DNA from: Agrococcus sediminis
GTDB taxonomy: Bacteria > Actinomycetota > Actinomycetes > Actinomycetales > Microbacteriaceae
NCBI RefSeq assembly: GCF_007923295.1
Contig: NZ_VOIR01000016.1
Location: 124,001-188,000, forward strand
Direction of reading: 5' to 3'
Length of the DNA stretch: 64,000 bases
In this document: positions 1 to 64,000 of the stretch, piece by piece
Layout: every line of letters begins with the position of its first letter
How positions within the stretch are numbered: position 1 is the stretch's first letter
The notes under the pieces: model-generated
What the model saw: the letters and a program-made list of their open reading frames with translations, nothing else
Told to the model about the DNA's origin: nothing
The model's database searches: none
Position numbers and translations under genes: made by a program

Positions 1-2
1 AC

Positions 3-599
3 GGCGAGGTGCTCGTCAAGGGCGTCTGCGTCTTCGCCGGCTACTGGCACAACGAGCAGGGCTCGCGCGAGGCGTTCACCGAGGACGGCTGGTTCCACAC
101 CGGCGACATCGGTGCGCTCGACAGCGAGGGCTACCTGACGATCACGGGCCGCAAGAAGGAGCTCATCGTCACCGCCGGCGGCAAGAACGTCGCCCCCAAC
201 ACGCTCGAGGACCCGATCCGCTCGAACACGATCATCGGCCAGCCGGTCGTCGTGGGCGACCAGCGCCCGTTCGTCGCCGCGCTCATCACGCTCGACGCCG
301 AGATGCTGCCCGCCTGGCTCGAGAACCACGGCCACGACAAGGCGATGACGCTCGAGCAGGCCGCGCAGCACCCCGCCGTCATCGAGGAGGTGCGCGGCCA
401 GATCCGCCGCGCGAACACGCTCGTCTCGCGCGCCGAGTCGGTGCGCAAGTTCGCGATCCTCCCGATCGAGTTCGTCGAGGCGAACGGGCACCTGACGCCG
501 AAGATGTCGATCAAGCGCGACAACGTCATGCGCGACTTCGCCCCGCAGATCGAGGACATCTACGCCTCGAACTCCACGGCGCACGACGTCGGCGAGTGA
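3..599 (+). CDS. Long-chain acyl-CoA synthetase, C-terminal part (5' end outside window)
   Basis: This is the C-terminal ~198 residues of an AMP-forming acyl-CoA ligase, which activates a fatty acid with ATP and joins it to CoA. The visible part holds the late core motifs of the ANL superfamily: GWFHTGDIG, then the hinge GRKKELIVTAGGKNVAP, and the C-terminal lid region ending with LTPKMSIKRDNV, which carries the expected catalytic lysine area. The form 'KELIVTAGGKNVAP' is typical of the FadD15-like long-chain synthetases of actinobacteria. The reading frame is open to the window edge, so the start is missing. It stops at TGA 597-599; the methyltransferase starts 39 bases later on the same strand. 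Family assignment is strong; substrate chain length cannot be read. Confidence 0.9.
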   Translation, partial: GEVLVKGVCVFAGYWHNEQGSREAFTEDGWFHTGDIGALDSEGYLTITGRKKELIVTAGGKNVAPNTLEDPIRSNTIIGQPVVVGDQRPFVAALITLDAEMLPAWLENHGHDKAMTLEQAAQHPAVIEEVRGQIRRANTLVSRAESVRKFAILPIEFVEANGHLTPKMSIKRDNVMRDFAPQIEDIYASNSTAHDVGE

Positions 600-638
600 C
601 GGAGCCCGCGCCGAGCGAGCCCTTGCCCGTGTGAGCCG

Positions 639-1502
639 ATGATCCTGCCCGGAGCCCCGCAGTCCGCCGCGGCGGTCGCCGACCACTACGACGAGCTCGA
701 CGCCACGTACCGGCGGCTGTGGGGCGAGCACGTGCACCACGGGCTGTGGTCGACGGGCGACGAGACCCCCGAAGCGGCGGTCGAGGCGCTCGTCGACTCG
801 GTGGGCGACCGCCTCGGCCTCGCGCCGGGCGACGCGTGCGTCGACATCGGCTGCGGCTACGGCGCCACCGCTCGGCGCCTCGCGGCGACGCGCGGCGTGC
901 GCGTCGTCGGCTTCACCCTCTCGGGCGAGCAGGCGCGGCACGCCGCGGCGCACCCGACCGCCGGCGTCGAGATCCGGCAGGGCGACTGGCTCGACAACGG
1001 CCTGGCGGACGCCTCGGCCGACGCCGCGTGGGCGATCGAGTCGAGCGAGCACTTCTCCGACAAGCAGCGGCTGTTCGCCGAGGCCCACCGCGTGCTCGTG
1101 CCCGGCGGCCGCCTCGTCGTCTGCGCGTGGCTCGCGGCCGCCGACCCGCGCGGGTGGGAGGCGCGCCACCTGCTCGAGCCGATCTGCCGCGAGGGGCGCC
1201 TGCCTTCGATGGGGACGCGCGCGGAGTACGAGGCGATGGCGCGGGCCGCGGGCCTCGAGGTGGTCGGGTACCAGGACGTCAGCCGCCGAGTGGCGCGCAC
1301 GTGGACGATCTGCACCGGCCGGCTGCTGCGGTCGGTGCTCGTCGACCCCGAGACGCGCCGGCTCGCGGTCGAGGCGCGCAACCGCGAGTTCGCGCTGTCG
1401 CTCCCCCGCCTGATGCTCGCCTACCGCACCGGCGCGATGCGCTACGGCATCCTCACCCTCGCGAAGCCCGGCGCCGAGGCGACGCCGCCCCGCGGCGCCT
1501 GA
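639..1502 (+). CDS. Class I SAM-dependent methyltransferase
   Basis: A 287-residue methyltransferase with the glycine-rich SAM-binding motif CVDIGCGYG at residues 67-75 and a following acidic/aromatic region (EIRQGDW, then AWAIESSEHF). The N-terminal HHGLW at about residues 33-37 matches the HHGYW/HHGLW element of the gamma-tocopherol / sarcosine-type methyltransferases that act on small molecules. ATG 639 is chosen because upstream GTG options lack spacing to the previous gene; no strong ribosome site is seen. It ends 4 bases before the deformylase stop on the other strand, so the two genes are convergent with no room for a long terminator. The substrate is unknown. Confidence 0.8.
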   Translation: MILPGAPQSAAAVADHYDELDATYRRLWGEHVHHGLWSTGDETPEAAVEALVDSVGDRLGLAPGDACVDIGCGYGATARRLAATRGVRVVGFTLSGEQARHAAAHPTAGVEIRQGDWLDNGLADASADAAWAIESSEHFSDKQRLFAEAHRVLVPGGRLVVCAWLAAADPRGWEARHLLEPICREGRLPSMGTRAEYEAMARAAGLEVVGYQDVSRRVARTWTICTGRLLRSVLVDPETRRLAVEARNREFALSLPRLMLAYRTGAMRYGILTLAKPGAEATPPRGA

Positions 1503-1506
1503 CCGC

Positions 1507-1998
1507 TCAGTACCAGGCGGCCTTCCGCACCTCGGCCATCGCGACCGAGCGCATCTCCTTGTCGAGCGCCTGCAGGTAGAGCTTCCCGTCGAGGTGGCCC
1601 ATCTCGTGCTGCAGCATCTGCGCCATGAGCCCCTCGCCCTCGAGCACGACCTCGTCGCCCGCGAGGTCGACGCCGACGACCCGGCAGTACGGGTGCCGCG
1701 GCGTGGGGAAGCCGAGCTCGGGCACCGACAGGCACCCCTCGTCGACGAGCACCGGCTCGCCGCGCACCTCGTCGATGCGCGGGTTCAGCACGTAGCCCAC
1801 CTCGCCGTCGACGTTGTAGGAGAAGGCGGCCCGCGCCACGCCGATCTGGCAGCCCGCGACGCCCGCGCGGCCCGGCACGCGCACCGTGTCGAGCAGGTCC
1901 TGCACGAGCGCGGCGGTGGCGGGCGCCGACGGGTCGACGGGCTCGGCGCGCTCGCGCAGCACCGGGTCGCCGAAGACGCGGATCTCGCGGACGCTCAC
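1507..1998 (-). CDS. def: Peptide deformylase
   Basis: Peptide deformylase removes the formyl group from the initiator methionine of new proteins, using a metal ion. The 163-residue product has motif 2 as EGCLS (metal-binding Cys) and motif 3 as QHEMGHLDG (HExxH with the catalytic Glu). Motif 1, normally GxGLAAxQ, reads GVAGCQ, a weaker form. The start is GTG 1998, which overlaps the stop of pyc in a GTGA arrangement, so it is translated from the same message as pyruvate carboxylase. A much longer open frame continues upstream through pyc but is only the opposite-frame shadow of that gene. The altered motif 1 raises the possibility that this is a secondary, specialised deformylase. Confidence 0.85.
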   Translation of the reverse strand: MSVREIRVFGDPVLRERAEPVDPSAPATAALVQDLLDTVRVPGRAGVAGCQIGVARAAFSYNVDGEVGYVLNPRIDEVRGEPVLVDEGCLSVPELGFPTPRHPYCRVVGVDLAGDEVVLEGEGLMAQMLQHEMGHLDGKLYLQALDKEMRSVAMAEVRKAAWY

Positions 1999-4900
1999 GA
2001 CGGGCGGACCACGACGAGCAGGTCGCCCGCCTCGACGGGCGTCGTGCCGGTGAGCGCGAGGCGCTCGACGGTGCCGGCGATCGGCGTCGTGATCGCGGCC
2101 TCCATCTTCATCGCCTCGATGGTGGCGACGGGGTCGCCCGCGGCGACCGCGTCGCCCTCGGCGACCTTGACCGTGACCGCCCCGGCGAAGGGTGCCGCGA
2201 CCTGGCCCGGCACCGATGCATCCGCCTTCTCGGCCTGCGGCTTGTCGACGGTGACGGAGCGGTCGCGCACGTAGACCGGGCGCAGCTGGCCGTTGAGCAC
2301 CGTCATGACCGTCACGATGCCGTCGTCGTCGGGCTGGCCGACCGCCTCGAGCTCGACGTTGAGGGTGACGCCGCGGCCGATGCCGACCTGGTGCTCCTCG
2401 CCGGCCTGCATGCCGTAGAGGTAGTCGATCGTGTCGACGACCGAGAGGTCGCCGTACTGCGCGCGGGTCTCCTTGAAGGCCCGCGTCGGCCCGGGGAACA
2501 GCAGCTCGTTGAGCGCGTCGCGGCGGTCGGCGCCGGGCTCGGCGAGGCGCGCGGCCTGCTCGGGCTCGAGCGGGGTGACCGAGATGTCGACCGTGCGGCC
2601 CTCGAGCACCTTCGAGCGGAAGGGCTCCGGCCAGCCGCCCGGGAGGTCGCCGAGCTCGCCCGCCATGAAGCCGATCACGGAGTCGGGGATGTCGAACCTC
2701 CGCGGGTCGCGCTCGAACTCCTCGGGGTCGACGCCCTGCGCGACGAGCTGCAGCGCGAGGTCGCCGACCACCTTCGACGACGGCGTCACCTTCGTGGGGC
2801 GGCCGAGGATGCGCGAGGCGGCCGCGTACCAGTCCTCGATCCTCTCGAAGTCGTCGGCGAGGCCGAGCGCGATCGCCTGCTGCCGCAGGTTCGACAGCTG
2901 GCCGCCGGGGATCTCGTGGTGGTAGACGCGGCCGGTGGGGCCGGGCAGGCCGGACTCGAACGGCTTGTAGAGCCGGCGCACCGCCTCCCAGTACGGCTCG
3001 AGGTCGCTCACCGCGGTGAGCGAGAGGCCGGTGTCGCGCTCGGTGTTCGCGACCGCGGCGACGAGCGCCGACAGCGACGGCTGGCTCGTGGTGCCCGCCA
3101 TCGGCGCGCTCGCGACGTCGACGGCGTCGACGCCGACGGCCGAGGCCGCGAGCAGCGTCGCGAGCTGGCCGCCCGCGGTGTCGTGCGTGTGCAGGTGCAG
3201 CGGCACGTCGAAGCGCTCGCGCAGGGCCGACACGAGCTTGGTCGCGGCGCCCGCGCGCAGCAGGCCCGCCATGTCCTTGATCGCGAGCACGTGCGCGCCC
3301 GCGTCGACGATGCGCTCGGCGAGGCGCAGGTAGTAGTCGAGCGTGTAGAGGTCCTCGTCGGGGCTCAGCAGGTCGCCCGAGTAGCACAGCGCCACCTCGG
3401 CGACCGTGGTGCCCGTCTCGAGCACCGCGTCGATCGCGGGCCGCATCTGGTCGACGTCGTTGAGCGCGTCGAAGATGCGGAACACGTCGACGCCCGTCGC
3501 CGCGGCCTCCTCGACGAACGCGGTCGTCACCTCGGTCGGGTACGGCGTGTAGCCGACGGTGTTGCGGCCGCGCAGCAGCATCTGCAGCGGGATGTTCGGC
3601 ATCGCCTCGCGCAGGCTCGCGAGCCGCTCCCACGGGTCCTCGCCGAGGAAGCGCAGCGCGACGTCGTAGGTGGCGCCGCCCCACGCCTCCATCGAGAGCA
3701 GCTGCGGCGTCATGCGGGCGACGTGCGGGGCGACCGCCACGAGGTCGGCGGTGCGCACGCGGGTCGCGAGCAGCGACTGGTGCGCGTCGCGGAAGGTGGT
3801 CTCGGTCACCGCGAGCGAGGTGCGCTCGCGCAGCGCCTTCGCCCAGCCGGCCGGGCCGAGCTCCTGCAGCCGCTGGCGCTCGCCGTCGGGCGCGGGGGCC
3901 TCGAGGTCGGCCGCGGGCAGCTTGATGGCCGGGTTGATGACGCGGTCGGCCTTGCCGTTCGGCGCGTTGACGGTGACGTCGGCGAGCCAGGCGAGCACCT
4001 TCGACGCGCGGTCCTTGGGCGGGTTGATGCGCGTGAGCTCGGGGTGCTCGTCGATGAAGTGCGTCGAGACGTCGCCCGAGCGGAACTCGTCGTGCTCGAG
4101 CAGGTTGAGCAGGAAGGGGATGTTCGTGGCGACGCCGCGGATGCGGAACTCGCTCACCGCGCGGTGCGCGCGGCGGATGGCCGTGTCGAGGTCGCGGCCG
4201 CGGCACGTGACCTTCGCGAGCATCGAGTCGAAGTGCGGGCTCACCTCGGTGCCGGGGTTGATGGTGCCGCCGTCGAGGCGCACGCCGGCGCCGCCGGGCG
4301 ACCGGTAGGCGGTGATGCGCCCGGTGTCCGGCCGGAAGCCGTCGGCGGGGTTCTCGGTGGTGACGCGGCACTGGAGCGCGGCGCCGTGCATCTCGATGCG
4401 GTCCTGCGTGAGGCCGAGCTGCTCGAGCGTCTCGCCCGCGGCGATGCGGATCTGGCTCCCGACGAGGTCGACGTCGGTGATCTCCTCGGTGACCGTGTGC
4501 TCGACCTGGATGCGCGGGTTCATCTCGATGAAGACGTGCTGGCCCTTGCGCTCCCCCGCGGTGTCGAGCAGGAACTCGACCGTGCCGGCGTTCACGTAGT
4601 CGATCGACCGGGCGAAGGCGACGGCGTCGCGGTAGAGCTCGGCGCGCTTCTCCTCCGAGAGGTTCGGCGCGGGGGCGAGCTCGACGACCTTCTGGTGGCG
4701 GCGCTGCACCGAGCAGTCGCGCTCGAACAGGTGCACGGTCTCGCCGGTCGCGTCGGCGAGGATCTGCACCTCGATGTGGCGCGGGCGCACGACGGCCTGC
4801 TCGATGAACATGGTCGGGTCGCCGAAGGCGGAGTCGGCCTCGCGCATGGCGGCCTCGAGCGCATCCTCGAGATCCTCGCGGCGCTGGACCAGGCGCATCC

Positions 4901-5399
4901 CCCGGCCGCCGCCGCCGGCGACCGCCTTGCAGAAGACCGGGAAGCCGATCTCGTCGGCCCCGTCGAGCAGCGTCTGCATGTCGGTGGTCGCGGGCGTCGA
5001 CCGCAGCACGGGCACGCCCGCGGCGATCGCGTGCTCCTTGGCGGTGACCTTGTTGCCGGCCATCGCCAGCACCGCCGGGCCGGGCCCCACGAACGTGATG
5101 CCGGCCTCGGCGGCCGCGGTCGCGAGCTCGGGGTTCTCGCTCAGGAACCCGTAGCCCGGGTAGATGGCGTCGGCGCCGGAGTCCTTCGCGACGCGGATGA
5201 TCTCGCTCACCGTCAGGTAGGCGCGCACCGGGCGGCCCGGCTCGCCGATCTGGTAGGCCTCGTCCGCCTTCTGGCAGTGCAGGGAGTTGCGGTCCTCGTG
5301 CGCGTAGACGGCGACCGTGCGGATGCCCAGCTCGTTGGCGGCGCGGAAGGCTCGGATGGCGATCTCGCCACGGTTGGCGACGAGCAGCTTCTGGAACAT
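1995..5399 (-). CDS. pyc: Pyruvate carboxylase
   Basis: Pyruvate carboxylase makes oxaloacetate from pyruvate, bicarbonate and ATP to refill the TCA cycle; it is cytosolic and biotin-dependent. The 1134-residue single chain has the full domain order: biotin carboxylase (LLVANRGEIAIR at the N-terminus, AVAGGGGRGMRLV near 160-172, FIEMNPRIQVEHTVTE near 290), carboxyltransferase (ETTFRDAHQSLLATRVR, then LHLHTHDTAGG), the PYC/OADA linker domain, and a biotinyl domain with AMKM, its lysine near residue 1098. The length is that of the family. ATG 5399 gives the canonical MFQKLLVANRGE start. It is divergent from the ParA gene (65 bases between starts) and translationally coupled to def. Confidence 0.97.
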   Translation of the reverse strand: MFQKLLVANRGEIAIRAFRAANELGIRTVAVYAHEDRNSLHCQKADEAYQIGEPGRPVRAYLTVSEIIRVAKDSGADAIYPGYGFLSENPELATAAAEAGITFVGPGPAVLAMAGNKVTAKEHAIAAGVPVLRSTPATTDMQTLLDGADEIGFPVFCKAVAGGGGRGMRLVQRREDLEDALEAAMREADSAFGDPTMFIEQAVVRPRHIEVQILADATGETVHLFERDCSVQRRHQKVVELAPAPNLSEEKRAELYRDAVAFARSIDYVNAGTVEFLLDTAGERKGQHVFIEMNPRIQVEHTVTEEITDVDLVGSQIRIAAGETLEQLGLTQDRIEMHGAALQCRVTTENPADGFRPDTGRITAYRSPGGAGVRLDGGTINPGTEVSPHFDSMLAKVTCRGRDLDTAIRRAHRAVSEFRIRGVATNIPFLLNLLEHDEFRSGDVSTHFIDEHPELTRINPPKDRASKVLAWLADVTVNAPNGKADRVINPAIKLPAADLEAPAPDGERQRLQELGPAGWAKALRERTSLAVTETTFRDAHQSLLATRVRTADLVAVAPHVARMTPQLLSMEAWGGATYDVALRFLGEDPWERLASLREAMPNIPLQMLLRGRNTVGYTPYPTEVTTAFVEEAAATGVDVFRIFDALNDVDQMRPAIDAVLETGTTVAEVALCYSGDLLSPDEDLYTLDYYLRLAERIVDAGAHVLAIKDMAGLLRAGAATKLVSALRERFDVPLHLHTHDTAGGQLATLLAASAVGVDAVDVASAPMAGTTSQPSLSALVAAVANTERDTGLSLTAVSDLEPYWEAVRRLYKPFESGLPGPTGRVYHHEIPGGQLSNLRQQAIALGLADDFERIEDWYAAASRILGRPTKVTPSSKVVGDLALQLVAQGVDPEEFERDPRRFDIPDSVIGFMAGELGDLPGGWPEPFRSKVLEGRTVDISVTPLEPEQAARLAEPGADRRDALNELLFPGPTRAFKETRAQYGDLSVVDTIDYLYGMQAGEEHQVGIGRGVTLNVELEAVGQPDDDGIVTVMTVLNGQLRPVYVRDRSVTVDKPQAEKADASVPGQVAAPFAGAVTVKVAEGDAVAAGDPVATIEAMKMEAAITTPIAGTVERLALTGTTPVEAGDLLVVVRPS

Positions 5400-5450
5400 G
5401 CAGAACCCTCCCGGGGGTGCGGCGGCGCGGGCTTCCCAATGTAGTGGGGC

Positions 5451-5456
5451 TAGGCT
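5451..5456 (+). promoter_or_regulatory. -10 box of a leaderless promoter for the ParA gene
   Basis: TAGGCT ends 8 bases before GTG 5465. There is no ribosome binding site in the gap, so transcription probably begins at or next to the start codon. The position supports GTG 5465 rather than upstream starts. Confidence 0.55.
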
Positions 5457-5464
5457 TGGGCGCC

Positions 5465-6403
5465 GTGCACGTACTCTCGATCAGTTCCCTCAAGGGCGGT
5501 GTCGGCAAGACCACGGTGACGCTCGGTCTCGCCTCCGCCGCCTTCGCCAAGGGCCTCCGCACGCTCGTGGTCGACCTCGACCCGCAGTCCGACGCCTCCA
5601 CCGGCATGGACATCGAGATCGAGGGCCGCCTGAACGTCGCCGACGTCCTCACGAACCCGAAGGACAAGGTCGTCCAGCAGGCGATCTCGCCCTCGGGCTG
5701 GACCCAGGGGCACGGCGGCACGATCGACGTGCTCATCGGCTCCCCCTCGGCCATCAACTTCGACGGCCCGCACCCGACCATCAAGGACATCTGGAAGCTC
5801 GAGACGGCGCTCACGACCGTCGAGAACGACTACGACCTCGTGCTCGTCGACTGCGCCCCGTCGCTCAACGCCCTCACGCGCACCGCGTGGGCGGCATCCG
5901 ACCGCGTGCTCGTCGTGACGGAGCCGGGCCTGTTCTCGGTCGCCGCCGCAGACCGCGCGCTGCGCGCGATCGAGGAGATCCGTCGTGGCCTCAGCCCCCG
6001 GCTGCAGCCGCTCGGCATCGTCGTGAACCGCGCGCGCCCGCAGTCCCTCGAGCACCAGTACCGCATCCAGGAGCTCAAGGACATGTTCGGGCCGCTCGTG
6101 CTCGACACCGTGCTGCCCGAGCGCACCTCGATGCAGCAGGCGCAGGGCGCGGCCCGTCCGCTCCACGTGTGGCCGGGCGAGGGCGCGCAGGAGATGGCGC
6201 TGCAGTTCGACGAGCTGCTCCAGACCGTGCTGACCGCCGCTGGCCGCGCCGGCGACGAGGCAGCCTCGGGCCGCAAGGTGCCCGCCCCGACCGCCGCCGT
6301 CGACGCGACCGCCGCCGCGGAGCTCGAGGAGGCCGCTGCCGTCGAGGACGCAGAGACGACCACCGCCGGCGAGACCGAGCCGGGCGAGGGCAAGCAGCCG
6401 TAG
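5465..6403 (+). CDS. ParA/MinD-type ATPase
   Basis: A deviant-Walker ParA-family ATPase: SSLKGGVGKTT near residues 7-17 carries the signature lysine of the family, DLDPQSDAS follows as the A' motif, and VLVDCAPSLN is Walker B. Such proteins move chromosomes, plasmids or large complexes using ATP-driven gradients on the nucleoid. The last ~60 residues are an acidic Ala/Glu/Thr-rich tail with no fold visible. GTG 5465 is the start (MHVLSISSLKGG), directly behind a -10 box. No parB lies beside it, so it is an orphan ParA and its cargo is unknown; it is not the usual oriC parAB pair as judged by context. Confidence 0.85.
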   Translation: MHVLSISSLKGGVGKTTVTLGLASAAFAKGLRTLVVDLDPQSDASTGMDIEIEGRLNVADVLTNPKDKVVQQAISPSGWTQGHGGTIDVLIGSPSAINFDGPHPTIKDIWKLETALTTVENDYDLVLVDCAPSLNALTRTAWAASDRVLVVTEPGLFSVAAADRALRAIEEIRRGLSPRLQPLGIVVNRARPQSLEHQYRIQELKDMFGPLVLDTVLPERTSMQQAQGAARPLHVWPGEGAQEMALQFDELLQTVLTAAGRAGDEAASGRKVPAPTAAVDATAAAELEEAAAVEDAETTTAGETEPGEGKQP

Positions 6404-6460
6404 GCCGCTCGGCCGTCCGGCCATCGGCCGAACCTCTGCCGCGCGCGCGGCGCGAGCCGG

Positions 6461-7027
6461 TCAGGCCGTGCGGCTCCTGCGGGCGCGACGGGCCGCGAGC
6501 TCGTCGACGTGCTGCTCCTCGGCTGGCGTGACCTCGAGCTCGATGAGCTGCGTCTCGACCTCGCGCAGGACCTTGCCGACGGCGATGCCGAAGACGCCCT
6601 GGCCGCGGCCGAGGAGGTCGATGACCTCGTCGCTCGACGTGCAGAGGTAGACGCTCGCGCCGTCGGACATGAGCGTGATCTGGGTGAGGTCGCGCACGCC
6701 GTGCTCGTGGAGCTGCTGGATGGCGACCCGGATCTGCTGCAGCGAGATGCCGGTGTCGAGCAGGCGCTTGACGAGCTTCAGCACGAGGATGTCGCGGAAC
6801 GAGTAGAGCCGCTGGCTGCCGGAGCCGTGCGCGGGCCGGATGGTGGGCTCGACGAGCCCGGTGCGGGCCCAGTAGTCGAGCTGGCGGTACGTGATGCCCG
6901 CCGCGTCGGCCGCGATCGCGCCGCGGTAGCCGACCGCGTCGGCCTCCTGCGGCAGGCCGTCGGTGAACAGCAGGCCGGCGTCGAGGCGGGCGGGACCGCC
7001 CTGGTCTGCATCGATGCCGTCGCCCAT
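6461..7027 (-). CDS. MerR-family regulator (second MerR of the garA-ftsR-merR block)
   Basis: A 188-residue MerR-type activator. The winged helix begins near residue 42 with AAGITYRQLDYWARTGLVEPT, followed by SGSQRLYSFRDILVLKLVKRLLDTGISLQQIR, the typical MerR recognition and linker helices. No metal-binding cysteine cluster is present, so the effector is not a metal by sequence. In actinobacteria this protein is regularly found near garA and ftsR, as it is here. ATG 7027 is preceded by GGAAGG at a proper distance. An operator-like inverted repeat lies 25-50 bases upstream (see 7051-7075), suggesting autoregulation. Confidence 0.85.
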   Translation of the reverse strand: MGDGIDADQGGPARLDAGLLFTDGLPQEADAVGYRGAIAADAAGITYRQLDYWARTGLVEPTIRPAHGSGSQRLYSFRDILVLKLVKRLLDTGISLQQIRVAIQQLHEHGVRDLTQITLMSDGASVYLCTSSDEVIDLLGRGQGVFGIAVGKVLREVETQLIELEVTPAEEQHVDELAARRARRSRTA

Positions 7028-7050
7028 GGCCGTACCTTCCGCTGCGGGGG

Positions 7051-7075
7051 CTCAAACCTTCAAGTCGAGGTTGAG
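7051..7075 (-). promoter_or_regulatory. MerR-type operator upstream of the merR gene
   Basis: An imperfect dyad: CTCAA at 7051-7055 and TTGAG at 7071-7075, enclosing AACCTTCAAGTCGAGGTT (7055-7072, AACCT/AGGTT arms). MerR family activators bind dyads of about this size between -35 and -10. Its place just upstream of the gene suggests autoregulation. This is inference from shape and position. Confidence 0.45.
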
Positions 7076-7206
7076 TGTTGAGCCCCACCGTATCGAGCCG
7101 CCGCCCCGCTTCGGTGCAACCTCCGACGGCGCGGCGTGTCGGGGCCGAGTCTACGCCCTGCCGCCCACGCCGGCGCAGCAGGACTCGCGGGCGCGGGCCC
7201 TCGGCG

Positions 7207-7890
7207 TCAGGCGCCGAGCGCGTCGCGGGTCAGCAGCTCGCGCACCGACTGGATGTGGCTCGCGAGGTCGCGCGCGGCCTCGGCTGCCTGCGCCTGGCTG
7301 CTCGTCTCGCGCCGCCCGCGCATGGGCTTGAGCGCCGACTCGATGAGCGCCGCCTCGCGCTGGGCCGACTGGCGCATGCCGCGCAGGTGCCGCGGCTCGA
7401 TGCCGAAGCGCTCGAGCTCGACGAGGGCCTTGAGCGCCTGCACCGCGGCGTCGCCGAACGGCTCGGCGCCCGGCAGCAGCTGGGCGGAGATGGCGTCGGC
7501 GACGAGCTGCTTCGTCGCGCCCGCCTCCGACTGCAGCTCGGCGCGCGACAGCCGGCGCTCGGCGCCGAGGATCGACGGCGCCTCGACGCGCACGTTGGCG
7601 CCGGGGATCTGCGGCGAGCGGCCGTGGTCGATGTCGTCGAGGTGGCCGAGGATGACCTTGAGCGGCAGGTAGTGGTCGCGCTGCAGCGTGAGGATGTAGC
7701 GCAGCCGCTCGAGGTCGGCCGCGTCGAACTTGCGGTAGCCGGACGGCGTGCGCTGGGGCGTGATGAGCCCCTGGTCCTCGAGGAAGCGGAGCTTCGAGGG
7801 CGAGAGGTCGGGGAACTCGGGGCCGAGCTTGGCCAGCACCTGGCCGATCGAGAGGAGGGAGGCGGGCTTCCGCGCGGCCTGTGCGCTCAC
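7207..7890 (-). CDS. ftsR: FtsR-like MerR-family regulator
   Basis: A 227-residue winged-helix MerR relative with the FtsR signature at its N-terminus: LLSIGQVLAKLGPEFPDLSPSKLRFLEDQGLI, here near residues 12-43, then PSGYRKFDAADLERLRYILTLQRDHYLPLKVI. In corynebacteria FtsR activates ftsZ and affects cell division. The start ATG 7890 overlaps the garA stop (ATGA), so both are on one message; garA-ftsR is a conserved actinobacterial pair. The C-terminal half is Ala/Glu-rich and helical. Assignment rests on the N-terminal signature and synteny. Confidence 0.85.
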   Translation of the reverse strand: MSAQAARKPASLLSIGQVLAKLGPEFPDLSPSKLRFLEDQGLITPQRTPSGYRKFDAADLERLRYILTLQRDHYLPLKVILGHLDDIDHGRSPQIPGANVRVEAPSILGAERRLSRAELQSEAGATKQLVADAISAQLLPGAEPFGDAAVQALKALVELERFGIEPRHLRGMRQSAQREAALIESALKPMRGRRETSSQAQAAEAARDLASHIQSVRELLTRDALGA

Positions 7891-8342
7891 TGCCGTGGTT
7901 CGAGGTCGAGGCGTGAGCGGTAGAACGTGAGGCGGAACTTGCCGACCTGCACCTCGGCGCCGTCGCGCAGCACGACGTGGTCGACCCGCTCGCCGTCGTG
8001 GTACGTGCCGTTGAGCGACCCGAGGTCGCGCAGCTCGAACGTCGTGCCCGAGCGCGTGAACTCGGCGTGACGGCGCGACACGGTCACGTCGTCGAGGAAG
8101 ATGTCGGCGTCGGGGTGACGACCGGCGATCGTGGAGTCCTGGTCGAGCAGGAAGCGGGCGCCCACGTTGGGGCCGCGGCGCACGACGAGGATGGCCGAGC
8201 CGGACGGCAGCGAGGCGACCGCCTCGCGGTCCTCGGCGGTCGTGCCCGACAGCATGGCGGCGAGCTGGGCGCGGTAGTCCTCACCCCACGACTGCGTGCT
8301 CTCGCCGTCGTTGCCCCGGCGGGCGTCGTCGTGCTCGGTCAT
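7887..8342 (-). CDS. garA: FHA-domain regulator GarA/OdhI
   Basis: A 151-residue FHA protein. GarA/OdhI inhibits 2-oxoglutarate dehydrogenase and regulates glutamate metabolism; Ser/Thr kinases switch it by phosphorylation of an N-terminal threonine motif. The FHA core is clear: AGRHPDADIFLDDVTVSRRH and DLGSLNGTYHDGERVDHVVL, then VQVGKFRLTFY. The N-terminal kinase motif of the family (ETTS) is not found as such; the matching place reads ESTQSW. ATG 8342 has a GGAAGC-type ribosome site. First gene of the garA-ftsR unit. FHA identity is certain; conserved metabolic control depends on whether ESTQ is phosphorylated. Confidence 0.88.
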   Translation of the reverse strand: MTEHDDARRGNDGESTQSWGEDYRAQLAAMLSGTTAEDREAVASLPSGSAILVVRRGPNVGARFLLDQDSTIAGRHPDADIFLDDVTVSRRHAEFTRSGTTFELRDLGSLNGTYHDGERVDHVVLRDGAEVQVGKFRLTFYRSRLDLEPRQ

Positions 8343-8477
8343 GCGCTTCCTCCGTGCGGATGGTGCCGGCGGCCCCGGCGAGTGTCGTTCAGCATAGCGA
8401 TACGAGGCTGTGCTCGGCGTCGTCGCCGGGCGGGCCCGAGAGGCAACCCTAGCGAACGCGCGAGGGCCGCGGGCGCC

Positions 8478-8792
8478 TCACGCGAGGCCCGCGAGCGCGC
8501 GCAGCAGCGCGGCCGTCGCAGCGGCCGCGGCGACCGCGACGATGAAGGGCGCCCGCACCGCGAACAGCCCCGCCGCGACGGCCACAGCGGGGATGCGCGC
8601 GTCGAGCGCGATGCCGTCCGCGCCGCCGAGCGTCTGCACGGCGACGAGGCCGGCGAGCAGCGACACGGTGAGCAGCTCGAGCGTGCGCCGCGGCCGCGGG
8701 CTGTCGAACAGCCGCGGCGGCACCGCGTAGCCGAGCAGCTTGATCCCGAGCACGGCGATCGCGGCGAGCAGCACCAGGTGCCAGACCGTCAT
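8478..8792 (-). CDS. azlD: AzlD-family branched-chain amino acid transport subunit
   Basis: A 104-residue membrane protein with about four hydrophobic helices (VWHLVLLAAIAVLGIKLLGY at the start, then LLTVSLLAGLVAV, ARIPAVAVAAGLFAV and IVAVAAAAATAALL). Size and the proline/arginine loop RLFDSPRPRR fit AzlD, the small partner of AzlC in branched-chain amino-acid export. Its ATG overlaps the AzlC stop (ATGA), so they are coupled. No regulator of the pair is next to it. Confidence 0.8.
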   Translation of the reverse strand: MTVWHLVLLAAIAVLGIKLLGYAVPPRLFDSPRPRRTLELLTVSLLAGLVAVQTLGGADGIALDARIPAVAVAAGLFAVRAPFIVAVAAAAATAALLRALAGLA

Positions 8793-9529
8793 GCGTGGTC
8801 CCCCTGCCTGTGGTCGGGGCCGCCCGGGTCGGGCAGGGCCGACTCGTGGCGCGGGCCGAGCCAGTTCGTGAGGCCGACGACGACGCCCACGAGCGCGGCG
8901 ACGATGACCGGCATGCCCGCCGGCAGCACGGGCAGCAGCGACGCGGCGACGACCGCGCTCGCCGCGGCGACCGCGACCGCCTGGCGCGCGCGCAGCCGCG
9001 GCCACAGCAGCCCGACGAACGCGGCGGCCGCCGCGGCGTCGAGCCCCCATTGCCGCGGGTCGCCCAGCAGGTCGCCGAGCAGCGCGCCCGCGAGCGTCGC
9101 GACGTTCCAGCCGAGGTAGATCCCGATGCCCGTCACCCAGAAGCCCGCGCGCTGCGCCCGCGGCTCGTCCTGCGCGAGCGCGACCGCGGTCGACTCGTCG
9201 ATCGTCACGTGCGCGGCGAGCGGCAGGAGCGCCGGGGCCGGCGCCACCACGCGCCGCATGCTCATGCCGTACAGGGCGTTCCGCAGCCCCAGCATCGCCG
9301 CGCTCGCGACGCCGGCGATGCCGCCGCCCGAGGCGATCACGCCGATGAACGCGAACTGCGAGCCGCCGGAGAACATGAGCAGGCTGAGCGCCATCGTCTG
9401 CCAGAGGTCGAGTCCGGAGGCGATCGAGAGCGCGCCGAACGAGAGCCCGTAGGCGCTCGTCGCCACGACGACGCCGACGCCCTCCCGCGTGGCGCGGCGC
9501 ACCGCATCCGTCGTCGCCGTCCTGTGCAC
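8789..9529 (-). CDS. azlC: AzlC-family branched-chain amino acid permease
   Basis: A 246-residue polytopic membrane protein with the AzlC motifs GLSFGALSIASGLDLWQTMALSLLMFSGG (cited in parts: FGALSIASG, MFSGGSQFAF) and the RNALYGMSMRR loop, typical of the LIV-E exporter family that works with AzlD. About five to seven hydrophobic segments follow. GTG 9529 is chosen: a TAGGCT -10 box sits 6 bases upstream and no ribosome site is present, which indicates a leaderless message. Divergent from tag. Confidence 0.85.
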   Translation of the reverse strand: MHRTATTDAVRRATREGVGVVVATSAYGLSFGALSIASGLDLWQTMALSLLMFSGGSQFAFIGVIASGGGIAGVASAAMLGLRNALYGMSMRRVVAPAPALLPLAAHVTIDESTAVALAQDEPRAQRAGFWVTGIGIYLGWNVATLAGALLGDLLGDPRQWGLDAAAAAAFVGLLWPRLRARQAVAVAAASAVVAASLLPVLPAGMPVIVAALVGVVVGLTNWLGPRHESALPDPGGPDHRQGDHA

Positions 9530-9535
9530 CGATCC

Positions 9536-9541
9536 AGCCTA
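9536..9541 (-). promoter_or_regulatory. -10 box of leaderless promoter for azlC
   Basis: Minus strand TAGGCT, 6 bases before GTG 9529. It faces the tag promoter in a 35-base divergent region. Confidence 0.5.
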
Positions 9542-9551
9542 GGCTCGCGGC

Positions 9552-9557
9552 TAGCCT
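9552..9557 (+). promoter_or_regulatory. -10 box of leaderless promoter for tag
   Basis: TAGCCT, 7 bases before ATG 9565; no ribosome site between. Confidence 0.5.
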
Positions 9558-9564
9558 GGTCGGC

Positions 9565-10182
9565 ATGCACCTGATCGTCGGCGAGGACGGCCTCGCGAGG
9601 CCGTCGTGGGCCGCGACCGACCCGCTGCTGCGCGACTACTACGACCGCGAGTGGGGCATGCCGGTGCGCGACGAGACGGGGCTGTTCGAGCGGCTCTCGC
9701 TCGAGGCGTTCCAGTCGGGGCTCTCGTGGACGACGATCCTGCGCAAGCGCCCCGCGTTCCGCACCGCCTTCGCGGGCTTCGAGCCGGATGCGGTGGCGGC
9801 CTTCGGCGAGGAGGACGTCGCACGGCTGCTCGGCGACTCGGGCATCGTGCGCAACCGCCGCAAGATCGAGGCCACGATCGGCAACGCGCGGGCGACGGTG
9901 GCGCTACGAGAGGACGGCGGGCTGCCCGCGCTCGTGTGGTCGTTCCAGCCCGGCGAGACGCCCGCCCCGCAGACGCTCGCCGACGTGCCGACGCAGTCGG
10001 ACGAGTCGCGCGCGCTCTCGCGGGCGCTCAAGGCGCGCGGCTTCACCCATGTCGGCCCGACGACGATGCACGCGCTCATGGAGGCGGTCGGCATCGTCGA
10101 CACCCACCTCGTGGGCTCCCACCGCCGCGGATCGAGCGGCGTGTGGGCCGCGGACGGGAGGCTCGCATGCGCCGGATCCTGA
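9565..10182 (+). CDS. tag: DNA-3-methyladenine glycosylase I
   Basis: Tag excises 3-methyladenine from alkylated DNA. The 205-residue protein has the family core YYDREWGMPVRDE, FERLSLEAFQSGLSW and ILRKRPAFRTAF, and later TIGNARA and FTHVGPTTMHALMEAVGIVDTH, the characteristic helix-hairpin-helix region. Classic Tag has a zinc site beginning with an N-terminal Cys in CPW; here the matching place reads SWAA and the C-terminal His/Cys pair is only partly kept, so the zinc snap may be lost. ATG 9565 is set by the -10 box. It overlaps the next gene by 16 bases. Confidence 0.9.
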   Translation: MHLIVGEDGLARPSWAATDPLLRDYYDREWGMPVRDETGLFERLSLEAFQSGLSWTTILRKRPAFRTAFAGFEPDAVAAFGEEDVARLLGDSGIVRNRRKIEATIGNARATVALREDGGLPALVWSFQPGETPAPQTLADVPTQSDESRALSRALKARGFTHVGPTTMHALMEAVGIVDTHLVGSHRRGSSGVWAADGRLACAGS

Positions 10183-10886
10183 TCGTGCAGTCGCGGCCCG
10201 AGGACGAGGTCGCGGCCGCCGAGCTCGAGGCGATGGTGCGCTTCGGCCGCCTCGACGAGTCGCGGGTGCAGCGGGTGCGGCTCGACCGGGAGCAGCCCGC
10301 GATCGACCTCGCCGACGTCGACGCGGTGCTCGTCGGCGGCGGGCCCGCGAACTTCAGCGACGACCACCGGCGGCCGCCCGAGCACGCGGCGACGGTGACG
10401 TGGCTGCGCGACCTCGCCGCGCGGGCGATCCGCGACGACCTCCCCTACCTCGGCGCGTGCCTCGGCCTCGGCGCGCTCGTGCACGCGCTCGGCGGCCGCA
10501 TGGTGCGGGGCATCGCCGAGTCGGTGGCGCCGGTCGAGCTGAGCCTCGTGGGCGAGGACTGGCTGACCGACGGCCTGCCGCGCGCCTTCACCGCGTTCGG
10601 CGGCCACAAGGAGGGCATCGCCGAGGCGCCCGAGGGCGCGACGACGCTCGCCGTGTCGGCCGCGTGCGTGCACATGGTGCGCGTCGGGCAGCACGTCGTG
10701 GGCACGCAGTTCCACCCGGAGCTCGACGCGGACGGGCTCGAGCAGCGCATCCGCGTCTACCGCGACCACGGCTACTTCTCCCCCGCCGAGGTCGACGACC
10801 TCGTCGCCGCGGGCCGCGCCGCGCACGTCGAGCACCCGCAGGCGATCCTCGCCCGCTTCGCCGAGCGCTACGGGCTGCAGCGATGA
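10167..10886 (+). CDS. Class I glutamine amidotransferase-like protein
   Basis: A 239-residue GATase1-fold protein. The nucleophile elbow is seen as LGACLGLGALVHALGG (Cys in GACLG), and the His-Glu pair as VGTQFHPELD; AVLVGGGPANFSDD stands in the early part. This is the standalone type often annotated as GMP-synthase-like amidotransferase, which may hydrolyse gamma-glutamyl compounds or serve an unknown partner synthetase. Start ATG 10167 lies within the last codons of tag; its stop overlaps the glycerate kinase start (GATGA), so tag, this gene and the kinase form one operon. Function beyond the fold is unknown. Confidence 0.82.
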   Translation: MRRILIVQSRPEDEVAAAELEAMVRFGRLDESRVQRVRLDREQPAIDLADVDAVLVGGGPANFSDDHRRPPEHAATVTWLRDLAARAIRDDLPYLGACLGLGALVHALGGRMVRGIAESVAPVELSLVGEDWLTDGLPRAFTAFGGHKEGIAEAPEGATTLAVSAACVHMVRVGQHVVGTQFHPELDADGLEQRIRVYRDHGYFSPAEVDDLVAAGRAAHVEHPQAILARFAERYGLQR

Positions 10887-12046
10887 CGGCCGCGCAGCCG
10901 CGGGCGGTCGTCGCGTTCGACGCGTTCAAGGGCAGCCTGACCGCGCTCGAGGCGTGCGAGGCCGCCGCGCGCGGCATCCGCTCGGTCGTGCCGGGCGCCG
11001 AGGTGGTGCTCGTGCCGATGGCCGACGGCGGCGAGGGGAGCCTCGACGCGCTGCTCGCGCGCGGCGGCGACGAGGTCGTCACCGAGACGGTCGACGCGAT
11101 CGGCCGGCCGGCGAGCGCGCGCTGGGCGCTCGACGGCCGCAGCGCCGTGATCGAGCTCGCGCAGGCGGCCGGCCTGCCGCAGGTCGAGGACGCCCCGCTG
11201 CAGCCGCTCGCCGCCTCCACTGCGGGCCTCGGCCGCGTCGTGCTCGACGCGCTCGACCGGGGCGCCTCGGAGCTCACCCTGCTCCTCGGCGGCTCGGCGA
11301 CGAGCGACGGCGGCGCCGGCCTCCTCACCGCGCTCGGCGCCCGGCTGACGGATGCGTCGGGCCGGCCCGTGCAGCCGGGCGGCGGCGGGCTCGCGGCGCT
11401 CGAGCACCTCGACGTCTCGGGTGTCGACCCGCGGGCGCTCGCGGCCCGCTGGCGCTTCGTCACCGACGTCGACGCGCCCCTCACCGGACCTCGCGGCGCC
11501 GCCGCCGTCTTCGGGCCGCAGAAGGGCGCGGGCCCCGACGACGTGCGCGCGCTCGACGCCGCGCTCGAGCGCTTCGCGCGCATCGGCGCCGAGGCGCTCG
11601 GCGTCGACGCGGCATCCATCATCGACGTGCCGGGCTCCGGCGCGGCCGGCGGGGTCGCGAGCGTGCTGCGCGCGCTCACCGGCGGCGACGTCGTCGCGGG
11701 CGGCGCGTGGTTCGCCGAGCTCGCCGGGCTCGAGGCCGCGGTGGCCGACGCCGACCTCGTGCTGACGGGCGAGGGCCGCTTCGACGGCCAGTCGGCCGGC
11801 GGCAAGGTCGTCTCGGTCGTGCACGCGGCCGCCGAGCGGCACGGCGTGCCGCTGTGCGTGCTCGCGGGCTCGGTCGACGCGGACGCTGCCGCCGCGATGG
11901 GCGTGCCGGCGCTCTCGATCGCCGCCGGCCCCGCGACGCTCGACGCGCTGCAGCGCGACGCGGGCGACCTGCTCGCGGCGGCCGCGGCATCCGTCGCACG
12001 GCTCGCGCTCGGCGCCGCGCGCCTGGGCGTCACCGACGCGCGCTGA
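10883..12046 (+). CDS. Glycerate kinase (GarK/GlxK family)
   Basis: Glycerate kinase phosphorylates D-glycerate with ATP, feeding glyoxylate/serine breakdown products into glycolysis. The 387-residue product shows family motifs AFDAFKGSLTALEA, VPMADGGEGSLDAL, TLLLGGSATSDGGAGLLTALGA, and LVLTGEGRFDGQSAGGKVV. Length fits the family. The start overlaps the stop of the amidotransferase gene. Its last 17 bases overlap the 3' end of the convergent PAP2 gene. No glyoxylate carboligase or tartronate reductase genes are adjacent. Confidence 0.92.
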   Translation: MTAAQPRAVVAFDAFKGSLTALEACEAAARGIRSVVPGAEVVLVPMADGGEGSLDALLARGGDEVVTETVDAIGRPASARWALDGRSAVIELAQAAGLPQVEDAPLQPLAASTAGLGRVVLDALDRGASELTLLLGGSATSDGGAGLLTALGARLTDASGRPVQPGGGGLAALEHLDVSGVDPRALAARWRFVTDVDAPLTGPRGAAAVFGPQKGAGPDDVRALDAALERFARIGAEALGVDAASIIDVPGSGAAGGVASVLRALTGGDVVAGGAWFAELAGLEAAVADADLVLTGEGRFDGQSAGGKVVSVVHAAAERHGVPLCVLAGSVDADAAAAMGVPALSIAAGPATLDALQRDAGDLLAAAAASVARLALGAARLGVTDAR

Positions 12047-12722
12047 CCGTCTCCTCGGCGCCCGCCGGCTCGGGGCGACCGCGGCGCTCTCGCTCGAGCC
12101 GCGCGGCGAGGAGCTCCCACAGCCCGAGCGCGACGCCGACGGCGACGAGCACGCCGCCGAGGGTGTCGGAGAGCCAGTGCGCACCGAGGTAGGTGCGGCT
12201 CAGCATCATGCCGATCGTCCAGGCGGCGCCCGCGGCCCACACCCACCAGCGCCGCAGCAGCAGCCCGAGCGCCGTCGCGACGAGCGCCGCGTTCGCCGCG
12301 TGCCCGGAGGGGAAGGACCCGTGGTCGACCGTCACGAGCACGTCGAGCGGCCGCGCGCGGTCGACCGCGTGCTTGAGGAGCTGCACGAGGAGCCCGGTGA
12401 GGATCGACGCCACGAGGAAGTAGCCCGCGGCCCACGGCCGGCGGCGCAGCAGGAGCAGCCCCGCGACGACGCCGGGCACGATGAGCGTGGCGACGACGCC
12501 GCCCCCGAGGGTGTCGAAGGCCAGCGATGCGGTGGTGAGCAGCGGCGAGCGCTGGGTCACCAGGCGGTCCATCCACTCGGCCTCGAAGCCGAAGGGCTTG
12601 CTGCTCTCGCGGTAGAGCAGCACCGCCGAGAGCGCGACGGCCAGCGCCAGCGCCGTCAGCGCCGCCCAGGCGCGGCGACGACGCGGCGATGCGACGAGCG
12701 CGTTCGTGAGCTGCTGCGGCAC
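12030..12722 (-). CDS. PAP2-superfamily membrane phosphatase
   Basis: A 230-residue integral membrane phosphatase. The three PAP2 active-site motifs are present: KHAVDRARP (KxxxxxxRP), PSGH in FPSGHAANAAL, and SRTYLGAHWLSDTLGG (SRxxxxxHxxxD). Several hydrophobic segments flank them. Such enzymes dephosphorylate phosphatidate, diacylglycerol pyrophosphate or undecaprenyl pyrophosphate at the outer face of the membrane. GTG 12722 has a GGAGGAGC ribosome site. The substrate cannot be deduced. Confidence 0.88.
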   Translation of the reverse strand: MPQQLTNALVASPRRRRAWAALTALALAVALSAVLLYRESSKPFGFEAEWMDRLVTQRSPLLTTASLAFDTLGGGVVATLIVPGVVAGLLLLRRRPWAAGYFLVASILTGLLVQLLKHAVDRARPLDVLVTVDHGSFPSGHAANAALVATALGLLLRRWWVWAAGAAWTIGMMLSRTYLGAHWLSDTLGGVLVAVGVALGLWELLAARLERERRGRPEPAGAEETVSARR

Positions 12723-12791
12723 GGTGCTCCTCCGGTGTCTGCGATCACGGTAGCGGCGGACGCCCGACAGGCTCCCCGCCTGCCGGCGCGG

Positions 12792-13793
12792 CTACGCCGC
12801 AGGTGCCTCGCCCAGAGCCCCCGCGGCCCCCAGGAGCTCGAGCGCCCGCACCCGCTCGTCGGTCGCGCCGTGCACGGCCATGATCAGCTCGTCGGCGTCG
12901 GCCTCGACGGCGAAGCGCCGGAGCGTCGCGACCGCCTCGTCGCCGGTGCCGAGCGCCGTGTGCCGCACCATCGAGGCGATGTGCGCCGCCTGCGGGCTCG
13001 CGGCGAGCGCGTCGAGCTCGTCGTCGCCGACCTGCTGCGCCACCGGGCCGTCGCGCAGCAGCAGGCTGCGCACGCGGGAGCGCACGACGGTGCGCTGCAT
13101 CTGCATCGCCTCGTCGCGCGTGGGAGCGACGACCGCGTTGATGCCCGCGATGACGAACGGCTCGGCGAGCTGCCTCGACGGCTCGAACCGCTCGCGGTAG
13201 ACGGCGACCGCCTGCTGCAGCGCGTCGGGCGCGAAGTGCGAGGCGAAGGCGTACGGCAGGCCGAGGGCCGCCGCGAGCTGCGCGCCGAAGAGCGACGAGC
13301 CGAGGATCGTGAGCGGCACGTCGGTGCCGTGGCCGGGCACCGCGCGGATGCCGGGCACCGTCGGCTCGCCGCGCAGGTAGCCCTGCAGCTCGACGACGTC
13401 CTCGGGGAAGCGCTCGGAGGCGCGGATGTCGCGGCGCAGCGCCGCCCAGGTGCGCTGGTCGGTGCCGGGCGCGCGCCCCAGCCCCAGGTCGATGCGCCCG
13501 GGGTGCAGCTCGGCGAGGGTGCCGAACTGCTCGGCGATCACGAGCGGCGAGTGGTTCGGCAGCATGACGCCGCCCGCGCCCAGCCGGATCGTGCGCGTGT
13601 GCGCGGCGACGTGCGCGATGAGCACGCTCGTCGCGCTCGAGGCGATCGTCGCCATGTTGTGGTGCTCGGCGTACCAGACGCGACGGTAGCCGAGCCGCTC
13701 GGCGGCCTGCGCGAGGCGGACGGAGCCCGCGAGGCTCTCGCCGGCGGTCTCACCGGGGTGGATGGGGGCGAGGTCCAGCACAGACAGGCGCAT
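12792..13793 (-). CDS. LLM-class flavin-dependent oxidoreductase
   Basis: A 333-residue luciferase-like monooxygenase-family protein of the bacterial alkanal monooxygenase-like group: SVLDLAPI at the N-terminus, [20 protein letters not shown], then [24 protein letters not shown] and [11 protein letters not shown], the standard signature order. It presumably uses FMN or F420 to oxidise a small substrate. ATG 13793 lies 6 bases behind a TAGGCT box, so the transcript is probably leaderless. Substrate unknown. Confidence 0.88.
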
Positions 13794-13799
13794 CCGACC

Positions 13800-13805
13800 A
13801 GCCTA
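13800..13805 (-). promoter_or_regulatory. -10 box of leaderless promoter for the LLM oxidoreductase
   Basis: Minus strand TAGGCT, 6 bases before ATG 13793. Confidence 0.5.
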
Positions 13806-13848
13806 GGCCGGGCGGATGCGCCTGCGCGGGGGCTTCGCTGTCAGCGGA

Positions 13849-15027
13849 TCAGATCGCCTCGAGCACGATGGCCGAGCCCTGGCCGCCGCCGCCGCAGATG
13901 CCGCTCGCGCCGATCGAGCCCGAGCCGAGCTGCTGCAGGCGGCGCGCGAGGTGCCCGACGATGCGGGTGCCGGAGGCGCCGATCGGGTGGCCGAGCGCGA
14001 TCGCGCCGCCGTGGGCGTTCACGATCTCGGGGTCGACGCCGAGCTGGCGCGTGGAGGCGACGCCGACGGCCGCGAAGGCCTCGTTGATCTCGACCGCCTG
14101 CAGGTCGTCGGTCGACCTGCCGGCCCGCTCGAGCGCCTGCTCGATGGCGTCGGCCGGCTGCGAGTGCAGCGAGACGTCGGCGCCAGCGACGAAGCCGGTC
14201 GCGAGGATCCGCGCGAGGCCGGTGATGCCGTGGGCGGATGCGTAGGCGTCCGAGACGAGCACGACCGCGGCCGCGCCGTCGGTGATCTGCGACGCGTTGC
14301 CGGCGGTGATCGAGCCGTCGGGCGTGAACGCGGGACGCAGGGCCGCGAGCGACTCGACGGTGGTCTCGGCGCGCACGCCGTCGTCGACGGCGACCGTCAC
14401 CGTCCTGCGGCCCGCCTTCGCCTCGAACGGCACGATCTCGTCGTCGAGGATGCCCTCGGCCTGGGCCCGGACGAGGCGCGCGTGGGATGCTGCGGCGAGC
14501 TCGTCCTGCTGCTCGCGGGTGATCTCGAATGACGCGTTGTAGCCGTCGGTCGACTCGCCCATCGCGACCCGGTCGAACGCATCCGTGAGCCCGTCGAACT
14601 GCATCGTGTCGATGAGGCTCGCGTTGCCGAACTTCGCGCCGGCGCGGATCGGCGCGGCGTGCGGGGCGAGCGACATCGACTCCTGGCCGACGGCGACCAC
14701 GACGTCGGCCTCGCCGAGCTGGATCATGCGGTGGCCGGCGACGATCGCCTCGGTGCCCGAGAGGCAGACGGCGTTGACGCCGAGCGCGGGCACGGTCATG
14801 AGGATGCCGGCGCCGACGGCGGTCTGCCGCGGGGGGTTCTGCCCGACGGCGGCCTGCAGCACCTGGCCGACGACGACCGCGTCGACCTCTGCCGGCTCGA
14901 CGCCGGCCTTCGCGAGCGCGTGCTTCGCCGCGTGCGCGCCGAGCTCGGTCGAGGGCGTCTGGGCCAGCTGCCCGAGGAACTTGGCGAACGGCGTGCGGGC
15001 GTAGCCGGCGATGATCGTCTCGGGCAT
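13849..15027 (-). CDS. Acetyl-CoA C-acetyltransferase (thiolase)
   Basis: A 392-residue thiolase, which condenses two acetyl-CoA or cleaves 3-ketoacyl-CoA. Catalytic residues are visible: the nucleophile Cys in NAVCLSGTEAI (near 88-91), the His in GHPIGASGTRI (near 346) and the second Cys in ICGGGGQGSAIV near the C-terminus; NEAFA precedes them. ATG 15027 is chosen over an upstream ATG because AAGGAG stands 8 bases before it. It is divergent from the arsenic regulator gene (140 bases between starts). Confidence 0.93.
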   Translation of the reverse strand: MPETIIAGYARTPFAKFLGQLAQTPSTELGAHAAKHALAKAGVEPAEVDAVVVGQVLQAAVGQNPPRQTAVGAGILMTVPALGVNAVCLSGTEAIVAGHRMIQLGEADVVVAVGQESMSLAPHAAPIRAGAKFGNASLIDTMQFDGLTDAFDRVAMGESTDGYNASFEITREQQDELAAASHARLVRAQAEGILDDEIVPFEAKAGRRTVTVAVDDGVRAETTVESLAALRPAFTPDGSITAGNASQITDGAAAVVLVSDAYASAHGITGLARILATGFVAGADVSLHSQPADAIEQALERAGRSTDDLQAVEINEAFAAVGVASTRQLGVDPEIVNAHGGAIALGHPIGASGTRIVGHLARRLQQLGSGSIGASGICGGGGQGSAIVLEAI

Positions 15028-15104
15028 GGGGCTGCTCCTTCGCAGGTCGGGATCGCTCCCAGGGTACTCCGGCGCCGGCGAGGCGCTTGCGGGCTGCATC
15101 GAGA

Positions 15105-15132
15105 TGCATCAATATAGAGAGCGATCGATGCA
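15105..15132. promoter_or_regulatory. Candidate ArsR operator/promoter
   Basis: TGCATC at 15105-15110 and GATGCA at 15127-15132 form a 6-base inverted repeat; a further GATGCATC palindrome covers 15103-15110, and TATAGA at 15113-15118 could be the -10 box between the arms. It is 36 bases before the ArsR-ArsC start. This is the expected layout for a repressor that blocks RNA polymerase and is released by arsenite. Confidence 0.5.
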
Positions 15133-15167
15133 GAGCGCGTCGACGGCAGCCCGCCTGGAGGATCCGC

Positions 15168-16166
15168 ATGGTGCTCGCCCCGCCCGCCGCCGAGGCATGC
15201 GACCGCGTCGATGCGGCCTCCGCGATCGACGCTCCCACCGCGCAGGCGATGGCGCCCGCGCTCAAGGCGCTCGCCGACCCGCTGCGCCTGCGCATGCTGT
15301 CGATGCTCGCCGCCTCCCCCACGGGCGAGGCGTGCGCGTGCGACCTCGCCGAGCTCGCCGACGTCTCGCAGCCCACGGTCTCGCACCACCTGAAGGTGCT
15401 CCGCGACGCGGGCGTCGTCGCCTCCGAGCGGCGCGGCACGTGGGTGCACTACCGCGTCGAGCCCGGCATGCGCCCGGTCGTCGCGGCGCTCGTCGACGGC
15501 CTGCGGGCCGCGCGCGTCGACGCCGATCCCTCCTGGAGCCGCGGGCAGGGCGACCGCGAGCTCGTCGACGTCGACGCGAAGCTCTCGCACGTCGCCCGGC
15601 GCATCGCCGACGCCACCCCCGACCTCTCCGGCGACGCGGTGCTGCGCATCGTGCGCGAGTCGTACGCGAGCCTCGCGCGCTCCTCCCGCATCTCGTCGCA
15701 CCTGCTCGTGCTCACCGAGCGCTTCGCCCGCCAGCGCATCGCCGACGTTCTGCGCGACCGCACGGCGGGCGTGCCGCACGTGCTGTTCGTGTGCGTGCAG
15801 AACGCGGGCCGCTCGCAGCTCGCGGCGGCACTCGTCGAGCAGCGCTCCGGCGGCGCCGTGGTCGCCCGCTCGGCCGGCTCGATGCCCGCCGCCGAGGTGC
15901 ACCCCGAGGTGCGATCGCTCATCGACGAGCTCGGCGTCGACGGCGACCCGTTCCCGAAGCCCCTCACCGACGACGCCGTGCGCGCCGCCGACGTCGTCGT
16001 GACGATGGGCTGCGGCGACGTCTGCCCGATCATCCCCGGGGTGCGCTACGAGGACTGGCAGGTCGGCGACCCCGCCCTCGCCTCTCCCGACGGCGTGCGC
16101 GCGATCCGGGACGACATCGCGCGCCGCGTGGACCGCCTCCTCGCCGAGCTCTCCCCCGCCAGCTGA
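15168..16166 (+). CDS. ArsR-ArsC fusion: arsenical repressor joined to arsenate reductase domain
   Basis: A 332-residue two-domain protein. Residues ~25-110 are an ArsR winged helix (ALADPLRLRMLSML, VSQPTVSHHLKVLRDAGVV) with ACACDL just before the recognition helix, a Cys pair able to bind As(III). After a ~70-residue helical linker (IADATPDLSG...VLRIVRESY), residues ~205-330 are an LMW-phosphatase-type arsenate reductase starting VLFVCVQNAGRSQLAAAL (P-loop Cys) with MGCGDVCP, the second Cys pair. It would sense and reduce arsenic in one chain. ATG 15168 has GGAGGAT upstream. It is followed by a separate arsC. No arsenite exporter gene is present nearby. Confidence 0.88.
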   Translation: MVLAPPAAEACDRVDAASAIDAPTAQAMAPALKALADPLRLRMLSMLAASPTGEACACDLAELADVSQPTVSHHLKVLRDAGVVASERRGTWVHYRVEPGMRPVVAALVDGLRAARVDADPSWSRGQGDRELVDVDAKLSHVARRIADATPDLSGDAVLRIVRESYASLARSSRISSHLLVLTERFARQRIADVLRDRTAGVPHVLFVCVQNAGRSQLAAALVEQRSGGAVVARSAGSMPAAEVHPEVRSLIDELGVDGDPFPKPLTDDAVRAADVVVTMGCGDVCPIIPGVRYEDWQVGDPALASPDGVRAIRDDIARRVDRLLAELSPAS

Positions 16167-16199
16167 CCGCATCCGACACCGACCCCACCTGGAGCGACC

Positions 16200-16622
16200 A
16201 TGACCGAGACCCACGACTCCCCCAGCGCCCTGTTCGTCTGCGTGCACAACGCAGGCCGCTCGCAGATGGCCGCGGGCTTCCTGCGCGAGCTCTCCGGCGG
16301 CGCCGTCGAGGTGCGCTCGGCCGGCTCGATGCCGGCCGAGCAGATCAACCCCGTCGCCGTCGAGGCGATGCAGGAGGTCGGCATCGACATCACGGCCGAG
16401 CGGCCGAAGGTGCTGACCACCGAGGCGGTGCGCGACTCCGACGTCGTCATCACGATGGGCTGCGGCGACGCGTGCCCCGTCTTCCCCGGCAAGCGCTACG
16501 AGGACTGGGAGCTCGCCGACCCGGCTGGCCAGGGCATCGACGCCGTGCGCCCGATCCGCGACGACATCGAGCAGCGCATCCGCGGGCTGCTCGACTCGCT
16601 CGGCATCCAGCCCGTGCGCTGA
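16200..16622 (+). CDS. arsC: Arsenate reductase, LMW-phosphatase type
   Basis: A 140-residue reductase of arsenate to arsenite. The P-loop is FVCVHNAGRSQMAAGFL with nucleophile Cys, SAGSMPA follows, and TMGCGDACPVFPG carries the redox cysteines; the sequence DWELADPAGQ is typical of the mycothiol/thioredoxin-linked actinobacterial type. It is closely similar to the C-terminal domain of the preceding fusion protein, from which it is separated by 33 bases, so the two likely arose by duplication and are co-transcribed under the same operator. Confidence 0.92.
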   Translation: MTETHDSPSALFVCVHNAGRSQMAAGFLRELSGGAVEVRSAGSMPAEQINPVAVEAMQEVGIDITAERPKVLTTEAVRDSDVVITMGCGDACPVFPGKRYEDWELADPAGQGIDAVRPIRDDIEQRIRGLLDSLGIQPVR

Positions 16623-16662
16623 CGGCGGGTGTAGAACGGGTGGACCGAGGAGAGGAGACGCC

Positions 16663-16803
16663 ATGAGCGATCACCAGCACCACGACGATCCCACCGTCGA
16701 CCCGGAGGACCGCGACGTGCAGCCGCTCGACGAGCCGGACCAGCACAACCCCGAGACCGAGGAGGACACCGCCTCCGGCGGCGCCCCGCAGCCGCCCGCC
16801 TGA
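16663..16803 (+). CDS. Small acidic protein, 46 residues, unknown function
   Basis: Short open frame MSDHQHHDDPTVDPED... ending GGAPQPPA, rich in Asp, Glu, His and Pro. It is supported by a strong purine-rich ribosome site (GAGGAGAGGAG) 6 bases before ATG 16663 and a perfect terminator directly after its stop. Composition suggests a disordered, possibly metal-binding peptide. No family recognised. Confidence 0.6.
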   Translation: MSDHQHHDDPTVDPEDRDVQPLDEPDQHNPETEEDTASGGAPQPPA

Positions 16804-16808
16804 GGCGG

Positions 16809-16855
16809 GCACGACGACGGGGGCCGAGCGCGATGCTCGGCCCCCGTCGTCGTGC
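16809..16855. terminator. Bidirectional terminator
   Basis: A perfect 21-base-pair stem (16809-16829 with 16835-16855) and a 5-base loop GCGAT. It starts 5 bases after the small acidic ORF and ends 1 base before the stop of the convergent VOC gene, so it serves both strands. Confidence 0.85.
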
Positions 16856-16856
16856 G

Positions 16857-17324
16857 TCAGCGGTCGGCGGACCGGCCGTCCACGCCCTCGTCGAGGCTCG
16901 GCGCCGGCGTGCCGGACGCAGCGCCGGCGATGTTCACCATCCACCCCACGCCCCAGCGATCGACCAGCATGCCGAAGGTGTCGCCCCACGGCGCCTCGAC
17001 GAGCGGCTCGACGATCCTCGCGCCCTCGCTCAGCCCCTCCCAGTGGCGGGTGAGCGTGCCGGCGTCGTCGCCCGAGAGCGAGACCTGCTGGCCGCCCGTG
17101 GGCTGCTGCATCGAGGCGGGGGTGTCGCTCGCCATCAGCGTGTGGCCGTCGGCCGTCGTGAGCTGCGCGTGCATGACGAGGTCGGCGTCGCCCGCGTCGT
17201 CGGCCATGCCGGACTCGCCGAAGGTGCTGATGACGAGGTCGCCGCCGAAGACGCCGTGGTAGAAGTTCATCGCCTCGCGCGCCTCGCGCCCGAAGGCGAG
17301 GTAGGGGTTGAGCAGGGTTGCCAT
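16857..17324 (-). CDS. VOC-superfamily protein (PhnB/glyoxalase-like)
   Basis: A 155-residue protein of the PhnB-like group of the VOC fold: LNPYLAFGREAREAMNFYHGVFGG at the N-terminus (NPYLxFxGxxxEAxxFY), a central MASDTP and C-terminal APWGDTFGMLVDRWGVGWMVN. Members include resistance proteins and enzymes; most are uncharacterised. The start ATG 17324 has a GAGGAGC ribosome site. No metal ligands can be assigned with confidence. Confidence 0.85.
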   Translation of the reverse strand: MATLLNPYLAFGREAREAMNFYHGVFGGDLVISTFGESGMADDAGDADLVMHAQLTTADGHTLMASDTPASMQQPTGGQQVSLSGDDAGTLTRHWEGLSEGARIVEPLVEAPWGDTFGMLVDRWGVGWMVNIAGAASGTPAPSLDEGVDGRSADR

Positions 17325-17397
17325 GCTGGCTCCTCACTGCGGCCGCACGGCCGCGATGCCGCCAGCATGGCGCAGGGCGAGCCGCGCGCGCCAGGCC

Positions 17398-19371
17398 TCA
17401 GTCGTCGGCGCTGCCCTGCGCGAGCCGCCACGCCTCGGCGATCGCCGCGTCGATGCCGCGCGGCGAGAGCGCGTCGCCGATCGCCGAGACCGGCACGCCG
17501 AGCTCGGCCTCGAGCAGCTCGGCGTCGAGCCCGTCGAGGCGCACGGCCTCGCGCGGCGTGAGCGCGACGATCGCCGTCGGCTCGGCCAGCGGTGCCTCGT
17601 GGCCGGTGAGCGCGTCGACCGCGACCCATCCGCCCTCGCCGCGGCGCGCCCGCGCGCCGGCGATCCGCCGGAACCGGCCCGCCGCGAGCGTGCGCAGCAC
17701 GAGCTGCCGCTCGTAGCCGGTGCCGACGTGCGGCAGCAGCCGCTCGAACGGCGTCACGAGCTCGACCGACGCGCCTCCGGCGACGAGCGCGAGCAGCACG
17801 CCGGAGGCGTGCGCGGTGCCGTCGTCGTCGACCACGAGGACGCGCTCCCCGAGCGCCGCGGGATCATCCATCGCCCGCCACGCGTCGACCGTCGCGGGCC
17901 GCGCGCCCGCGAACGCCTCGTCGATCGCCGCGCCGCCGCCGGCCGGCGGCACCGCGCCCACGGCGAGCGCCACCCGGTCGGGCGCGGTCGCCCGGATCGC
18001 GGCGAGGGTGGCGGGCTCCCCCAGCCGCACCTCGACGCCCGCGGCGCGCACGTCGCGCTCGAGGTCGGTCGCGAGCAGCGAGACCGAGTCGCGGCCCGGC
18101 ACGCGCGCGGCGCGCAGCAGCTGCCCGCCGAGGCGCGCCTCGCGCTCGAGCAGCGTGACCGCGTGGCCGAGGCGCGCGAGGTCGAGCGCGGCCCGCATGC
18201 CCGCAGGGCCGCCGCCGACGACCGTCCAGCGGGCGGGGCGCGCCGCGCGCTCCGGCGCCGCCTCGAGCTCGCGCCCGGCCTCGGGGTTGACGGTGCAGCT
18301 CACCGGCAGCCCCTGGCTGCCCCGGCCGAGGCAGCCCTGGTTCAGCCGGATGCAGTGGCGGATGCCGTCGGTCGCGCCGGTGAGGAGCCGCGCCGCGAGG
18401 TCGGGGTCGGCGAGCTGGCCGCGCGTGAGCGCCACCATGTCGGCGACGCCGCTCGCGAGCACCTCCTCCGCCTCCTCGACGCTGCGCGCGGCGCCGACGC
18501 CGAAGACCGGCACGTCGGGGTTCGCCGCCTTGAGCGCCGCCACGTCGTCGCGCAGCCAGTCGACCGGCATCGCCGACGACGGGAACACCCAGTGCACGTC
18601 GTGGTAGCCGCCCGCCGCCGTGTCGAGGAAGTCGATGCGCGCCTCGGAGCGGAGCGCCGCGACCGCCTCGCGCAGGTCGCCCGCGTCGAGCCCCTCGGGG
18701 TTGTGCTCGTGGAGCACGATGCGGATGCCGACGGTGAAGTCGTCGCCGACGCGCGCCCGCACCGCGCGCAGCACCTCGCGCGGGAACCGGGTGCGGCCCT
18801 CCAGGTCGCCGCCGTACGCATCCGTCCGCCGGTTGTACAGCGGGCTGAGGAACTGGTGCAGCAGGTAGCCGTGCGCCATGTGCAGCTCGACGCCGTCGAA
18901 CCCGCCCAGGCGGCTGCGCTCGGCCGCATCGGCCCACGCCTCGACGAAGCCGGCGATGTCGCGCGCGCTCGCCTCGCGGGTGGCGACGCCCGTCGAGGGC
19001 GAGAGGATGCGGCTGGGCGCGTACACCGGCCGCGGGCCGTCGGGCCCCTCGGGCGCCGCTTGCGCCCCGTGGTGGTTGAGCTGCACGAGCATCCGCGCGC
19101 CCGCCTCGTGCACCCCATCGGTCATGCGGCGGTTGGCGTCGACGGCCTCGGGCCGCCAGGCGTCCTCGAAGCCGCGCGTCGACGCCGAGGGGTGCACGAG
19201 GTGGTTGCCGGCGACGAACAGGCCGCAGCCGCCGCGGGCGCGGCGCACGAAGTAGGCCGTCTCGCGATCCGACTCGACGCGGTCGGAGTACTGCTTCGAG
19301 TGGGCTGCCTGCATGATGCGGTTGGGCGCGTCGAAGGCGCCGATGCGGAGGGGCTGGGCGATGAGGCTCAC
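17398..19371 (-). CDS. NADH:flavin oxidoreductase / 2,4-dienoyl-CoA reductase family protein
   Basis: A 657-residue two-part flavoenzyme. Residues 1-~340 form an old yellow enzyme TIM barrel (VQLNHHGAQA, ELHMAHGYLLHQFLSPLYNRR, FTVGIRIVLHEHNPEG). A cysteine stretch CIRLNQGCLGRGSQGLPVSC is the iron-sulfur ligand region, followed by a FAD/NAD-binding domain starting WTVVGGGPAGMRAALDLARLGH. This layout is that of FadH and related N-demethylases. GTG 19371 is chosen since GAGGA stands 9 bases before it on the minus strand. Substrate not determinable. Confidence 0.9.
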   Translation of the reverse strand: MSLIAQPLRIGAFDAPNRIMQAAHSKQYSDRVESDRETAYFVRRARGGCGLFVAGNHLVHPSASTRGFEDAWRPEAVDANRRMTDGVHEAGARMLVQLNHHGAQAAPEGPDGPRPVYAPSRILSPSTGVATREASARDIAGFVEAWADAAERSRLGGFDGVELHMAHGYLLHQFLSPLYNRRTDAYGGDLEGRTRFPREVLRAVRARVGDDFTVGIRIVLHEHNPEGLDAGDLREAVAALRSEARIDFLDTAAGGYHDVHWVFPSSAMPVDWLRDDVAALKAANPDVPVFGVGAARSVEEAEEVLASGVADMVALTRGQLADPDLAARLLTGATDGIRHCIRLNQGCLGRGSQGLPVSCTVNPEAGRELEAAPERAARPARWTVVGGGPAGMRAALDLARLGHAVTLLEREARLGGQLLRAARVPGRDSVSLLATDLERDVRAAGVEVRLGEPATLAAIRATAPDRVALAVGAVPPAGGGAAIDEAFAGARPATVDAWRAMDDPAALGERVLVVDDDGTAHASGVLLALVAGGASVELVTPFERLLPHVGTGYERQLVLRTLAAGRFRRIAGARARRGEGGWVAVDALTGHEAPLAEPTAIVALTPREAVRLDGLDAELLEAELGVPVSAIGDALSPRGIDAAIAEAWRLAQGSADD

Positions 19372-19464
19372 CTGCCGATCCTCGCACCAACCGGACATCC
19401 GCGCTTCGCCCACCGGTCACCCTGTGGCACGCTGGTGCGCGTAGCATGAACGTGCACTTCCTGC

Positions 19465-20748
19465 ATGATTGCGAGGTCCACCGTGGACGAGCAGCCGGCG
19501 CCGGGGCCGAGCGCCCTCGATGCCGCCGAGGCGCGCCGTCGCGCGGCGGTGCTCGCCGAGCGGCACCGACTGCGCCGCAGGCGCCGCTGGACCGTCGGCC
19601 TCGCAGCCCTCGGCGCATCCGCCCTCATCGTCTCCGGCTCGGTCGTCGCCTGGGGATCGCAGGCGCGCGCGGGCATCCTCGCCGGGCAGATCGCGTCGTG
19701 GCACGAGCAGCACGAGCAGGCCGCGTGCGAGCTCGAGGTGCGCATCGTCGCCGCGGTCGCCCTCGAGCGCCGCGCCGAGGACGTGCTGGCGGCCGCCGAG
19801 CACGTCGGCGGCGCCGAGGGCGTGCTCGGCGAGCGCGAGCGCAGCGCGTTCGGCGAGGAGCGCACGGCGCTGCTGCGCGCGATCGTCGACGACGGGTTCA
19901 CGACCGCCGACGACCGCGCGCTCGCCGACCGCTGGCAGCAGCGGGCCGAGGCCGCCGGCGACCCCGCGGCCTTCGATCTGCTGGGCGCCTGCGTCGAGGC
20001 GGCCGCGGCCGAGCGGCCGCCGATCGCGGCGGTGACGGCCGAGAACGTCGACGACCTCGACCGCGAGCTGCGCTCGCTCGGCGACCCGCGCGACTTCGAC
20101 GACGCGCGCATCGACCGGCTCGAGGCCGCGATCGCCCGGCTGGGCGCCGCCGCGGCGTCGGCGGCCGAGAGCCGCACCGACATCGACGCGCTGCGCTCGG
20201 CGCTCGCCCTCGCGCCGACGGGCGCGAAGACGGCCCTGGGCGACGCCGACCGGCACATCGCCTCGGTGCTCGCCGTCGTCCGCGGCGGGCACACGCCCGC
20301 CGACGTGCTCGACCTCGTCGAGGGGCTCGCGCTGCACGTCGCGGCGGCCTGGATGGCGGAGGCCTTCCAGCTCGAGGCCACGGGCAACCCCGAGGGCGCG
20401 GCGCTGCTCGCCACCGCGTCGCAGGAGGCGCGCGACGCGATCGACCGGGCCGCGCCGCGGCCGATCACCGACCCCGGCACCACGCGGCCGCAGCCCGCGC
20501 CCGTGCCGGTCGAGCCGCGGCCCGTGCCCGTGCAGCCCGCCCCGGGGCCCGCGCCGGCTCCCGCTCCGGCTCCGGCTCCGAGCCAGCCGGCACCCGTGGA
20601 GCCCGCCCCCGTCGAGCCGCCGCTCGAGCCCGCCCTGCCCGATCCGGTGCCGCCGCCGCTCCCCGACCCGGAGCCGGCTCCCACCCCGCCGCCGCCCGCA
20701 CCGGAGCCGGAGCCCACGACCCCCGCCGAGCCGAGCCCGGAGGGCTGA
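19465..20748 (+). CDS. Membrane-anchored protein with long Pro-rich C-terminus, unknown function
   Basis: A 427-residue protein. A basic stretch (RHRLRRRRRW) precedes one transmembrane helix (VGLAALGASALIVSGSVVAW, near 44-63); the remainder would be outside. Residues ~70-330 are helical and Ala/Glu-rich; ~345-427 are a Pro/Ala/Glu repeat tail that could span the cell wall. An alternative start is GTG 19483 with GAGGT before it. The Pro-rich DNA at 20,480-20,740 is low complexity. No family recognised; role in the envelope is inference. Confidence 0.65.
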   Translation: MIARSTVDEQPAPGPSALDAAEARRRAAVLAERHRLRRRRRWTVGLAALGASALIVSGSVVAWGSQARAGILAGQIASWHEQHEQAACELEVRIVAAVALERRAEDVLAAAEHVGGAEGVLGERERSAFGEERTALLRAIVDDGFTTADDRALADRWQQRAEAAGDPAAFDLLGACVEAAAAERPPIAAVTAENVDDLDRELRSLGDPRDFDDARIDRLEAAIARLGAAAASAAESRTDIDALRSALALAPTGAKTALGDADRHIASVLAVVRGGHTPADVLDLVEGLALHVAAAWMAEAFQLEATGNPEGAALLATASQEARDAIDRAAPRPITDPGTTRPQPAPVPVEPRPVPVQPAPGPAPAPAPAPAPSQPAPVEPAPVEPPLEPALPDPVPPPLPDPEPAPTPPPPAPEPEPTTPAEPSPEG

Positions 20749-20806
20749 CGGCGCGCCGCATCCTCCGCGAACCGCATCACCTCCCGTTTCGGGCATCATG
20801 GTGGCC

Positions 20807-22030
20807 ATGACGACGAGCAATGACGCTCGCCTCCGACTCGACTCGCTCGCGGTGCACGCCGGCCGCGACGAGCTCCGATCGCTGGGCGTGCACGCAGCAC
20901 CGATCGACCTCTCCTCCACGAACCCGCTCGCGGGCGTCGACTCCGGCGGCGACGCCTACGAGCGGCTCGCGACCGGCGGCGACGTGGGCGACGGCTCCGC
21001 CGTCTACCAGCGGCTCTGGAACCCGACGGTCGCGCGCTTCGAGCAGGCGCTCGCCGCGCTCGAGGGCGCGGAGGCCGCGGTCGCGTTCGCGTCGGGGATG
21101 GCCACGACGACGGCGGTGCTGACCGCCGCGCGCCAGCGGCGCGGTGCGCACGTGGTGGCGCTGCGGCCGCTCTACGGCGGCACCGACCACCTGCTCGCGA
21201 CCGGCCTGCTCGGCACCGAGACGACGTTCGTCGACTCGGTCGAGGCGGTCGAGCGGGCGGTGCGCCCCGACACGGGGCTCGTCATCGCCGAGACGCCGGC
21301 CAACCCGACGCTCGAGCTCGTCGACCTCGACGCGCTCGTCGCCGCGGCGGGCGAGGCGCCCGTGCTCGTCGACAACACCTTCGCGACGCCGGTGCTGCAG
21401 CGGCCGCTCGACCACGGCGCGGCGCTCTCGATGCACTCGGCGACGAAGTACATCGGCGGCCACGGCGACGTGCTGGGCGGCGTCGTCGCCTGCGACGAGG
21501 CGTGGGCGCGGGCGCTCCGCCCGGTGCGCGCCATCACCGGCGCCATCGCGCATCCGCTCAGCGCCTACCTCATGCACCGCGGCCTGCAGACGCTCCCGCT
21601 GCGCGTGCGCGCGCAGCAGGCGGGCGCGGTGCGCGTCGCCGAGGCGCTGCTCGACCTGCCGGGCGTGCGCGCGGTGCGCTTCCCGGGGCTCGACGGATGC
21701 GACCCGCGGGGCCTCGTGGGACCTGGCCGGCAGATGGCGGGGCCCGGGTCGATGCTCGCGATCGACGTCGGCTCCTTCGCCGCGGCCGCCGCCGTGGCCG
21801 AGGGGGTGCGCCTGTTCACGCACGCGGTCTCGCTCGGCTCGGTCGACTCGCTCATCCAGCACCCGGCCTCGCTCACGCACCGGCCGGTCGCGCCGGAGGC
21901 GAAGCCCGACGCCGGGGTGCTGCGCCTGTCGATCGGCCTCGAGCACCCGGACGACCTCATCGCCGATCTGGCGCAGGCGCTCGAGGCGACCGCGGTCACG
22001 GCGCGGACGGCAGCCGCAGCGATGCGGTGA
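20807..22030 (+). CDS. PLP-dependent trans-sulfuration-family lyase/synthase
   Basis: A 407-residue Cys/Met-metabolism PLP enzyme. The PLP lysine is in SMHSATKYIGGHGDVLGG; other family motifs are YQRLWNPTVARFEQALAALEGAE, FASGMATTTAVL, ETPANPTLELVDL and DNTFATPVLQRPL. It could be cystathionine gamma-synthase, gamma-lyase or methionine gamma-lyase; sequence alone cannot separate these. ATG 20807 is favoured over ATG 20798, because the CATCAT box 7 bases before 20807 would give a leaderless start. Its 3' end overlaps that of the convergent histidine kinase gene by 35 bases. Confidence 0.88.
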   Translation: MTTSNDARLRLDSLAVHAGRDELRSLGVHAAPIDLSSTNPLAGVDSGGDAYERLATGGDVGDGSAVYQRLWNPTVARFEQALAALEGAEAAVAFASGMATTTAVLTAARQRRGAHVVALRPLYGGTDHLLATGLLGTETTFVDSVEAVERAVRPDTGLVIAETPANPTLELVDLDALVAAAGEAPVLVDNTFATPVLQRPLDHGAALSMHSATKYIGGHGDVLGGVVACDEAWARALRPVRAITGAIAHPLSAYLMHRGLQTLPLRVRAQQAGAVRVAEALLDLPGVRAVRFPGLDGCDPRGLVGPGRQMAGPGSMLAIDVGSFAAAAAVAEGVRLFTHAVSLGSVDSLIQHPASLTHRPVAPEAKPDAGVLRLSIGLEHPDDLIADLAQALEATAVTARTAAAAMR

Positions 22031-23921
22031 TGCCGCCGGCGGCGTTGCGCCGGAGCGCGGCGGAGCCGCCGTTCCGGCGCGCGAGCTCGGCCACGATCGA
22101 GAGCCCGAGGCCGGTGCCGGGGATGTTGTCGCGCTCGGCGCCGGGGGCGCGGTAGAAGCGGTCGAAGGCGTGGACCAGCTCCTCGTCGCTCATGCCCGGT
22201 CCCGTGTCGGCGACTTCCACGACGACCTCCCCCGCCGCCGCGTCGCGGTCGGCCGACAGCCGGATGCCGCCGCCCTCCGGGGTGAACTTGATCGCGTTCG
22301 CGAGCAGGTTCGAGACCGCCCGCTCGACGTCGCTGCGGGAGGCGAGCACCACGTGCGCGCCCGCGTCGACCTCGACGGCCAGCCCCTTGCGCTCGCTGAC
22401 GAGTCGCTGGCCCCCTGCGACCTCCTCGAGCACCGCCGCGCAGTCGACCCGCTCGGGCGTCTGGGGACGCGGCGGCGCGGTCGCGCCGCCGCTCAGCGTC
22501 AGCAGGTCCTCGACGAGCTCGGACAGCCGCTGGGCGTTGCGCTCGATGACGGCCAGCCAGCTGCGCTCGGTCTCGGCCACCGCATCCGACTCCGCCACGA
22601 GCTCGGCGAAGCCGACGATGCTGGTGATGGGGGTGCGCAGCTCGTGGCTCGTCGTCGCGAGGAAGTCGTCGCGCTGGCGCTCGAGCTCGGCGCGGATCGT
22701 GCGCGCGGCGGCCGCCTCGACGTCGGCGTCGGCGCGCGCCTGCTGCGCCTGCAGGATCGCCGTCACGTCGAGCAGCTGCACGGCGAAGAGCTCCTCATCG
22801 CCGTGGATGCGGTTGGCGGCGACCGTGATGGTGCGTCCGCCGGCGTCGACGACCGTGGCCTGCTCGCCGGTGGACAGCGCCCGGGCCGCGGCGGCGCGGG
22901 TGGGCCCGTCCCAGCGATCGCCGTCGAGCTCGGGCGCGAGCAGCTCGCGGGCCACGCGGTTCGCCCACGTGAGGCGTGCGAGCGCGGCGTCGCGGTGCAC
23001 GATCGTGAGGCCGACGCGCGCGTCGATGACGCTGCCGGTGAGCAGCCGCGTCGAGGCCTCGAGCTGCCGGCCCGTCGCCCGCAGCTCGTACTGCGCCGCC
23101 GTGAGCACGACGGCGAGGCCCGTGAAGGTCACGAGGAAGACCTCGAGCAGCGCGGCGCCGGTGATGGCGTCGGTGGTCGGCGCGCCGAGCACGCCGCCGC
23201 CGGCGAGCGTGAGCGCGAGCATCGCGAGGCCCGCGAGCAGCGTCTCGAGCAGCACGATGCGGATCGGGAAGCGGAACGCGGCCCAGGCCAGCAGCGGGTA
23301 GGGGGCGAAGGTCAGGGGCAGCGCCGTGTCGGGATGGAAGACGACCCCGATGACGACCGCGAGCGCGAGCGCCTGCACCGCCATCTCGGCGCGCGTCGCC
23401 CGCACCGGCAGGCGCCTGGGCAGCAGCGCGAAGGGCGCGATCATGCCGACGGCAGCGGCGTGCGAGGCGGCGATGAAGCCCGCGACGGGCCAGGGGGCGC
23501 CGCCGCTCAGCAGCGCGATCGCTGCCGCGCCGAGGACGCCTGCGACGACGCCGCCCGCCACCGCCGCGGCGGCGAAGCGCACGCCTGCCCCGATCGTCGA
23601 CAGCCGGAAGTCGCGGCGACCCCAGCCGAGCAGCGCCGGCGGGCGGCCCGCGGCGAGGTTGGCCGCCATCGTCGCCGCCAGGACGAGCAGCACGGCCGCG
23701 GGCATGCGCGACGCCGGCTGCAGGAGGGCGAAGAGCACCGAGAGGCCGGCCGCGGGCCACCACACCGCGACCGTCGTGCCCTGCGGCGCGAAGAGCACGC
23801 CCGCGAGCGCCGCGGCGAAGACGACCGCGGCGGCGATCGGCCACGTCCACCACGGCGGCACCCGCCGCGGTGCGCGCTCGGGCTCCGCGGAGGGCGGCAC
23901 GTCCACGACGGCGCTGCTCAC
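21996..23921 (-). CDS. Sensor histidine kinase with MASE1-like membrane domain
   Basis: A 641-residue kinase. Eight or so hydrophobic segments in residues ~28-290 with WWPAAGLSV and AHAAAV-type motifs resemble MASE1 sensors; a PAS-like region follows (~300-390), then HisKA with SHELRTPITSIVGFAELV (phospho-His) and HATPase with N box NLLANAIKFTPEGG, DTGPGM and GTGLGLSIV. No response regulator lies beside it, so it is an orphan kinase. GTG 23921 is chosen: TACGGT lies 6 bases upstream (leaderless); longer upstream starts would overlap the glutaredoxin gene. Signal unknown. Confidence 0.87.
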   Translation of the reverse strand: MSSAVVDVPPSAEPERAPRRVPPWWTWPIAAAVVFAAALAGVLFAPQGTTVAVWWPAAGLSVLFALLQPASRMPAAVLLVLAATMAANLAAGRPPALLGWGRRDFRLSTIGAGVRFAAAAVAGGVVAGVLGAAAIALLSGGAPWPVAGFIAASHAAAVGMIAPFALLPRRLPVRATRAEMAVQALALAVVIGVVFHPDTALPLTFAPYPLLAWAAFRFPIRIVLLETLLAGLAMLALTLAGGGVLGAPTTDAITGAALLEVFLVTFTGLAVVLTAAQYELRATGRQLEASTRLLTGSVIDARVGLTIVHRDAALARLTWANRVARELLAPELDGDRWDGPTRAAAARALSTGEQATVVDAGGRTITVAANRIHGDEELFAVQLLDVTAILQAQQARADADVEAAAARTIRAELERQRDDFLATTSHELRTPITSIVGFAELVAESDAVAETERSWLAVIERNAQRLSELVEDLLTLSGGATAPPRPQTPERVDCAAVLEEVAGGQRLVSERKGLAVEVDAGAHVVLASRSDVERAVSNLLANAIKFTPEGGGIRLSADRDAAAGEVVVEVADTGPGMSDEELVHAFDRFYRAPGAERDNIPGTGLGLSIVAELARRNGGSAALRRNAAGGITASLRLPSAP

Positions 23922-23927
23922 AGGGAG

Positions 23928-23933
23928 ACCGTA
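23928..23933 (-). promoter_or_regulatory. -10 box of leaderless promoter for the histidine kinase
   Basis: Minus strand TACGGT, 6 bases before GTG 23921, back to back with the glutaredoxin promoter in a 39-base divergent gap. Confidence 0.5.
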
Positions 23934-23948
23934 CTCCGGCGGCCCCCG

Positions 23949-23954
23949 TAGGGT
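23949..23954 (+). promoter_or_regulatory. -10 box of leaderless promoter for the glutaredoxin
   Basis: TAGGGT, 6 bases before ATG 23961. GGAGGG touches the ATG and is too close to serve as a ribosome site. Confidence 0.5.
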
Positions 23955-23960
23955 GGAGGG

Positions 23961-24215
23961 ATGACTGCCTCCTCCCTCCGCGTGTTCGGCGCCGACTGGT
24001 GCCGCGACTGCCGACGCACCAAGCAGCAGCTCGACGGCCTCGGCGTCGACTACGACTACGTCGACCTCGAGCGCGACGAGACCGCCGCCGCCGAGGCGCA
24101 GCGCATCTCCGGTCGCATGAACATCCCCGTCGTCGTCTTCCCCGACGGCTCGCACCAGGTCGAGCCGTCGAACGACGAGGTCGAGGCGAAGCTGCGCGAG
24201 CTGTCGCTCGTCTGA
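23961..24215 (+). CDS. Glutaredoxin-like protein (mycoredoxin type)
   Basis: An 84-residue thioredoxin-fold protein with the active site WCRDCRRTK (CxxC) near residues 13-21, the cis-Pro region NIPVVVFPDGS and VEPSNDEVEAKL. Actinobacterial glutaredoxins of this length act as mycoredoxins that use mycothiol. This would pair functionally with the arsenate reductases in the window, but the genes are 7 kb apart, so that link is speculative. Confidence 0.9.
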   Translation: MTASSLRVFGADWCRDCRRTKQQLDGLGVDYDYVDLERDETAAAEAQRISGRMNIPVVVFPDGSHQVEPSNDEVEAKLRELSLV

Positions 24216-24234
24216 AGCCGCGGCGCCGGCCGCG

Positions 24235-24738
24235 TCAGCGGTCGGCGGGCTCCAGCACGACCACCGGCGTGCGCCGGGCGCGCAGGCGCGCGTACTCGGC
24301 CATCGAGGGGCCCTCGCTGTACGCGTCGAAGCCCGACCAGAGGCGCTCGCGCTCCACGCCGTGCGCCTCCCGCGCGCGCACGCGCCGCGTGCCGCCCGGC
24401 AGGTCGACGGATGCGTCGGGGTGCGCCTGCAGGTTCAGCCACCAGGCGGGGTGGGCCTCCGCCCAGCCGTTCATCGCCATCGTGACGAGGTCCGGCCCGT
24501 CCTCGTAGTACGCGACGATCGCCACACGGGGCTCGCCCGTGCGGCGTCCGACGGTGTGGAGCCGCAGCATGCCGTACTTCCCCGGCCGCGGCCGCGAGAG
24601 GCCGAGGCGCCCGCCGGAGATCCGGTAGAGGGCGCGGTGCACGACCCACGCCGTGCGGATGAACCAGCGGGGCGGCACGGCGGGCAGCGGCCCGGCGGGC
24701 GGCGGCGCGGGCGGCAGCGGCGCTGCGGGATCGCTCAT
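24235..24738 (-). CDS. Deazaflavin (F420)-dependent nitroreductase-family protein (DDN-like)
   Basis: A 167-residue protein of the DDN/F420H2-dependent split-barrel family: YRISGGRLGL, then LRLHTVGRRTGEPRVAIVAYYEDG, VTMAMNGWAEAHPAWWLNLQAHPDASVDL (in parts: NGWAEAHPAWWLNL). These bind F420 and reduce diverse compounds. A Pro/Ala-rich 25-residue N-terminus precedes the domain. ATG 24738 is placed by a TACGCT box 7 bases upstream (leaderless). The larger open frame upstream has no support. Confidence 0.87.
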   Translation of the reverse strand: MSDPAAPLPPAPPPAGPLPAVPPRWFIRTAWVVHRALYRISGGRLGLSRPRPGKYGMLRLHTVGRRTGEPRVAIVAYYEDGPDLVTMAMNGWAEAHPAWWLNLQAHPDASVDLPGGTRRVRAREAHGVERERLWSGFDAYSEGPSMAEYARLRARRTPVVVLEPADR

Positions 24739-24745
24739 GGCTGCG

Positions 24746-24751
24746 AGCGTA
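24746..24751 (-). promoter_or_regulatory. -10 box of leaderless promoter for the DDN-like gene
   Basis: Minus strand TACGCT, 7 bases before ATG 24738. Confidence 0.45.
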
Positions 24752-24831
24752 GGCGCGGCGCGGCGCCGGGCACAGGGGGCCATCCCCCGGCCCCGGCGTA
24801 GGGTTGGGCCACGCACGATGGAGGATCCGCC

Positions 24832-25968
24832 ATGCAGCCACGCCACGGCCGAGCGCGGCTCGCCCGCGCGATGGCCGCCACCGCGGCGGCAGCGCTGCTC
24901 GCGGGCTGCGGCCCCGCCGCGACCGAGCCCTCGCCGGCCGCGACCGCGACGAGGCCGCCTGCCGGGCCGACCGCATCCGGCCCCGCTCCGAGCGCGGCGA
25001 GCGTCGACCCGGGCACGCTCGACCAGCCGGCGGTGCACGCGACGGGGCTGCGCGCGCCCTGGTCGATCGCCTTCGTCGATGCGACGACCGCGCTCGTGAG
25101 CGAGCGCGACTCGGCGACCGTCGTCGAGGTGTCGGCCGACGGCAGCCTCGAGCCGCTCGCGCAGGTCGCCGGGACGATGGCGGGCGGCGAGGGCGGGCTG
25201 CTCGGGCTCGCCGTGCACGACGGCTACCTCTATGCGTGCACGACGACCGCCGACGACAACCGGGTGCTGCGCGCGCCGCTCTCGGGCGAGCCGGGCGCCC
25301 TGCGGCTCGGGCAGCCCGAGGTCGTGCTCGAGGGGCTGCCGCGCGCCGCGAACCACAACGGCGGCCGCATCGCCTTCGGCCCCGACGGGATGCTCTACGT
25401 GACCGCGGGCGACGCCTCGCGGCCCGACGCCGCGCAGGACCCGTCGAGCCTCGCCGGCAAGATCCTGCGCGTGGAGCCCGACGGCGCGATCCCCGCCGAC
25501 AACCCGTTCCCCGGCTCCCCCGTCTACAGCCTCGGCCACCGCAACCCGCAGGGCCTCGCCTGGGACGACGCGGGCGCGATGTACGCCACCGAGTTCGGGC
25601 AGAGCACGTGGGACGAGCTCAACCGCATCGAGGCGGGCGCGAACTACGGCTGGCCGGTCGTGGAGGGCGCCGCAGGCGACGCGCGCTTCGTCGATCCGCT
25701 GCAGCAGTGGCACCCGAGCGAGGCGAGCCCGAGCGGCATGGCCCACGCCGACGGGTCGCTGTGGATCGCCAACCTGCGCGGCCAGTCGCTGCGGCAGGTC
25801 GACCTCGACGATCCGAGCCGGTCGACCGTGCACTGGCTCGCCGAGCACGGGCGAATGCGCGACGTCGTGCTCGCACCGGACGGCGCGCTCTGGGCGCTCA
25901 CGAGCAACACCGACGGGCGGGGCGCGCCCGCGGAGAGCGACGACCGCATCCTCGTCTTCGTGCCCTAG
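24832..25968 (+). CDS. PQQ-dependent sugar (glucose/sorbosone) dehydrogenase-like lipoprotein
   Basis: A 378-residue exported beta-propeller protein. The signal peptide ends with the lipobox LLAGC (Cys near residue 26), so it should be lipid-anchored outside the membrane. The mature part has GLRAPWSIAFVDA, GGEGGLLGLAVHDGYLYAC, NHNGGRIAFGPDGMLYVTAGDA, KILRVEPDG and YSLGHRNPQGLAWD, all typical of the GSDH/soluble aldose dehydrogenase family. Ribosome site GGAGGATCC is 3-6 bases before the ATG. True PQQ use is unproven. Confidence 0.92.
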   Translation: MQPRHGRARLARAMAATAAAALLAGCGPAATEPSPAATATRPPAGPTASGPAPSAASVDPGTLDQPAVHATGLRAPWSIAFVDATTALVSERDSATVVEVSADGSLEPLAQVAGTMAGGEGGLLGLAVHDGYLYACTTTADDNRVLRAPLSGEPGALRLGQPEVVLEGLPRAANHNGGRIAFGPDGMLYVTAGDASRPDAAQDPSSLAGKILRVEPDGAIPADNPFPGSPVYSLGHRNPQGLAWDDAGAMYATEFGQSTWDELNRIEAGANYGWPVVEGAAGDARFVDPLQQWHPSEASPSGMAHADGSLWIANLRGQSLRQVDLDDPSRSTVHWLAEHGRMRDVVLAPDGALWALTSNTDGRGAPAESDDRILVFVP

Positions 25969-25996
25969 CGCTCGTCACGGGCGGGCCCGGACACGA

Positions 25997-26027
25997 CCGA
26001 TGGGGCCCTGCTGCAGGGCCCCATCGG
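25997..26027. terminator. Bidirectional terminator hairpin
   Basis: Perfect 14-base-pair stem (25997-26010 with 26014-26027) with a 3-base loop CTG, between the convergent sugar dehydrogenase and secreted-protein genes. Confidence 0.85.
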
Positions 26028-26048
26028 AGTCGGGGTCGAGCGGGAGCG

Positions 26049-26393
26049 TCAGCTCACGTACCCGTCCATGCAGTAGATGACGTGGCTCAGGTCCTTGTCG
26101 GAGCTGTGCCAGTAGGTCCCCGGCGCCGGCCAGGGAATCACGTCGTTCGCGCCGGCGCCGGAGCCGGCCTTCAGCACCAGCAGCGTGTACTGCTGGCCGG
26201 CGGGGGGCTCGGGCAGCGTGAAGCTGCCGACGCCGTCGTCGAACTCCATCTTCTCGCAGTCGCCGTAGCCGAGGTTCTCCCAGTACGACTCGTGGTTCAT
26301 CTCGGCGTGCGGAGGCGGCGCGGCCTGCGCGGGGGCGGCGAGGCCGACGACGGCGAGACCGGCGACCCCGAGGGCCGCGAGTGTCTTCTTCAT
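26049..26393 (-). CDS. Small secreted protein, unknown function
   Basis: A 114-residue exported protein. A classical signal peptide (MKKTLAALGVAGLAVVGLAA, cleavage after AQA near residue 24) is followed by a ~90-residue mature domain with two cysteines (GDCEK and IYCMDG) likely to form a disulfide, and several aromatic residues. ATG 26393 has an AAGAGGAG ribosome site. No family recognised. Confidence 0.75.
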   Translation of the reverse strand: MKKTLAALGVAGLAVVGLAAPAQAAPPPHAEMNHESYWENLGYGDCEKMEFDDGVGSFTLPEPPAGQQYTLLVLKAGSGAGANDVIPWPAPGTYWHSSDKDLSHVIYCMDGYVS

Positions 26394-26497
26394 GGTGTGA
26401 CTCCTCTTGCGGTGTGATCGTGAGCGGCAGACGCGCACCGCACGTCGGGAGGAGCCCGCGCGGTCGACCCCTTCGTCGGCACCGCTCGGGCGTTATC

Positions 26498-26510
26498 GTA
26501 ACAGTGTTAC
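26498..26510. promoter_or_regulatory. Palindromic operator-like site overlapping the start of the glycolipid-binding gene
   Basis: GTAACA-G-TGTTAC is a perfect 6+1+6 palindrome, TetR-operator-like in form. A -10-like TATCGT (26494-26499) overlaps it and GTG 26504 sits at its centre. A repressor bound here would block the promoter. No regulator gene lies beside it within the window. Confidence 0.4.
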
Positions 26511-27073
26511 CGCGCGGGATCCTCAGGATTCCATGCAGATCGTCGGCGGCCGCGCACGGCACGTCGACGTGCGACGAGTACAGCGCCGCCTGGTCGCTCG
26601 AGGTCGGCGAGGGGTGGATCACGCGCCGCCTCGACGTCGCAGTGCGTGCGCAGGGGTGGTCGCGCGACCTGAGCCTGCGGCGCGACGACGCCGCCCGCTG
26701 GAGCGCTGAGGCGCGCGCAGCCGGGACGGTGGCGCTGCCGGCGCCCGGCCTCTCCGCCGACGTCGACCTCGACGCCGCCGTCGACTGCGACCTCGGGCTG
26801 TGCCCGGTCACGAACACGATGCCGATCCGGCGCCTCGGCCTGCTCGGCCCTCCGGTCGCCGAGGCGGAGCTCGTCATGGCGTGGGTCGAGGTGCCGAGCC
26901 TGCGCGTGCTGCGCAGCGGGCAGCGCTACGGCTCGCACGACGCCGGCCGGGTGCGGTACGCGAGCGGTGACCGCGGCTTCCAGGCCGAGCTGGTGGTGGA
27001 CGAGGACGGCCTGGTGGTCGACTACCCGGGGCTCGCGCGGCGGGTGGACGAGGAAGCGGCCCCCGGCCGGTGA
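26504..27073 (+). CDS. Putative glycolipid-binding domain protein
   Basis: A 189-residue protein of the putative glycolipid-binding family (Pfam Glycolipid_bind). Seen motifs: YSAAWSLEVGEGW, DVDLDAAVDCDLGLCPVTNT, MPIRRLGLL, a Q-Y pair in SGQRYGSHDAG, and the C-terminal VDEDGLVVDYPGLARRVD. The order TNTxPIRRL...QxY...DxDGLVxDYPGL is diagnostic. The start is uncertain: GTG 26504 is the last good upstream candidate in frame; none has a strong ribosome site. It is the last chromosomal gene before the integrated element. Confidence 0.75.
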   Translation: MLPRGILRIPCRSSAAAHGTSTCDEYSAAWSLEVGEGWITRRLDVAVRAQGWSRDLSLRRDDAARWSAEARAAGTVALPAPGLSADVDLDAAVDCDLGLCPVTNTMPIRRLGLLGPPVAEAELVMAWVEVPSLRVLRSGQRYGSHDAGRVRYASGDRGFQAELVVDEDGLVVDYPGLARRVDEEAAPGR

Positions 27074-27098
27074 AGACACCGGCGCGGAGACCGCTTCG

Positions 27099-27143
27099 TG
27101 GTCGGGCTGACAGGATTTGAACCTGCGACCCCTTGACCCCCAG
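27099..27143 (-). tRNA. 3' fragment of tRNA-Pro(GGG): attachment site of the integrated element
   Basis: Read on the minus strand, these 45 bases run from position 32 of the anticodon loop (C, T33, GGG anticodon at 27139-27141) through the 3' anticodon stem TCAAG, variable loop GGGTC, T-arm GCAGG/CCTGT, acceptor CAGCCCG, discriminator A and encoded CCA (27099-27101). The 5' anticodon stem needed to pair with TCAAG (CTTGA) is absent: the matching bases are unrelated, and no D-arm or 5' acceptor strand follows. It is therefore a partial tRNA, as left at one end when an element integrates into a tRNA 3' end. Confidence 0.85.
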
Positions 27144-27499
27144 GCGTCCAGACGGCGTCGTCGAGGCCGAAATCCGCGTGATTCCGGGCCTCAGGTCATG
27201 CAGCGCACGTCACGAGATGCATGGTTTGCATGATTCTGGTCCCCTTCTGGTCCCCCTCCGCCACCGCCTCCCGCGTCTCCCAATGAGCGGTGCTTCAAGT
27301 GCCCGAGCACCCAGATTGATCCGCGCACGAGATTCCGAGGCGGGCCGAGGTTGACCGGGTCGAGGGCGCTCAGCAGCACCTCCGAACCCACTTGCGGCGT
27401 GCTGTGACCCGAATCCAACCGCCGCAGATGTCTGGGCGCTCTTGCGATTCCTCGATAGCACCACAATGCCCGGACCTCACGTTGCGATCGAAGTCTCGA
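27144..27499. other. Non-coding left end of the element
   Basis: 356 bases without a convincing gene, between the tRNA fragment and the end of the SLATT-type gene. It holds two tandem 11-base repeats (27234-27255), and base composition drops here relative to the chromosome on the left. Nothing else recognisable. Confidence 0.6.
27234..27255. repeat. Tandem 11-base direct repeats, candidate integrase arm-type sites
   Basis: TTCTGGTCCCC occurs twice head to tail (27234-27244, 27245-27255), about 90 bases inside the tRNA fragment. Tyrosine integrases bind short direct repeats (arm sites) at such distance from the core site, and TGGTCCCC-type repeats are common in actinobacterial tRNA-integrating elements. 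Function is inferred from place and form. Confidence 0.5.
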
Positions 27500-28423
27500 T
27501 CAAGCCCTGCCTATGTGGGGAGGCGGCAACGGCTCCTCGCCGCGGGTAGCCAGCCACATTGTGTGCTCCCGACTGATTGCTTCCTCAGCATCCGCCACCG
27601 CCTGCGGCCAGTCCTTAGCGCTCACGCCGCGGAGAACATCTGCTTGAACGGCCAGTTCACCTGCCGCCACCCTGTACGCGGAGGTCAGTTGGGAGTGTTG
27701 CTTGATCGCCAGCCAGGCGGCTCCTCCTGCAACGAACGCAGCGACGATGCCGGCGAAGTCGAACGGCTCGTCGCGACCTAGGGAAAGAGCGGCAGCTACG
27801 ATTGCCAGCAACTCACCAAGAAGAAGCGCATAGCGCCACGCCGTAGCACGGACCTCGTTCTTCCGGGCGTTAGACGAGTACCAGGCGCGCTGTTCTTCTG
27901 TCCTTTGTTCGAGATAAGCGTCTCTGCGTTCGGAGAATGAAGATCGACGGAGATCGAGCATGCTCTCTGTGAGCACCGCATCGCCAGGACCAACGTTGAT
28001 TCGGTCCTTGCCACGTTGCAAGACTTCGCTGACTCGGGTTCGAAGCAGTGCCTCAGCTTCTTGTTCAGTGAGAGTCGGACCGAAAGGCTCTCCCTGGACG
28101 GCGAAACGCCATGCGAGTGTCTTGGTTGACTCGGCGACCGCGCGTCCGGCGTACCAGTCGCGTTCGGGCTGAAATCGGATCAAAGCTAACTCGGCTAGTG
28201 CGGCTACTACGAACGCGAGAAGCACTACAAGGCCAGAGATGTCGAAACTTCCGATGGCGATGCCCAGCGCCGCGGCGAGCGTTGCGATTAGAAGCGCAAC
28301 TAGTCGGGAGGCGCTTAGCCGGACGTACGCTGTTTGTCCGCGCCCTGACGCTTCGCTTGCCGCATCGTGGATAACGGGCAACGTGATGCTCCCTGGCCCG
28401 CGGGAGTTGTTGTGACTGCTCAT
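27500..28423 (-). CDS. SLATT-type (DUF4231-like) membrane effector protein
   Basis: A 307-residue membrane protein with two pairs of transmembrane helices (about 41-59 and 63-83; 199-215 and 223-240), separated by a charged, helical cytosolic region (RDAYLEQRTEEQRAWYSSNA). Near the C-terminus ADAEEAISREHTMWLATRG matches the conserved end of SLATT_3/SLATT_1 proteins, predicted pore-forming effectors of nucleotide- or TIR-linked defence systems. ATG 28423 overlaps the TIR stop (ATGA) and is preferred over ATG 28432. Last gene of a three-gene operon. Lower GC than the chromosome. Confidence 0.78.
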   Translation of the reverse strand: MSSHNNSRGPGSITLPVIHDAASEASGRGQTAYVRLSASRLVALLIATLAAALGIAIGSFDISGLVVLLAFVVAALAELALIRFQPERDWYAGRAVAESTKTLAWRFAVQGEPFGPTLTEQEAEALLRTRVSEVLQRGKDRINVGPGDAVLTESMLDLRRSSFSERRDAYLEQRTEEQRAWYSSNARKNEVRATAWRYALLLGELLAIVAAALSLGRDEPFDFAGIVAAFVAGGAAWLAIKQHSQLTSAYRVAAGELAVQADVLRGVSAKDWPQAVADAEEAISREHTMWLATRGEEPLPPPHIGRA

Positions 28424-28881
28424 CGCGTGCATGTACTCATCGTGTTGGTGGGCATCGACCTACCGCGGCTCGTCGCTGCGATTGCTCGCTCGATGGCATC
28501 GTCAAACTGATTGACATCTGCTGGAGTGTTCCAGTCGAGAATTTCAGCGCCGTACTCTGTCAACCCTTCGGGGACTGGGGCGTCGGGATCGATACGAATG
28601 CCAATGATGCCCTTTCCCTGTTCCTTACTCCACTGGATCTCTTTCTCGACCCACTCACTTTGGGAGGTCTCCTTCCCGATGAGAACGATTGTGGCCGATG
28701 ACCCTTTGATCCGCTCCTTGATCTTTCGGCTGATGTAATCCGCGTCCTGGCTCTTCACGGGGTCGAGCAGGTGCCGTCCCGTGAAGTCAACGTTGACGTG
28801 CTTGTTGTACGTCATCAGGTTCAAGCCACGGGCTTTCATCTGATCGGCATGCTGGTAACTGATAAAGACTCGACGGGTCAT
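28420..28881 (-). CDS. TIR-like domain protein (DUF1863/ThsB-like)
   Basis: A 153-residue single-domain TIR protein. VFISYQHAD at residues 5-13 is the first strand and loop; the middle has SRKIKERIKGSSATIVLIGKET (in parts: SSATIVLIG) and SEWVEKEIQWS at 76-84, where Glu79/Glu81 are candidates for the catalytic glutamate; IIGIRIDPDAPVPEGL follows. The form resembles MTH538/DUF1863 TIR domains, as in ThsB, which make cyclic ADP-ribose-type signals. ATG 28881 overlaps the stop of the upstream zinc-ribbon gene; its own stop overlaps the SLATT start. This places signal maker and membrane effector in one coupled unit. Confidence 0.82.
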   Translation of the reverse strand: MTRRVFISYQHADQMKARGLNLMTYNKHVNVDFTGRHLLDPVKSQDADYISRKIKERIKGSSATIVLIGKETSQSEWVEKEIQWSKEQGKGIIGIRIDPDAPVPEGLTEYGAEILDWNTPADVNQFDDAIERAIAATSRGRSMPTNTMSTCTR

Positions 28882-29684
28882 GCGCCCTCCTCGGCGGGAG
28901 CGAGCGTTGCCATCTGCTTGCACAACGGACACTTCTTCAGCAGTGCGCCGCTCTTGATGACATATCCGCACTCTCGGCATCGCCACTTGCGGTTCCTGGA
29001 ACTGTTGGGCACCTTCGAGAGCTCAGCGTCTGTCTGGTAGTACTCGGGGGCGTCTGCCCAGCTAAATCCGGCCTCTCGCCCCCACGACGGATACGCGTAG
29101 CCTGATCGAGCACGCGCGAACGCTTCGATTCGCTCGACTTCCCCCAAGTATTCGGCTGTGCGGTCAGGGCGCTCGTCGCATATCCGGCGAAGAGTCGCCA
29201 CAGTCTCAACATCGATCGGTTTCATCGTGCGGAACTGCGTAGAACAGATCGCTGCTAACGGCTCTGCCAGATCGCTCGCGAGGATGGGGTCTATGAAGTG
29301 CATCTTGTCGGCAGCGAGGGCGTAGTCGCGGTTGACCGCACCCTGGGTGCCTTCCGTGTACCAGCCAACGTGGTAATACCCGGAGATCACTCTCCCCTGG
29401 TGCGGCTTGCGTGTCGTGAGGAAGAAGATGGTGGCCGCGCCATCGAGAACGATCCGATTTCGCATGGACGGCTCACAGGTGGAGAACAGGCCGTATGTTC
29501 CGGTCTCGATGTTTGGGTCGCTCTTGTTATCCGCACGTCGGGTGATCTCGCGAACTGGCCATCGGGCGAGGGGCTCAGAGAAGTAGACAGACAGGTAGCC
29601 GCGGCCAGCATCGGGGAGCTCGCGCCACGGGTCGCCAAGGCGACGCGCCGCTGCGCCTCCCTCGTGATCCCGGTTCTGTCGCAT
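28878..29684 (-). CDS. Zinc-ribbon protein with unrecognised N-terminal domain, first gene of TIR-SLATT operon
   Basis: A 268-residue protein. The last ~35 residues are a zinc ribbon: WRCRECGYVIKS and KKCPLCKQ (two CxxC knuckles). The N-terminal ~150 residues (YLSVYFSEPL, GTYGLFSTCEPSMRN, ATIFFLTTRK, GRVISGYYHVGWYTEG) are strand-rich and have the feel of a PUA-like/base-sensing barrel, but I cannot assign a family. The start ATG 29684 faces the kinase-like gene 68 bases away. Position suggests the sensor or specificity part of the trio; that is inference only. Confidence 0.6.
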   Translation of the reverse strand: MRQNRDHEGGAAARRLGDPWRELPDAGRGYLSVYFSEPLARWPVREITRRADNKSDPNIETGTYGLFSTCEPSMRNRIVLDGAATIFFLTTRKPHQGRVISGYYHVGWYTEGTQGAVNRDYALAADKMHFIDPILASDLAEPLAAICSTQFRTMKPIDVETVATLRRICDERPDRTAEYLGEVERIEAFARARSGYAYPSWGREAGFSWADAPEYYQTDAELSKVPNSSRNRKWRCRECGYVIKSGALLKKCPLCKQMATLAPAEEGA

Positions 29685-29752
29685 AGCTTGATGCTAGGGG
29701 TGACCTCTGACACATCCCGGGAGCCACGCTGGGCTGAGCGAAGGAGCTGGTG

Positions 29753-30376
29753 ATGGCCAAGACTGATCTCACCATCCGTCGCGGTGCGGTCATCGTGTTC
29801 GAGGGCCTCGATCAGACTGGTAAGTCGACTCAGTTGAACCGCCTCCGTGGCTCGCTCGACGCGGAGTCCACGGTGTTCGCTCACATGCCAAGCGGCTTCA
29901 CTACGTTCACCGAGCGTGTGTACAGAGCGCTGGAGGGCGAGACCGCTGACGAGAAGCCCAGGTCAGGCCTCGCCCAGCAGCTAGCGCATCTCGCGTGCCA
30001 TGCGGAGTCGGTGCCTGATCTCAAGCGAGCTGCGGAGACGCGATCTTTGATTCTGGATCGTTGGTGGTGGTCCACCCTCGCTTACGGCTGGTACGGCGGA
30101 TCAGTGAAGCAGTCAGGACTCCCTGAGTCGAGCTTCAAGGAACTCATCGACACGATCTGGTCGCCAATCATGCCGTCTATTGTGTTCGTTTTCCTCGAAC
30201 CCCACCACCTCGACCCGAACAACGCTCCGGGCGTACAGGATGGCTATCGAGCACTCTTGGACGAGTATGCCGAGTCCGCGGTTGTCGTCCCGGTAGCGAG
30301 CGAAGAAGAGACACACTCGTTTGTGACTGAGACGCTTCTGAATCGCGGACTTGCTGCCCGAGTTGAGAATCGATGA
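29753..30376 (+). CDS. Thymidylate kinase-like nucleotide kinase
   Basis: A 207-residue P-loop kinase of the TMK fold: VFEGLDQTGKSTQLNRL (residues ~15-31) is the P-loop, and LILDRWWWSTLAYGWYGG replaces the usual DRY/DRF...SSLAYQG motif. The late region FVFLEPHHLDPNN differs from normal TMK (the LID arginines are not clear), so it may act on a modified nucleotide. Start ATG 29753 has AAGGAG at a 6-base spacing. The thymidylate-synthase-like gene follows after 6 bases, so both are co-expressed. A housekeeping tmk is expected elsewhere in the genome. Confidence 0.75.
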   Translation: MAKTDLTIRRGAVIVFEGLDQTGKSTQLNRLRGSLDAESTVFAHMPSGFTTFTERVYRALEGETADEKPRSGLAQQLAHLACHAESVPDLKRAAETRSLILDRWWWSTLAYGWYGGSVKQSGLPESSFKELIDTIWSPIMPSIVFVFLEPHHLDPNNAPGVQDGYRALLDEYAESAVVVPVASEEETHSFVTETLLNRGLAARVENR

Positions 30377-30382
30377 GGCGCG

Positions 30383-31372
30383 GTGGCCGTCTATCGAGAT
30401 GTGGAGCAGGCGTTCTTAGCCGAGTTGCATGCCGTTGCTGACTCTGGAGAACTTGTTGAGGTCCGCGGAGAGCGGACCCGCGAGCTGCGGGCGCGACTCA
30501 TCGAGGTGTCTGACATTCGGTCTCGCCACGTTGTGCTCCCCCACCGAAACAACAACGTTTTTGCCTCGATAGCGGAGAGCATGTGGGTGTTGGCGGGCCG
30601 AAACGACTTGAGCTTTCTCAGCGCCTATTTGGAGCGCGCGGTCGACTTCTCGGATGATGGCCTGACATGGCGTGCTGGGTACGGCCTCCGGCTCCGAAGC
30701 TGGAACGGCGTGGATCAACTCGCGGAGATTGTGAAGATTCTCCGGAGAGACCCGCTCTCGCGGCGTGCCGTCGCGAGCATCTACGATCCCGATCGCGACT
30801 TCGTGGAGAGTCGAGATATCCCATGCAACAACTGGCTTCACTTCCTCATGAGGGATGGGCATCTCGACCTCCACGTGGCTGCCCGCAGCACTGACATATG
30901 GTGGGGATTTTCAGGCATCAACGCTTTCGAGTGGACACTACTGCTTGAAGTGATGTCGCGGTGGCTCCGATGTATGCCTGGGCGACTGGTCTTCTTTAGC
31001 TCTTCCCTGCATCTCTACGAGCGCCACTTCGACCGGGCTTCACGACTTCTAGCCAGTCAGCCGAGCCCGGCGGCGTCCGACGCGACAGGGCAGCCGCAAT
31101 TCGACACAGATTGGGAGGACGCCCCCGCGGCGTGGGCCGAGTGGATGCGTCTGGAGGCCGGCATCCGCTCTGGCCAAGACCTCGCGGCGCTCGACTGCAA
31201 CCTCACCGACCCGCTCCTGCTCGCATACATTCGAATGATCGATCTATATTGGTCCGCGCAAAGTGGAGCCGAACCCAGCGTCCTAGACGACAAGCTAGTT
31301 GAACTTGGAGACAGCCGGCTTGCCGCCGCCGCGCGCGAGTATCTCGAACGAACTCAACGGTTGCAGCATTGA
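30383..31372 (+). CDS. Thymidylate synthase-like (pyrimidine C5-methyl/hydroxymethyltransferase-like) protein
   Basis: A 329-residue divergent ThyA-fold protein. Aligned motifs: YGLRLRSW (YGxxxR), DPLSRRAVASIYDP (SRR phosphate binding), IPCNNWLHF with candidate nucleophile Cys148 (canonical PCH...QF, the His is Asn here), RSTDIWWGFSGINAFEW (RSxDxxLGxPFNIA; the Asn is kept) and SSSLHLYERHF (GDxHlYxxH). Retained Cys and Asn suggest activity on dUMP/dCMP or analogues; the changed residues fit phage-type hydroxymethyl or other modified-base synthases. GTG 30383 follows the kinase closely. The final ~90 residues are unlike ThyA. Confidence 0.72.
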   Translation: MAVYRDVEQAFLAELHAVADSGELVEVRGERTRELRARLIEVSDIRSRHVVLPHRNNNVFASIAESMWVLAGRNDLSFLSAYLERAVDFSDDGLTWRAGYGLRLRSWNGVDQLAEIVKILRRDPLSRRAVASIYDPDRDFVESRDIPCNNWLHFLMRDGHLDLHVAARSTDIWWGFSGINAFEWTLLLEVMSRWLRCMPGRLVFFSSSLHLYERHFDRASRLLASQPSPAASDATGQPQFDTDWEDAPAAWAEWMRLEAGIRSGQDLAALDCNLTDPLLLAYIRMIDLYWSAQSGAEPSVLDDKLVELGDSRLAAAAREYLERTQRLQH

Positions 31373-31382
31373 GCCCGACGCG

Positions 31383-32384
31383 CTAGGTAGCTGATGCGAG
31401 CGCGTTCGAACGGCCGGCGACCCGCTGGTTGATGCCCCACTTTGGGGGGAAAAACGGCCTTACTGGCGGGCCTTGCGGTGCGAACTGCTGTTTGATCCTG
31501 TTGCGACTGCCGACTCCACGCACATTGGGGTGCATTACTCGCGCGTACTTGTCGGTTTCGCAAAACAGGTTCTGGCAGTCAATGAGCGTCAAAGCTCTAC
31601 CGAATAGATCGTCAAAAACGATGCCTTGATCTTCGAACTGCGCCTGTTGCGTGTCGACCATCCATCGGATGATGTCTTCGGGAGGTACACCATTGAGCTG
31701 CGGGAAGCACTTCGCGATACCACTGCGCGCGCCCGGTCCAGGCACGACAAAGTCGTTCTCATCGAAGTCGATCACCGAGGTGTAGTTGAGGTCGATCGCC
31801 AGTTGATAAGAGAGGAAAGGACCGAGTGAAGGAAACGTCGAAATCGTCTCAAAGACCTGGCTAAGGGACCTAGCGTGCTCGATCTGCGTGGCAACCCCGG
31901 AACGGATCATGTGCTCGGTCAGCAGCAGATGGTTGCGATGCTTCCGAACCGCGCCGAACGGCGGGGGCGGAACGATATACGCCGCAGAGTAAACTCTCTC
32001 GCCGGTAGCAATTCTTGCGTCGAGAACCTTGCTGTAGGCATCGACATCGAATGTGGATGTTGTGATCTGACCGAATCTTGATTCCAACGCTTCCCATGTC
32101 GATGGCTTGTTGAAGAACCGAAACAGTAGAACGCGTAAGACGAGGTTTTCGGGGTCCTGGGGTCCCTCGTAGGCGATACGTATTAGATCTTGTGATACGC
32201 GGTCGGCGGCGCGGTAGGCGTTAGTGAAGCGATACTTGGACAGGACTACGTCATCGGTCCATGGGCCAGGTTCGCCGCGTAGCCTCGCGTGATACACGTG
32301 CTGCCGTTCGGCCGCGAAGTGCCAGTAGGACGAAAGCACCTCTGAAACGCCGACGTTGTGCCGACCAACTCTCACGCGCCGCAT
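31383..32384 (-). CDS. Putative DNA base hypermodification protein (HMUDK-helical / aGPT-Pplase-like)
   Basis: A 333-residue protein resembling the helical domain of 5-hydroxymethyl-dUMP DNA kinases (also called alpha-glutamyl/putrescinyl thymine pyrophosphorylase-like). Features: SYWHFAAERQHVYHARL at the N-terminus, FTNAYRAADRVSQDLI, then LVLRVLLFRFFNKPSTWEAL (in parts: LLFRFFNKPSTWEAL), and DLNYTSVIDFDENDFVVPGPGAR with GIAKCF. These match the predicted DNA base hypermodification family found with ThyA and kinase homologues in phages. It converges on the ThyA-like gene, 10 bases away. ATG 32384 is preferred (AGGAGG 5 bases before). Confidence 0.68.
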   Translation of the reverse strand: MRRVRVGRHNVGVSEVLSSYWHFAAERQHVYHARLRGEPGPWTDDVVLSKYRFTNAYRAADRVSQDLIRIAYEGPQDPENLVLRVLLFRFFNKPSTWEALESRFGQITTSTFDVDAYSKVLDARIATGERVYSAAYIVPPPPFGAVRKHRNHLLLTEHMIRSGVATQIEHARSLSQVFETISTFPSLGPFLSYQLAIDLNYTSVIDFDENDFVVPGPGARSGIAKCFPQLNGVPPEDIIRWMVDTQQAQFEDQGIVFDDLFGRALTLIDCQNLFCETDKYARVMHPNVRGVGSRNRIKQQFAPQGPPVRPFFPPKWGINQRVAGRSNALASAT

Positions 32385-32482
32385 CATGCCTCCTGTCGGT
32401 GCTTACCTCCGGCTCCCACGTGTGTCTAGGTTGTCACGAGGGGGCCGGCAATGGCCGGAGACGCGCCACCGTCGCTTGTGGT

Positions 32483-32794
32483 TCAGGCGTGCGTTCTCCG
32501 CGCGCGAGCGGTTCGACCGGCCATGAGTAGAAGGCTGACTGGTCCGATCCAGAGGAACTTGAAGGCGTTCCAGACGAACAGCAGGACTAGCAGGTAGAGC
32601 CACCCGGCGCCGCCGTCGTTGATGATCGTGGTGCAGATCGCGGCGGCGTAGAGGTAGGGCACGGCGAGGAGCATCGCGGGGATGCCCCATTTGAGGCCGC
32701 GTCTGGTGCGGATGGCGTTGATGAGCAGGTTGGTGGGTGCGTAGCGGAGTACGCCGTAGCCTCGTGCGCTGAGCGCAACGGATGTGCGGAGCAT
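32483..32794 (-). CDS. Small membrane protein of conjugative elements, unknown function
   Basis: A 103-residue protein with two hydrophobic helices ([20 protein letters not shown] and [20 protein letters not shown]) and a basic tail. An Arg/Tyr-rich N-terminus ([23 protein letters not shown]) may be cytosolic. GC rises to ~65% from here on, marking the change from cargo to element backbone. Similar short proteins are sometimes mislabelled as permeases; nothing here supports transport. Confidence 0.6.
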
Positions 32795-33006
32795 CGCGGG
32801 TCTCTCTTCCTCGTCATAGCGCGACGGTGTTCCGTCGTGGAGGCGGCTATGAACCGAGTGCCCTCAGAGGGGCTGTCCCGAAGGACCCGCGTAGTTGGCG
32901 AACCTGCCTCGTCATCCAGCGTACGACGGGCGTGCGACAGAGGGAACCCTGTCGGTGGGCGGGCGTGTACCTCGTCGGTGACCTTCGGAGTGAGAGGACA
33001 CCGATC

Positions 33007-34005
33007 ATGGCGGCGCTGGCGGAGCAGGTACAGGGTGAGCGGATAGCGCGGGTCGCGCTGTCGATGATCGCCGAACCCAACGACCCGACCACCGGCCGGG
33101 TTCTCGCCCATCACAACGGGATCGAGACGCTACGGCTGATCGACTCCGACGACGTGCCCGGCCTGCCGCGCGCCGACGTGCTGATGTGGCGCGCGCGGCT
33201 GGCGGCGCGGATCACGCCCGACCTGCCCGATCAGATCGCTCAGGCCGAACGGCTCGGGTTCGGCACACTCATCCCGGCCGACAAGGACTGGCCCGCCGGA
33301 TTGAACGACCTGGGTGAGCGTGCCCCCTATCTGCTGTGGACGCGTGGGGCGGCTTCGTTCCTGACGACGGCGCTGAGCGATCGCGTCACAATCACCGGCT
33401 CCCGAGCCGCCACCTCCTACGGCGAGCACATCACCGGCGAGCTGGCGACAGGTATGGCTGATGAGGAACGCATCGTTGTCGCCGGAGGCGCGTACGGGAT
33501 CGAAGGAGCCGCACACCGCGCTGTCCTCGCGGCCGGCGGGCAGACGATCGCGGTTCTGGCCGGCGGTGTCGACCGGCCCTACCCTGCCGGACACGGCGAC
33601 CTACTACGCCGAGTTGGTGAGGTCGGCTTGCTGGTGAGCGAGGTGCCGCCAGGGGCCGCGCCGACCCGGCACAGGTTCATCGCCCGGAACCGGCTGATGG
33701 CGGCGCTGTCGGGCGCCACCGTGATTCCCGAGGCCAGTGCCCGGTCAGCGGCGATGACCACCGTCCTCGCGGCACGAGACCTCGACCGAGGTGTTGGGGC
33801 TGTGCCCGGTCCGGTGACGAGCGCCGCCAGTAGCGGGACGAACGAGCTGATCCGACAGGGCCAGGCGACGCTCGTCACTCAGTCCAGCGACGTGATCGCG
33901 TTGCTTGACGCCGATGCTCCCGGACACCCAGTCTCGCGCTCGGAGGTCGGACGGGATTTCGGTCAGCGGCGGCCGTCACCGGGAACGCCGGGACGCTCGA
34001 TCTGA
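33007..34005 (+). CDS. DprA/Smf-like DNA-processing protein
   Basis: A 332-residue DprA-family protein. The Rossmann core shows TITGSRAATSYG, VVAGGAYGIEGAAHRAVLAAGG (canonical GGxARGID...AH), AVLAGGVDRPYPAGHGDLL, LVSEVPPGAAPTRHRFIARNRLMAALS, and VPGPVTSAASSGTNELIRQG. DprA protects incoming single-stranded DNA and loads RecA; on mobile elements it may protect transferred strands or act in defence. ATG 33007 has GAGAGGA 8 bases ahead; an earlier in-frame ATG lacks this. It lies tail to tail with the relaxase. Confidence 0.88.
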   Translation: MAALAEQVQGERIARVALSMIAEPNDPTTGRVLAHHNGIETLRLIDSDDVPGLPRADVLMWRARLAARITPDLPDQIAQAERLGFGTLIPADKDWPAGLNDLGERAPYLLWTRGAASFLTTALSDRVTITGSRAATSYGEHITGELATGMADEERIVVAGGAYGIEGAAHRAVLAAGGQTIAVLAGGVDRPYPAGHGDLLRRVGEVGLLVSEVPPGAAPTRHRFIARNRLMAALSGATVIPEASARSAAMTTVLAARDLDRGVGAVPGPVTSAASSGTNELIRQGQATLVTQSSDVIALLDADAPGHPVSRSEVGRDFGQRRPSPGTPGRSI

Positions 34006-34047
34006 CCGCCTGGTCCTCAGCCTCACCGCACCAGCCTTGGGCAGCGC

Positions 34048-37000
34048 TCACAGGCGCGGTGCGGGCCGAGTCACGGCGCTCGGTCGCACTTGTTCCCTCG
34101 TCGCGTCATCGCCGGAAAGGGATAGCGCGCGGTTGAGGGCGGCGCGGGTTCGTGCGGCGTCGATCTTCTGGCTGGTGCTTTCCGGCGCCGGCCCGAACGG
34201 GCTGCGATTGTCGATGATCTGGTAGCGGTCGCGGTAGGCAGCGACGGTACGCGCGGCGCGTCTCCACGCGTCGCGCTGCTTCTTGACGGTTGGCTCGGTG
34301 CCGAGCTTCGTGGCCCAGGGCTCTTTGTCGGTGAGGGCGCTGTGGAGCACGGCGTCGGCGCGCTGTTCGATGAGGTCGCGGCGCTCGTCCAGGGCTCGGC
34401 GCATCTCGTCGGCCATCGGCCCGCCAGCGTCAGGGATCAGGCCGGCGATCAGTCGAGGTGGTTTGCGGGTGCGGCCAGACCCGGCCGGTCTGGCCGTAGC
34501 GCGTGCGAGTCGGGCGTGGATCACGGAGGCGATGTCGTCGGCATCATCCACGTTGCGGGCGGCGATCAGTCGCGGGAGCAGGGTGTCGAGGTCGTGGTGG
34601 TTGGCTTCGGCGTGCCGCAGCTCGGCCGACAGCGCGCCGTAGGCGTCGGAGTCGAGCACGTAGCCGACTTGCTCGGGCGTGAGCCCGGCAGCGGCGAGCA
34701 GTGTCGACCAGCGGTCGTGCTGTGCGGCTTGCGCGATCGTGTCGAACTCGGCCGCGAGCTGGGTGATCGATCCCCAGTGTTCGTGCTCGGCGGTGATCGT
34801 CTCGTGCGCCGACAACTCCGCGCCGACGTGCTGGAGCACGCCGTACAGGACGCTGCGGGCGGTGGTGTTGGGGTTGTCGCCGGGATGCGGCTCGGTGTGT
34901 TCGTGATCGTCGCGGTCGACGGCGACGTAGGCGTGGTTTCGCTCGGCGCCGCGGGTCATCGAGACGTAGAAGTTCTCCCGCGTGGTCGTCGGGGTGACCA
35001 CGACGTGAGAGGTCTGGGTGGTCACGCCCTGCGCCCGGTGCGCGGTGATCGCGTAGCCCAGGTCCAGATGCTCGGCCACATAGTCGGCAGGTAGGACGAT
35101 CCCGCCGCCGAACCGGCGCCCGGTTGGGCGGATGCTGACCGATCCGTCCTCGCGGACCTGGGTGATCGTCCAGCGGTCGCCGTTGCGGACCCACCGGAGG
35201 CCGTTGCGCAGCCGGCGATCGTTGCGGCGGGTGATGACCAGATCGCCTTCCGACGCGGCAGTTCCATCGTGCAGGCCGACCTCGCGGGTCGGGTTCACTT
35301 GGCCGTCGATGATCCGATCCGCCCGCGCCCTGTCATTCAGCGTGATGACTGTCTCGTGGGTCTCGGCGACGAGGATCGACGCGAGGCCGGAGGAAAGATC
35401 GCGTCGCCAGGCGCTGTAGGCGGCGTCGATCATCGTCTCGGCGTCGCCGCCGGTAATCCGGCCGTGGTCGATGAGCGTGTCGATCGCTTCGGTGTGGCCG
35501 TGGCGGAGCTGTAGCGAGGTGGTCTTCTCCCAGGCGTGGGTGAAGCGGTGCAGGTCGTGAAGCTCAGGTGTGTCGTCGCGGGAGTGGACCAGCAGGCCGA
35601 ACGCGCCGCCGGCGTCGACCGATTGGAGCTGGCCCCAGTCTCCGACCAGCAGGGCCTTCGCTCCGGCCCTCTCGACCTCGCGGGTGATCCGGTCCAGTGA
35701 GGCGCTGCCGGCGAGGGAGGCTTCATCGATGATGACGAGCTGACCCGCCTCGAACGTGGTGCCGTGCATGAGGTGGTTCTGCCACCACTTCGCCGTGTTC
35801 TCCGTTGCGATCCCCAGATCGTCAGCGAGGACCTGAGCGGCGACCGCCGAAGGCGCCAGCCCGACCACGGACCCGGCGCCGTGCTCCTTCTCCCACGCTC
35901 GGCGCAGCGCGTTCATGGCGGTGGTCTTCCCAGCGCCGGCCGGGCCGACCAGCACATCCACGACCCGACCGGACACGGCGATCGCGGCCAACGCCGCGGC
36001 CTGGTCCTCGCCAAGCACCCGGCCGCGCGCGTCGGGCGTGCGGGCGATCCGCTCCACCGTCTCCAACGCCACCGCGGGGCCGGCCGTCGCGTCGGCGCGG
36101 GCCAGGAGGCGGTCTTCTGCGGCCAGCAGAGCCTCGGATGAGAACAGCGTCGAGTGCCGGGGACGGAACCGCGTCGTGCCGTCCGGACGGCGGAACTCGA
36201 GCGGGCTGGTCGCCTGCTCCGGCGGAGTGAGCCGCAGCGAGGCACGCTCGGCAGCGTCCACGACCAGACCGGTGATCGCTTCGCGGTCTTCGACGCTGGC
36301 GAACCGCCAGCCCATCAACTGACGGGACGCTTCAGCGTGCAGGTTCCACCGTGTCCAGGTCGAACGCTTCTCACCAAGCGTCTCCATCACCGCCTGCCCG
36401 ACCTCGCCCACCACGTCCAGCGGCACGTCGTCGGCGCGGAGCACCCGGCGCGCCTCGGCGCCGCTGGTGAGGGCGCGTGCCCATCCGGTCGCGTCCTGGT
36501 CTAGCACACGGCCGGCGCGTTGCCGCCACTCCGCGGTGAGGTCGGCCAGCGATCTGATCTGCTTCTCCGGCCGGGTGGCGAGCGTCGCTTGCGCCCGCAG
36601 TTTCAGCACCGTCCGGGCTGAGGGCTGTCGGCCGTGCGTGGCGACGTACTCCGCGATGAGCCGATCCTTCTCGGCCTCGATGTGCCGGGTGCGGGTGGAG
36701 AACTCGGCCACCAGCTCGTCGGGCACGCCCTCGATCTCCCACGCCGGGTTCCGGTCCCGCCCCCGTTCCCGCGCCTCCCAGTCCAATCCGAGTGTGCGGG
36801 TCATCCGGTCGGCTAGGGCAGCGTTATACAGCTCGGAGACAGCGACGACCGCCGAGTGCATCGGCCGCCCGGCGAGGGTCCGCCAGCGGCCGTCTTGGAC
36901 GGTCAGCACCTTGTTGCTGATGACGACATGGGTGTGCAGCTGGGGGTCACCGGCCCGGCTGTCGTAGTGATCGAACGCCGCCGCGACGACCCCGGCGACG

Positions 37001-37608
37001 TCGACGTGCGCAACCGCGCCGTCCGGGCCGGTTGCACCGACACGGGTTGCTGCAACCTCGCGCTCGAGGAACGCAACCAGCTCTGCAACCGCCGCATGAT
37101 GGGCGTCAGCAATCAGCGACTGCGTGCCCGCGTCCGCGACCGCCCAGATCGCAGAGACCGACTTCGGGACGCTGAACGTGAAGTCGAACCCCGCCACCGC
37201 GCGACGGGTGCCGCGCTCTGCCTCCTCTGCCTCGATCGCGGCGACCTCCTGGGCACGAGCGGCTGGCCCGAGTACGGGATCGAGTGCGTTGACGCGCTGC
37301 GTGATCCGTTCGGTGATCGACGCGAACTGTTGGTAGGCGCGTCCCAGCGGTTCGCCGGTGATCGGGTCATGGCCCATCCCGATCAAGAGCTGTAACTGGG
37401 CCTCCGACACCTGAGCACCCTCGACCAGCTCGCCGCGACCCAGTCGGCCAAGGCCCGAGCCCATCCAGAAGCCCGGTGGCGCACCCGCCTCGGCGTAGTA
37501 GCGAGTCAGCGGCGTGCTCAGGCGTCGGTCGCCGTCGCCTGCGGCGACCGACTTCAACAGGTACTTGTACCCATCACCGGCCGACATCACCCGCATCGAA
37601 ACCGTCAC
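34048..37608 (-). CDS. MobF relaxase-helicase (TrwC/TraA type)
   Basis: The conjugative relaxase nicks the transfer origin and unwinds the strand to be moved. The ~1186-residue product has an N-terminal TrwC relaxase domain (catalytic tyrosines in LTRYYAEAG; HUH metal site in DPQLHTHVVISNK) and a helicase with Walker A VGPAGAGKTTAMNALRR, motif II VIIDEASLAGSAS, and a UvrD-like C-terminal YAITAHRAQGVT. GTG 37608 gives VTVSMRVMSAGDGYKYLL, the family start; ATG 37596 is an alternative. An open frame up to 37728 would run into the divergent nuclease gene. Transfer origin not identified. Confidence 0.92.
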   Translation of the reverse strand: MTVSMRVMSAGDGYKYLLKSVAAGDGDRRLSTPLTRYYAEAGAPPGFWMGSGLGRLGRGELVEGAQVSEAQLQLLIGMGHDPITGEPLGRAYQQFASITERITQRVNALDPVLGPAARAQEVAAIEAEEAERGTRRAVAGFDFTFSVPKSVSAIWAVADAGTQSLIADAHHAAVAELVAFLEREVAATRVGATGPDGAVAHVDVAGVVAAAFDHYDSRAGDPQLHTHVVISNKVLTVQDGRWRTLAGRPMHSAVVAVSELYNAALADRMTRTLGLDWEARERGRDRNPAWEIEGVPDELVAEFSTRTRHIEAEKDRLIAEYVATHGRQPSARTVLKLRAQATLATRPEKQIRSLADLTAEWRQRAGRVLDQDATGWARALTSGAEARRVLRADDVPLDVVGEVGQAVMETLGEKRSTWTRWNLHAEASRQLMGWRFASVEDREAITGLVVDAAERASLRLTPPEQATSPLEFRRPDGTTRFRPRHSTLFSSEALLAAEDRLLARADATAGPAVALETVERIARTPDARGRVLGEDQAAALAAIAVSGRVVDVLVGPAGAGKTTAMNALRRAWEKEHGAGSVVGLAPSAVAAQVLADDLGIATENTAKWWQNHLMHGTTFEAGQLVIIDEASLAGSASLDRITREVERAGAKALLVGDWGQLQSVDAGGAFGLLVHSRDDTPELHDLHRFTHAWEKTTSLQLRHGHTEAIDTLIDHGRITGGDAETMIDAAYSAWRRDLSSGLASILVAETHETVITLNDRARADRIIDGQVNPTREVGLHDGTAASEGDLVITRRNDRRLRNGLRWVRNGDRWTITQVREDGSVSIRPTGRRFGGGIVLPADYVAEHLDLGYAITAHRAQGVTTQTSHVVVTPTTTRENFYVSMTRGAERNHAYVAVDRDDHEHTEPHPGDNPNTTARSVLYGVLQHVGAELSAHETITAEHEHWGSITQLAAEFDTIAQAAQHDRWSTLLAAAGLTPEQVGYVLDSDAYGALSAELRHAEANHHDLDTLLPRLIAARNVDDADDIASVIHARLARATARPAGSGRTRKPPRLIAGLIPDAGGPMADEMRRALDERRDLIEQRADAVLHSALTDKEPWATKLGTEPTVKKQRDAWRRAARTVAAYRDRYQIIDNRSPFGPAPESTSQKIDAARTRAALNRALSLSGDDATREQVRPSAVTRPAPRL

Positions 37609-37672
37609 GACATTGAGGTAGGCAACGGCGCACGAGAAGGATCGCACGGGACATGGATGGGAGACTTGAGCG

Positions 37673-38845
37673 GTGAATCTTGACGAGTTGCTCCAGGTGA
37701 TGGATCGCGCTGCGGCGAACCTCGCCAAGCTCGACGCGGTCTGGGAGCGAGCCCAGCCGATGCTCCCTTCCGGCCCAAGTCGTGGATCGAGCCGAGAGTA
37801 TGAGGACCTACGGAGAGCCTGGAGCGTGTTGCTGTCCGGGTTGCCGCCAATCGACGGATGGACAGTGACCGAAGAACTCCCCGATGCGGATGCTGCCGGT
37901 CAGGCATTCATCGACTACGCAGACATCGGGGAGCCGCCCTTTGCGCTCATGAACCAGTTGGAGGAACCATCCAACCAGCTTGATGAGTACCGATTCCGAC
38001 TGGCACAGGCCCGGCGTCGAGCGATCCACGAGCGGCTGGACGACCTCACCTCGACCATCAACGAGACCCTTCCACAGGTAGTGGAATCGGTACCGCGCGA
38101 TTCAAACGATCGACTTGAGGACCCTACGACGGCGGTAATCGAGGACGCGATCAGCGAGATCGAACGACTGCTCGGAGACACCACCGAGCGCGGCGGACGG
38201 TGGACCGACCTTCACCGTCACATGCACTTCGGGCAGGGTCACGACTGGCATGACATCGTTGAGATGGATTGGCCTTCGGTTCGTGCGGACATCGAGGCAG
38301 CGAGTCTGGCGGAGTCGGACCCGCTGCCGGTCCCTGGGATCGACCTCGGGGTGGCCGCCTCTGCGAGGCCAGCCGGAGCGGCCAGTACCGGCTTGTCGTG
38401 GTCCGCTCTCGATGACGACGGATTCGAGCGATTGCTATTCGATCTCTTACGGGCGTTCCCGCGCTATCAGAACGTCGAGTGGCTGATGAAGACCCGCGCG
38501 GCGGATCGAGGACGCGACCTGTCGGCAGAGCGCGTCATCCAAGACGACGGCGGGACTACTCGAACCGAACGGGTCATAATCCAGGCGAAGCACTGGACCA
38601 CCAAGTCGGTCGGCCCCGCCGACGTCACGGGCACGCTCGCGGCGCTCTCGCTGTGGGAACCGCCGCCTGTTCGTGCGCTCGTCATTGCGACGAGTGGACG
38701 ATTCACGACGGATGCGGTGGCCGTAGCGGAGAAACACAACGCCGATGGAAAGCTGCCCTTCATCGAACTCTGGCCGGACAGCCGACTGGAAACTCTGCTG
38801 TCCCAGCGCCCCGACCTGATAGCGAGCCACGGGCTTCGGCCGTGA
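37673..38845 (+). CDS. Mrr-like restriction endonuclease-fold protein
   Basis: A 390-residue protein. The last ~150 residues form a PD-(D/E)xK nuclease of the Mrr_cat type: FERLLFDLLRAFPRYQNVEWLMKTRAADRGRDLSAERV, with the Asp in GRD and the QAK motif in VIIQAKHW, then PADVTGTLAALSLWEPP and ALVIATSGRFTTDAV. The N-terminal ~230 residues are helical and unrecognised; they could bind DNA or a partner. Mrr enzymes cut modified DNA. GTG 37673 begins 65 bases from the divergent relaxase start. It stops 1 base before the stop codon of the convergent PIN gene. Confidence 0.8.
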   Translation: MNLDELLQVMDRAAANLAKLDAVWERAQPMLPSGPSRGSSREYEDLRRAWSVLLSGLPPIDGWTVTEELPDADAAGQAFIDYADIGEPPFALMNQLEEPSNQLDEYRFRLAQARRRAIHERLDDLTSTINETLPQVVESVPRDSNDRLEDPTTAVIEDAISEIERLLGDTTERGGRWTDLHRHMHFGQGHDWHDIVEMDWPSVRADIEAASLAESDPLPVPGIDLGVAASARPAGAASTGLSWSALDDDGFERLLFDLLRAFPRYQNVEWLMKTRAADRGRDLSAERVIQDDGGTTRTERVIIQAKHWTTKSVGPADVTGTLAALSLWEPPPVRALVIATSGRFTTDAVAVAEKHNADGKLPFIELWPDSRLETLLSQRPDLIASHGLRP

Positions 38846-38846
38846 G

Positions 38847-39851
38847 CTACGTATCCAAGAAGTCCCATTCGCTGCCAAGTACCCAACGCAACGCAGAGAG
38901 CTTGCCGTTGAGCATTCCGAGCTCGAAGTCCGTGTAGGGCCCGAGTTCCCCGGGCTGGGTGTACGTCTCCTCGACACGCTTGCGCGCTGGGCCAGCTATC
39001 GCCTCCAGCCGCTCCAACTCCCCCTCGTCGCCAGCCGCGCGCAGCTGGTACTCGTGTTGAAGGGAGCGGTGGTGCCAAACGCGGTCGAACAACATCTTCT
39101 CCGCTTCTAGGATTTCGCCAAGTCGCCGCGGTTCCTCAATGAAGTCGGTCTCCGCGAACAGTTCCTTGATCTCGCTGCCGAAGTGAGAGAGCAGAACATC
39201 ATTGAGACCGTCGACCCCGAGCGCGTACGTGGACCCTTCCGATGCGAAGGTTGCGGAGACATCGGGGTGGGGTTGCCGCTTGTCGCCGTCCTCCGTCGAG
39301 AAGTCGGCGCTGTTCGACGTGACGAATGCGTGGGGGTTGCGCGACAGGTCTGATGCACGCGCGGCGGTTGCATAGAGTTCGATGAGCAACGCATCTGCGA
39401 CGCTGTTGCGTGACCGATGCAACGGAGCGCGTTTTCGCAGCCCGCGTTCGACCACCCCACGGTGCTCGGCATCGGTTGCTTCGACCCGGCGCCCCGTGCG
39501 CAAGAGTTCGAGGACCTCATCGAAGTTGCGCGTTGTCATCGCACCGATCAACGGCACATCGCGTGCCAGGTCGGCAATCACCTCAACGGCGTTCTCCACA
39601 TCGGTGCCGCCGTAGTCTTCGAGGTCCTGCTTGATGAGCTTGAACCGCTGAGCGACGCTGGCCGTCATCGACGCTTCGATCCGTTCTCGATTTCGCTCGA
39701 ACTCCTCGATCACCAGTTCGGGAACAAGGAGTTCCACGTCCCGCTGATGCACCAGGAGGCGGAGCGCAACGATCCAGCGCTGCCCGTCACGTCGTTTGGA
39801 CAGGTCGAGCCACGTCGACGTGTCAACGAGTAGGTGCAGCACGTTTCCCAC
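38847..39851 (-). CDS. PIN-domain protein (PIN-like, DUF4935 type)
   Basis: A 334-residue protein with an N-terminal PIN-fold RNase domain: HLLVDTSTWLDLSKRRDGQ (first Asp), VPELVIEEFERNRE (Glu), and later RNSVADALLIELYA and FVTSNSADFS (Asp/Asn acidic end). The C-terminal ~150 residues are helical (RRLGEILEAEKMLFDRVWHHR). Such longer PIN proteins are often toxin-like or defence RNases. The pairing, tail to tail with an Mrr-like nuclease by 1 base, suggests a defence cassette, though no antitoxin is visible. Confidence 0.75.
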   Translation of the reverse strand: MGNVLHLLVDTSTWLDLSKRRDGQRWIVALRLLVHQRDVELLVPELVIEEFERNRERIEASMTASVAQRFKLIKQDLEDYGGTDVENAVEVIADLARDVPLIGAMTTRNFDEVLELLRTGRRVEATDAEHRGVVERGLRKRAPLHRSRNSVADALLIELYATAARASDLSRNPHAFVTSNSADFSTEDGDKRQPHPDVSATFASEGSTYALGVDGLNDVLLSHFGSEIKELFAETDFIEEPRRLGEILEAEKMLFDRVWHHRSLQHEYQLRAAGDEGELERLEAIAGPARKRVEETYTQPGELGPYTDFELGMLNGKLSALRWVLGSEWDFLDT

Positions 39852-40223
39852 GGTATAGGCCTACGGGCATCTCGGGCTTGAACGCTGCCGGGCGCTCACT
39901 ACCCCGGCGCTTCTACCTCGTCTGAAAGACGTGTGATGGCTCTGGGCGCCGAGGGCTCCGGCAGAGAGCCGGCTCAGACGAAGAGGCGTCAGCGAGCAGG
40001 ACAAGGCACTGCGCCTGTTCATAGTGTGTGAAGAAAGCGACAGAGGGCTTCGCCCGTGGAGCAGGTGAGCGCAGCACCTGGCCGGTGACCAGCACGGCAG
40101 CGACTTCCTGTGGGGAATCCGCCGGGGATCACCTGTCAACCGGAGTCCCCATGCTCGACGCTGATCGCCACGACCGCTCCCTGCGTGTCGGCTCGGATAT
40201 GGAGGCCTCGATCTCGCCGTCGA
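39852..40223. other. Intergenic region without a clear gene
   Basis: About 370 bases between the PIN gene and a methyltransferase remnant. Short frames here have no recognisable domain or good ribosome site. It may contain worn-down 5' sequence of the methyltransferase. Nothing definite seen. Confidence 0.4.
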
Positions 40224-40411
40224 GTACGGCCTTGGGCGCCGAGGCGACCTGGTTCTCCGAGAACAATGACGAGGTCGCCCTCTTCTTCACCCATCACTGG
40301 CCCGACTCCCCCAACCTGGGCGACATCTCCACCAACGACTGGGGCGATGTTCCTCCGGTGGATGTGCTCGCCGGGCGCTTCCAGTGGCATGACGACCGGG
40401 ACGTGTGCTGA
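40224..40411 (+). pseudogene. Remnant of a DNA (cytosine-5-)methyltransferase
   Basis: About 60 codons, LGAEATWFSENNDEVALFF, HHWPDSPNLGDISTNDW and VPPVDVLAGRF, match the N-terminal region of C5-cytosine methyltransferases (SENN/HWP.PNLGDIT.ID...VD.L.GGFPCQDVS). The catalytic motif that should read GFPCQDVS is broken into RFQWHDDRDVC and followed by a stop, so the active cysteine is lost; motifs VI-X are absent. A frame starting at ATG 40028 covers it but lacks other support. It suggests a former restriction-modification locus, decayed or replaced by the resistance module. Confidence 0.65.
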
Positions 40412-40458
40412 CGTCACGACCACAGTGTTGGTGTCCCGGTCGCACGTCCGTCGCCTGG

Positions 40459-40464
40459 TATCCT
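40459..40464 (+). promoter_or_regulatory. -10 box of leaderless leader/cmx promoter
   Basis: TATCCT, 6 bases before GTG 40471 of the leader ORF, which would thus be the first codon of the transcript. Confidence 0.5.
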
Positions 40465-40470
40465 GGCTTG

Positions 40471-40518
40471 GTGAGTTCTCCCAAAGCAGACAGGTCAGGG
40501 CTGCCGGTCTACCGGTAG
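40471..40518 (+). CDS. Leader peptide of the chloramphenicol exporter gene (15 residues)
   Basis: GTG AGT TCT CCC ... TAC CGG TAG encodes (M)SSPKADRSGLPVYR. It starts right behind a -10 box with no ribosome site (leaderless) and ends inside a hairpin (40498-40521), 144 bases before the exporter start. Its place and overlap with the hairpin fit a drug-sensing leader for translational or transcriptional attenuation, as described for chloramphenicol exporters of the cml/cmx kind. Expression not proven. Confidence 0.6.
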   Translation: MSSPKADRSGLPVYR

Positions 40519-40521
40519 CCC
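40498..40521 (+). promoter_or_regulatory. Attenuator-type hairpin overlapping the leader stop
   Basis: GGGCTGCCGGT (40498-40508) pairs with ACCGGTAGCCC (40511-40521), 11 base pairs including one G-U. The 9-base ACCGGTAGC occurs again at 40607-40615, so the left arm has two possible partners. CCTTCC at 40535-40540 is complementary to the cmx ribosome site GGAAGG at 40650-40655. Together these make mutually exclusive foldings possible. No U-run follows, so translational control is more likely than termination. Confidence 0.5.
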
Positions 40522-40662
40522 GAGATGCCCCAGTCCTTCCTCTAACGGCCCGCGCCGCCGATAATCCGGCCAGCGTAGAGGCCGTGAGTGACCACGCATC
40601 CGAAGCACCGGTAGCGCCACGCGTCTACCAACTCCTCACCTCTTGCTTCGGAAGGCACACTC

Positions 40663-41841
40663 ATGCCTGTTTTGCTCTACTTGCTCGCCGTCGCGGTGTT
40701 CGCCCAAGGAACCTCCGAGTTTGTCCTCGCCGGTCTCCTTCCTGGCATCGCCACTGACTTCGAAGTCTCACTCAGTCAAGCCGGGCTCCTCACCTCCAGC
40801 TTCGCCCTGGGGATGGTCATCGGTGCCCCGGCCATGGCCGCCGCAGCTCGGCGGGTCTCACCGCGCTGGACCCTCACCGGCTTTCTCGCGCTGTTCATCG
40901 CCGCCCACGTCGTCGGTGCGATCACCGACAGCTTCGCCGTGCTGCTGACCTCCCGCATCGTCGCAGCGTTGGCGAACGCGGGCTTCCTCGCTGTCGCGCT
41001 CTCGACGGTGACCCGAATCGTCCCGGCCGAGCGGCACACTCGCGCCTTGGCGATCATCCTCGGCGGCACCACCGTGGCGCTGATCGCCGGAGTGCCCGCC
41101 GGGGCCTTCGTCGGCGACCTGCTCGGCTGGCGTGCCACCTTGTGGGCGATCGCGCTGCTGTGCCTGCCGGCCATCGTCGCGGTGCTAGCGGCCACGCCTA
41201 CCCGGCCCTCGGAGGCTGCGGGAGTTGGCGGGTCCCGCTCCATCGGCCGTGAGCTGGCAAGTCTGCGATCGCGCCCGGTGCAGTTGAATCTTGTGCTGGC
41301 CGTTCTGGTGAACGCCGCGACGTTCTGCACTTTCACCTACCTGGCCGCGATCGCCACTGGCCCGGCCGGACTCACCGAACGCATGGTGCCGCTGCTGCTG
41401 GCCGTGTTCGGTATCGGAGCCTTCCTCGGTGTCTACGTCGCAGGACAGTTCGGTGACCGCCATTGGAGACGCCTGATTACCTACACCGGGCCGCTGCTCA
41501 TGGCCGGGTGGGCGCTGCTGGCGTTCACTAACGCCAGCCCCGCTGCGCTTTGGGTCCTAACCCTGACCCAGGGCACGCTGTCCTTCGCGCTGGGTAGCAC
41601 ACTGATCGCCAGGATCATCGCCACCGCGCACGCCGCGCCGACGATGGGCGGCTCCTTCGCGACCGTCGCGTTGAACATCGGCGCCGTCATCGGACCCATC
41701 GCCGGTGGCTTCGCCATCGAAGCCACCGGCGCGGTCGGACCGATTCTCCTCAGCGCGATCTTGGTGTTCTTCGCCGTCCTTCTGTGGAGCAGCATGTCAG
41801 TGCTTTCGCGCCGCGGCGGGGCGATGCCAGCTGCTCAATAG
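40663..41841 (+). CDS. cmx: MFS chloramphenicol exporter (Cmx/CmlR family)
   Basis: A 392-residue, 12-helix major facilitator exporter. The N-terminus LYLLAVAVFAQGTSEFVLAGLLPGIA, the loop between helices 2 and 3 (AAARRVSPRW), RIVAALANAGFLAVALSTV, and GGTTVALIAGVPAGAFVGDLLGWRATLW are those of the Cmx/CmrA chloramphenicol exporters of corynebacteria, rhodococci and streptomycetes (quoted pieces are shorter than the full motifs). It would export chloramphenicol through the inner membrane. ATG 40663 has GGAAGG 7 bases before. Upstream leader suggests drug-inducible expression. Substrate is inferred from family. Confidence 0.85.
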   Translation: MPVLLYLLAVAVFAQGTSEFVLAGLLPGIATDFEVSLSQAGLLTSSFALGMVIGAPAMAAAARRVSPRWTLTGFLALFIAAHVVGAITDSFAVLLTSRIVAALANAGFLAVALSTVTRIVPAERHTRALAIILGGTTVALIAGVPAGAFVGDLLGWRATLWAIALLCLPAIVAVLAATPTRPSEAAGVGGSRSIGRELASLRSRPVQLNLVLAVLVNAATFCTFTYLAAIATGPAGLTERMVPLLLAVFGIGAFLGVYVAGQFGDRHWRRLITYTGPLLMAGWALLAFTNASPAALWVLTLTQGTLSFALGSTLIARIIATAHAAPTMGGSFATVALNIGAVIGPIAGGFAIEATGAVGPILLSAILVFFAVLLWSSMSVLSRRGGAMPAAQ

Positions 41842-41985
41842 CCGGTGAGTTGAGCAGCGATGACCGGCGCTTCCGTACCACCACCACCACCACCGAGCAC
41901 CCTGAAACGCGCGCGCTGCTCCGCGCGCTGGACCAGTCCCGGTGGGAGTCGGGCCTGGCCGGCGGGCTTGTGAGGCGTGCGTCCC

Positions 41986-42936
41986 ATGTCGGCGTCGATC
42001 GCGCATGAGGCGACGCACGCTGCACGAGCGTTCGGGCCAATCGTGTCGCAAACGTCCACGCACCACGAACCCACGCCGCCGATTGCCCACGACTTCGTGA
42101 AGCTGATGTTCGTTCGCTCAGGATCGCTGATCCTGTTCAGCGAGTTCGGCCAACAGCCGGCCACCCTGGGCGACGTGGTGATCCTTGCCAGCAACACCCT
42201 GTGCGGTGGCGAACCGGAAGGACACGTCACGGTCACCACGGTCTACCTCGACCCGGACTACATCATCGATCAGGTGTTCTGGCAGTACGCGGCCGTGCTG
42301 TCAGACAGGCTGCACGCGCAGCAGTTCGCTGAAAGGTTCTACAGCGAGGCCGCTCAGTTGATCCGTCTCGGTGAGGACCGGGCAGGAATGCTGATGCCGT
42401 GGCTGGACGAGTTGGTCGCCCTAACGATCGAGGACCGTCCGATGGAAACCTTCCATCGGGTGCAGGCGTTGTGGTTCTCCGTCGCTCACGTCCTGACCCC
42501 GTTCGTCACGACGACACCGATCCGCGAATCCTCAACCCAGCGCGAGACGACCTGGCCTACTCAGCCACGGCGACGAGGCTTCTCGCCGTTACGGGCCGAG
42601 GCACGGAGAGCCGCCGAACTGTTGCGGGCGGACCCTACGCGTCGGTGGTCGGTGACCGACCTGTCCCGCGAGGTGCATCTGTCGAAGTCGCAGCTTGGCC
42701 GCGTGTTCGTGGAGGCGTATGGGAAGTCGCCGATCGCGTATCTGACGATGCTGCGAGCGGAGCGGATGGCGGGTCTTCTGCGCACCACAGACACTCCGAT
42801 CGCGGTGATCGCCCGTGAGGTGGGATGGAACGATCCTGATTTCGCGGCCCGTCAGTTCCGTCGTAGCATCGGCGTGACGCCGAGCCACTACCGGGCCATC
42901 GCCCGCGCGCGTGCCACCACCACCGGGTCCCGATGA
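41986..42936 (+). CDS. AraC-family transcriptional regulator (copy 1)
   Basis: A 316-residue regulator. The N-terminal half is a cupin-like sensing domain (FVKLMFVRSGSLILFSEFG, LGDVVILASNTLCGGEPEGHVTV). The last ~100 residues are two AraC helix-turn-helix units (WSVTDLSREVHLSKSQLGRVF; AVIAREVGWNDPDFAARQFRRSIGVTPSHYR). GTG 41977 is an alternative start; neither has a clear ribosome site. A paralogue lies at 46,077 with the same layout; the DNA of their C-terminal domains is almost identical while the N-terminal halves have diverged, suggesting different effectors and similar target sites. Confidence 0.87.
   Translation: MSASIAHEATHAARAFGPIVSQTSTHHEPTPPIAHDFVKLMFVRSGSLILFSEFGQQPATLGDVVILASNTLCGGEPEGHVTVTTVYLDPDYIIDQVFWQYAAVLSDRLHAQQFAERFYSEAAQLIRLGEDRAGMLMPWLDELVALTIEDRPMETFHRVQALWFSVAHVLTPFVTTTPIRESSTQRETTWPTQPRRRGFSPLRAEARRAAELLRADPTRRWSVTDLSREVHLSKSQLGRVFVEAYGKSPIAYLTMLRAERMAGLLRTTDTPIAVIAREVGWNDPDFAARQFRRSIGVTPSHYRAIARARATTTGSR
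42661..42913 (+). repeat. Direct repeat copy 1 (3' part of AraC gene 1)
   Basis: About 253 bases nearly identical to 46740-46992; I count roughly eight mismatches. The repeats flank the ABC-F and MFS genes, about 4.08 kb apart in the same orientation. Confidence 0.85.
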
Positions 42937-42962
42937 AACGGAGACTCGGCGGTGTCATGCGG

Positions 42963-42968
42963 TACAAT
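42963..42968 (+). promoter_or_regulatory. -10 box of leaderless promoter for the ABC-F operon
   Basis: TACAAT, 7 bases before ATG 42976 of the leader peptide. Confidence 0.55.
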
Positions 42969-42975
42969 CGCGTCC

Positions 42976-42996
42976 ATGCATTTGTACTTCCTGTGA
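42976..42996 (+). CDS. Leader peptide MHLYFL of the ABC-F/MFS resistance operon
   Basis: ATG CAT TTG TAC TTC CTG TGA encodes MHLYFL, placed at the predicted transcript start. The leader of the macrolide-resistance gene msrD is MYLIFM, which stalls ribosomes in the presence of macrolides: length, Leu3, Phe5 and the hydrophobic/aromatic pattern agree, and the downstream gene is likewise an ABC-F with a Mef-like partner. A drug-sensing attenuator is therefore likely. Confidence 0.65.
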   Translation: MHLYFL

Positions 42997-43056
42997 CGGC
43001 TGAGTAGGCCCACCGCGCTCGTTGAGTAATCCGAGTCTGCGGCGGCCGCTCGTTCT

Positions 43057-43072
43057 GACCCCTCTGGGGGTC
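43057..43072 (+). promoter_or_regulatory. Hairpin in the ABC-F leader region (possible attenuator)
   Basis: GACCCC (43057-43062) and GGGGTC (43067-43072) form a 6-base-pair GC stem with loop TCTG, 60 bases after the leader stop and 60 before the ABC-F start. It is followed by GCCGTCATTT, a poor U-tract, so intrinsic termination is only possible, not certain. Confidence 0.4.
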
Positions 43073-43131
43073 GCCGTCATTTGCGTACCTACCTGCCTGT
43101 GGCTGGTGGTGCGTCGTCTCGAAGGACTTCA

Positions 43132-44787
43132 ATGCTCACCCCGACGAACCGTCATCCGGCGCGCCAACGCGCCCAACTCATCGCTTCCGACGTGTCTTTG
43201 ATGCGCGGAGCCACGCCCGTTCTCCATCATGTCGACCTCACCCTCACTTCCTCATCGCGTGTCGCGATCGTGGGAGAGAACGGGCGGGGAAAATCGACGC
43301 TCCTACAGGTGCTCGCTGGCGCCCTGGTCCCGGACAGCGGAACGGTCCAACGCATCGGCACGATCGGTGTTGCCGAGCAAGAGATGACCGCCACTGACAG
43401 GCGAACTGTTGGGCAGGCGGTCGCGGAAGCGATAGCCGAACCGCTGGCCGCGTTGGCGACACTTGACGCCGCAGCTCTCGCTCTTGCGGATGGCACGGAC
43501 CGGGCGGCGGAGGAGTACGCGGCCGCGTTGGAACGTGCCGAAGCGCTCGATGCGTGGGATGCCGAACGGCGCGTGCAGATCGCGCTCGATGCGCTCGAAG
43601 CGGAGACGGACTCGACCAGGCTTCTCGCAGACCTCTCGGTGGGACAGCGGTATCGGGTACGGCTGGCGTGCCTCCTGGGCGCCGATCACGATTTTCTACT
43701 GCTTGATGAGCCCACCAACCACCTCGATCGAAGTGGGCTTGAGTTCCTGACCGCGCAGCTCCGAGCGCGGAGCGGGGGCGTTGTCGTCGTCAGCCACGAT
43801 CGCGCGCTGCTGTCCGACATCGCGGAGACCATCGTCGACCTCGACCCGACGCCGGACGATCGTCCGCGCGTGTACGGGAACGGCTATGCCGGCTACCGGG
43901 AGGGACGCCTGGCCGAGCGGGAACGCTGGGAACAGGACTACGACCGCCAACAGGCCGAGCATGCCCGGTTGCAGGACAGTCTCAGCGCTGCGCAGAACCG
44001 GCTCGTCTCGGGGTGGAGACCAGAGAAGGGCACCAACAAGCATGGGCGAGCCACCCGAGCCGGTGGGCTTGTGCAGAACGTGCACCGACGCCAGGAAGCA
44101 CTCGAAGCCCACGCCGTCACCGTGCCGGAACCGCCTCAGCTCTTCCGGTTCCCCGACCTCCCCACACGAACTGGCGCGGTTCTCCTCAGCGTCGATCACA
44201 TCAGCGTCGCCGGGCGGTTGAGCCGGCCAGTGTCGTTCTCACTCTCCCACCGCGGCCGTCTCGTAGTGACCGGCCCGAACGGTGCCGGTAAGTCAACACT
44301 GCTGAGCGTGGTCGGCGGTGAGCTGGCTCCGGACACGGGAGCGGTTCGAACGCCTCGGAGCACGCGACTGGGCTTTCTCCATCAGGAGACGACCCTGCCG
44401 CCTGATCGGAGAGCGAGCGAGGTGTACGCCACACACGTCGGCGCGCTCGTGTCCGAAGGCACTTTGCGGGAATCAGATGCGATCGGCCTCTCTCAGCTTG
44501 GTCTCCTGCGCCCGCGCGAGGCGGGCAAACGAGTGGGCGAGCTCTCGATGGGGCAGCAGCGCCGGCTCGATCTGGCGCTCGTACTCGCGATGCGCCCGCA
44601 TGTGCTGCTCCTGGACGAACCCACCAACCATCTTTCAATCGCGCTCGTTGACGAACTCACCGACGCGCTCGGAGCGACCGCAGCGGCGGTCGTCCTGTCA
44701 ACGCACGACCGGCAACTGCTCCGTGACGTTGACGGCTGGCCGAGCCTCGGACTGACGTCGATGGTCGAAGGCGAGGCGCTGGTATGA
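43132..44787 (+). CDS. ABC-F ribosome-protection protein (macrolide/lincosamide type)
   Basis: A 551-residue protein with two ABC domains and no membrane part: Walker A VGENGRGKSTLLQVLAG and VTGPNGAGKSTLLSVVGG, signatures LSVGQRYRVRLA and LSMGQQRRLDLA, Walker B LLLDEPTNHLD and LLLDEPTNHLS. Between them is an ~80-residue linker (REGRLAERERWEQDYDRQQAEHARLQ...GRATRAGGLVQNVHRRQEAL), the arm that enters the ribosome. ABC-F proteins displace antibiotics from the 50S tunnel. ATG 43132 has GAAGGA 5 bases upstream. The stop overlaps the MFS start (ATGA). Drug spectrum not determinable from sequence. Confidence 0.87.
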   Translation: MLTPTNRHPARQRAQLIASDVSLMRGATPVLHHVDLTLTSSSRVAIVGENGRGKSTLLQVLAGALVPDSGTVQRIGTIGVAEQEMTATDRRTVGQAVAEAIAEPLAALATLDAAALALADGTDRAAEEYAAALERAEALDAWDAERRVQIALDALEAETDSTRLLADLSVGQRYRVRLACLLGADHDFLLLDEPTNHLDRSGLEFLTAQLRARSGGVVVVSHDRALLSDIAETIVDLDPTPDDRPRVYGNGYAGYREGRLAERERWEQDYDRQQAEHARLQDSLSAAQNRLVSGWRPEKGTNKHGRATRAGGLVQNVHRRQEALEAHAVTVPEPPQLFRFPDLPTRTGAVLLSVDHISVAGRLSRPVSFSLSHRGRLVVTGPNGAGKSTLLSVVGGELAPDTGAVRTPRSTRLGFLHQETTLPPDRRASEVYATHVGALVSEGTLRESDAIGLSQLGLLRPREAGKRVGELSMGQQRRLDLALVLAMRPHVLLLDEPTNHLSIALVDELTDALGATAAAVVLSTHDRQLLRDVDGWPSLGLTSMVEGEALV

Positions 44788-46052
44788 GCGAAAAGAACCT
44801 CAACCGGATACGTGCCCTGCGGCCACTGGCTTCGCGGGACTATCGGCTCCTGTTCGCCGCGGTCGGCATCGAGGTCTTCGGCACCGGGATGTGGACCATC
44901 GTGATGGTCTTCCAAGTGCTCGCGCTCGATGACAGCCCGCTCGCGCTCTCAGCGGTCGCAACAGGTATGAGCTTGGGCCTGTTCGCCTTCTCGATCCTGG
45001 GTGGCGTTGTCGCCGATCGGTTCTCCAAACGCCGCATCATCATCACCGTGCAGGGATGCACCGCGGCTGTGATGACCGTGGTGGCAGTCCTGTCCCTCAC
45101 CGAGACGGTCGAACTGTGGCACGTCGGCGTTGCCTCATTCGCGATGGGCGCAGGAAGCGCATTCTTCTACCCCGCCTACAGCGCGTATCTGCCCCAGGTG
45201 CTTCCGCCTGAGCAGCTCCTCGCCGCGAACGGGCTCGAAGGCGCTCTCCGACCCTCAATGGGGCAGGGGCTCGGTCCCGCCCTCGGCGGAATCGTCGTCG
45301 GCATGTTCTTCCCCGCCATCGGGGCCGTCATCGTCGCAGCCTCGTATGCGATCGCGTTCATCCTCACTCTGTTCCTCAGCCGACGCGACGAGCTGACCAC
45401 GGTCGCTTCTCCGGAGCAGCACACGAGCGTGTGGGGTGACCTTCGAGCAGGCGTGAACTATGTGGTTCACACACGCTGGTTGCTCTGGACTCTGGTCTTC
45501 GGCTCCTCGCTCGCCCTCATCATCCAGGGACCGATCGAAGTGCTGCTGCCCTTCATTACCCGAGACAGATTCGAGGACGCCGAATCCACGTTCGGCTTCC
45601 TCCTCGCCGCATTCGGCATGGGCGGGGCGATCGGCTCACTCGTTGTGTCATCGCTGAAACTCCCGCGCCGCTACCTCACATTCATGATCGCCTGCTGGGG
45701 CGGCGGAACCCTCCCACTCGCGGTCATCGGCGTCGCCGACAACCTGATTCTCATGCTCGCAGCGCTGTTCATCGTCGGCGCAGCGACCGGAGCCGGTGTC
45801 GTCATCTGGGGAACCCTGCTGCAACGTCTGGTGCCGCTCGACATGATCGGCCGAGTCGCGAGCCTCGACTTCTTCGTCTCGATCACCTTCATGCCTGTCT
45901 CGATCGCGATCGCAGGACCGCTCTCGCTGCTCGTACCCATCCCCGTGATCTTCATCATCGCCGGTGTCGCTCCACCCGTACTTGCGCTGATCGCGATGCT
46001 GATGGGACGCATGCGCGAAAGCGAGATGGAACGCCCAATGGACGAACGCTGA
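44784..46052 (+). CDS. MFS drug exporter (Mef/EntS-like)
   Basis: A 422-residue, 12-helix MFS protein of the Mef/enterobactin-exporter type: LASRDYRLLFAAVGIEVFGTGMW, SILGGVVADRFSKRRIII (motif A region), AYLPQVLPPEQLLAANGLEG, RPSMGQGLGPALGGIVVG. Mef proteins export macrolides and act together with Msr(D) ABC-F proteins. The coupling to the ABC-F gene by a 4-base overlap, with the leader MHLYFL upstream of both, supports an analogous pair in the reverse gene order. Substrate unproven. Confidence 0.85.
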   Translation: MSEKNLNRIRALRPLASRDYRLLFAAVGIEVFGTGMWTIVMVFQVLALDDSPLALSAVATGMSLGLFAFSILGGVVADRFSKRRIIITVQGCTAAVMTVVAVLSLTETVELWHVGVASFAMGAGSAFFYPAYSAYLPQVLPPEQLLAANGLEGALRPSMGQGLGPALGGIVVGMFFPAIGAVIVAASYAIAFILTLFLSRRDELTTVASPEQHTSVWGDLRAGVNYVVHTRWLLWTLVFGSSLALIIQGPIEVLLPFITRDRFEDAESTFGFLLAAFGMGGAIGSLVVSSLKLPRRYLTFMIACWGGGTLPLAVIGVADNLILMLAALFIVGAATGAGVVIWGTLLQRLVPLDMIGRVASLDFFVSITFMPVSIAIAGPLSLLVPIPVIFIIAGVAPPVLALIAMLMGRMRESEMERPMDER

Positions 46053-46076
46053 GATGCGGCTGTCCGGGTCAAGAGC

Positions 46077-47012
46077 ATGTTGGGATTCGAGGCACACGAG
46101 CAAGGCGTGCGCTCACCCATCACGGCCTTGACCCGGACCGAGCACCATCCGATCGCTCCGGTGGCGTACGACTGCATCAAGGTTGTCATCGTTCGCTCTG
46201 GGTCCGTGGTGCTGTTCAGTGAGTTCGGGCAGAGACCCGTTTGTATTGGCGATGTTGTCGTGCTCGGCGCGAATGTCCTGTGCGGGAGTGAGCCAGAAGG
46301 CCACGTCACGACGACCACCGTCTTCGCGGACACCGATTACCTGGTCGACCAGGTGTTCTGGCAGCACGTCGGGTTGTTGCAAGATCGACTTGAAGCACAG
46401 GACTTCTTTGCGACGACTTATGCCGAGCCAGCCCAGGTTCTCCGACTTGGCGAGGATCGGGCGGGGATGTTGATGCCGTGGCTGGACGAGTTGGTCGCGC
46501 TGAGCGTTGAGGATCGACCGGTGGCGAACTTCCATCGGATACAAGCGTTGTGGTTCTCGGTCGCTCACGTCCTGACCCCTTTCGTGAAGGTGACACCGGT
46601 GCGGGAGTCCTCCACTCAGCGCGTGAGAACCTGGCCTACTCAGCCGCGGCAACGGGGATTCTTGCCGCTACGGACTGAGGCACGGAGGGTCGCTGATCTA
46701 CTTCGGGCGGACCCGGTGCGTCGGTGGTCGGTGACTGACCTTGCCCGCGAGGTGCATCTGTCGAAGTCGCAGCTTGGGCGGGTGTTCGTGGAGGCGTATG
46801 GGAAGTCGCCGATCGCGTATCTGACGATGCTGCGAGCGGAGCGGATGGCGGGTCTTCTGCGCACCACGGACACTCCGATCGCGGTGATCGCCCGTGAGGT
46901 GGGATGGAGCGATCCTGATTTCGCGGCCCGTCAGTTCCGTCGTAGCATCGGCGTGACGCCGAGCCACTACCGAGCGATCGCCCGCGCGCGTGCCGCTACC
47001 GGGGCCGGGTGA
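46077..47012 (+). CDS. AraC-family transcriptional regulator (copy 2)
   Basis: A 311-residue paralogue of the regulator at 41,986: cupin-like N-terminal domain (KVVIVRSGSVVLFSEFGQ, GDVVVLGANVLCGSEPEGHV) and two C-terminal helix-turn-helix units. It starts 24 bases after the MFS gene and could be co-transcribed. The N-terminal halves share only moderate identity with copy 1, but the DNA of the C-terminal domain is nearly the same, which points to gene conversion or recent recombination. In related elements one such regulator stands before the ArdC operon; this copy holds that position. Confidence 0.87.
   Translation: MLGFEAHEQGVRSPITALTRTEHHPIAPVAYDCIKVVIVRSGSVVLFSEFGQRPVCIGDVVVLGANVLCGSEPEGHVTTTTVFADTDYLVDQVFWQHVGLLQDRLEAQDFFATTYAEPAQVLRLGEDRAGMLMPWLDELVALSVEDRPVANFHRIQALWFSVAHVLTPFVKVTPVRESSTQRVRTWPTQPRQRGFLPLRTEARRVADLLRADPVRRWSVTDLAREVHLSKSQLGRVFVEAYGKSPIAYLTMLRAERMAGLLRTTDTPIAVIAREVGWSDPDFAARQFRRSIGVTPSHYRAIARARAATGAG
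46740..46992 (+). repeat. Direct repeat copy 2 (3' part of AraC gene 2)
   Basis: Partner of 42661-42913, same orientation, ~97% identical by eye. Recombination between the two would delete the ABC-F and MFS genes and leave one hybrid AraC gene. Confidence 0.85.
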
Positions 47013-47234
47013 AACGCGCATCGAGCCGGGTCATATCCGCAGGATCGGCCGTCTCCACCCCACTGCTTCCGAGCGCCCCGGTAGTCCAGTAGAGATTCGT
47101 CGGGTTCGTCGCGGAGCCTGACGGTCGCCAGTCTCGTTTCCGTCGTCCGTCTCGTCTTCCTGATCCGCCCGGCGTACCTCGTGGTCGCACGGCTGCTCCC
47201 TCTGGGCGTGGCCCAGGCGGAGGGAGGTCAGGCG

Positions 47235-48320
47235 ATGGCTATGAGGAACGAGACGAGGGAAGCGAAGCTCGAAGCTCTCGAAGAACGCATCGTGCGCTCG
47301 GTCGAGGAGCTGGTGTCGGGTGAGGACTGGCGGCGGGCGATGGAGTTCGCGGCGCGGTTCCGGTCGCGGTCGTTCAACAACACGCTGCTGATCTGGGCGC
47401 AGCACGTGGACGCCTACGAGCAGGGCCGGGTGCCGACGCCGACGCCGACGTGGGTGGCTGGCTTCCAGGACTGGAAGAAGATGGGCCGCTGGGCCGAGGC
47501 CGGCGGCGGGTATGAGATTCGTGCGCCGGTCAGGGTGAGGTTCGCGACGGCGACGCCGAAAGACCCGGCCTCGTGGCGGCGCCTGTCAAAGGGTGAGAAG
47601 CCGCGCCCGGGCGAAGTCGTGCAGCGTCGGATCGTCAGCGTCGTCCCGGCCCATGTCTGGGATGTGTCCCGGACTCACGGTGCGGAGCTGCCGGAACTGC
47701 CGACCCCGAAGCTGCTGGAAGGCAAAGCACCCGTCGGCCTGTGGGAGGGGCTGGCTGCGCAGGTCGAGTCGCTGGGGTACGAGGTGCTGCGGATGCCGGA
47801 CGCCGACGCGATCCGCGGCGCGAACGGCATGACCGACTACGAGACCCGTCAGGTGCTCGTGCGCACGGACATGGACCCGGCCGCGCAGGTGAAGACCCTC
47901 GCGCACGAGCTGGGCCATGTCCGTCTGCACGGGCCGAACCAGCAGGAAGCGCGCCAGCATCGCGGGATCGGTGAGGTCGAGGCCGAGTCCGTCGCGCTGA
48001 TGATCGCCGCTGCACATGGCATGGACACCAGCGACTACGCGATCCCCTACGTCGCCGGATGGGCGGCCAACGTGGACGGCAAGGACCCGGCGCAGGTCAT
48101 CCGGGACACCGGCGAGAAGGTCCGGCGCACCGCGACCGAGGTCCTGGGCCAGCTCGACACGATCCAGCTCGGCAACGGCAACCCGACCTCGCTGCGACTC
48201 GACCAATCCGACGTCGAACAGTCTGGACCTGCGCGAGCGCCGGAACCGGGACCGCGGGTCGAGCCGCTGCCGGTGCGTGAGCCGCGGACGGTGCAGGCGG
48301 TGCCGGAGCAGGGGCTGTGA
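47235..48320 (+). CDS. ArdC-like antirestriction protein with zinc-peptidase domain
   Basis: A 361-residue protein. The N-terminal ~110 residues match the ArdC ssDNA-binding domain (FAARFRSRSFNNTLLIWAQ, TPTPTWVAGFQDWKKMGRW). The middle has an ImmA/IrrE-type zinc motif: VKTLAHELGHVRLHGP with HExxH, and a downstream EVEAESVALMIAAAHG glutamate. ArdC proteins protect incoming plasmid DNA from restriction. ATG 47235 has GGAGGGAGG upstream. It is first in the long conserved operon; its stop overlaps the primase start. The C-terminal 60 residues are Pro/Glu-rich. Confidence 0.85.
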   Translation: MAMRNETREAKLEALEERIVRSVEELVSGEDWRRAMEFAARFRSRSFNNTLLIWAQHVDAYEQGRVPTPTPTWVAGFQDWKKMGRWAEAGGGYEIRAPVRVRFATATPKDPASWRRLSKGEKPRPGEVVQRRIVSVVPAHVWDVSRTHGAELPELPTPKLLEGKAPVGLWEGLAAQVESLGYEVLRMPDADAIRGANGMTDYETRQVLVRTDMDPAAQVKTLAHELGHVRLHGPNQQEARQHRGIGEVEAESVALMIAAAHGMDTSDYAIPYVAGWAANVDGKDPAQVIRDTGEKVRRTATEVLGQLDTIQLGNGNPTSLRLDQSDVEQSGPARAPEPGPRVEPLPVREPRTVQAVPEQGL

Positions 48321-49255
48321 TGGTCGCCCCCTCGGCGTTCGCTGCCCTGTTCGACCGGCTGGACGGTCTGCCGTTGCCGGTCGCGGCGCGCGAGCTGGCG
48401 AGGGCCGGAGTGCCGGTGTTCCCGTGCGTGCCGGGCGAGAAGACGCCCCTCGTCCCATCCGGTTTCCGCCGTGCGACGACCGATCCGCGACGGGTGGCGG
48501 GGTGGTGGCGGTGGCAGCCGGGCGCGAACATCGGCATCCCGACCGGCGCCGCGTCAGGTCTGGTCGTGATCGACGTGGATGTGCACGGCGTCGACGGATA
48601 CGCGGCGTACGCGCGGGCGGCCCGCGCGGGTCTGATCCCGGCGCCGCTGGCGACGGTGACCACACCCACAGGCGGGCGGCACGCCTACTTCCCGGCCATC
48701 CCAGCCAAGGTGCAGCGGTCATGGGCGGTCGGCAAGGCCGGCGTGGATTGCCGCGGGGACGGCGGCTATGTCATCGCCCCGCCCTCGCTGCTGCGGCTGG
48801 ACGGCGCCTCGGTCTCGTACCGGGTCGAGCAGGTCGCTTCCGGTGCGGTGGAGCCGGTGGATGCGGGGCGGCTGCGCGACTTCCTCGATCCGCCACCGCC
48901 GCGTCGCCCGGCGCGGGAGGGCCAGCCGGTAGCCGGGCGGGAGGACGCGGACCGGCTGGCGGCGTGGCTGTCCCGGCAGGTCAAGGGCGACCGGAACTAC
49001 AAGCTGTTCTGGGCCGCGTGCCGTCTGGCCGAGGGCAACGTGCCCGTCGCCGATGCCCTGGATGCGCTGGTGCGCGCCGAGCAGCCCGACTTCGGGGAGC
49101 GGGAGATCACCCGCACCGTCTACAGCGCCTATCGCAGCGTCGGCGTCGGAGCCGCCCGCCGGGAACGCACCGCGGCACCGGCGAGCCCGCCTGCGGGCGG
49201 GCTCGCTCGACGTGACCCAGGGCTCCGAGTGGACGCGGCAAGGGGTCTGGGATGA
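48320..49255 (+). CDS. Bifunctional DNA primase/polymerase (Prim-Pol)
   Basis: A 311-residue primase-polymerase of the archaeo-eukaryotic type. VFPCVPGEKTPLVPSGF and WWRWQPGANIGIPTGAASGLVVIDVD show the family order with the acidic pair in VIDVDVHG; TVTTPTGGRHAYF and DCRGDGGYVIAPPS follow. C-terminal ~90 residues contain a helical primase-associated region. It could prime replication of the excised element or of the transferred strand. Overlaps both neighbours by a few bases. Confidence 0.87.
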   Translation: MVAPSAFAALFDRLDGLPLPVAARELARAGVPVFPCVPGEKTPLVPSGFRRATTDPRRVAGWWRWQPGANIGIPTGAASGLVVIDVDVHGVDGYAAYARAARAGLIPAPLATVTTPTGGRHAYFPAIPAKVQRSWAVGKAGVDCRGDGGYVIAPPSLLRLDGASVSYRVEQVASGAVEPVDAGRLRDFLDPPPPRRPAREGQPVAGREDADRLAAWLSRQVKGDRNYKLFWAACRLAEGNVPVADALDALVRAEQPDFGEREITRTVYSAYRSVGVGAARRERTAAPASPPAGGLARRDPGLRVDAARGLG

Positions 49256-49980
49256 ACAGGGTACGGGGGCGGCGCTGGGCGGTGGTCACATCGGTTGCCG
49301 GGACGGTGTTCATCGCGGCCGGCGCGTTCTGGCTGTCGTTCACCGCGTTGGCGGACCTCGCCCGCCGCTCCGGGATCGGGGCCGGGCAGGCGTGGGCGTG
49401 GCCGCTGATCGTCGATGGCGTGATCGTGGTGTCCACGGTCGCGGTAGTCGCGCTCGCCGGCGAGAAAGCGGCCTGGTACCCGTGGACGTTGCTGATCGGC
49501 GGCGCGGCGGTGTCGGTGACGGCGAACTCTCTGCACGCGGTCGTCGCCGCAGACGCCGACGTTTCCGGCCCGCTCGCGGCCGCGGTCGCTGCGGTGCCGC
49601 CGGTGGTGCTGCTGGCGATCACCCATCTGACCGTCGTCCTGACCCGATCCGCAGCGCGTCCTGCCGATGCACCAGCGATCACAGACGCGGTTGAGCGTGT
49701 CCCGGTTGTGGCGGCACAGATCGAGACCGAACCCGCCGTGCCCTCGCCTGCCGGGTCCGGCGCCGTCGAGGCCGATGAGGACGGTGGGCTGGATCGTCGG
49801 GCGCGGGCGGCGGAGCTGCGCGAGCGGGAGTGGTCGAACAAGGCCATCGCCCGGCACCTGGGGGTGCATCCCTCGACGGTCGGCCGGTGGCTTCCCCGTC
49901 CCGAGCATGCCGACGCGCACCACAGCGATGAGGCCGACCCGTCCGGGTCCGAGCCCGTGAGGCAAGGAGCCACGCCATGA
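49252..49980 (+). CDS. DUF2637 membrane protein with C-terminal helix-turn-helix
   Basis: A 242-residue protein. Residues ~10-130 carry four hydrophobic helices typical of DUF2637 (TSVAGTVFIAAGAFWLSFTALADLA, AWAWPLIVDGVIVVSTVAVVAL). Residues ~175-225 have an HTH, LREREWSNKAIARHLGVHPSTVGRWL, as found in Spd-like spread proteins of actinobacterial mobile elements. A membrane-tethered DNA-binding protein is implied. Overlaps the primase stop (ATGA) and the next start. Confidence 0.8.
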   Translation: MNRVRGRRWAVVTSVAGTVFIAAGAFWLSFTALADLARRSGIGAGQAWAWPLIVDGVIVVSTVAVVALAGEKAAWYPWTLLIGGAAVSVTANSLHAVVAADADVSGPLAAAVAAVPPVVLLAITHLTVVLTRSAARPADAPAITDAVERVPVVAAQIETEPAVPSPAGSGAVEADEDGGLDRRARAAELREREWSNKAIARHLGVHPSTVGRWLPRPEHADAHHSDEADPSGSEPVRQGATP

Positions 49981-50393
49981 GCGACCAGGACCAGACGAAC
50001 CCGGCGGAGCAGCACCACCGCCATCGCGAACCCGAACAGGCTCCGCAGGCGCGGACGACGCCGACCCCTGCCGAGGATGCGGAGGCGCCGGGAACGCCGG
50101 ACGCGATCAAGGAGGCCGCGTCCCGCAGAGCCGCGAAGGAGAAGCTGGCGCAGGTGCGGGGCCGGGGCGTGGACTGGGTGCGTCCGAGTGACCTGTTCGC
50201 CCACGGCGGCGGGGCTCTGTCCCGACGCGGCATCGACGTCACCGCCGCGGGGAACCGCAGGCTGCGCGCCCCGATCGACAAGGGCGCCCGATGGGTCGCA
50301 GAGCGGGCGCGCCGCCTGCCGCCATTGAGCGCGTTCGGGCGTCGTGGCGGCACCGATCGGGGCCAGGCCCGGTCCGGGGTCGGGATGCGGTAG
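49977..50393 (+). CDS. Small charged protein, unknown function
   Basis: A 138-residue protein rich in charged residues, Ala and Pro. N-terminal ~45 residues look disordered; a helical middle (KEAASRRAAKEKLAQVRGRG) precedes a basic C-terminus with Arg clusters (RWVAERARRLPPL). ATGA overlap with the DUF2637 gene. No family recognised; the basic character would suit nucleic-acid binding. Confidence 0.55.
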   Translation: MSDQDQTNPAEQHHRHREPEQAPQARTTPTPAEDAEAPGTPDAIKEAASRRAAKEKLAQVRGRGVDWVRPSDLFAHGGGALSRRGIDVTAAGNRRLRAPIDKGARWVAERARRLPPLSAFGRRGGTDRGQARSGVGMR

Positions 50394-50483
50394 CAGGTGG
50401 GGTGAGTCGTGGACGCCGGGCTGGCAGAGGTGAGACCCGCAGGAGCCTGCGGGCGCACCTGCCCGCCAGGAGGTGCCTCGACC

Positions 50484-51386
50484 ATGACCGACAACACCAG
50501 CACACCCGGCACGACGAACACCAGCGAGTCCGGTGAGGACTATCGCAGCAGCGAAGGATTGCGCGCCCTGCTGCACCGGCTCCACTCCGCGGGGCGTGGC
50601 GCGTGGGAGCAGGACCCGGTGGCGGGCGAGCTGATGGCGTTCGCGGCCGAGAAGTACGCGGCCCTGGCGCACAAGCATCGGCTCGACCCGTGGGAGGCCG
50701 CGTCAGCGGCGTTCGACGTGATGCGCACGAAGGCCGCCCGCACCGCGGAGGACCCGTGGGCGGTCGTCACGCACGCGGTGCGGATCACCTGCATCGCCGA
50801 GGAACGCGGCCAAGGGCTGCTGTGCTCGACCCATCAGGCGCGCCGGCCCCGCTACTCGGTGTTCCACGACCCCGAACGGCTCTCCGACCGGGAGAACCCG
50901 TTGGACGACTACCACCCGGCCTTCCAGGTCACCGATCCGCACGACGGCGACGGGCACGATAGCGAGGTTGAGCGGGATGGGGCAGAGCCGACGTCCGCCA
51001 CGGCGGCGGTGGAGGATGCGATCACGCTGCTGGTGCTGCTGGGCTGGCCGGCCGAGACCGCGCGGACGGCGGTGGAGCATGTCTGTGGGGCGCTGACCCG
51101 GGTCGGGAACCGGCACACCGCCTACGAGACGTTGCGGCGCGACAAGCATGCCCGCGCCTTGCTCGACCTGTCGGGCCGGACCTGGGCGGTGCTGCTGCGT
51201 GCGCTGCTGGGCAGTCCGCTGCCGGAGCTCGCGGCGACCGGCGCGGGACGCGGCATGCTTTTGCGGCTGCTGATCGGCGAGACGCTCCCGGTGCTGTTGC
51301 GCGACGACGACCTCGTGCTCACCTTGTCGCTGGCCGCGCCCGGCACGAACACGCGCGGCACCGACACGTCGCGGGGTGCGCGATGA
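50484..51386 (+). CDS. Conserved element protein, unknown function
   Basis: A 300-residue soluble, helical protein; EGLRALLHRLHSAGRGAWE, then AHKHRLDPWEAASAAFDVM and EDPWAVVTHAVRITCIAEERGQG, are its most conserved-looking parts and recall replication-control proteins, but I cannot name a family. ATG 50484 is chosen on the strength of AGGAGG 9 bases upstream, rather than an upstream GTG. It overlaps the ParB-like gene by 4 bases. Confidence 0.6.
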   Translation: MTDNTSTPGTTNTSESGEDYRSSEGLRALLHRLHSAGRGAWEQDPVAGELMAFAAEKYAALAHKHRLDPWEAASAAFDVMRTKAARTAEDPWAVVTHAVRITCIAEERGQGLLCSTHQARRPRYSVFHDPERLSDRENPLDDYHPAFQVTDPHDGDGHDSEVERDGAEPTSATAAVEDAITLLVLLGWPAETARTAVEHVCGALTRVGNRHTAYETLRRDKHARALLDLSGRTWAVLLRALLGSPLPELAATGAGRGMLLRLLIGETLPVLLRDDDLVLTLSLAAPGTNTRGTDTSRGAR

Positions 51387-52393
51387 GCGCACCGGCGGGG
51401 CGCATCGAGCTGGAGCGGACGGTGGACTCCATCACCATCGGGCGCCGGCACCGCACCGACCTGGGCGACCTCGACGCCCTGGCGGCGTCGATCGAGCGGG
51501 ACGGCCTGTTGCAGCCGCCGACGATCACCCCGGACGGGACGCTGGTGTGCGGGGCGCGGCGGCTCGCGGCGATCAAGCAGCTCGGGCACCGGCGGGTCAG
51601 CGTGTGGGTGCGCTCGGGCATCTCAGACCGGCTCGGGCATCTGCTGGCCGAACAAGACGACAACCAGCTCCACAAGGCCCTCAGCCCGATCGAGGCCGCC
51701 GGGCTGTATCGGGAGATCAAGGAACTCATGGCCGAGGACGCCGCCCGGAGGAAGGCGGCCACCCAGTTCCAGGACGGGCACGAGCCCGGAAAGCATGGTC
51801 CCGCCGATTCGGCGGGACCACCAGCACCCGGCCAGCTCGGGGATGCACGCGCGCAGGCGGCGCGCATGGTGACCGGCTCGTCCTCCTACACGCGGCTGGA
51901 GCAGATCGGTTTCCTGCAACACCTGGCCGACGACCCCGCCGTCCCGGAGGTGCTGCGCGCTCAGGCCCGCGACGGGCTGGCGCAGATCGAGGCCGGCGCG
52001 CCGGTCAACCCGATCTTCCAGCGTCTCCAGGATGCGCACGCCGACGCCGGCGCCGACCGGGATCGGCGGCTGCATGAGTTGGCCGACGAAGCACTGGCCC
52101 GCGTCCATGCCGCCAAGCGCGGCAAGGCCACGAAGCCGGCCGCACCGTCTCGTCGCCCGGTCGACGCGGACGAGGAGCCGGCGCGGTTCTCGGTGCGTGC
52201 GTTCGTGCTGACCTGGGGCGAGCTGGAAGCGTGGTGGACGCACTACGACGTGGACGAGCTGGCGGCCGAACTCACCGATGAGCAGATCGAAGTGTTCTTC
52301 GCCGCCGTCGAGGGCACGGTCGCGTTTGCCGACCGGCTCCGCACCGCCCGCGCCGGCGCACAGCCGGACCGGCCGCTGCTGCGCGCCCTCTGA
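51383..52393 (+). CDS. ParB N-terminal domain protein
   Basis: A 336-residue ParB/Srx-fold protein. The CTPase-type N-terminus is clear: DLDALAASIERDGLLQPPTITPDG, then VCGARRLAAIKQLG (GxRRxxA), followed by LAEQDDNQLHKALSPIEAAGLYREIKEL, a typical ParB region 2-3. The middle (KAATQFQDGHEPGK...SSSYTRLEQI) resembles plasmid/phage ParB-like transcription or maintenance proteins. No partner ParA gene is near in the element; the ParA at 5,465 is chromosomal and unrelated by context. It may regulate or stabilise the excised element. Confidence 0.8.
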   Translation: MSAPAGRIELERTVDSITIGRRHRTDLGDLDALAASIERDGLLQPPTITPDGTLVCGARRLAAIKQLGHRRVSVWVRSGISDRLGHLLAEQDDNQLHKALSPIEAAGLYREIKELMAEDAARRKAATQFQDGHEPGKHGPADSAGPPAPGQLGDARAQAARMVTGSSSYTRLEQIGFLQHLADDPAVPEVLRAQARDGLAQIEAGAPVNPIFQRLQDAHADAGADRDRRLHELADEALARVHAAKRGKATKPAAPSRRPVDADEEPARFSVRAFVLTWGELEAWWTHYDVDELAAELTDEQIEVFFAAVEGTVAFADRLRTARAGAQPDRPLLRAL

Positions 52394-52439
52394 ACCCCCG
52401 CCCGACGCCGCGAGTCGCGGGCGGGCTCACCTCGCGGGT

Positions 52440-53129
52440 ATGAAGACGAATCTCGCCTCCTGGTCCCGTGGCCGGCTGATCGCCGTGATCGCCGCCGGGC
52501 TCGTGCTGCTGCTCCTGGTCGGCGTCGGCGTCTACGGGCTCATCACCGGCCCGCGGCCACCCGAGGACCGCGCACCCGACCCTGCGCCCACGGTCACCGC
52601 ACCGGGCGAGACCGAGCCGGCGGCGCCGGGTCCGCCGCGGGTCGTTCCCTCGCACGACCCGGACGAGTTCGCCCGCAACGTCGCGGAGGCGCTGTTCGGC
52701 TGGGACACCGGTTCCGGGCTGATGCCGCTGGACTACACCGCCGGACTCTTGGAGGTCGGCGACCCCTCCGGCAGCGAGCAGGCGGGCCTCGCGTCGGACA
52801 TCGCCGGCTATCTGCCCTCCCGCGAGGCGTGGATCGAGCTGCGCCAGTACGCCACCGCCCAGCACCTCACGATCGAGCGGTCGTTCGTGCCCGAGGCGTG
52901 GGATCAGGCGGTCGAGCAGGCCCAGCCTGGGCAGCTCCCTCCCGGTGCCACCGCGGTCACGATCGAGGGCACCCGCCACCGCGCGGGCGTCTGGAACGGC
53001 GAACCCGTCACCGCGGAGCAGTCGGTGTCGTTCACCGTGTTCCTGGCCTGCCCGCCGCCGGCGCCGCAGTTCCGCAGCGGCCTATGTCATGTGCTGCGCC
53101 TGTCCCAGCTCGACAACCCGCTCCGATAG
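52440..53129 (+). CDS. Membrane-anchored protein of the transfer apparatus, unknown function
   Basis: A 229-residue protein with one N-terminal transmembrane helix (LIAVIAAGLVLLLLVGVGVYGL) and an exported ~190-residue domain with a Pro/Glu-rich linker. The topology is like that of VirB8/TcpC-type proteins, and the position between ParB and the cell-wall hydrolase fits a transfer role, but no motif proves it. An intergenic hairpin and the motif GGCTCACCTCGC (52424-52435) precede it; ribosome site weak. Confidence 0.55.
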   Translation: MKTNLASWSRGRLIAVIAAGLVLLLLVGVGVYGLITGPRPPEDRAPDPAPTVTAPGETEPAAPGPPRVVPSHDPDEFARNVAEALFGWDTGSGLMPLDYTAGLLEVGDPSGSEQAGLASDIAGYLPSREAWIELRQYATAQHLTIERSFVPEAWDQAVEQAQPGQLPPGATAVTIEGTRHRAGVWNGEPVTAEQSVSFTVFLACPPPAPQFRSGLCHVLRLSQLDNPLR

Positions 53130-53144
53130 CCGGAGGTCCGTGCC

Positions 53145-54791
53145 GTGTTGAAGAAGGTCGCCGCCGTCGTTCTCGCGCTGGTCCTGCTGGGTCCCATGCT
53201 GGGGCTGGTCGGAGTCGGCGTGCTGATGAATCCCGCCGCCGCGAACTGCGTCGTGCCCGGCGGCTCCGTCACCATAGGAGACGTCCCGGAGTCGCTGACG
53301 GTCACCACCGCCGAGGGCACCACGCTCACGCTGAACACGACCCAGCTCACGCACGCGGCCACGATCATCACGATCGGCGGCAGCATCGAGGGCGTCGGCC
53401 GTCACGGCATCACGATCGCGCTGATGGCCGCGCTGACCGAGAGCACGCTGCGGCAGTTGGCGAACACCGGCGCCTACCCCGAGAGCGGGAACTACCCCAA
53501 CGACGGCAACGGCAGCGATCACGACAGCTTGGGGCTATTTCAGATGCGGCCGCAGTCGGGCTGGGGCACCGTCGCGGAGCTGATGGACCCGACCTACCAG
53601 GCGCGGGCGTTCTTCGGCGGGCCGACCGGCCCGAACTACCCGAGCCCGCGGGGTCTGCTGGACATTCCGGGCTGGCAGCAGATGGACCCCGGCGAAGCAG
53701 CCCAAGCGGTCGAAGTCAGCGCCTACCCGGACCGCTACCGCAACTATGAGCCGGTCGCCGAAGCTATCCTCGATGCCCTGACCGGCGCATCCGGCGACGG
53801 AACCGGCTCGGCCGGCGCCGCTGTGACGGTCGTGGCGGCGGGTCCGGTGGCGCAGTCCGCGCGCGTGGTGTTCCCGCTCCCGGAGGGGACGTGGGTGCTC
53901 ACCAGCGAGTTCGGGCCGCGCATCCATCCGATCACCGGAGCGCCGTCGTTCCACACCGGCACGGACTTCGCTGCCCCGGACGGCACCCCTATCCTCGCCG
54001 TCGCGGACGGCACCGTGACCGTCGCGGAGTTCTCCGACGGCTACGGCGGACTGATCGTCATCGAGCACCAGATCGGCGGGCAGACGGTCGCGACCGCCTA
54101 CGCCCACATGTGGCAGTCCGGCATCCACGCCTCAGCCGGTGACCGGGTGGTCGCCGGGCAGCACATCGGCGACGTCGGCAGCTCCGGCAACTCCACAGGA
54201 CCGCATCTCCATTTCGAGGTCCGGCCCGGCGGCACCAGCGGCGAGGCCGTCGATGCCGCGGCGTGGCTCAACGCCCACAACGCCGCCGACCTGCCCGAAG
54301 CCGCGGTCGGCGCCGCCGCCGGATGCGACACCGCCGGCGGCACGGCGGGTGAGCCCGCCCCGGTCGACGGCGACCCTGACCGGCTCGTGGACGATCCCAC
54401 CAGCGACGGGCAGATCACCGCCCGGATGGTGCACCTCATGGCCCAGGCCCGCGCCGGGTTCCCCGACACCGGCTGGGCCTGCTACTCGCCCCGGCCCGGC
54501 ACCACCTCGGAGCACCCGCTGGGCCGCGCGTGCGACATCACCTTCGGTAACCCGATCGGGACACCTCCGACGCCCGCGCAACTCGAGGACGGGTGGCGGG
54601 TGACGAACTGGATGAAGGACCACGCCGAACCCTTGGGCGTGGAGTACCTGATCTGGCAAGGCAAGATATGGTCCCTCGCCCGCGACGGTGAAGGCTGGCG
54701 CGACTACGACGGCGGCGGGATGCACGACCCCGGCGACGTGACCGGCGGACACTTCGACCACCTGCACGTCACCGTCAAGGCCGGTGCGTGA
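53145..54791 (+). CDS. Multi-domain cell-wall hydrolase of the conjugation system (SLT-like + M23 + M15-like)
   Basis: A 548-residue exported protein. One N-terminal membrane helix; residues ~75-180 are lysozyme-like (ALTESTLRQL with Glu, HDSLGLFQMRPQSGWG). Residues ~240-350 are a LytM/M23 endopeptidase (HTGTDFAAPDGTP, HPITG, AYAHM, and HLHFEVRPGG). The C-terminal ~170 residues have SEHPLGRACDI and HFDHLHV, which look like the SxHxxGxAxD and HxH of D,D-/L,D-carboxypeptidases. Each could open peptidoglycan for the channel (VirB1 role). GTG 53145 with CGGAGG upstream. Confidence 0.85.
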   Translation: MLKKVAAVVLALVLLGPMLGLVGVGVLMNPAAANCVVPGGSVTIGDVPESLTVTTAEGTTLTLNTTQLTHAATIITIGGSIEGVGRHGITIALMAALTESTLRQLANTGAYPESGNYPNDGNGSDHDSLGLFQMRPQSGWGTVAELMDPTYQARAFFGGPTGPNYPSPRGLLDIPGWQQMDPGEAAQAVEVSAYPDRYRNYEPVAEAILDALTGASGDGTGSAGAAVTVVAAGPVAQSARVVFPLPEGTWVLTSEFGPRIHPITGAPSFHTGTDFAAPDGTPILAVADGTVTVAEFSDGYGGLIVIEHQIGGQTVATAYAHMWQSGIHASAGDRVVAGQHIGDVGSSGNSTGPHLHFEVRPGGTSGEAVDAAAWLNAHNAADLPEAAVGAAAGCDTAGGTAGEPAPVDGDPDRLVDDPTSDGQITARMVHLMAQARAGFPDTGWACYSPRPGTTSEHPLGRACDITFGNPIGTPPTPAQLEDGWRVTNWMKDHAEPLGVEYLIWQGKIWSLARDGEGWRDYDGGGMHDPGDVTGGHFDHLHVTVKAGA

Positions 54792-55057
54792 TGGACGTGT
54801 TCCCCGACTTCGATGGCCTGGCAGGGATCGGTGACCTGGAACAGGTGATCGGCGCGCTGCTCACGATCGTGCTCATCGTCGCGGTGCTGATGGTGGTGGT
54901 CTCGGCGATCTGCTGGGCGCTGGGCGCCTCGCACGGCAACCACTCCCTGGCCTTCAAGGGCCGGGTCGGGGTACTCGTCGGCGTCGGCGCGGCCGTCCTC
55001 GCCGGTGCCGGGGTGGCGTGGGTGAACTGGCTCATCGTCCTCGGCCGCCAGCTCTGA
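54791..55057 (+). CDS. Small two-helix membrane protein (DUF6112-like), copy 1
   Basis: An 88-residue protein with two long hydrophobic helices (VIGALLTIVLIVAVLMVVVS and VGVLVGVGAAVLAGAGVAWV) and short loops; VirB2-like pilins have this size and topology. Starts right at the hydrolase stop. A second copy follows at 55,186. Pilin role inferred. Confidence 0.7.
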   Translation: MDVFPDFDGLAGIGDLEQVIGALLTIVLIVAVLMVVVSAICWALGASHGNHSLAFKGRVGVLVGVGAAVLAGAGVAWVNWLIVLGRQL

Positions 55058-55185
55058 CCGGCACGCCCGGAGCGGCCCGCCCCGTTCGCAGGGCGCGGGC
55101 CATTGTCGTGTCGGTGCGCGCTCAGGGTGTGGCTGGCTCACCTCGCCGCTGAACCAGCCATCTGCTCAGCGAGGGAGTAACCGCC

Positions 55186-55455
55186 GTGATCGACATCGAC
55201 CCCAACAGCTCCGGCCTGCCCGGCATCGAACAGCTCCGCACCATCGTCGGCGCCGTGATGACGATCGGCCTCATCCTCAGTGTCCTGGCGCTGATCGTGT
55301 CCGCGATCGTCTGGGCATACGGCGCCAACAGCTCTAACCCGCATCTGTCCGGGCGAGGCAAGCTCGGCGTGCTGATCTCCTGCGGCGCGGCGGTGATCTG
55401 CGGCGCAGCGGTGACGCTCGTGAACTTCTTCTGGGACGTCGGCCAGGCCGTCTGA
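55186..55455 (+). CDS. Small two-helix membrane protein (DUF6112-like), copy 2
   Basis: An 89-residue paralogue of the preceding protein: two hydrophobic helices and the same pattern D-I/V-D-P...GxxGIExLRxIVGAVMTIGL. GTG 55186 is the start. The gap before it contains a hairpin and the motif GGCTCACCTCGC (55135-55146). Placed directly before the VirB6-like gene; pilin-like role inferred. Confidence 0.72.
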   Translation: MIDIDPNSSGLPGIEQLRTIVGAVMTIGLILSVLALIVSAIVWAYGANSSNPHLSGRGKLGVLISCGAAVICGAAVTLVNFFWDVGQAV

Positions 55456-55479
55456 GGCCCGCACAGCAGGAGATTCGTG

Positions 55480-56853
55480 ATGGGTGTCTGCGATGTGCCG
55501 ATCATCTCGTCCGTCTGCGATGTGGCCGGCGAGGCGGCCGCGACGGTCGTGGCGGCCCCGTTCGACTGGCTCGCCCAGGCGATGGGCGGCGCGGCCGGCT
55601 GGCTGATCGAGGCGATGTGGACGGTGTTCGACACGACCACCCTGGTCGATGTCACCTCGCCCGGGTTCACCAGCGTCTACAACCTGATCTTCGGCATCGG
55701 CGTGTTTCTGGTGCTGATCTTCTTCTGCCTGCAACTGATCACGGGGCTGGTCCGCCGCGACCCGACCGCCCTGTCCCGGGCGGCGCGCGGCGCGGCGAAA
55801 TCGGTGCTCGGTGCGTTCGTCGTGGTCACGCTGACCGCGCTCGCGCTGGAAATCGTGGACCAGCTCTGCATCGGCATCATCCAGGCGTCCGGGGAGACCA
55901 CCGGGACGATGGGCGACAAGATCATCCTGCTCGCCGCCGGCCTGACCGGCATCAACATCGCCGCTCCCGGTGTCGGGGCGATCGTCACGATCTTCCTGGC
56001 TGGGCTGATGATCGCCGCGGTCTTCATCGTCTGGTTCTCGTTGTTGATCCGTAAGGCGTTGCTGCTGGTGGCCGTGGTGCTGGCGCCGATCGCGTTCGCC
56101 GGTGCGTCCTGGGATGCCACCAAAGGATGGATCGGCAAGTGGGCGGCGTTCGTGATCGCGCTCATCATCAGCAAGCTGGTGCTCGTCGTGATCTTCCTGC
56201 TGGCGATCACCCAGATCGCCACCCCGATCGAGGCGGACATCGCCGCGGTCACCGAGCCGATCACCGGCATCGTCCTCATGGGGATCGCGGCCTTCGCCCC
56301 GTACATGGTGTACCGGTTCGTGTCGTTCATCGGGTTCGACCTCTACCAGCAGATGGGCACCGAGCAGGAGGCCAAAAATGCCCTCAACCGGCCCCTGCCG
56401 GTGCCGTCCAAGCCCCAGGGCGGCAGCGAGCCGAAGAAGGTTCTCGATGACCCCCAGGGCGGTGCCCCGCAGGGCGGGCCTGGCGGCGGACCGGGCGGCT
56501 CGCCGCCGCGCACCCCGGCGCCAGCCGCTGGCGGTGGCGGCGGCGCAGGCGCGGCCGGGACAGGAGCGGGCGCCGGGGCAGGCGCGGGTGCGGGGGCCGG
56601 GGCGGGGGCTGCTGCGGCGGGTCCCGCGGCCGCGGTCGTCGTCGGTGCGCAGGTCGCCAGGGGAGCCGCCGAAGCCGGCCCGAAGGCAGGCAAGGCGGTC
56701 GCGGGCCAGGCAGAGACCGCCGCGAGCGGCGCCGGGGGCCAGGGCGGTGGTGGTGGCGCTGCGCCGTCGAAGACGCCTCCGCCACCCTCCGCGCCCCAGC
56801 CGCGCACGCCCGCACCGTCCAAGCCGGCGCCGCCGCGCACCGGGAAGGAGTGA
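55480..56853 (+). CDS. VirB6/TrbL-like polytopic transfer protein
   Basis: A 457-residue protein. Residues ~1-290 hold six or more hydrophobic helices (FGIGVFLVLIFFCLQLITGLV, VVVTLTALALEIVDQLCIGII, AALIISKLVLVVIFLLAI and others), a TrbL/VirB6-like core. The C-terminal ~160 residues are low-complexity, Gly/Ala/Pro-rich (alternating GA repeat near residues 365-390) and probably disordered. It sits between the pilin-like and SCO6880-like genes, a usual T4SS order. ATG 55480; GTG 55477 is an alternative. Confidence 0.8.
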   Translation: MGVCDVPIISSVCDVAGEAAATVVAAPFDWLAQAMGGAAGWLIEAMWTVFDTTTLVDVTSPGFTSVYNLIFGIGVFLVLIFFCLQLITGLVRRDPTALSRAARGAAKSVLGAFVVVTLTALALEIVDQLCIGIIQASGETTGTMGDKIILLAAGLTGINIAAPGVGAIVTIFLAGLMIAAVFIVWFSLLIRKALLLVAVVLAPIAFAGASWDATKGWIGKWAAFVIALIISKLVLVVIFLLAITQIATPIEADIAAVTEPITGIVLMGIAAFAPYMVYRFVSFIGFDLYQQMGTEQEAKNALNRPLPVPSKPQGGSEPKKVLDDPQGGAPQGGPGGGPGGSPPRTPAPAAGGGGGAGAAGTGAGAGAGAGAGAGAGAAAAGPAAAVVVGAQVARGAAEAGPKAGKAVAGQAETAASGAGGQGGGGGAAPSKTPPPPSAPQPRTPAPSKPAPPRTGKE

Positions 56854-56856
56854 CGC

Positions 56857-58320
56857 ATGTCCACGGAACGGAAGGCGCCCGGGAGCAGGCTGACCCCGGT
56901 GAAGTTCTCCCGCCTCACCCGGCGAGGGGTGTTGCTGGGCCTGTCGGTCTCCCAGCTCGTCGCCGCCGGCGTCGGCGGGCTGACGCTGCTGGCGGCGTTC
57001 TACGCCGGCGCGGGGATGCTGCTGGCCTACACCGCCCCGATCTGGGTGCTCGCCGCGGTGCTGACCTGGGTGCCCATCGCCGGGCGGCCGATGGTCGAAT
57101 GGCTCCCTGTCGTGTGCTGGTGGCTGTGGCGGACCACCGGCGGGCAACTGCTGTATCGGCGGCGGATCGTCACCCCGCGCCCGGCAGGCAATCTCGCGCT
57201 GCCCGGCGACATGGCCCGGCTGCGGGAGCATCTGGACCCCGAGACCGGCGCGTGCATGATCCACGACCCCCGCCAGGGCAGGCTCACCGTGGTCTGCGAG
57301 GTCACCCATCCCGCGTTCGTGCTGCTCGATCCCGGCGAGCAGGAACGCCGGGTCACCTCCTGGGGGCGGGTGCTCGCCACGGTGTGCCGGTCGGGGCGGA
57401 TCGCGACGCTGCAAGTGCTCGAACGCACCCTGCCGGACTCCGGGACCGGGCTCGCCGAATGGTGGGCCGAGCACGGCACCGCCGACGACTCCTGGGCCGC
57501 GACCACCTACGCCGAACTGATCGAGCGGGCCGGTCCCGCCGGGGAACGGCACGCCACCACGATCAGCCTGAGCCTGGATATGAAGACCAGCGCCCGGCAG
57601 ATCAGGACCGCCGGCGGCGGCATCCGCGGCGGCGCCGCGGTGCTCCGCCAGGAGATGGCGACCCTGACCGCCGCGCTCCGGTCGGCGGACCTGACCGCGG
57701 TCGGGTGGCTCGGCCCCGGCCAGGTCGCCGTGATCCTGCGCTCGGCCTACGACCCGGCCGTGGCCGCGACGCTGGAACGGCACGGACGGCTCGGCCAAGA
57801 CCTCGCCACCGCCGGGCCGGTCGCGGTCACCGAGACCTGGGGAACCCTGCGCACCGACTCCGCCTGGCATGCAGTCCTGTGGGTATCGGAGTGGCCGCGA
57901 TCAATGGTCTATCCGGGGTTCCTCGCTCCGGTGCTGCTGTCCACCGGCATCCAACGGTCGGTGTCGCTGATCTACACCCCGATGCGCTCCGACCAGGCGG
58001 CGCGCGACATCCGCAAGAAGAAGGTCGAACACATCTCAGACGCCGCTCAGCGCGCGCGGATGGGGCAGATCGAGGACGCCGCCCAGACCGCCGAGTACCA
58101 GGACGTGCTGCAACAGGAAGCCGACCTGACCGCCGGACACGGGGTGCTTCGCGTCTCCGGCCTCATCAGCGTCTCCGCGCCCACCCTCGACGACCTGGAA
58201 GCCGCAACCGCGGCGATCGAGCAGTCCGCGATCCAAGCCTCCTGCGAGACCCGCCGGCTCGTGGGCCAGCAAGCGGCGGCGTTCACCGCGGCGGCGCTGC
58301 CGCTGTGCCGCACGGTGTGA
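56857..58320 (+). CDS. SCO6880-family / PrgI-like type IV secretion protein
   Basis: A 487-residue protein with two N-terminal membrane helices (GVLLGLSVSQLVAAGVGGLTL, LAAVLTWVPIAGRPMVEW) like PrgI/SCO6880 proteins, followed by a large soluble domain (QLLYRRRIVTPRPAGNLALPG, PAFVLLDPGEQERRVTSWGRVLATVCRSG in parts, KMDTSARQI-like SLDMKTSARQIR). These partner the VirB4 ATPase in Gram-positive T4SS. It starts 3 bases after the VirB6-like gene. Confidence 0.83.
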   Translation: MSTERKAPGSRLTPVKFSRLTRRGVLLGLSVSQLVAAGVGGLTLLAAFYAGAGMLLAYTAPIWVLAAVLTWVPIAGRPMVEWLPVVCWWLWRTTGGQLLYRRRIVTPRPAGNLALPGDMARLREHLDPETGACMIHDPRQGRLTVVCEVTHPAFVLLDPGEQERRVTSWGRVLATVCRSGRIATLQVLERTLPDSGTGLAEWWAEHGTADDSWAATTYAELIERAGPAGERHATTISLSLDMKTSARQIRTAGGGIRGGAAVLRQEMATLTAALRSADLTAVGWLGPGQVAVILRSAYDPAVAATLERHGRLGQDLATAGPVAVTETWGTLRTDSAWHAVLWVSEWPRSMVYPGFLAPVLLSTGIQRSVSLIYTPMRSDQAARDIRKKKVEHISDAAQRARMGQIEDAAQTAEYQDVLQQEADLTAGHGVLRVSGLISVSAPTLDDLEAATAAIEQSAIQASCETRRLVGQQAAAFTAAALPLCRTV

Positions 58321-58374
58321 CCTCGGGGCTCACCTGACCGGCATCGAGAGACCCTGCCCAGATGGAGGCCCGTG

Positions 58375-59166
58375 ATGCCCACGTTCACCGATCCCGCCCG
58401 CGACGCCAATGAGGCGTACGAGGCGTTGCGCGGGCTCGCGCACGCCACCCGCACCGTCGAGGACCCGTCCGATACCTACGCGGTGATCGGTGACCTGCTG
58501 GGCGGGATGCGCTCGCTCCGGCAAGTCCTGGATCAGCTCGCCACCGTCCACCTGAACCATCAGCACCAGGTCACCGACGAGGCCCGCGACCTGGCCGGCG
58601 GGGCGGTCGAGGCGCTGTCCGCGGCCGACGAGCTGCACCAGGCCGGCACGCTCATCGACCAGGCCCACGACCGGCTCAACGCCGCGATGGGCCACTCCGG
58701 CCGGATCGTCTGGAACCCACCGACGCAACTCGTTGATCGTTGGGTGGGGGTCGTGTTCCTGCATGGCGAGGACGCCGACCAGGTGCTCGACCTCATCGAC
58801 CGTGACGGTGTCGAGGCGGGGATCGAGCATCTGTCCGGCTGGGACTACGGCGACGAGACCACCGGCGCCGCCTTGGAGAACGGTGACGTTCACGACGACG
58901 CCCCTGTCTATGCCGGGGACCGGCAGGCTGAGACCGGCGCCTACGCGATGACCTACAACCCGAAGGCCGGGCACGTTGCCCTCTACCGGCGGTACCTGAT
59001 CCCCGCCGATGACGCGATCGACCCGCCCGCCGACACCCCCGTCCCACCTCCGGACCGCGAGACCGGGCGCGACGCGGCGAGACGGCGCAGCGGAGTCCGG
59101 GACGGCGGCTGGTTCGAGCATCCCGGTGTCGCCGCCGTCAAGCAGGCCCGGGGGCTCTCGTGGTGA
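58375..59166 (+). CDS. Conserved element protein, unknown function
   Basis: A 263-residue soluble protein. The first ~100 residues are helical (TDPARDANEAYEALRGLAHATR-like); the remainder contains EDADQVLDLIDRDGVEAGIEHLSGWDYGDET and ends in DGGWFEHPGVAAVKQARGLSW. No family named. The stop overlaps the VirB4 start (GTGA), so it is part of the transfer operon. ATG 58375; it is preceded by GGCTCACCTG (58327-58336). Confidence 0.55.
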   Translation: MPTFTDPARDANEAYEALRGLAHATRTVEDPSDTYAVIGDLLGGMRSLRQVLDQLATVHLNHQHQVTDEARDLAGGAVEALSAADELHQAGTLIDQAHDRLNAAMGHSGRIVWNPPTQLVDRWVGVVFLHGEDADQVLDLIDRDGVEAGIEHLSGWDYGDETTGAALENGDVHDDAPVYAGDRQAETGAYAMTYNPKAGHVALYRRYLIPADDAIDPPADTPVPPPDRETGRDAARRRSGVRDGGWFEHPGVAAVKQARGLSW

Positions 59167-60662
59167 GCCGGGACGAGAAGCTGCACACCGCCGTCCTCGT
59201 CGCACCGTCCTCTGAGCGGCGGCGGCTGCGTAAGCAGCGGCGACAGGCCGCCGCCCGGCTCGTCGCCGAGCAACGGCAGGCGGAGAAGGCTACGACCCGC
59301 GCGAAGCTGGAGGCTGAGCGCGCCGAACGGCGAGCCACGGTCTACCTGCCCTCGGCCGGTGAGCCAGGGCCAGCCGCGCTCCGTGCTCCGGGGAGGTTTC
59401 GGCTGCCTCGGCACCAGGACACCAGCGCCGTCCTGGCCGGCCACTACCCGTTCCTGGCCGAAGCTGGTCTCGGGCCGCAGGGGATGTTCATCGGCCAGGA
59501 CCTCTACTCCGGGTCGTCGTTCGTCTACGACCCGTGGGTGCTGTACCGGCGGGGCATCATCACCGCCCCGAACCTGATCCTGGCCGGGATCGTCGGCTCC
59601 GGGAAGTCCTCGCTCGCCAAGAGCCTCTACACCCGGTCGCTGCCGTTCGGCTACCGCGTGTACGTTCCCGGCGACCCCAAAGGAGAGCACACCGGCGTCG
59701 CCGAAGCGGTCGGCGGGAAAGCGATCATCCTCGGGCACGGGATGGGCAACAGGCTCAACCCGCTCGATGAGGGCTACCGTCCCGGCGGCCTCTCTGATCA
59801 GGAGTGGGCGACCACGCTGGCTGCGCGGCGCCGGGACCTGCTGGGCGCGCTCACCGAGACCGTCCTTGCTCGAACGCTCGCGCCGCTAGAACACACCGCG
59901 ATCGACACCGCCCTGGCCGGCGCGGTACGCGATGCCGAGGTGCCGATTCTGCCGATGGTGGTCGACCGGCTGCTGCGCCCCGATCCCGCCGACGATCCAG
60001 ACGGCCGCCTTGCTGAAGACGGCCGTCAAGTGGGGCACGCGCTGCGACGGCTCGTCGCCGGTGACCTGGCCGGGCTGTTCGACGGCCCGTCGACGGTGAG
60101 GTTCGACCCGACGCTGCCGATGGTCAGCCTGGACCTGTCCCGCGTCACCGAGAACTCCACCTTGATCTCGGTGCTGATGACGTGCTCGTCGGCGTGGATG
60201 GAAGCCGCCCTGCTCGATCCGAACGGCGGCCGACGCTGGGTCATCTACGACGAGGCGTGGCGGCTGATGTCGCACCCGGCGCTGCTGCGCCGGATGGACG
60301 CGCACTGGCGGCTCGCCCGCCACTACGGCCTGGCGAACCTGCTTGTGTTCCACAAGCTCACCGACCTGGAGAACGTCGGTGACCTCGGCTCAGCGAACCG
60401 TGCCCTGGCGAACTCGCTGCTGGCGAACGCGGAGACCAGGATCGTCTACCGGCAAGAGACCGACCAGCTCGGCCCCACGGCCACCGCGCTCGGGCTCACC
60501 GGCACCGAGCAACGCCTCCTGCCGGGACTGGGCACCGGGCAAGGGCTCTGGCGGATCAAGGACCGCAGCTTCGTCGTCCAGCACCAGCTCCACCCCGCCG
60601 AACTGGCCGCGTTCGACACCACCGCCCGCATGACCGGCTCCCCGCAGGGTCACGAATCCTGA
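59163..60662 (+). CDS. VirB4-like conjugation ATPase
   Basis: A 499-residue T4SS ATPase. Walker A is LILAGIVGSGKSSLAKSLY; PGDPKGEHTGVAEAVGG, GHGMGNRLNPLDEG and a Walker B at RWVIYDEAWRLMSHPALLRRM follow; the C-terminal region has IVYRQETDQ. The N-terminal ~60 residues are a charged helix (RRRLRKQRRQAAARLVAEQRQAEK). It lacks the usual N-terminal VirB4 domain, which is probably supplied by the SCO6880-like protein. GTG 59163 overlaps the previous stop. Confidence 0.87.
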   Translation: MSRDEKLHTAVLVAPSSERRRLRKQRRQAAARLVAEQRQAEKATTRAKLEAERAERRATVYLPSAGEPGPAALRAPGRFRLPRHQDTSAVLAGHYPFLAEAGLGPQGMFIGQDLYSGSSFVYDPWVLYRRGIITAPNLILAGIVGSGKSSLAKSLYTRSLPFGYRVYVPGDPKGEHTGVAEAVGGKAIILGHGMGNRLNPLDEGYRPGGLSDQEWATTLAARRRDLLGALTETVLARTLAPLEHTAIDTALAGAVRDAEVPILPMVVDRLLRPDPADDPDGRLAEDGRQVGHALRRLVAGDLAGLFDGPSTVRFDPTLPMVSLDLSRVTENSTLISVLMTCSSAWMEAALLDPNGGRRWVIYDEAWRLMSHPALLRRMDAHWRLARHYGLANLLVFHKLTDLENVGDLGSANRALANSLLANAETRIVYRQETDQLGPTATALGLTGTEQRLLPGLGTGQGLWRIKDRSFVVQHQLHPAELAAFDTTARMTGSPQGHES

Positions 60663-60701
60663 ACGAGCGGCGGCAGTCCGCTGCTGGCCCACCTCGCCGC
60701 T

Positions 60702-61214
60702 ATGAGGAGAGTCGAGCCCGAGTCCGTTCCGGTGTCCATTCCGCTTGTCGTGCTCGACGTGCGCGAGGACGGCACCGTGGCTGTCACTGTCGACGGGAGC
60801 CCACTGCACCCGGACCCTTTCGCGCCGCCGTGGCGGCGATCCTCGTTCGGGCAGATCATCGACCGCGCCACGGATGACCGGACGACTCCGGCGCGGGTCG
60901 AGGTCCGGGAGGCGGACGGGACGACCTTCACCGACATCATCGCGGCCCAACGTCGCCGAGCACCCCAGCCGCCGCCGGAGTCTGAGGAACCGACATCGCG
61001 GCCGGTGTTCCACGCCGTCGAAGGCGACGGGTTCGTTCCCGGTGAGGACGTGGCGGTCGCCGTCGTCACTGGGCACACCGACGCGTCCGGTACCGGCACG
61101 GCCCGCGCTCTCATCGACCCCGCCCGGCTCGCGCCGGACGCTGCGGGCGGCGTCGTGGAGGTGGTGCTGTTCGGCCGTATCTCCGGCCTCACGATCTTCC
61201 GGCGGCTGCCATGA
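60702..61214 (+). CDS. Element protein between VirB4 and VirD4, unknown function
   Basis: A 170-residue protein. Strand-rich: VLDVREDGTVAVTVDGSPLHPDPF, RVEVREADGTTFTDI, then VFHAVEGDGFVPGEDVAVAVVTGHTDASG, similar in feel to a small beta-sandwich; Pro-rich linker near residues 85-95. Position before VirD4 suggests an auxiliary role. ATG 60702 follows GGCCCACCTCGCC (60686-60698) by a few bases; overlaps the VirD4 start by 4 bases. Confidence 0.5.
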   Translation: MRRVEPESVPVSIPLVVLDVREDGTVAVTVDGSPLHPDPFAPPWRRSSFGQIIDRATDDRTTPARVEVREADGTTFTDIIAAQRRRAPQPPPESEEPTSRPVFHAVEGDGFVPGEDVAVAVVTGHTDASGTGTARALIDPARLAPDAAGGVVEVVLFGRISGLTIFRRLP

Positions 61215-62989
61215 GCGGTCAGGGTCGGCAGACCGGTTCGTTCGGTGATGAGCTGACCAACGCGGCCATGATCGGGCTCGTCGGTCTGTTCGGCGTCGCC
61301 CTGGTGCTCCGCGGTGCCGGGTCCGTCGCGGCATTCCTCACCGGCACGAGCCAGCCCGCCGGTGGTCCCGCCTCCGGGATCGGTGTGCTGTTCGATCCGG
61401 GCGATCCCGCTGGCGCCCTGGACGCACCTGACATGAGCCCGGTCGTCTACTGGCTCGTCTCGGGCCTCCTGCTCGCCGTACTGGTCACCGGCGGCGTGTG
61501 GGTCTGGTCGCGGCTGCGCCGTCACACGCACCGTGTCGAGCAGGACCCGCGCCGGATGACGGGCATCGCCACGCGGCATGAGGTCGCTGCCGCCGCGTCC
61601 GAGAAGGCGCTGCTGCGCCGCGCCGGGAACCTCCGCCCGGGCTTGGATGATCCTCGTCCGCAGGATGTCGGCTACCGGCTCGGTACTTCCAAGGGCGCGA
61701 GTGTGTGGGCGTCGGTGGAGGACTCGATCATGGTCATCGGGCCGCCCCGCTCCGGGAAGGGCCTCCACTTGGTGATCCCCGCGATCCTCGATGCCCCCGG
61801 CGCTGTCGTGGTGACCTCGACCAGGCCGGACAATCTGACCGCGACGCTGCGTGCCCGCAGCCGGGTCGGGCCGGTCGCGATCTTCGACCCGCAACACCTC
61901 GCCGAGGGCTTGCCCGCGGGGATGCGGTGGTCACCGATCCGGGGCTGTGAGTCCCCGCAGACCGCGATGATCCGCGCCACCGGGCTCGCCGCCGGCACCG
62001 GCCTCTCATCCGGCGGCGTCGACGGCGGCGGGTTCTGGGAGGGCAAGACCAGGGCCGCGCTGCAAGCGCTCCTGCACGCCGCCGCGATCGACCATCGGCC
62101 ACCGGCCGAGCTGTTCCGCTGGACCCTCGACCCGACCGCGGCCGCCGACGCGGTGGCGATCCTGACCGGCTCTGTCCAGGCGGCGACCGGATGGGCCGAG
62201 TCTCTGGAAGCGATGATCGACGCCGACCCCCGCACCCGCGACTCCATCTGGCAAGGCGTGTCCCTCGCCCTCGGATCGCTCGCCGACCCCAGGGTGCTCG
62301 ATGCCGTCTCACCCGGCCCCGGCGAGGGCTTCGACCCCGAGCACTTCATCCAGAACAAGGGCACCCTGTTCCTGCTGGCCACCGGGTCCGGCGCGGGAGC
62401 AAGCGCCGCGCTCGTCGCGGCGCTTGTGGAAGACCTGATCGAGACCGCCCGCCGCCTGGCCGCACGCTCACCCGGTGCGCGGCTTGATCCGCCGATGCTG
62501 CTCGCGCTGGACGAGATCGCCAACCTCTCGCCCCTGCCGTCGCTGCCGACGCTGATGGCCGAGGGCGGCGGCTCGGGCATCACGACGATGCCGGTGCTCC
62601 AGTCGCTCGCGCAGGCGCGGGATAAGTGGAACGAGCACCAGGCCGGCGCGATCTGGGATGCCTCGATCGTCAAGGTCATCCTCGGTGGCGCGTCCAACAG
62701 CCGCGATTTGCAGGACGTCAGCGCGCTGGTCGGGGAACGCGACGAGTACACCGACTCCGTGACGCTGGGTGACCACGGCACCCGCTCCAATCAGCGCTCC
62801 GTCCGGCGGGTGCCGATCTTCCCGCCCGACCGCATCCGCCGGCTCCCGTTCGGCACCGGGGTCGTGCTGCTGCGCTCCGCACCACCGATCGTCACCGACC
62901 TGCACCCGTGGCCCCGGCGCCCCGACGCCACCCAGCTCACCTCCGATCGTGCGCAGACAGAGGCCCTGCTGCGCCGCTCTGACATCTGA
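61211..62989 (+). CDS. VirD4/TraG-type coupling protein
   Basis: A 592-residue T4SS coupling ATPase, which brings the relaxosome to the channel. Two N-terminal membrane helices (AAMIGLVGLFGVALVLRGAG region; VVYWLVSGLLLAVLVTGGVWVW), Walker A MVIGPPRSGKGLHLVIPAIL, and Walker B LLALDEIANLSPLPSLPTLMAEGGGSG (split here by reading), followed by the TraG-family VLQSLAQARDKWNEHQ and VILGGASNSRDLQDVSALVG. Complete length for the group. ATG overlaps the preceding stop. Confidence 0.92.
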   Translation: MSGQGRQTGSFGDELTNAAMIGLVGLFGVALVLRGAGSVAAFLTGTSQPAGGPASGIGVLFDPGDPAGALDAPDMSPVVYWLVSGLLLAVLVTGGVWVWSRLRRHTHRVEQDPRRMTGIATRHEVAAAASEKALLRRAGNLRPGLDDPRPQDVGYRLGTSKGASVWASVEDSIMVIGPPRSGKGLHLVIPAILDAPGAVVVTSTRPDNLTATLRARSRVGPVAIFDPQHLAEGLPAGMRWSPIRGCESPQTAMIRATGLAAGTGLSSGGVDGGGFWEGKTRAALQALLHAAAIDHRPPAELFRWTLDPTAAADAVAILTGSVQAATGWAESLEAMIDADPRTRDSIWQGVSLALGSLADPRVLDAVSPGPGEGFDPEHFIQNKGTLFLLATGSGAGASAALVAALVEDLIETARRLAARSPGARLDPPMLLALDEIANLSPLPSLPTLMAEGGGSGITTMPVLQSLAQARDKWNEHQAGAIWDASIVKVILGGASNSRDLQDVSALVGERDEYTDSVTLGDHGTRSNQRSVRRVPIFPPDRIRRLPFGTGVVLLRSAPPIVTDLHPWPRRPDATQLTSDRAQTEALLRRSDI

Positions 62990-63075
62990 GCAGCGCCAGT
63001 CGCCTCCGCGCCCACCTGCCTGCCACAGCAAGCCCCGGCATGACCGGGGACCGCGAGAGCAGACAGGAGCACACC

Positions 63076-63666
63076 ATGTCCGACGATCCCCGCGACGATG
63101 ACGCCACCACGGGCGACCTGCCCGGCCCGGACCTGGACGATGACGGCGATGAGGGCTTCGAGGACCCTCTGATCGCCGAGCCTCCGCACCCGATCAACTG
63201 GAACTTGCTGAACGCCGACGATGCCGAGGTCGAGTGGCTGGAGCTGAACCGGTGGGTGGACTGGCTGCGGCACACCTACGGTCTGCCCGCCGCGGTGATC
63301 CCGCCCGCCTGGTACGCCCACCCGGAGCTGTTGTGGGAGCTGTCCGCGCTGCACCTGCACTGGCTGTGCGCCTACGACCCCGAGCAGAACGGCTCTGCGC
63401 CGCTGGGCTGGCACCGCGACTTCGCCGACGCCCGCCAGCGGCTGCGTGAATGGGTCGCCGCCTCGGGCACGAAGCTCGACCACGACCGTCCCACCCGGCA
63501 GACCGTCTGGCCCGGTGAGGAACCCGCCGACCCGATCGAAGACGTGCCGATCATCGACCGCGACGCCGAGTTCGTGGAGTTCGTCATGGCCGACGTGCAG
63601 GCTCGCCGCGATGCCGAGGAAGCGTTCTACCGCACCCTCGACCCCGACACCGGTGAACTGTCATGA
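63076..63666 (+). CDS. DUF4913 protein
   Basis: A 196-residue acidic protein; after ~45 disordered residues comes the DUF4913 region: NWNLLNADDAEVEWLELNRW, VDWLRHTYGLPAAVIPPAWYAHPELLWELSALHLHWL (in parts), GWHRDFADARQRLREW. DUF4913 proteins are hallmarks of actinobacterial conjugative elements and plasmids; function unknown. ATG 63076 has ACAGGAGC upstream. Stop overlaps the excisionase start. Confidence 0.82.
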   Translation: MSDDPRDDDATTGDLPGPDLDDDGDEGFEDPLIAEPPHPINWNLLNADDAEVEWLELNRWVDWLRHTYGLPAAVIPPAWYAHPELLWELSALHLHWLCAYDPEQNGSAPLGWHRDFADARQRLREWVAASGTKLDHDRPTRQTVWPGEEPADPIEDVPIIDRDAEFVEFVMADVQARRDAEEAFYRTLDPDTGELS

Positions 63667-63875
63667 GCGACGACGGAACGCTCGTGGTGTCGCCGCTTAT
63701 GCACAGCCGTGAGGTCGCGGCGTACTTGAAGGTCTCGGAGTCGACCCTGTCGCGGTGGCGGTCCGCGGGCATGGGGCCGCCGTTCCTGCGCCTCGGCGGG
63801 ATCGCCCGGTACCGGCTCGATGCGGTGGACCGTTGGCTGGGCGATCTGGAACACGACCATGCCCCGGAGAGCTAA
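63663..63875 (+). CDS. Excisionase-like helix-turn-helix protein
   Basis: A 70-residue protein with a winged-helix AlpA/Xis-type HTH: LMHSREVAAYLKVSESTLSRWRSAG, then GPPFLRLGGIARYRLDAVDRWL, the typical excisionase ending. Such proteins bend the attachment sites to favour excision and can also repress the integrase. ATGA overlap with the DUF4913 gene; overlaps the integrase start by 17 bases. Confidence 0.85.
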   Translation: MSDDGTLVVSPLMHSREVAAYLKVSESTLSRWRSAGMGPPFLRLGGIARYRLDAVDRWLGDLEHDHAPES

Positions 63876-64000
63876 GCCGCAGCCGACCGCCGAGCCCAAG
63901 CCGGTCCCGCCGATCGGGGTGAAGGTCTCCACGGACATGGAGCGCCGCTCCTACGGCATCCGCGCCCGCGCCCGGTGGACCGACCCGACCAGCAAGCGCC
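63859..64000 (+). CDS. Site-specific integrase, N-terminal fragment (continues beyond window)
   Basis: Open frame from ATG 63859 to the window edge, 47 residues: MPRRAKPQPTAEPKPVPPIG, then VKVSTDMERRSYGIRARARW and TDPTSKR. The strand pattern GIRARARWxDPxxKR is that of the arm-binding N-terminus of actinobacterial tyrosine recombinases. Position directly behind an excisionase-like gene, and the tRNA att fragment at the other end of the element, support this. The catalytic part is not in the window. Confidence 0.7.
   Translation, partial: MPRRAKPQPTAEPKPVPPIGVKVSTDMERRSYGIRARARWTDPTSKR

What the first reader, a model, noticed from the sequence alone, without database searches (positions are those of the whole stretch)
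27500..32384. Six-gene cargo combining a TIR-SLATT operon with thymidylate-synthase-like, kinase-like and base-hypermodification-like genes
Two blocks face each other: zinc-ribbon protein / TIR / SLATT membrane protein (coupled by two ATGA overlaps), and TMK-like / ThyA-like (6-base spacing) followed by a convergent HMUDK-helical-like gene. TIR plus SLATT fits a signal-plus-pore abortive defence unit. ThyA-like, kinase-like and HMUDK-like proteins are the toolkit phages use to make modified pyrimidines. Having both together, next to the att end of an ICE, suggests either a defence system that marks or senses modified thymidine, or a new nucleotide-signal pathway. The link between the two halves is inference from adjacency.
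Basis: partly seen in the sequence, partly recalled or inferred. Interest (0 to 1): 0.8.

Follow-up and report, generated by a model that had tools for sequence, protein, structure and literature searches.

The report
TIR defence cassette with base-modifying enzymes
Six neighbouring genes on a mobile DNA element look like one immune unit that joins a TIR alarm and membrane effector to enzymes of the kind phages use to build modified thymine, and closely matching sets recur in other bacteria and in salt-loving archaea.

Summary
A pattern scan of the species-genome collection for the zinc-ribbon protein (ZnR) gave 18 loci: 18 of 18 carry TIR, 15 of 18 the HMUDK-like gene (one miss is cut by a contig end), 11 of 18 ThyA and TMK. 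The core recurs in haloarchaea. From the other side, 11 of 30 cellular HMUDK-like loci carry TIR, and those 11 also carry Nmad2 or ZnR. The link is not strict: 10 of 15 Nmad2 plasmids lack the HMUDK-like gene, and one ZnR locus has no writer gene.

Two labels change. The HMUDK-like protein matches only the helical domain, not the kinase; its confident model most resembles a phage amino-acid transferase and DNA glycosylases, with weak scores. The ThyA-like protein is nearer CMP 5-hydroxymethylase than thymidylate synthases. ZnR's weaker model resembles YTH and EVE modified-base readers.

Most likely: a modified-deoxyuridine writer coupled to a reader, TIR alarm and killing effector. Coupling is well supported by genomics; chemistry and trigger are inference. 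My searches listed no paper on this combination; a 2026 Science paper validated related domains in E. coli.

The parts
27500..28432 (-). SLATT membrane effector (P0001), two SLATT domains, about four hydrophobic stretches; the start at 28423 gives the ATGA overlap with TIR
   Evidence: Pfam SLATT_3 5.6e-39 and SLATT_1 9.1e-34; hydropathy peaks starting at residues 37, 56, 198, 224
28420..28881 (-). TIR protein of the ThsB kind (P0002); W-V-x-x-E-I motif present
   Evidence: Pfam ThsB_TIR 9.2e-24; PADLOC ThsB 4e-18 and PDC-M50B 1.1e-17; solved TIRs 8fz9 4.7e-13, 6lhy 8.6e-6; motif in relatives
28878..29684 (-). Reader-like protein (P0003): N-terminal part whose model resembles YTH/EVE modified-base readers, C-terminal rubredoxin-like zinc ribbon
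   Evidence: model pLDDT 66, pTM 0.62; the first 39 PDB rows are all YTH domains, best E 1.4e-3, none below 1e-3; EVE protein second in the viral library, prob 0.97, E 0.045; C236, C239, C252, C255 invariant in 14 of 14
29753..30376 (+). TMK-like P-loop nucleotide kinase (P0004), P-loop GLDQTGKST
   Evidence: Pfam Thymidylate_kin 2.6e-11, below the NCBIfam dTMP kinase cut-off; solved thymidylate kinase 2.1e-6; PADLOC PDC-M51B 6e-8
30383..31372 (+). ThyA-fold pyrimidine 5-hydroxymethylase-like enzyme (P0005)
   Evidence: best solved relatives are CMP 5-hydroxymethylase, 7.5e-26 and 8e-26, against 3.6e-16 for the best thymidylate synthase; PHROG phage thymidylate synthases 1.7e-65; alignment
31383..32387 (-). 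HMUDK-helical family protein (P0006): DNA-glycosylase-like fold, nearest a phage 5-phosphomethyl-dU glycinyltransferase; no P-loop kinase domain
   Evidence: Pfam HMUDK_hel 3.6e-104 over residues 16-290 of 334; model pLDDT 94.2, pTM 0.92; Foldseek 8z2m prob 0.91 E 0.04, 2h56 prob 0.84 E 0.13
29685..29752 (.). 68-bp divergent region between the zinc-ribbon/TIR/SLATT genes and the TMK/ThyA genes
   Evidence: sequence
27099..27258 (.). Element end; 27104-27141 repeats the 3' part of a tRNA-Pro gene that is intact 38 kb away
   Evidence: second copy at C16:189298-189335, one mismatch, inside tRNA-Pro(ggg); the same end aligns in L031, L034, L038, L042, L043, L044

Best explanation
The six genes are one mobile antiviral unit with a writer branch and an alarm branch. 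Writer (inferred): P0005 puts a hydroxymethyl group on dUMP, P0004 phosphorylates the product, and P0006, a glycosylase-fold transferase, attaches a further group to the 5-position, in DNA or on a nucleotide, as phages do when they hypermodify thymidine. Alarm (inferred from families): P0003, a YTH/EVE-like reader with a zinc ribbon, monitors that modified base; when the mark is absent or disturbed during infection it releases the TIR protein, which makes a NAD-derived signal, and the signal opens the SLATT channel and stops the cell. Shown here: gene content, recurrence, linkage, exchange of effectors, fold resemblances. Not shown: any enzymatic activity, the base, the trigger, protection. 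My confidence by step: one co-inherited system 0.9; TIR-to-effector antiviral alarm 0.7; writer makes a 5-substituted deoxyuridine 0.5; the mark works as 'self' that keeps the alarm off 0.3.
For: Linkage: 18 ZnR-anchored loci, TIR 18 of 18, HMUDK-like 15 of 18, SLATT 13 and TPR-S 5 with no overlap. In L037, L040 and L041 the DNA alignment to the window stays within 27137-33229, so the cassette but not the element around it is shared. Independent anchor: of 30 HMUDK-like loci from plasmids and genomes, 11 have TIR and those 11 have Nmad2 or ZnR; 0 of the other 19 have Nmad2 or ZnR. ThsB_TIR, counted alone, occurs in 6 of 100 phylum genomes, own genome included. Terracoccus L045 has HMUDK, MazG_C, ZnR and TIR in one direction, MazG_C and ZnR overlapping by one base. 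Writer: P0005 nearest CMP 5-hydroxymethylase; phage LuckyBarnes has a ThyA 48% identical over 223 residues and an HMUDK protein 39% identical over 302, beside two annotated glycosyltransferases; 44 of 80 viral-contig loci have ThyA near the gene. Reader: YTH and EVE matches. Alarm: related TIR-Nmad2 loci carry patatin phospholipases and, in L151, a SIR2-STALD protein of ThsA architecture.
Against: No activity data. Chloroflexi L046 has ZnR-TIR-SLATT without a writer gene, and Nocardioides L047 lacks HMUDK in the stretch held, so the alarm may work without the writer. Only 5 of the 15 Nmad2 plasmid records also hold a P0006 relative. Conversely 19 of 30 HMUDK-like loci have no TIR, and 13 have an unrelated ImmA partner set. 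Writer enzymes vary: MazG_C replaces ThyA-TMK in L045 and L047, and neither ThyA nor TMK was found in the five haloarchaeal loci. The P0003 model is weak, TM-scores of the YTH rows are 0.24-0.48, and no match reaches E 0.001. Profile comparison finds no relation between ZnR and Nmad2 (probability 2.9%), so their equivalence rests on position alone. P0006's fold matches are E 0.04 or worse.
Confidence: 0.4

Rival explanations
1. Modified-nucleotide signal: the ThyA/TMK/HMUDK enzymes make a free modified deoxyuridine nucleotide, not a DNA mark. It is either a decoy or inhibitor whose loss sets off the TIR, or the acceptor to which the TIR joins ADP-ribose, giving a new second messenger sensed by SLATT or TPR-S.
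For: MazG_C (a nucleotide pyrophosphohydrolase family), and less often dCTP deaminase and nucleotide kinases, recur as partners of HMUDK-like genes (13, 3 and 5 of 30 loci; Pfam); these act on free nucleotides. Effector families here (SLATT, TPR-S, SLOG-patatin, SIR2-STALD) are, by recall, tied to soluble signals. Precedent: Clover uses dTTP and p3diT as activating and inhibiting signals (PMC12265719, passages read).
Against: P0006 most resembles enzymes that act on bases in DNA, though weakly, and its phage relatives lie in phage groups that by recall include known DNA hypermodifiers. A YTH/EVE-like reader suggests a base in nucleic acid.
Confidence: 0.25
2. Sensor of phage base modification: P0006 and P0003 recognise or excise hypermodified bases of incoming phage DNA, and the product triggers the TIR and SLATT. 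ThyA and TMK keep the thymidylate pool supplied or shape the ligand.
For: Glycosylase-like fold of P0006; three related TIR-Nmad2 loci carry a uracil-DNA glycosylase-superfamily protein and no P0006 relative; YTH/EVE-like reader.
Against: Does not explain a dedicated hydroxymethylase-like enzyme and kinase in 11 of 18 ZnR loci. P0006 relatives in viral contigs have ThyA nearby in 44 of 80, as in biosynthetic loci.
Confidence: 0.2
3. Two independent cargoes that merely share a mobile element.
For: ZnR-TIR-SLATT can occur alone (L046); HMUDK-like genes also have an unrelated partner set with ImmA in 13 of 30 loci; 10 of 15 Nmad2 plasmids have no P0006 relative; several actinobacterial copies share the same element backbone.
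Against: Recurrence in haloarchaea and in genera where only the cassette is shared; complete co-occurrence of TIR with Nmad2 or ZnR among the 30 HMUDK loci.
Confidence: 0.07
4. Not antiviral: an addiction or element-conflict module that protects the mobile element itself, e.g. the mark tells element-bearing from element-free cells.
For: The cassette lies at the end of an integrative element and HMUDK-like genes occur on 21 of the 72,556 plasmids.
Against: TIR, SLATT, TPR-S, patatin and SIR2-STALD partners are, by recall, typical of antiviral systems; thymidylate synthase and 5-hydroxymethyluracil kinase domains were among those validated against phage in E. coli (PMC13092281, section 5 read).
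Confidence: 0.08

Closest known systems
Thoeris (ThsB TIR plus ThsA-type effector)
   Same: ThsB-type TIR protein next to a separate effector; signal-then-effector logic is the likely one. One relative of this design, L151, has a SIR2-STALD (ThsA-like) gene nearby, though that gene is followed by its own TIR gene
   Different: No ThsA in the window; effector is SLATT, or TPR-S plus a second TIR in relatives; a reader-like protein and base-modifying enzymes are part of the unit
TIR-SLATT neighbourhoods of firmicute phages (PMC9503650; one passage read)
   Same: TIR beside a SLATT gene, with SLATT predicted to be an ADP-ribose-derivative-regulated membrane effector
   Different: That passage names HTH and metallopeptidase partners, not ThyA, TMK, HMUDK or a reader protein
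Phage thymidine hypermodification loci (M6, ViI, PaMx11-like; PMC6449724 and PMC9599517, passages read)
   Same: ThyA-fold enzyme and an HMUDK/aGPT-PPlase-type protein; 5-hmdU as intermediate in the published scheme
   Different: There it protects phage DNA; here it is carried by a cellular mobile element beside TIR and effector genes. TIR is near the gene in 1 of 80 viral contig loci
DefensePredictor-validated E. coli systems (PMC13092281: sections 5 and 15 and passages read; figures and supplements not seen)
   Same: Section 5 names a 5-hydroxymethyluracil kinase and a thymidylate synthase among newly validated defence domains; the legend of the validated systems also abbreviates dNMP kinase and NMAD
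   Different: 'TIR' and 'SLATT' do not occur in its main text; gene make-up and sequences could not be seen, so homology is untested
Clover (PMC12265719, passages read)
   Same: Thymidine nucleotides govern an antiviral effector
   Different: A dGTPase and a nucleotidyltransferase in the passages read, not a hydroxymethylase or HMUDK-like protein

Membership tests
Thoeris | ThsB-type TIR protein | tested here: met
   Pfam ThsB_TIR 9.2e-24; PADLOC ThsB models 4e-18
Thoeris | ThsA effector (SIR2-SLOG, or its type II counterpart) beside ThsB | tested here: not met
   None of the eight window proteins scanned matches a ThsA model in PADLOC or NCBIfam, or SIR2/STALD in Pfam; the neighbour is SLATT
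TIR-SLATT effector pairs | TIR gene adjacent to a SLATT membrane protein | tested here: met
   ATGA-coupled genes; Pfam
CBASS | CD-NTase (SMODS) cyclase | tested here: not met
   No cyclase family among the Pfam, PADLOC or NCBIfam matches of the eight window proteins
5-hmdU DNA kinase | P-loop kinase domain | tested here: not met
   P0006 matches only the helical domain over 16-290 of 334; its model is mostly helical and none of the 50 PDB rows shown is named a kinase
aGPT-PPlase / 5-phosphomethyl-dU amino-acid transferase | Glycosylase-like transferase fold | tested here: inconclusive
   Top Foldseek match 8z2m prob 0.91 but E 0.04, TM 0.32 and 0.36; no PDB sequence match below E 0.26
aGPT-PPlase / 5-phosphomethyl-dU amino-acid transferase | Transfer activity on 5-phosphomethyl-dU in DNA | not testable with these tools
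   needs enzyme assay
Thymidylate synthase | Fold and catalytic Cys, paired Arg, His-x-Tyr (roles recalled) | tested here: met
   Pfam 3.8e-22; residues kept in alignment with the genome's own ThyA
Thymidylate synthase | True methyl transfer (synthase) rather than hydroxymethylation | tested here: inconclusive
   Nearer CMP 5-hydroxymethylase than any synthase; below the cut-off of each of the eight NCBIfam synthase models matched; WDEW motif of the chromosomal ThyA absent
YTH/EVE (PUA-like) modified-base readers | PUA-like fold | tested here: inconclusive
   YTH chains fill the first 39 PDB rows, best E 1.4e-3, on a pLDDT 66 model; no Pfam family on that part above its cut-off
DefensePredictor TS/dNMPk/5hmdUk/NMAD systems | Homologous proteins in the same arrangement | not testable with these tools
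   Sequences and figures not held; only text and legends read

The most novel reading that the evidence does not exclude
A new class of immunity in which the cell itself makes a hypermodified deoxyuridine and couples it, through a YTH/EVE-like or Nmad2 reader, to TIR signalling with interchangeable killing effectors: self-marking and abortive signalling in one mobile unit, shared by bacteria and archaea.
Probability: 0.33. Interest if true: 0.93.

Novelty: new variant of a known kind. Interest (0 to 1): 0.8.

Why it matters
Thymidine hypermodification is known as a phage way to escape host nucleases. Here enzymes of that kind travel with a TIR alarm in cellular mobile elements, in bacteria and archaea. 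If writer and alarm work together, cells would be using phage-type modified DNA or nucleotides as part of innate immunity, and the system would give a direct, assayable link between base chemistry and TIR activation. It also offers two families of unstudied reader-like proteins (ZnR, Nmad2) and a natural swap series of effectors. A first answer needs one LC-MS comparison and one phage panel.

Tried and rejected
Two independent cargoes: largely rejected by recurrence. HMUDK as kinase: rejected, helical domain only. ZnR as a sequence relative of Nmad2: not supported (probability 2.9%); only position and a short TC-x-P-x-x-R-like resemblance remain. ZnR in viruses: none in IMG/VR (17 pattern matches, none confirmed) and none in 50,697 phage records at E 0.01; 1 of 72,556 plasmids. 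P0003 in 396 phylum genomes: 3 matches, of which one is the window's own and two are short and weak (37 and 72 residues, E above 1e-4), not counted as relatives. PDB sequence search with the HMUDK profile: six matches, best E 0.26, taken as chance. Rfam and tRNA scans of the window: nothing. Plasmid DNA search with the whole cassette: three short single-gene matches. P0006 in phages: 480 records, but only 32 cover 80% or more of the query, and about half of the spread listing's rows cover about a third. Literature: searches listed no paper that I recognised as being on this combination (listings seen, and passages of the papers named in this report). Burroughs 2015, Iyer 2013 and Lee 2022 are not held; what I know of them is recall. 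PMC7641849 (EVE domains) was searched for partner terms and gave nothing relevant. PMC11955845 passages describe a phage thymidine hypermodification set and add nothing on defence by cells.

Limits of the counts. The genome scan finds only relatives holding one of two short exact motifs, so others are missed. In the census family seeds were chosen after seeing some of the loci; stretches held are of unequal length; 12 pairs among the 30 HMUDK proteins exceed 70% identity, so loci are not all independent; the TIR base rate covers ThsB_TIR only. L034 may be the window's own genome or a near copy (99.98% over 12.6 kb). Start codons in relatives are mechanical first starts. Names and roles recalled, from no call: the catalytic role of the TIR Glu, and the roles of the ThyA Cys, Arg, Asn and Trp.


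Full report
What is there. The window holds six genes between 27500 and 32387. Zinc-ribbon protein (ZnR), TIR and SLATT read leftwards and are coupled by two ATGA overlaps. TMK-like and ThyA-like read rightwards 6 bases apart, starting 68 bases from the ZnR gene. The HMUDK-helical gene converges on ThyA with a 10-base gap. Profile matches are clear for all but ZnR, whose N-terminal 230 or so residues reach no Pfam cut-off. The genome has its own thyA elsewhere (two matches, 7.2e-127 on contig C15 and 2.2e-22 here), so the cassette copy is not the housekeeping enzyme.

The element. A 38-base piece at 27104-27141 recurs with one mismatch at C16:189298-189335, about 38 kb on, inside an intact tRNA-Pro gene; a TrwC-type relaxase lies between (34048-37728, Pfam 9.3e-95). 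So the cassette sits at one end of an element integrated at tRNA-Pro. The same roughly 160-base end aligns in L031, L034, L038, L042, L043 and L044. In L030/L036, L034, L035, L038 and partly L031, L043 and L044, neighbouring element DNA aligns too. In L037, L040 and L041 alignments of over 150 bases stay within window 27137-33229 although 6 kb or more is held beyond the cassette, so it also occurs without this backbone.

Do the halves recur together? (a) Anchored on ZnR: a scan of the species-genome collection with two short motifs matched 26 stretches, 19 of them relatives, in 18 distinct loci. TIR is present in 18 of 18; HMUDK-like in 15 of 18 (misses: L039 cut by its contig end, L046, L047); ThyA and TMK in 11 of 18; SLATT in 13 of 18 and TPR-S in the other 5. 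All six genes of the window are in 5 of 18 (L034, L035, L036, L037, L041; L034 may be the window's own genome). The eleven loci with ThyA and TMK (L034-L044) come from Microbacterium, Micropruina, Schumannella, Promicromonospora, an unnamed Propionibacteriales, Propioniciclava, Brevibacterium, Isoptericola, Agromyces and Leucobacter, with identity to the window down to 66% for ThyA. In four haloarchaeal genomes (L048-L051) HMUDK, ZnR, a protein of about 190 residues, a DUF4231/SLATT-like protein and TIR stand together, and a Natronomonas gomsonensis plasmid has the same set (L017). (b) Anchored on the HMUDK-like protein: 30 cellular loci, namely all 21 plasmid records, 5 of the 6 genomes found and 4 of the 5 found (own genome dropped from each). 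TIR is nearby in 11 of 30, in each within 3.8 kb of the HMUDK gene; ImmA/IrrE in 13; both in 0; neither in 6 (Fisher p 3e-4). Each TIR locus has Nmad2 (8) or ZnR (3), and none of the other 19 has either. ThsB_TIR alone occurs in 6 of 100 phylum genomes, the window's own among them. Against a strict link: of 15 plasmid records with Nmad2 only 5 are also in the P0006 list.

Modularity. The alarm side swaps effectors: SLATT; or a 647-aa TPR-S protein plus a second TIR of 211 residues; in Nmad2 relatives also patatin phospholipases, one with a SLOG domain, and in L151 a SIR2-STALD protein of ThsA architecture, although that one is followed by a TIR gene of its own. The enzyme side swaps too: ThyA plus TMK; MazG_C (L045, L047, L006, L009, L029, L058); ThyA plus O-methyltransferase (L015, L145); radical SAM (L016). 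Four further Nmad2 plasmid loci were fetched (4 of the 15 records). TIR stands directly before Nmad2 in all four (Nmad2 by Pfam). Three of them, L149-L151, add MazG_C and a uracil-DNA glycosylase-superfamily protein (Pfam), and none of the four records is in the P0006 list. A glycosylase-superfamily protein in that place agrees with P0006's fold. In Terracoccus (L045) HMUDK, MazG_C, ZnR and TIR run in one direction, with MazG_C and ZnR overlapping by one base and 6 bases between ZnR and TIR, the strongest single sign of joint expression.

What the proteins are. P0006 gave a confident model (pLDDT 94.2, pTM 0.92). Its first PDB match is a phage 5-phosphomethyl-2'-deoxyuridine glycinyltransferase (8z2m, prob 0.91, E 0.04), then DNA-3-methyladenine glycosidase (prob 0.84), a queuine salvage enzyme (prob 0.63) and, lower, OGG1-type glycosylases among unrelated folds. 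The scores are weak; the glycosylase-like run is consistent. Its relatives in phage records are mainly from Salmonella, Pseudomonas, Vibrio, Klebsiella and Microbacterium phages, two listed rows being annotated pyrophosphorylase or aGPT-Pplase1. P0005 is nearer CMP 5-hydroxymethylase (7.5e-26) than any thymidylate synthase in the PDB (best 3.6e-16). It keeps the Cys, the Arg pair, His-x-Tyr and an Asn that aligns with the genome's own ThyA, where CMP 5-hydroxymethylase has Asp; by recall that Asn favours uracil. So 5-hydroxymethylation of dUMP or UMP is the likeliest reaction. P0004 is a divergent thymidylate kinase. P0003's model is moderate (pLDDT 66, pTM 0.62); YTH domains fill the first 39 PDB rows, best E 1.4e-3, and the second viral-library match is an EVE protein with prob 0.97 but E 0.045. 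The four zinc-ribbon cysteines are invariant in 14 of 14 sequences. The W-x-x-x-E motif of the TIR is found in 38 of 40 distinct TIR-family ORFs of these loci; misses are L029:3597 and L046:8001, both still ThsB_TIR by Pfam.

How it most likely works. Following the published phage scheme, in which 5-hmdU is incorporated, phosphorylated and then substituted (PMC6449724, passages read), the writer genes would give the host a 5-substituted deoxyuridine. Two rivals stay open: the modified nucleotide is itself the signal or decoy, or the unit senses phage base modification. The genomics shows association, not mechanism, and ZnR-TIR-SLATT without writer genes (L046) is a real point against strict dependence.

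What is known. TIR-SLATT pairs have been noted in firmicute phages (PMC9503650, one passage). DefensePredictor (Science 2026, PMC13092281; sections 5 and 15 and passages read, figures and supplements not seen) validated E. coli systems with thymidylate synthase and 5-hydroxymethyluracil kinase domains; its legend also abbreviates dNMP kinase and NMAD, and it lists aGPT-PPlase, MazG and MazG-C as predicted defence domains. TIR and SLATT are not in its main text. It cites Burroughs 2015 for earlier predictions of several of these domains; that paper is not held. None of the papers listed appeared to join hypermodification enzymes with TIR and SLATT. I therefore rate it a new variant of a known kind, with a categorically new reading left open.

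Noticed in passing
L004, L005, L007, L010, L011, L014, L018, L033, L056, L057, L059, L062, L144: A second partner set of HMUDK-like genes centred on an ImmA/IrrE peptidase, often with HTH, acyl carrier protein or holo-ACP synthase, a short ThyA-like protein and MazG_C. ImmA in 13 of 30 loci, never together with TIR. The role of an acyl carrier protein here is unexplained.
   Followed up: partly
L149, L150, L151: TIR, Nmad2, MazG_C and uracil-DNA glycosylase-superfamily genes on plasmids of Sulfitobacter, Mesorhizobium and Cupriavidus, with further TIR genes around and patatin (L150, L151) or SIR2-STALD (L151) genes: an HMUDK-free version of the same design.
   Followed up: partly
L012 and L013: On Sphingosinicella and Erythrobacter plasmids the HMUDK-like gene sits with an exonuclease-domain or DnaQ gene and DNA polymerase III alpha, without TIR or ThyA in the census; perhaps a replication-linked modification locus.
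   Followed up: no
L060, 4080-9243: Apilactobacillus kunkeei plasmids (13 records with the same score) carry a P0005-like ThyA in a row with an annotated D-Ala-D-Ala ligase, a 2'-deoxynucleoside 5'-phosphate N-hydrolase and hypothetical genes; looks like a small modified-nucleotide pathway.
   Followed up: no
window 32782-34005: DprA-like gene next to the cassette, matching PADLOC ShosA at 2.7e-45; probably an element gene.
   Followed up: no
L048-L051 and L017, gene between ZnR and the DUF4231 gene: Conserved haloarchaeal protein of about 190 residues with no Pfam match (P0010), inside the archaeal cassette in all five loci seen.
   Followed up: partly
L145, 8766-12506: Rhizobium beringeri locus has a 1,246-aa ORF, TIR-like by the census, with WD40 repeats by Pfam, beside the HMUDK gene.
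   Followed up: no
L061, 6968-7920: Acinetobacter plasmid HMUDK-like gene is annotated as two pieces.
   Followed up: no
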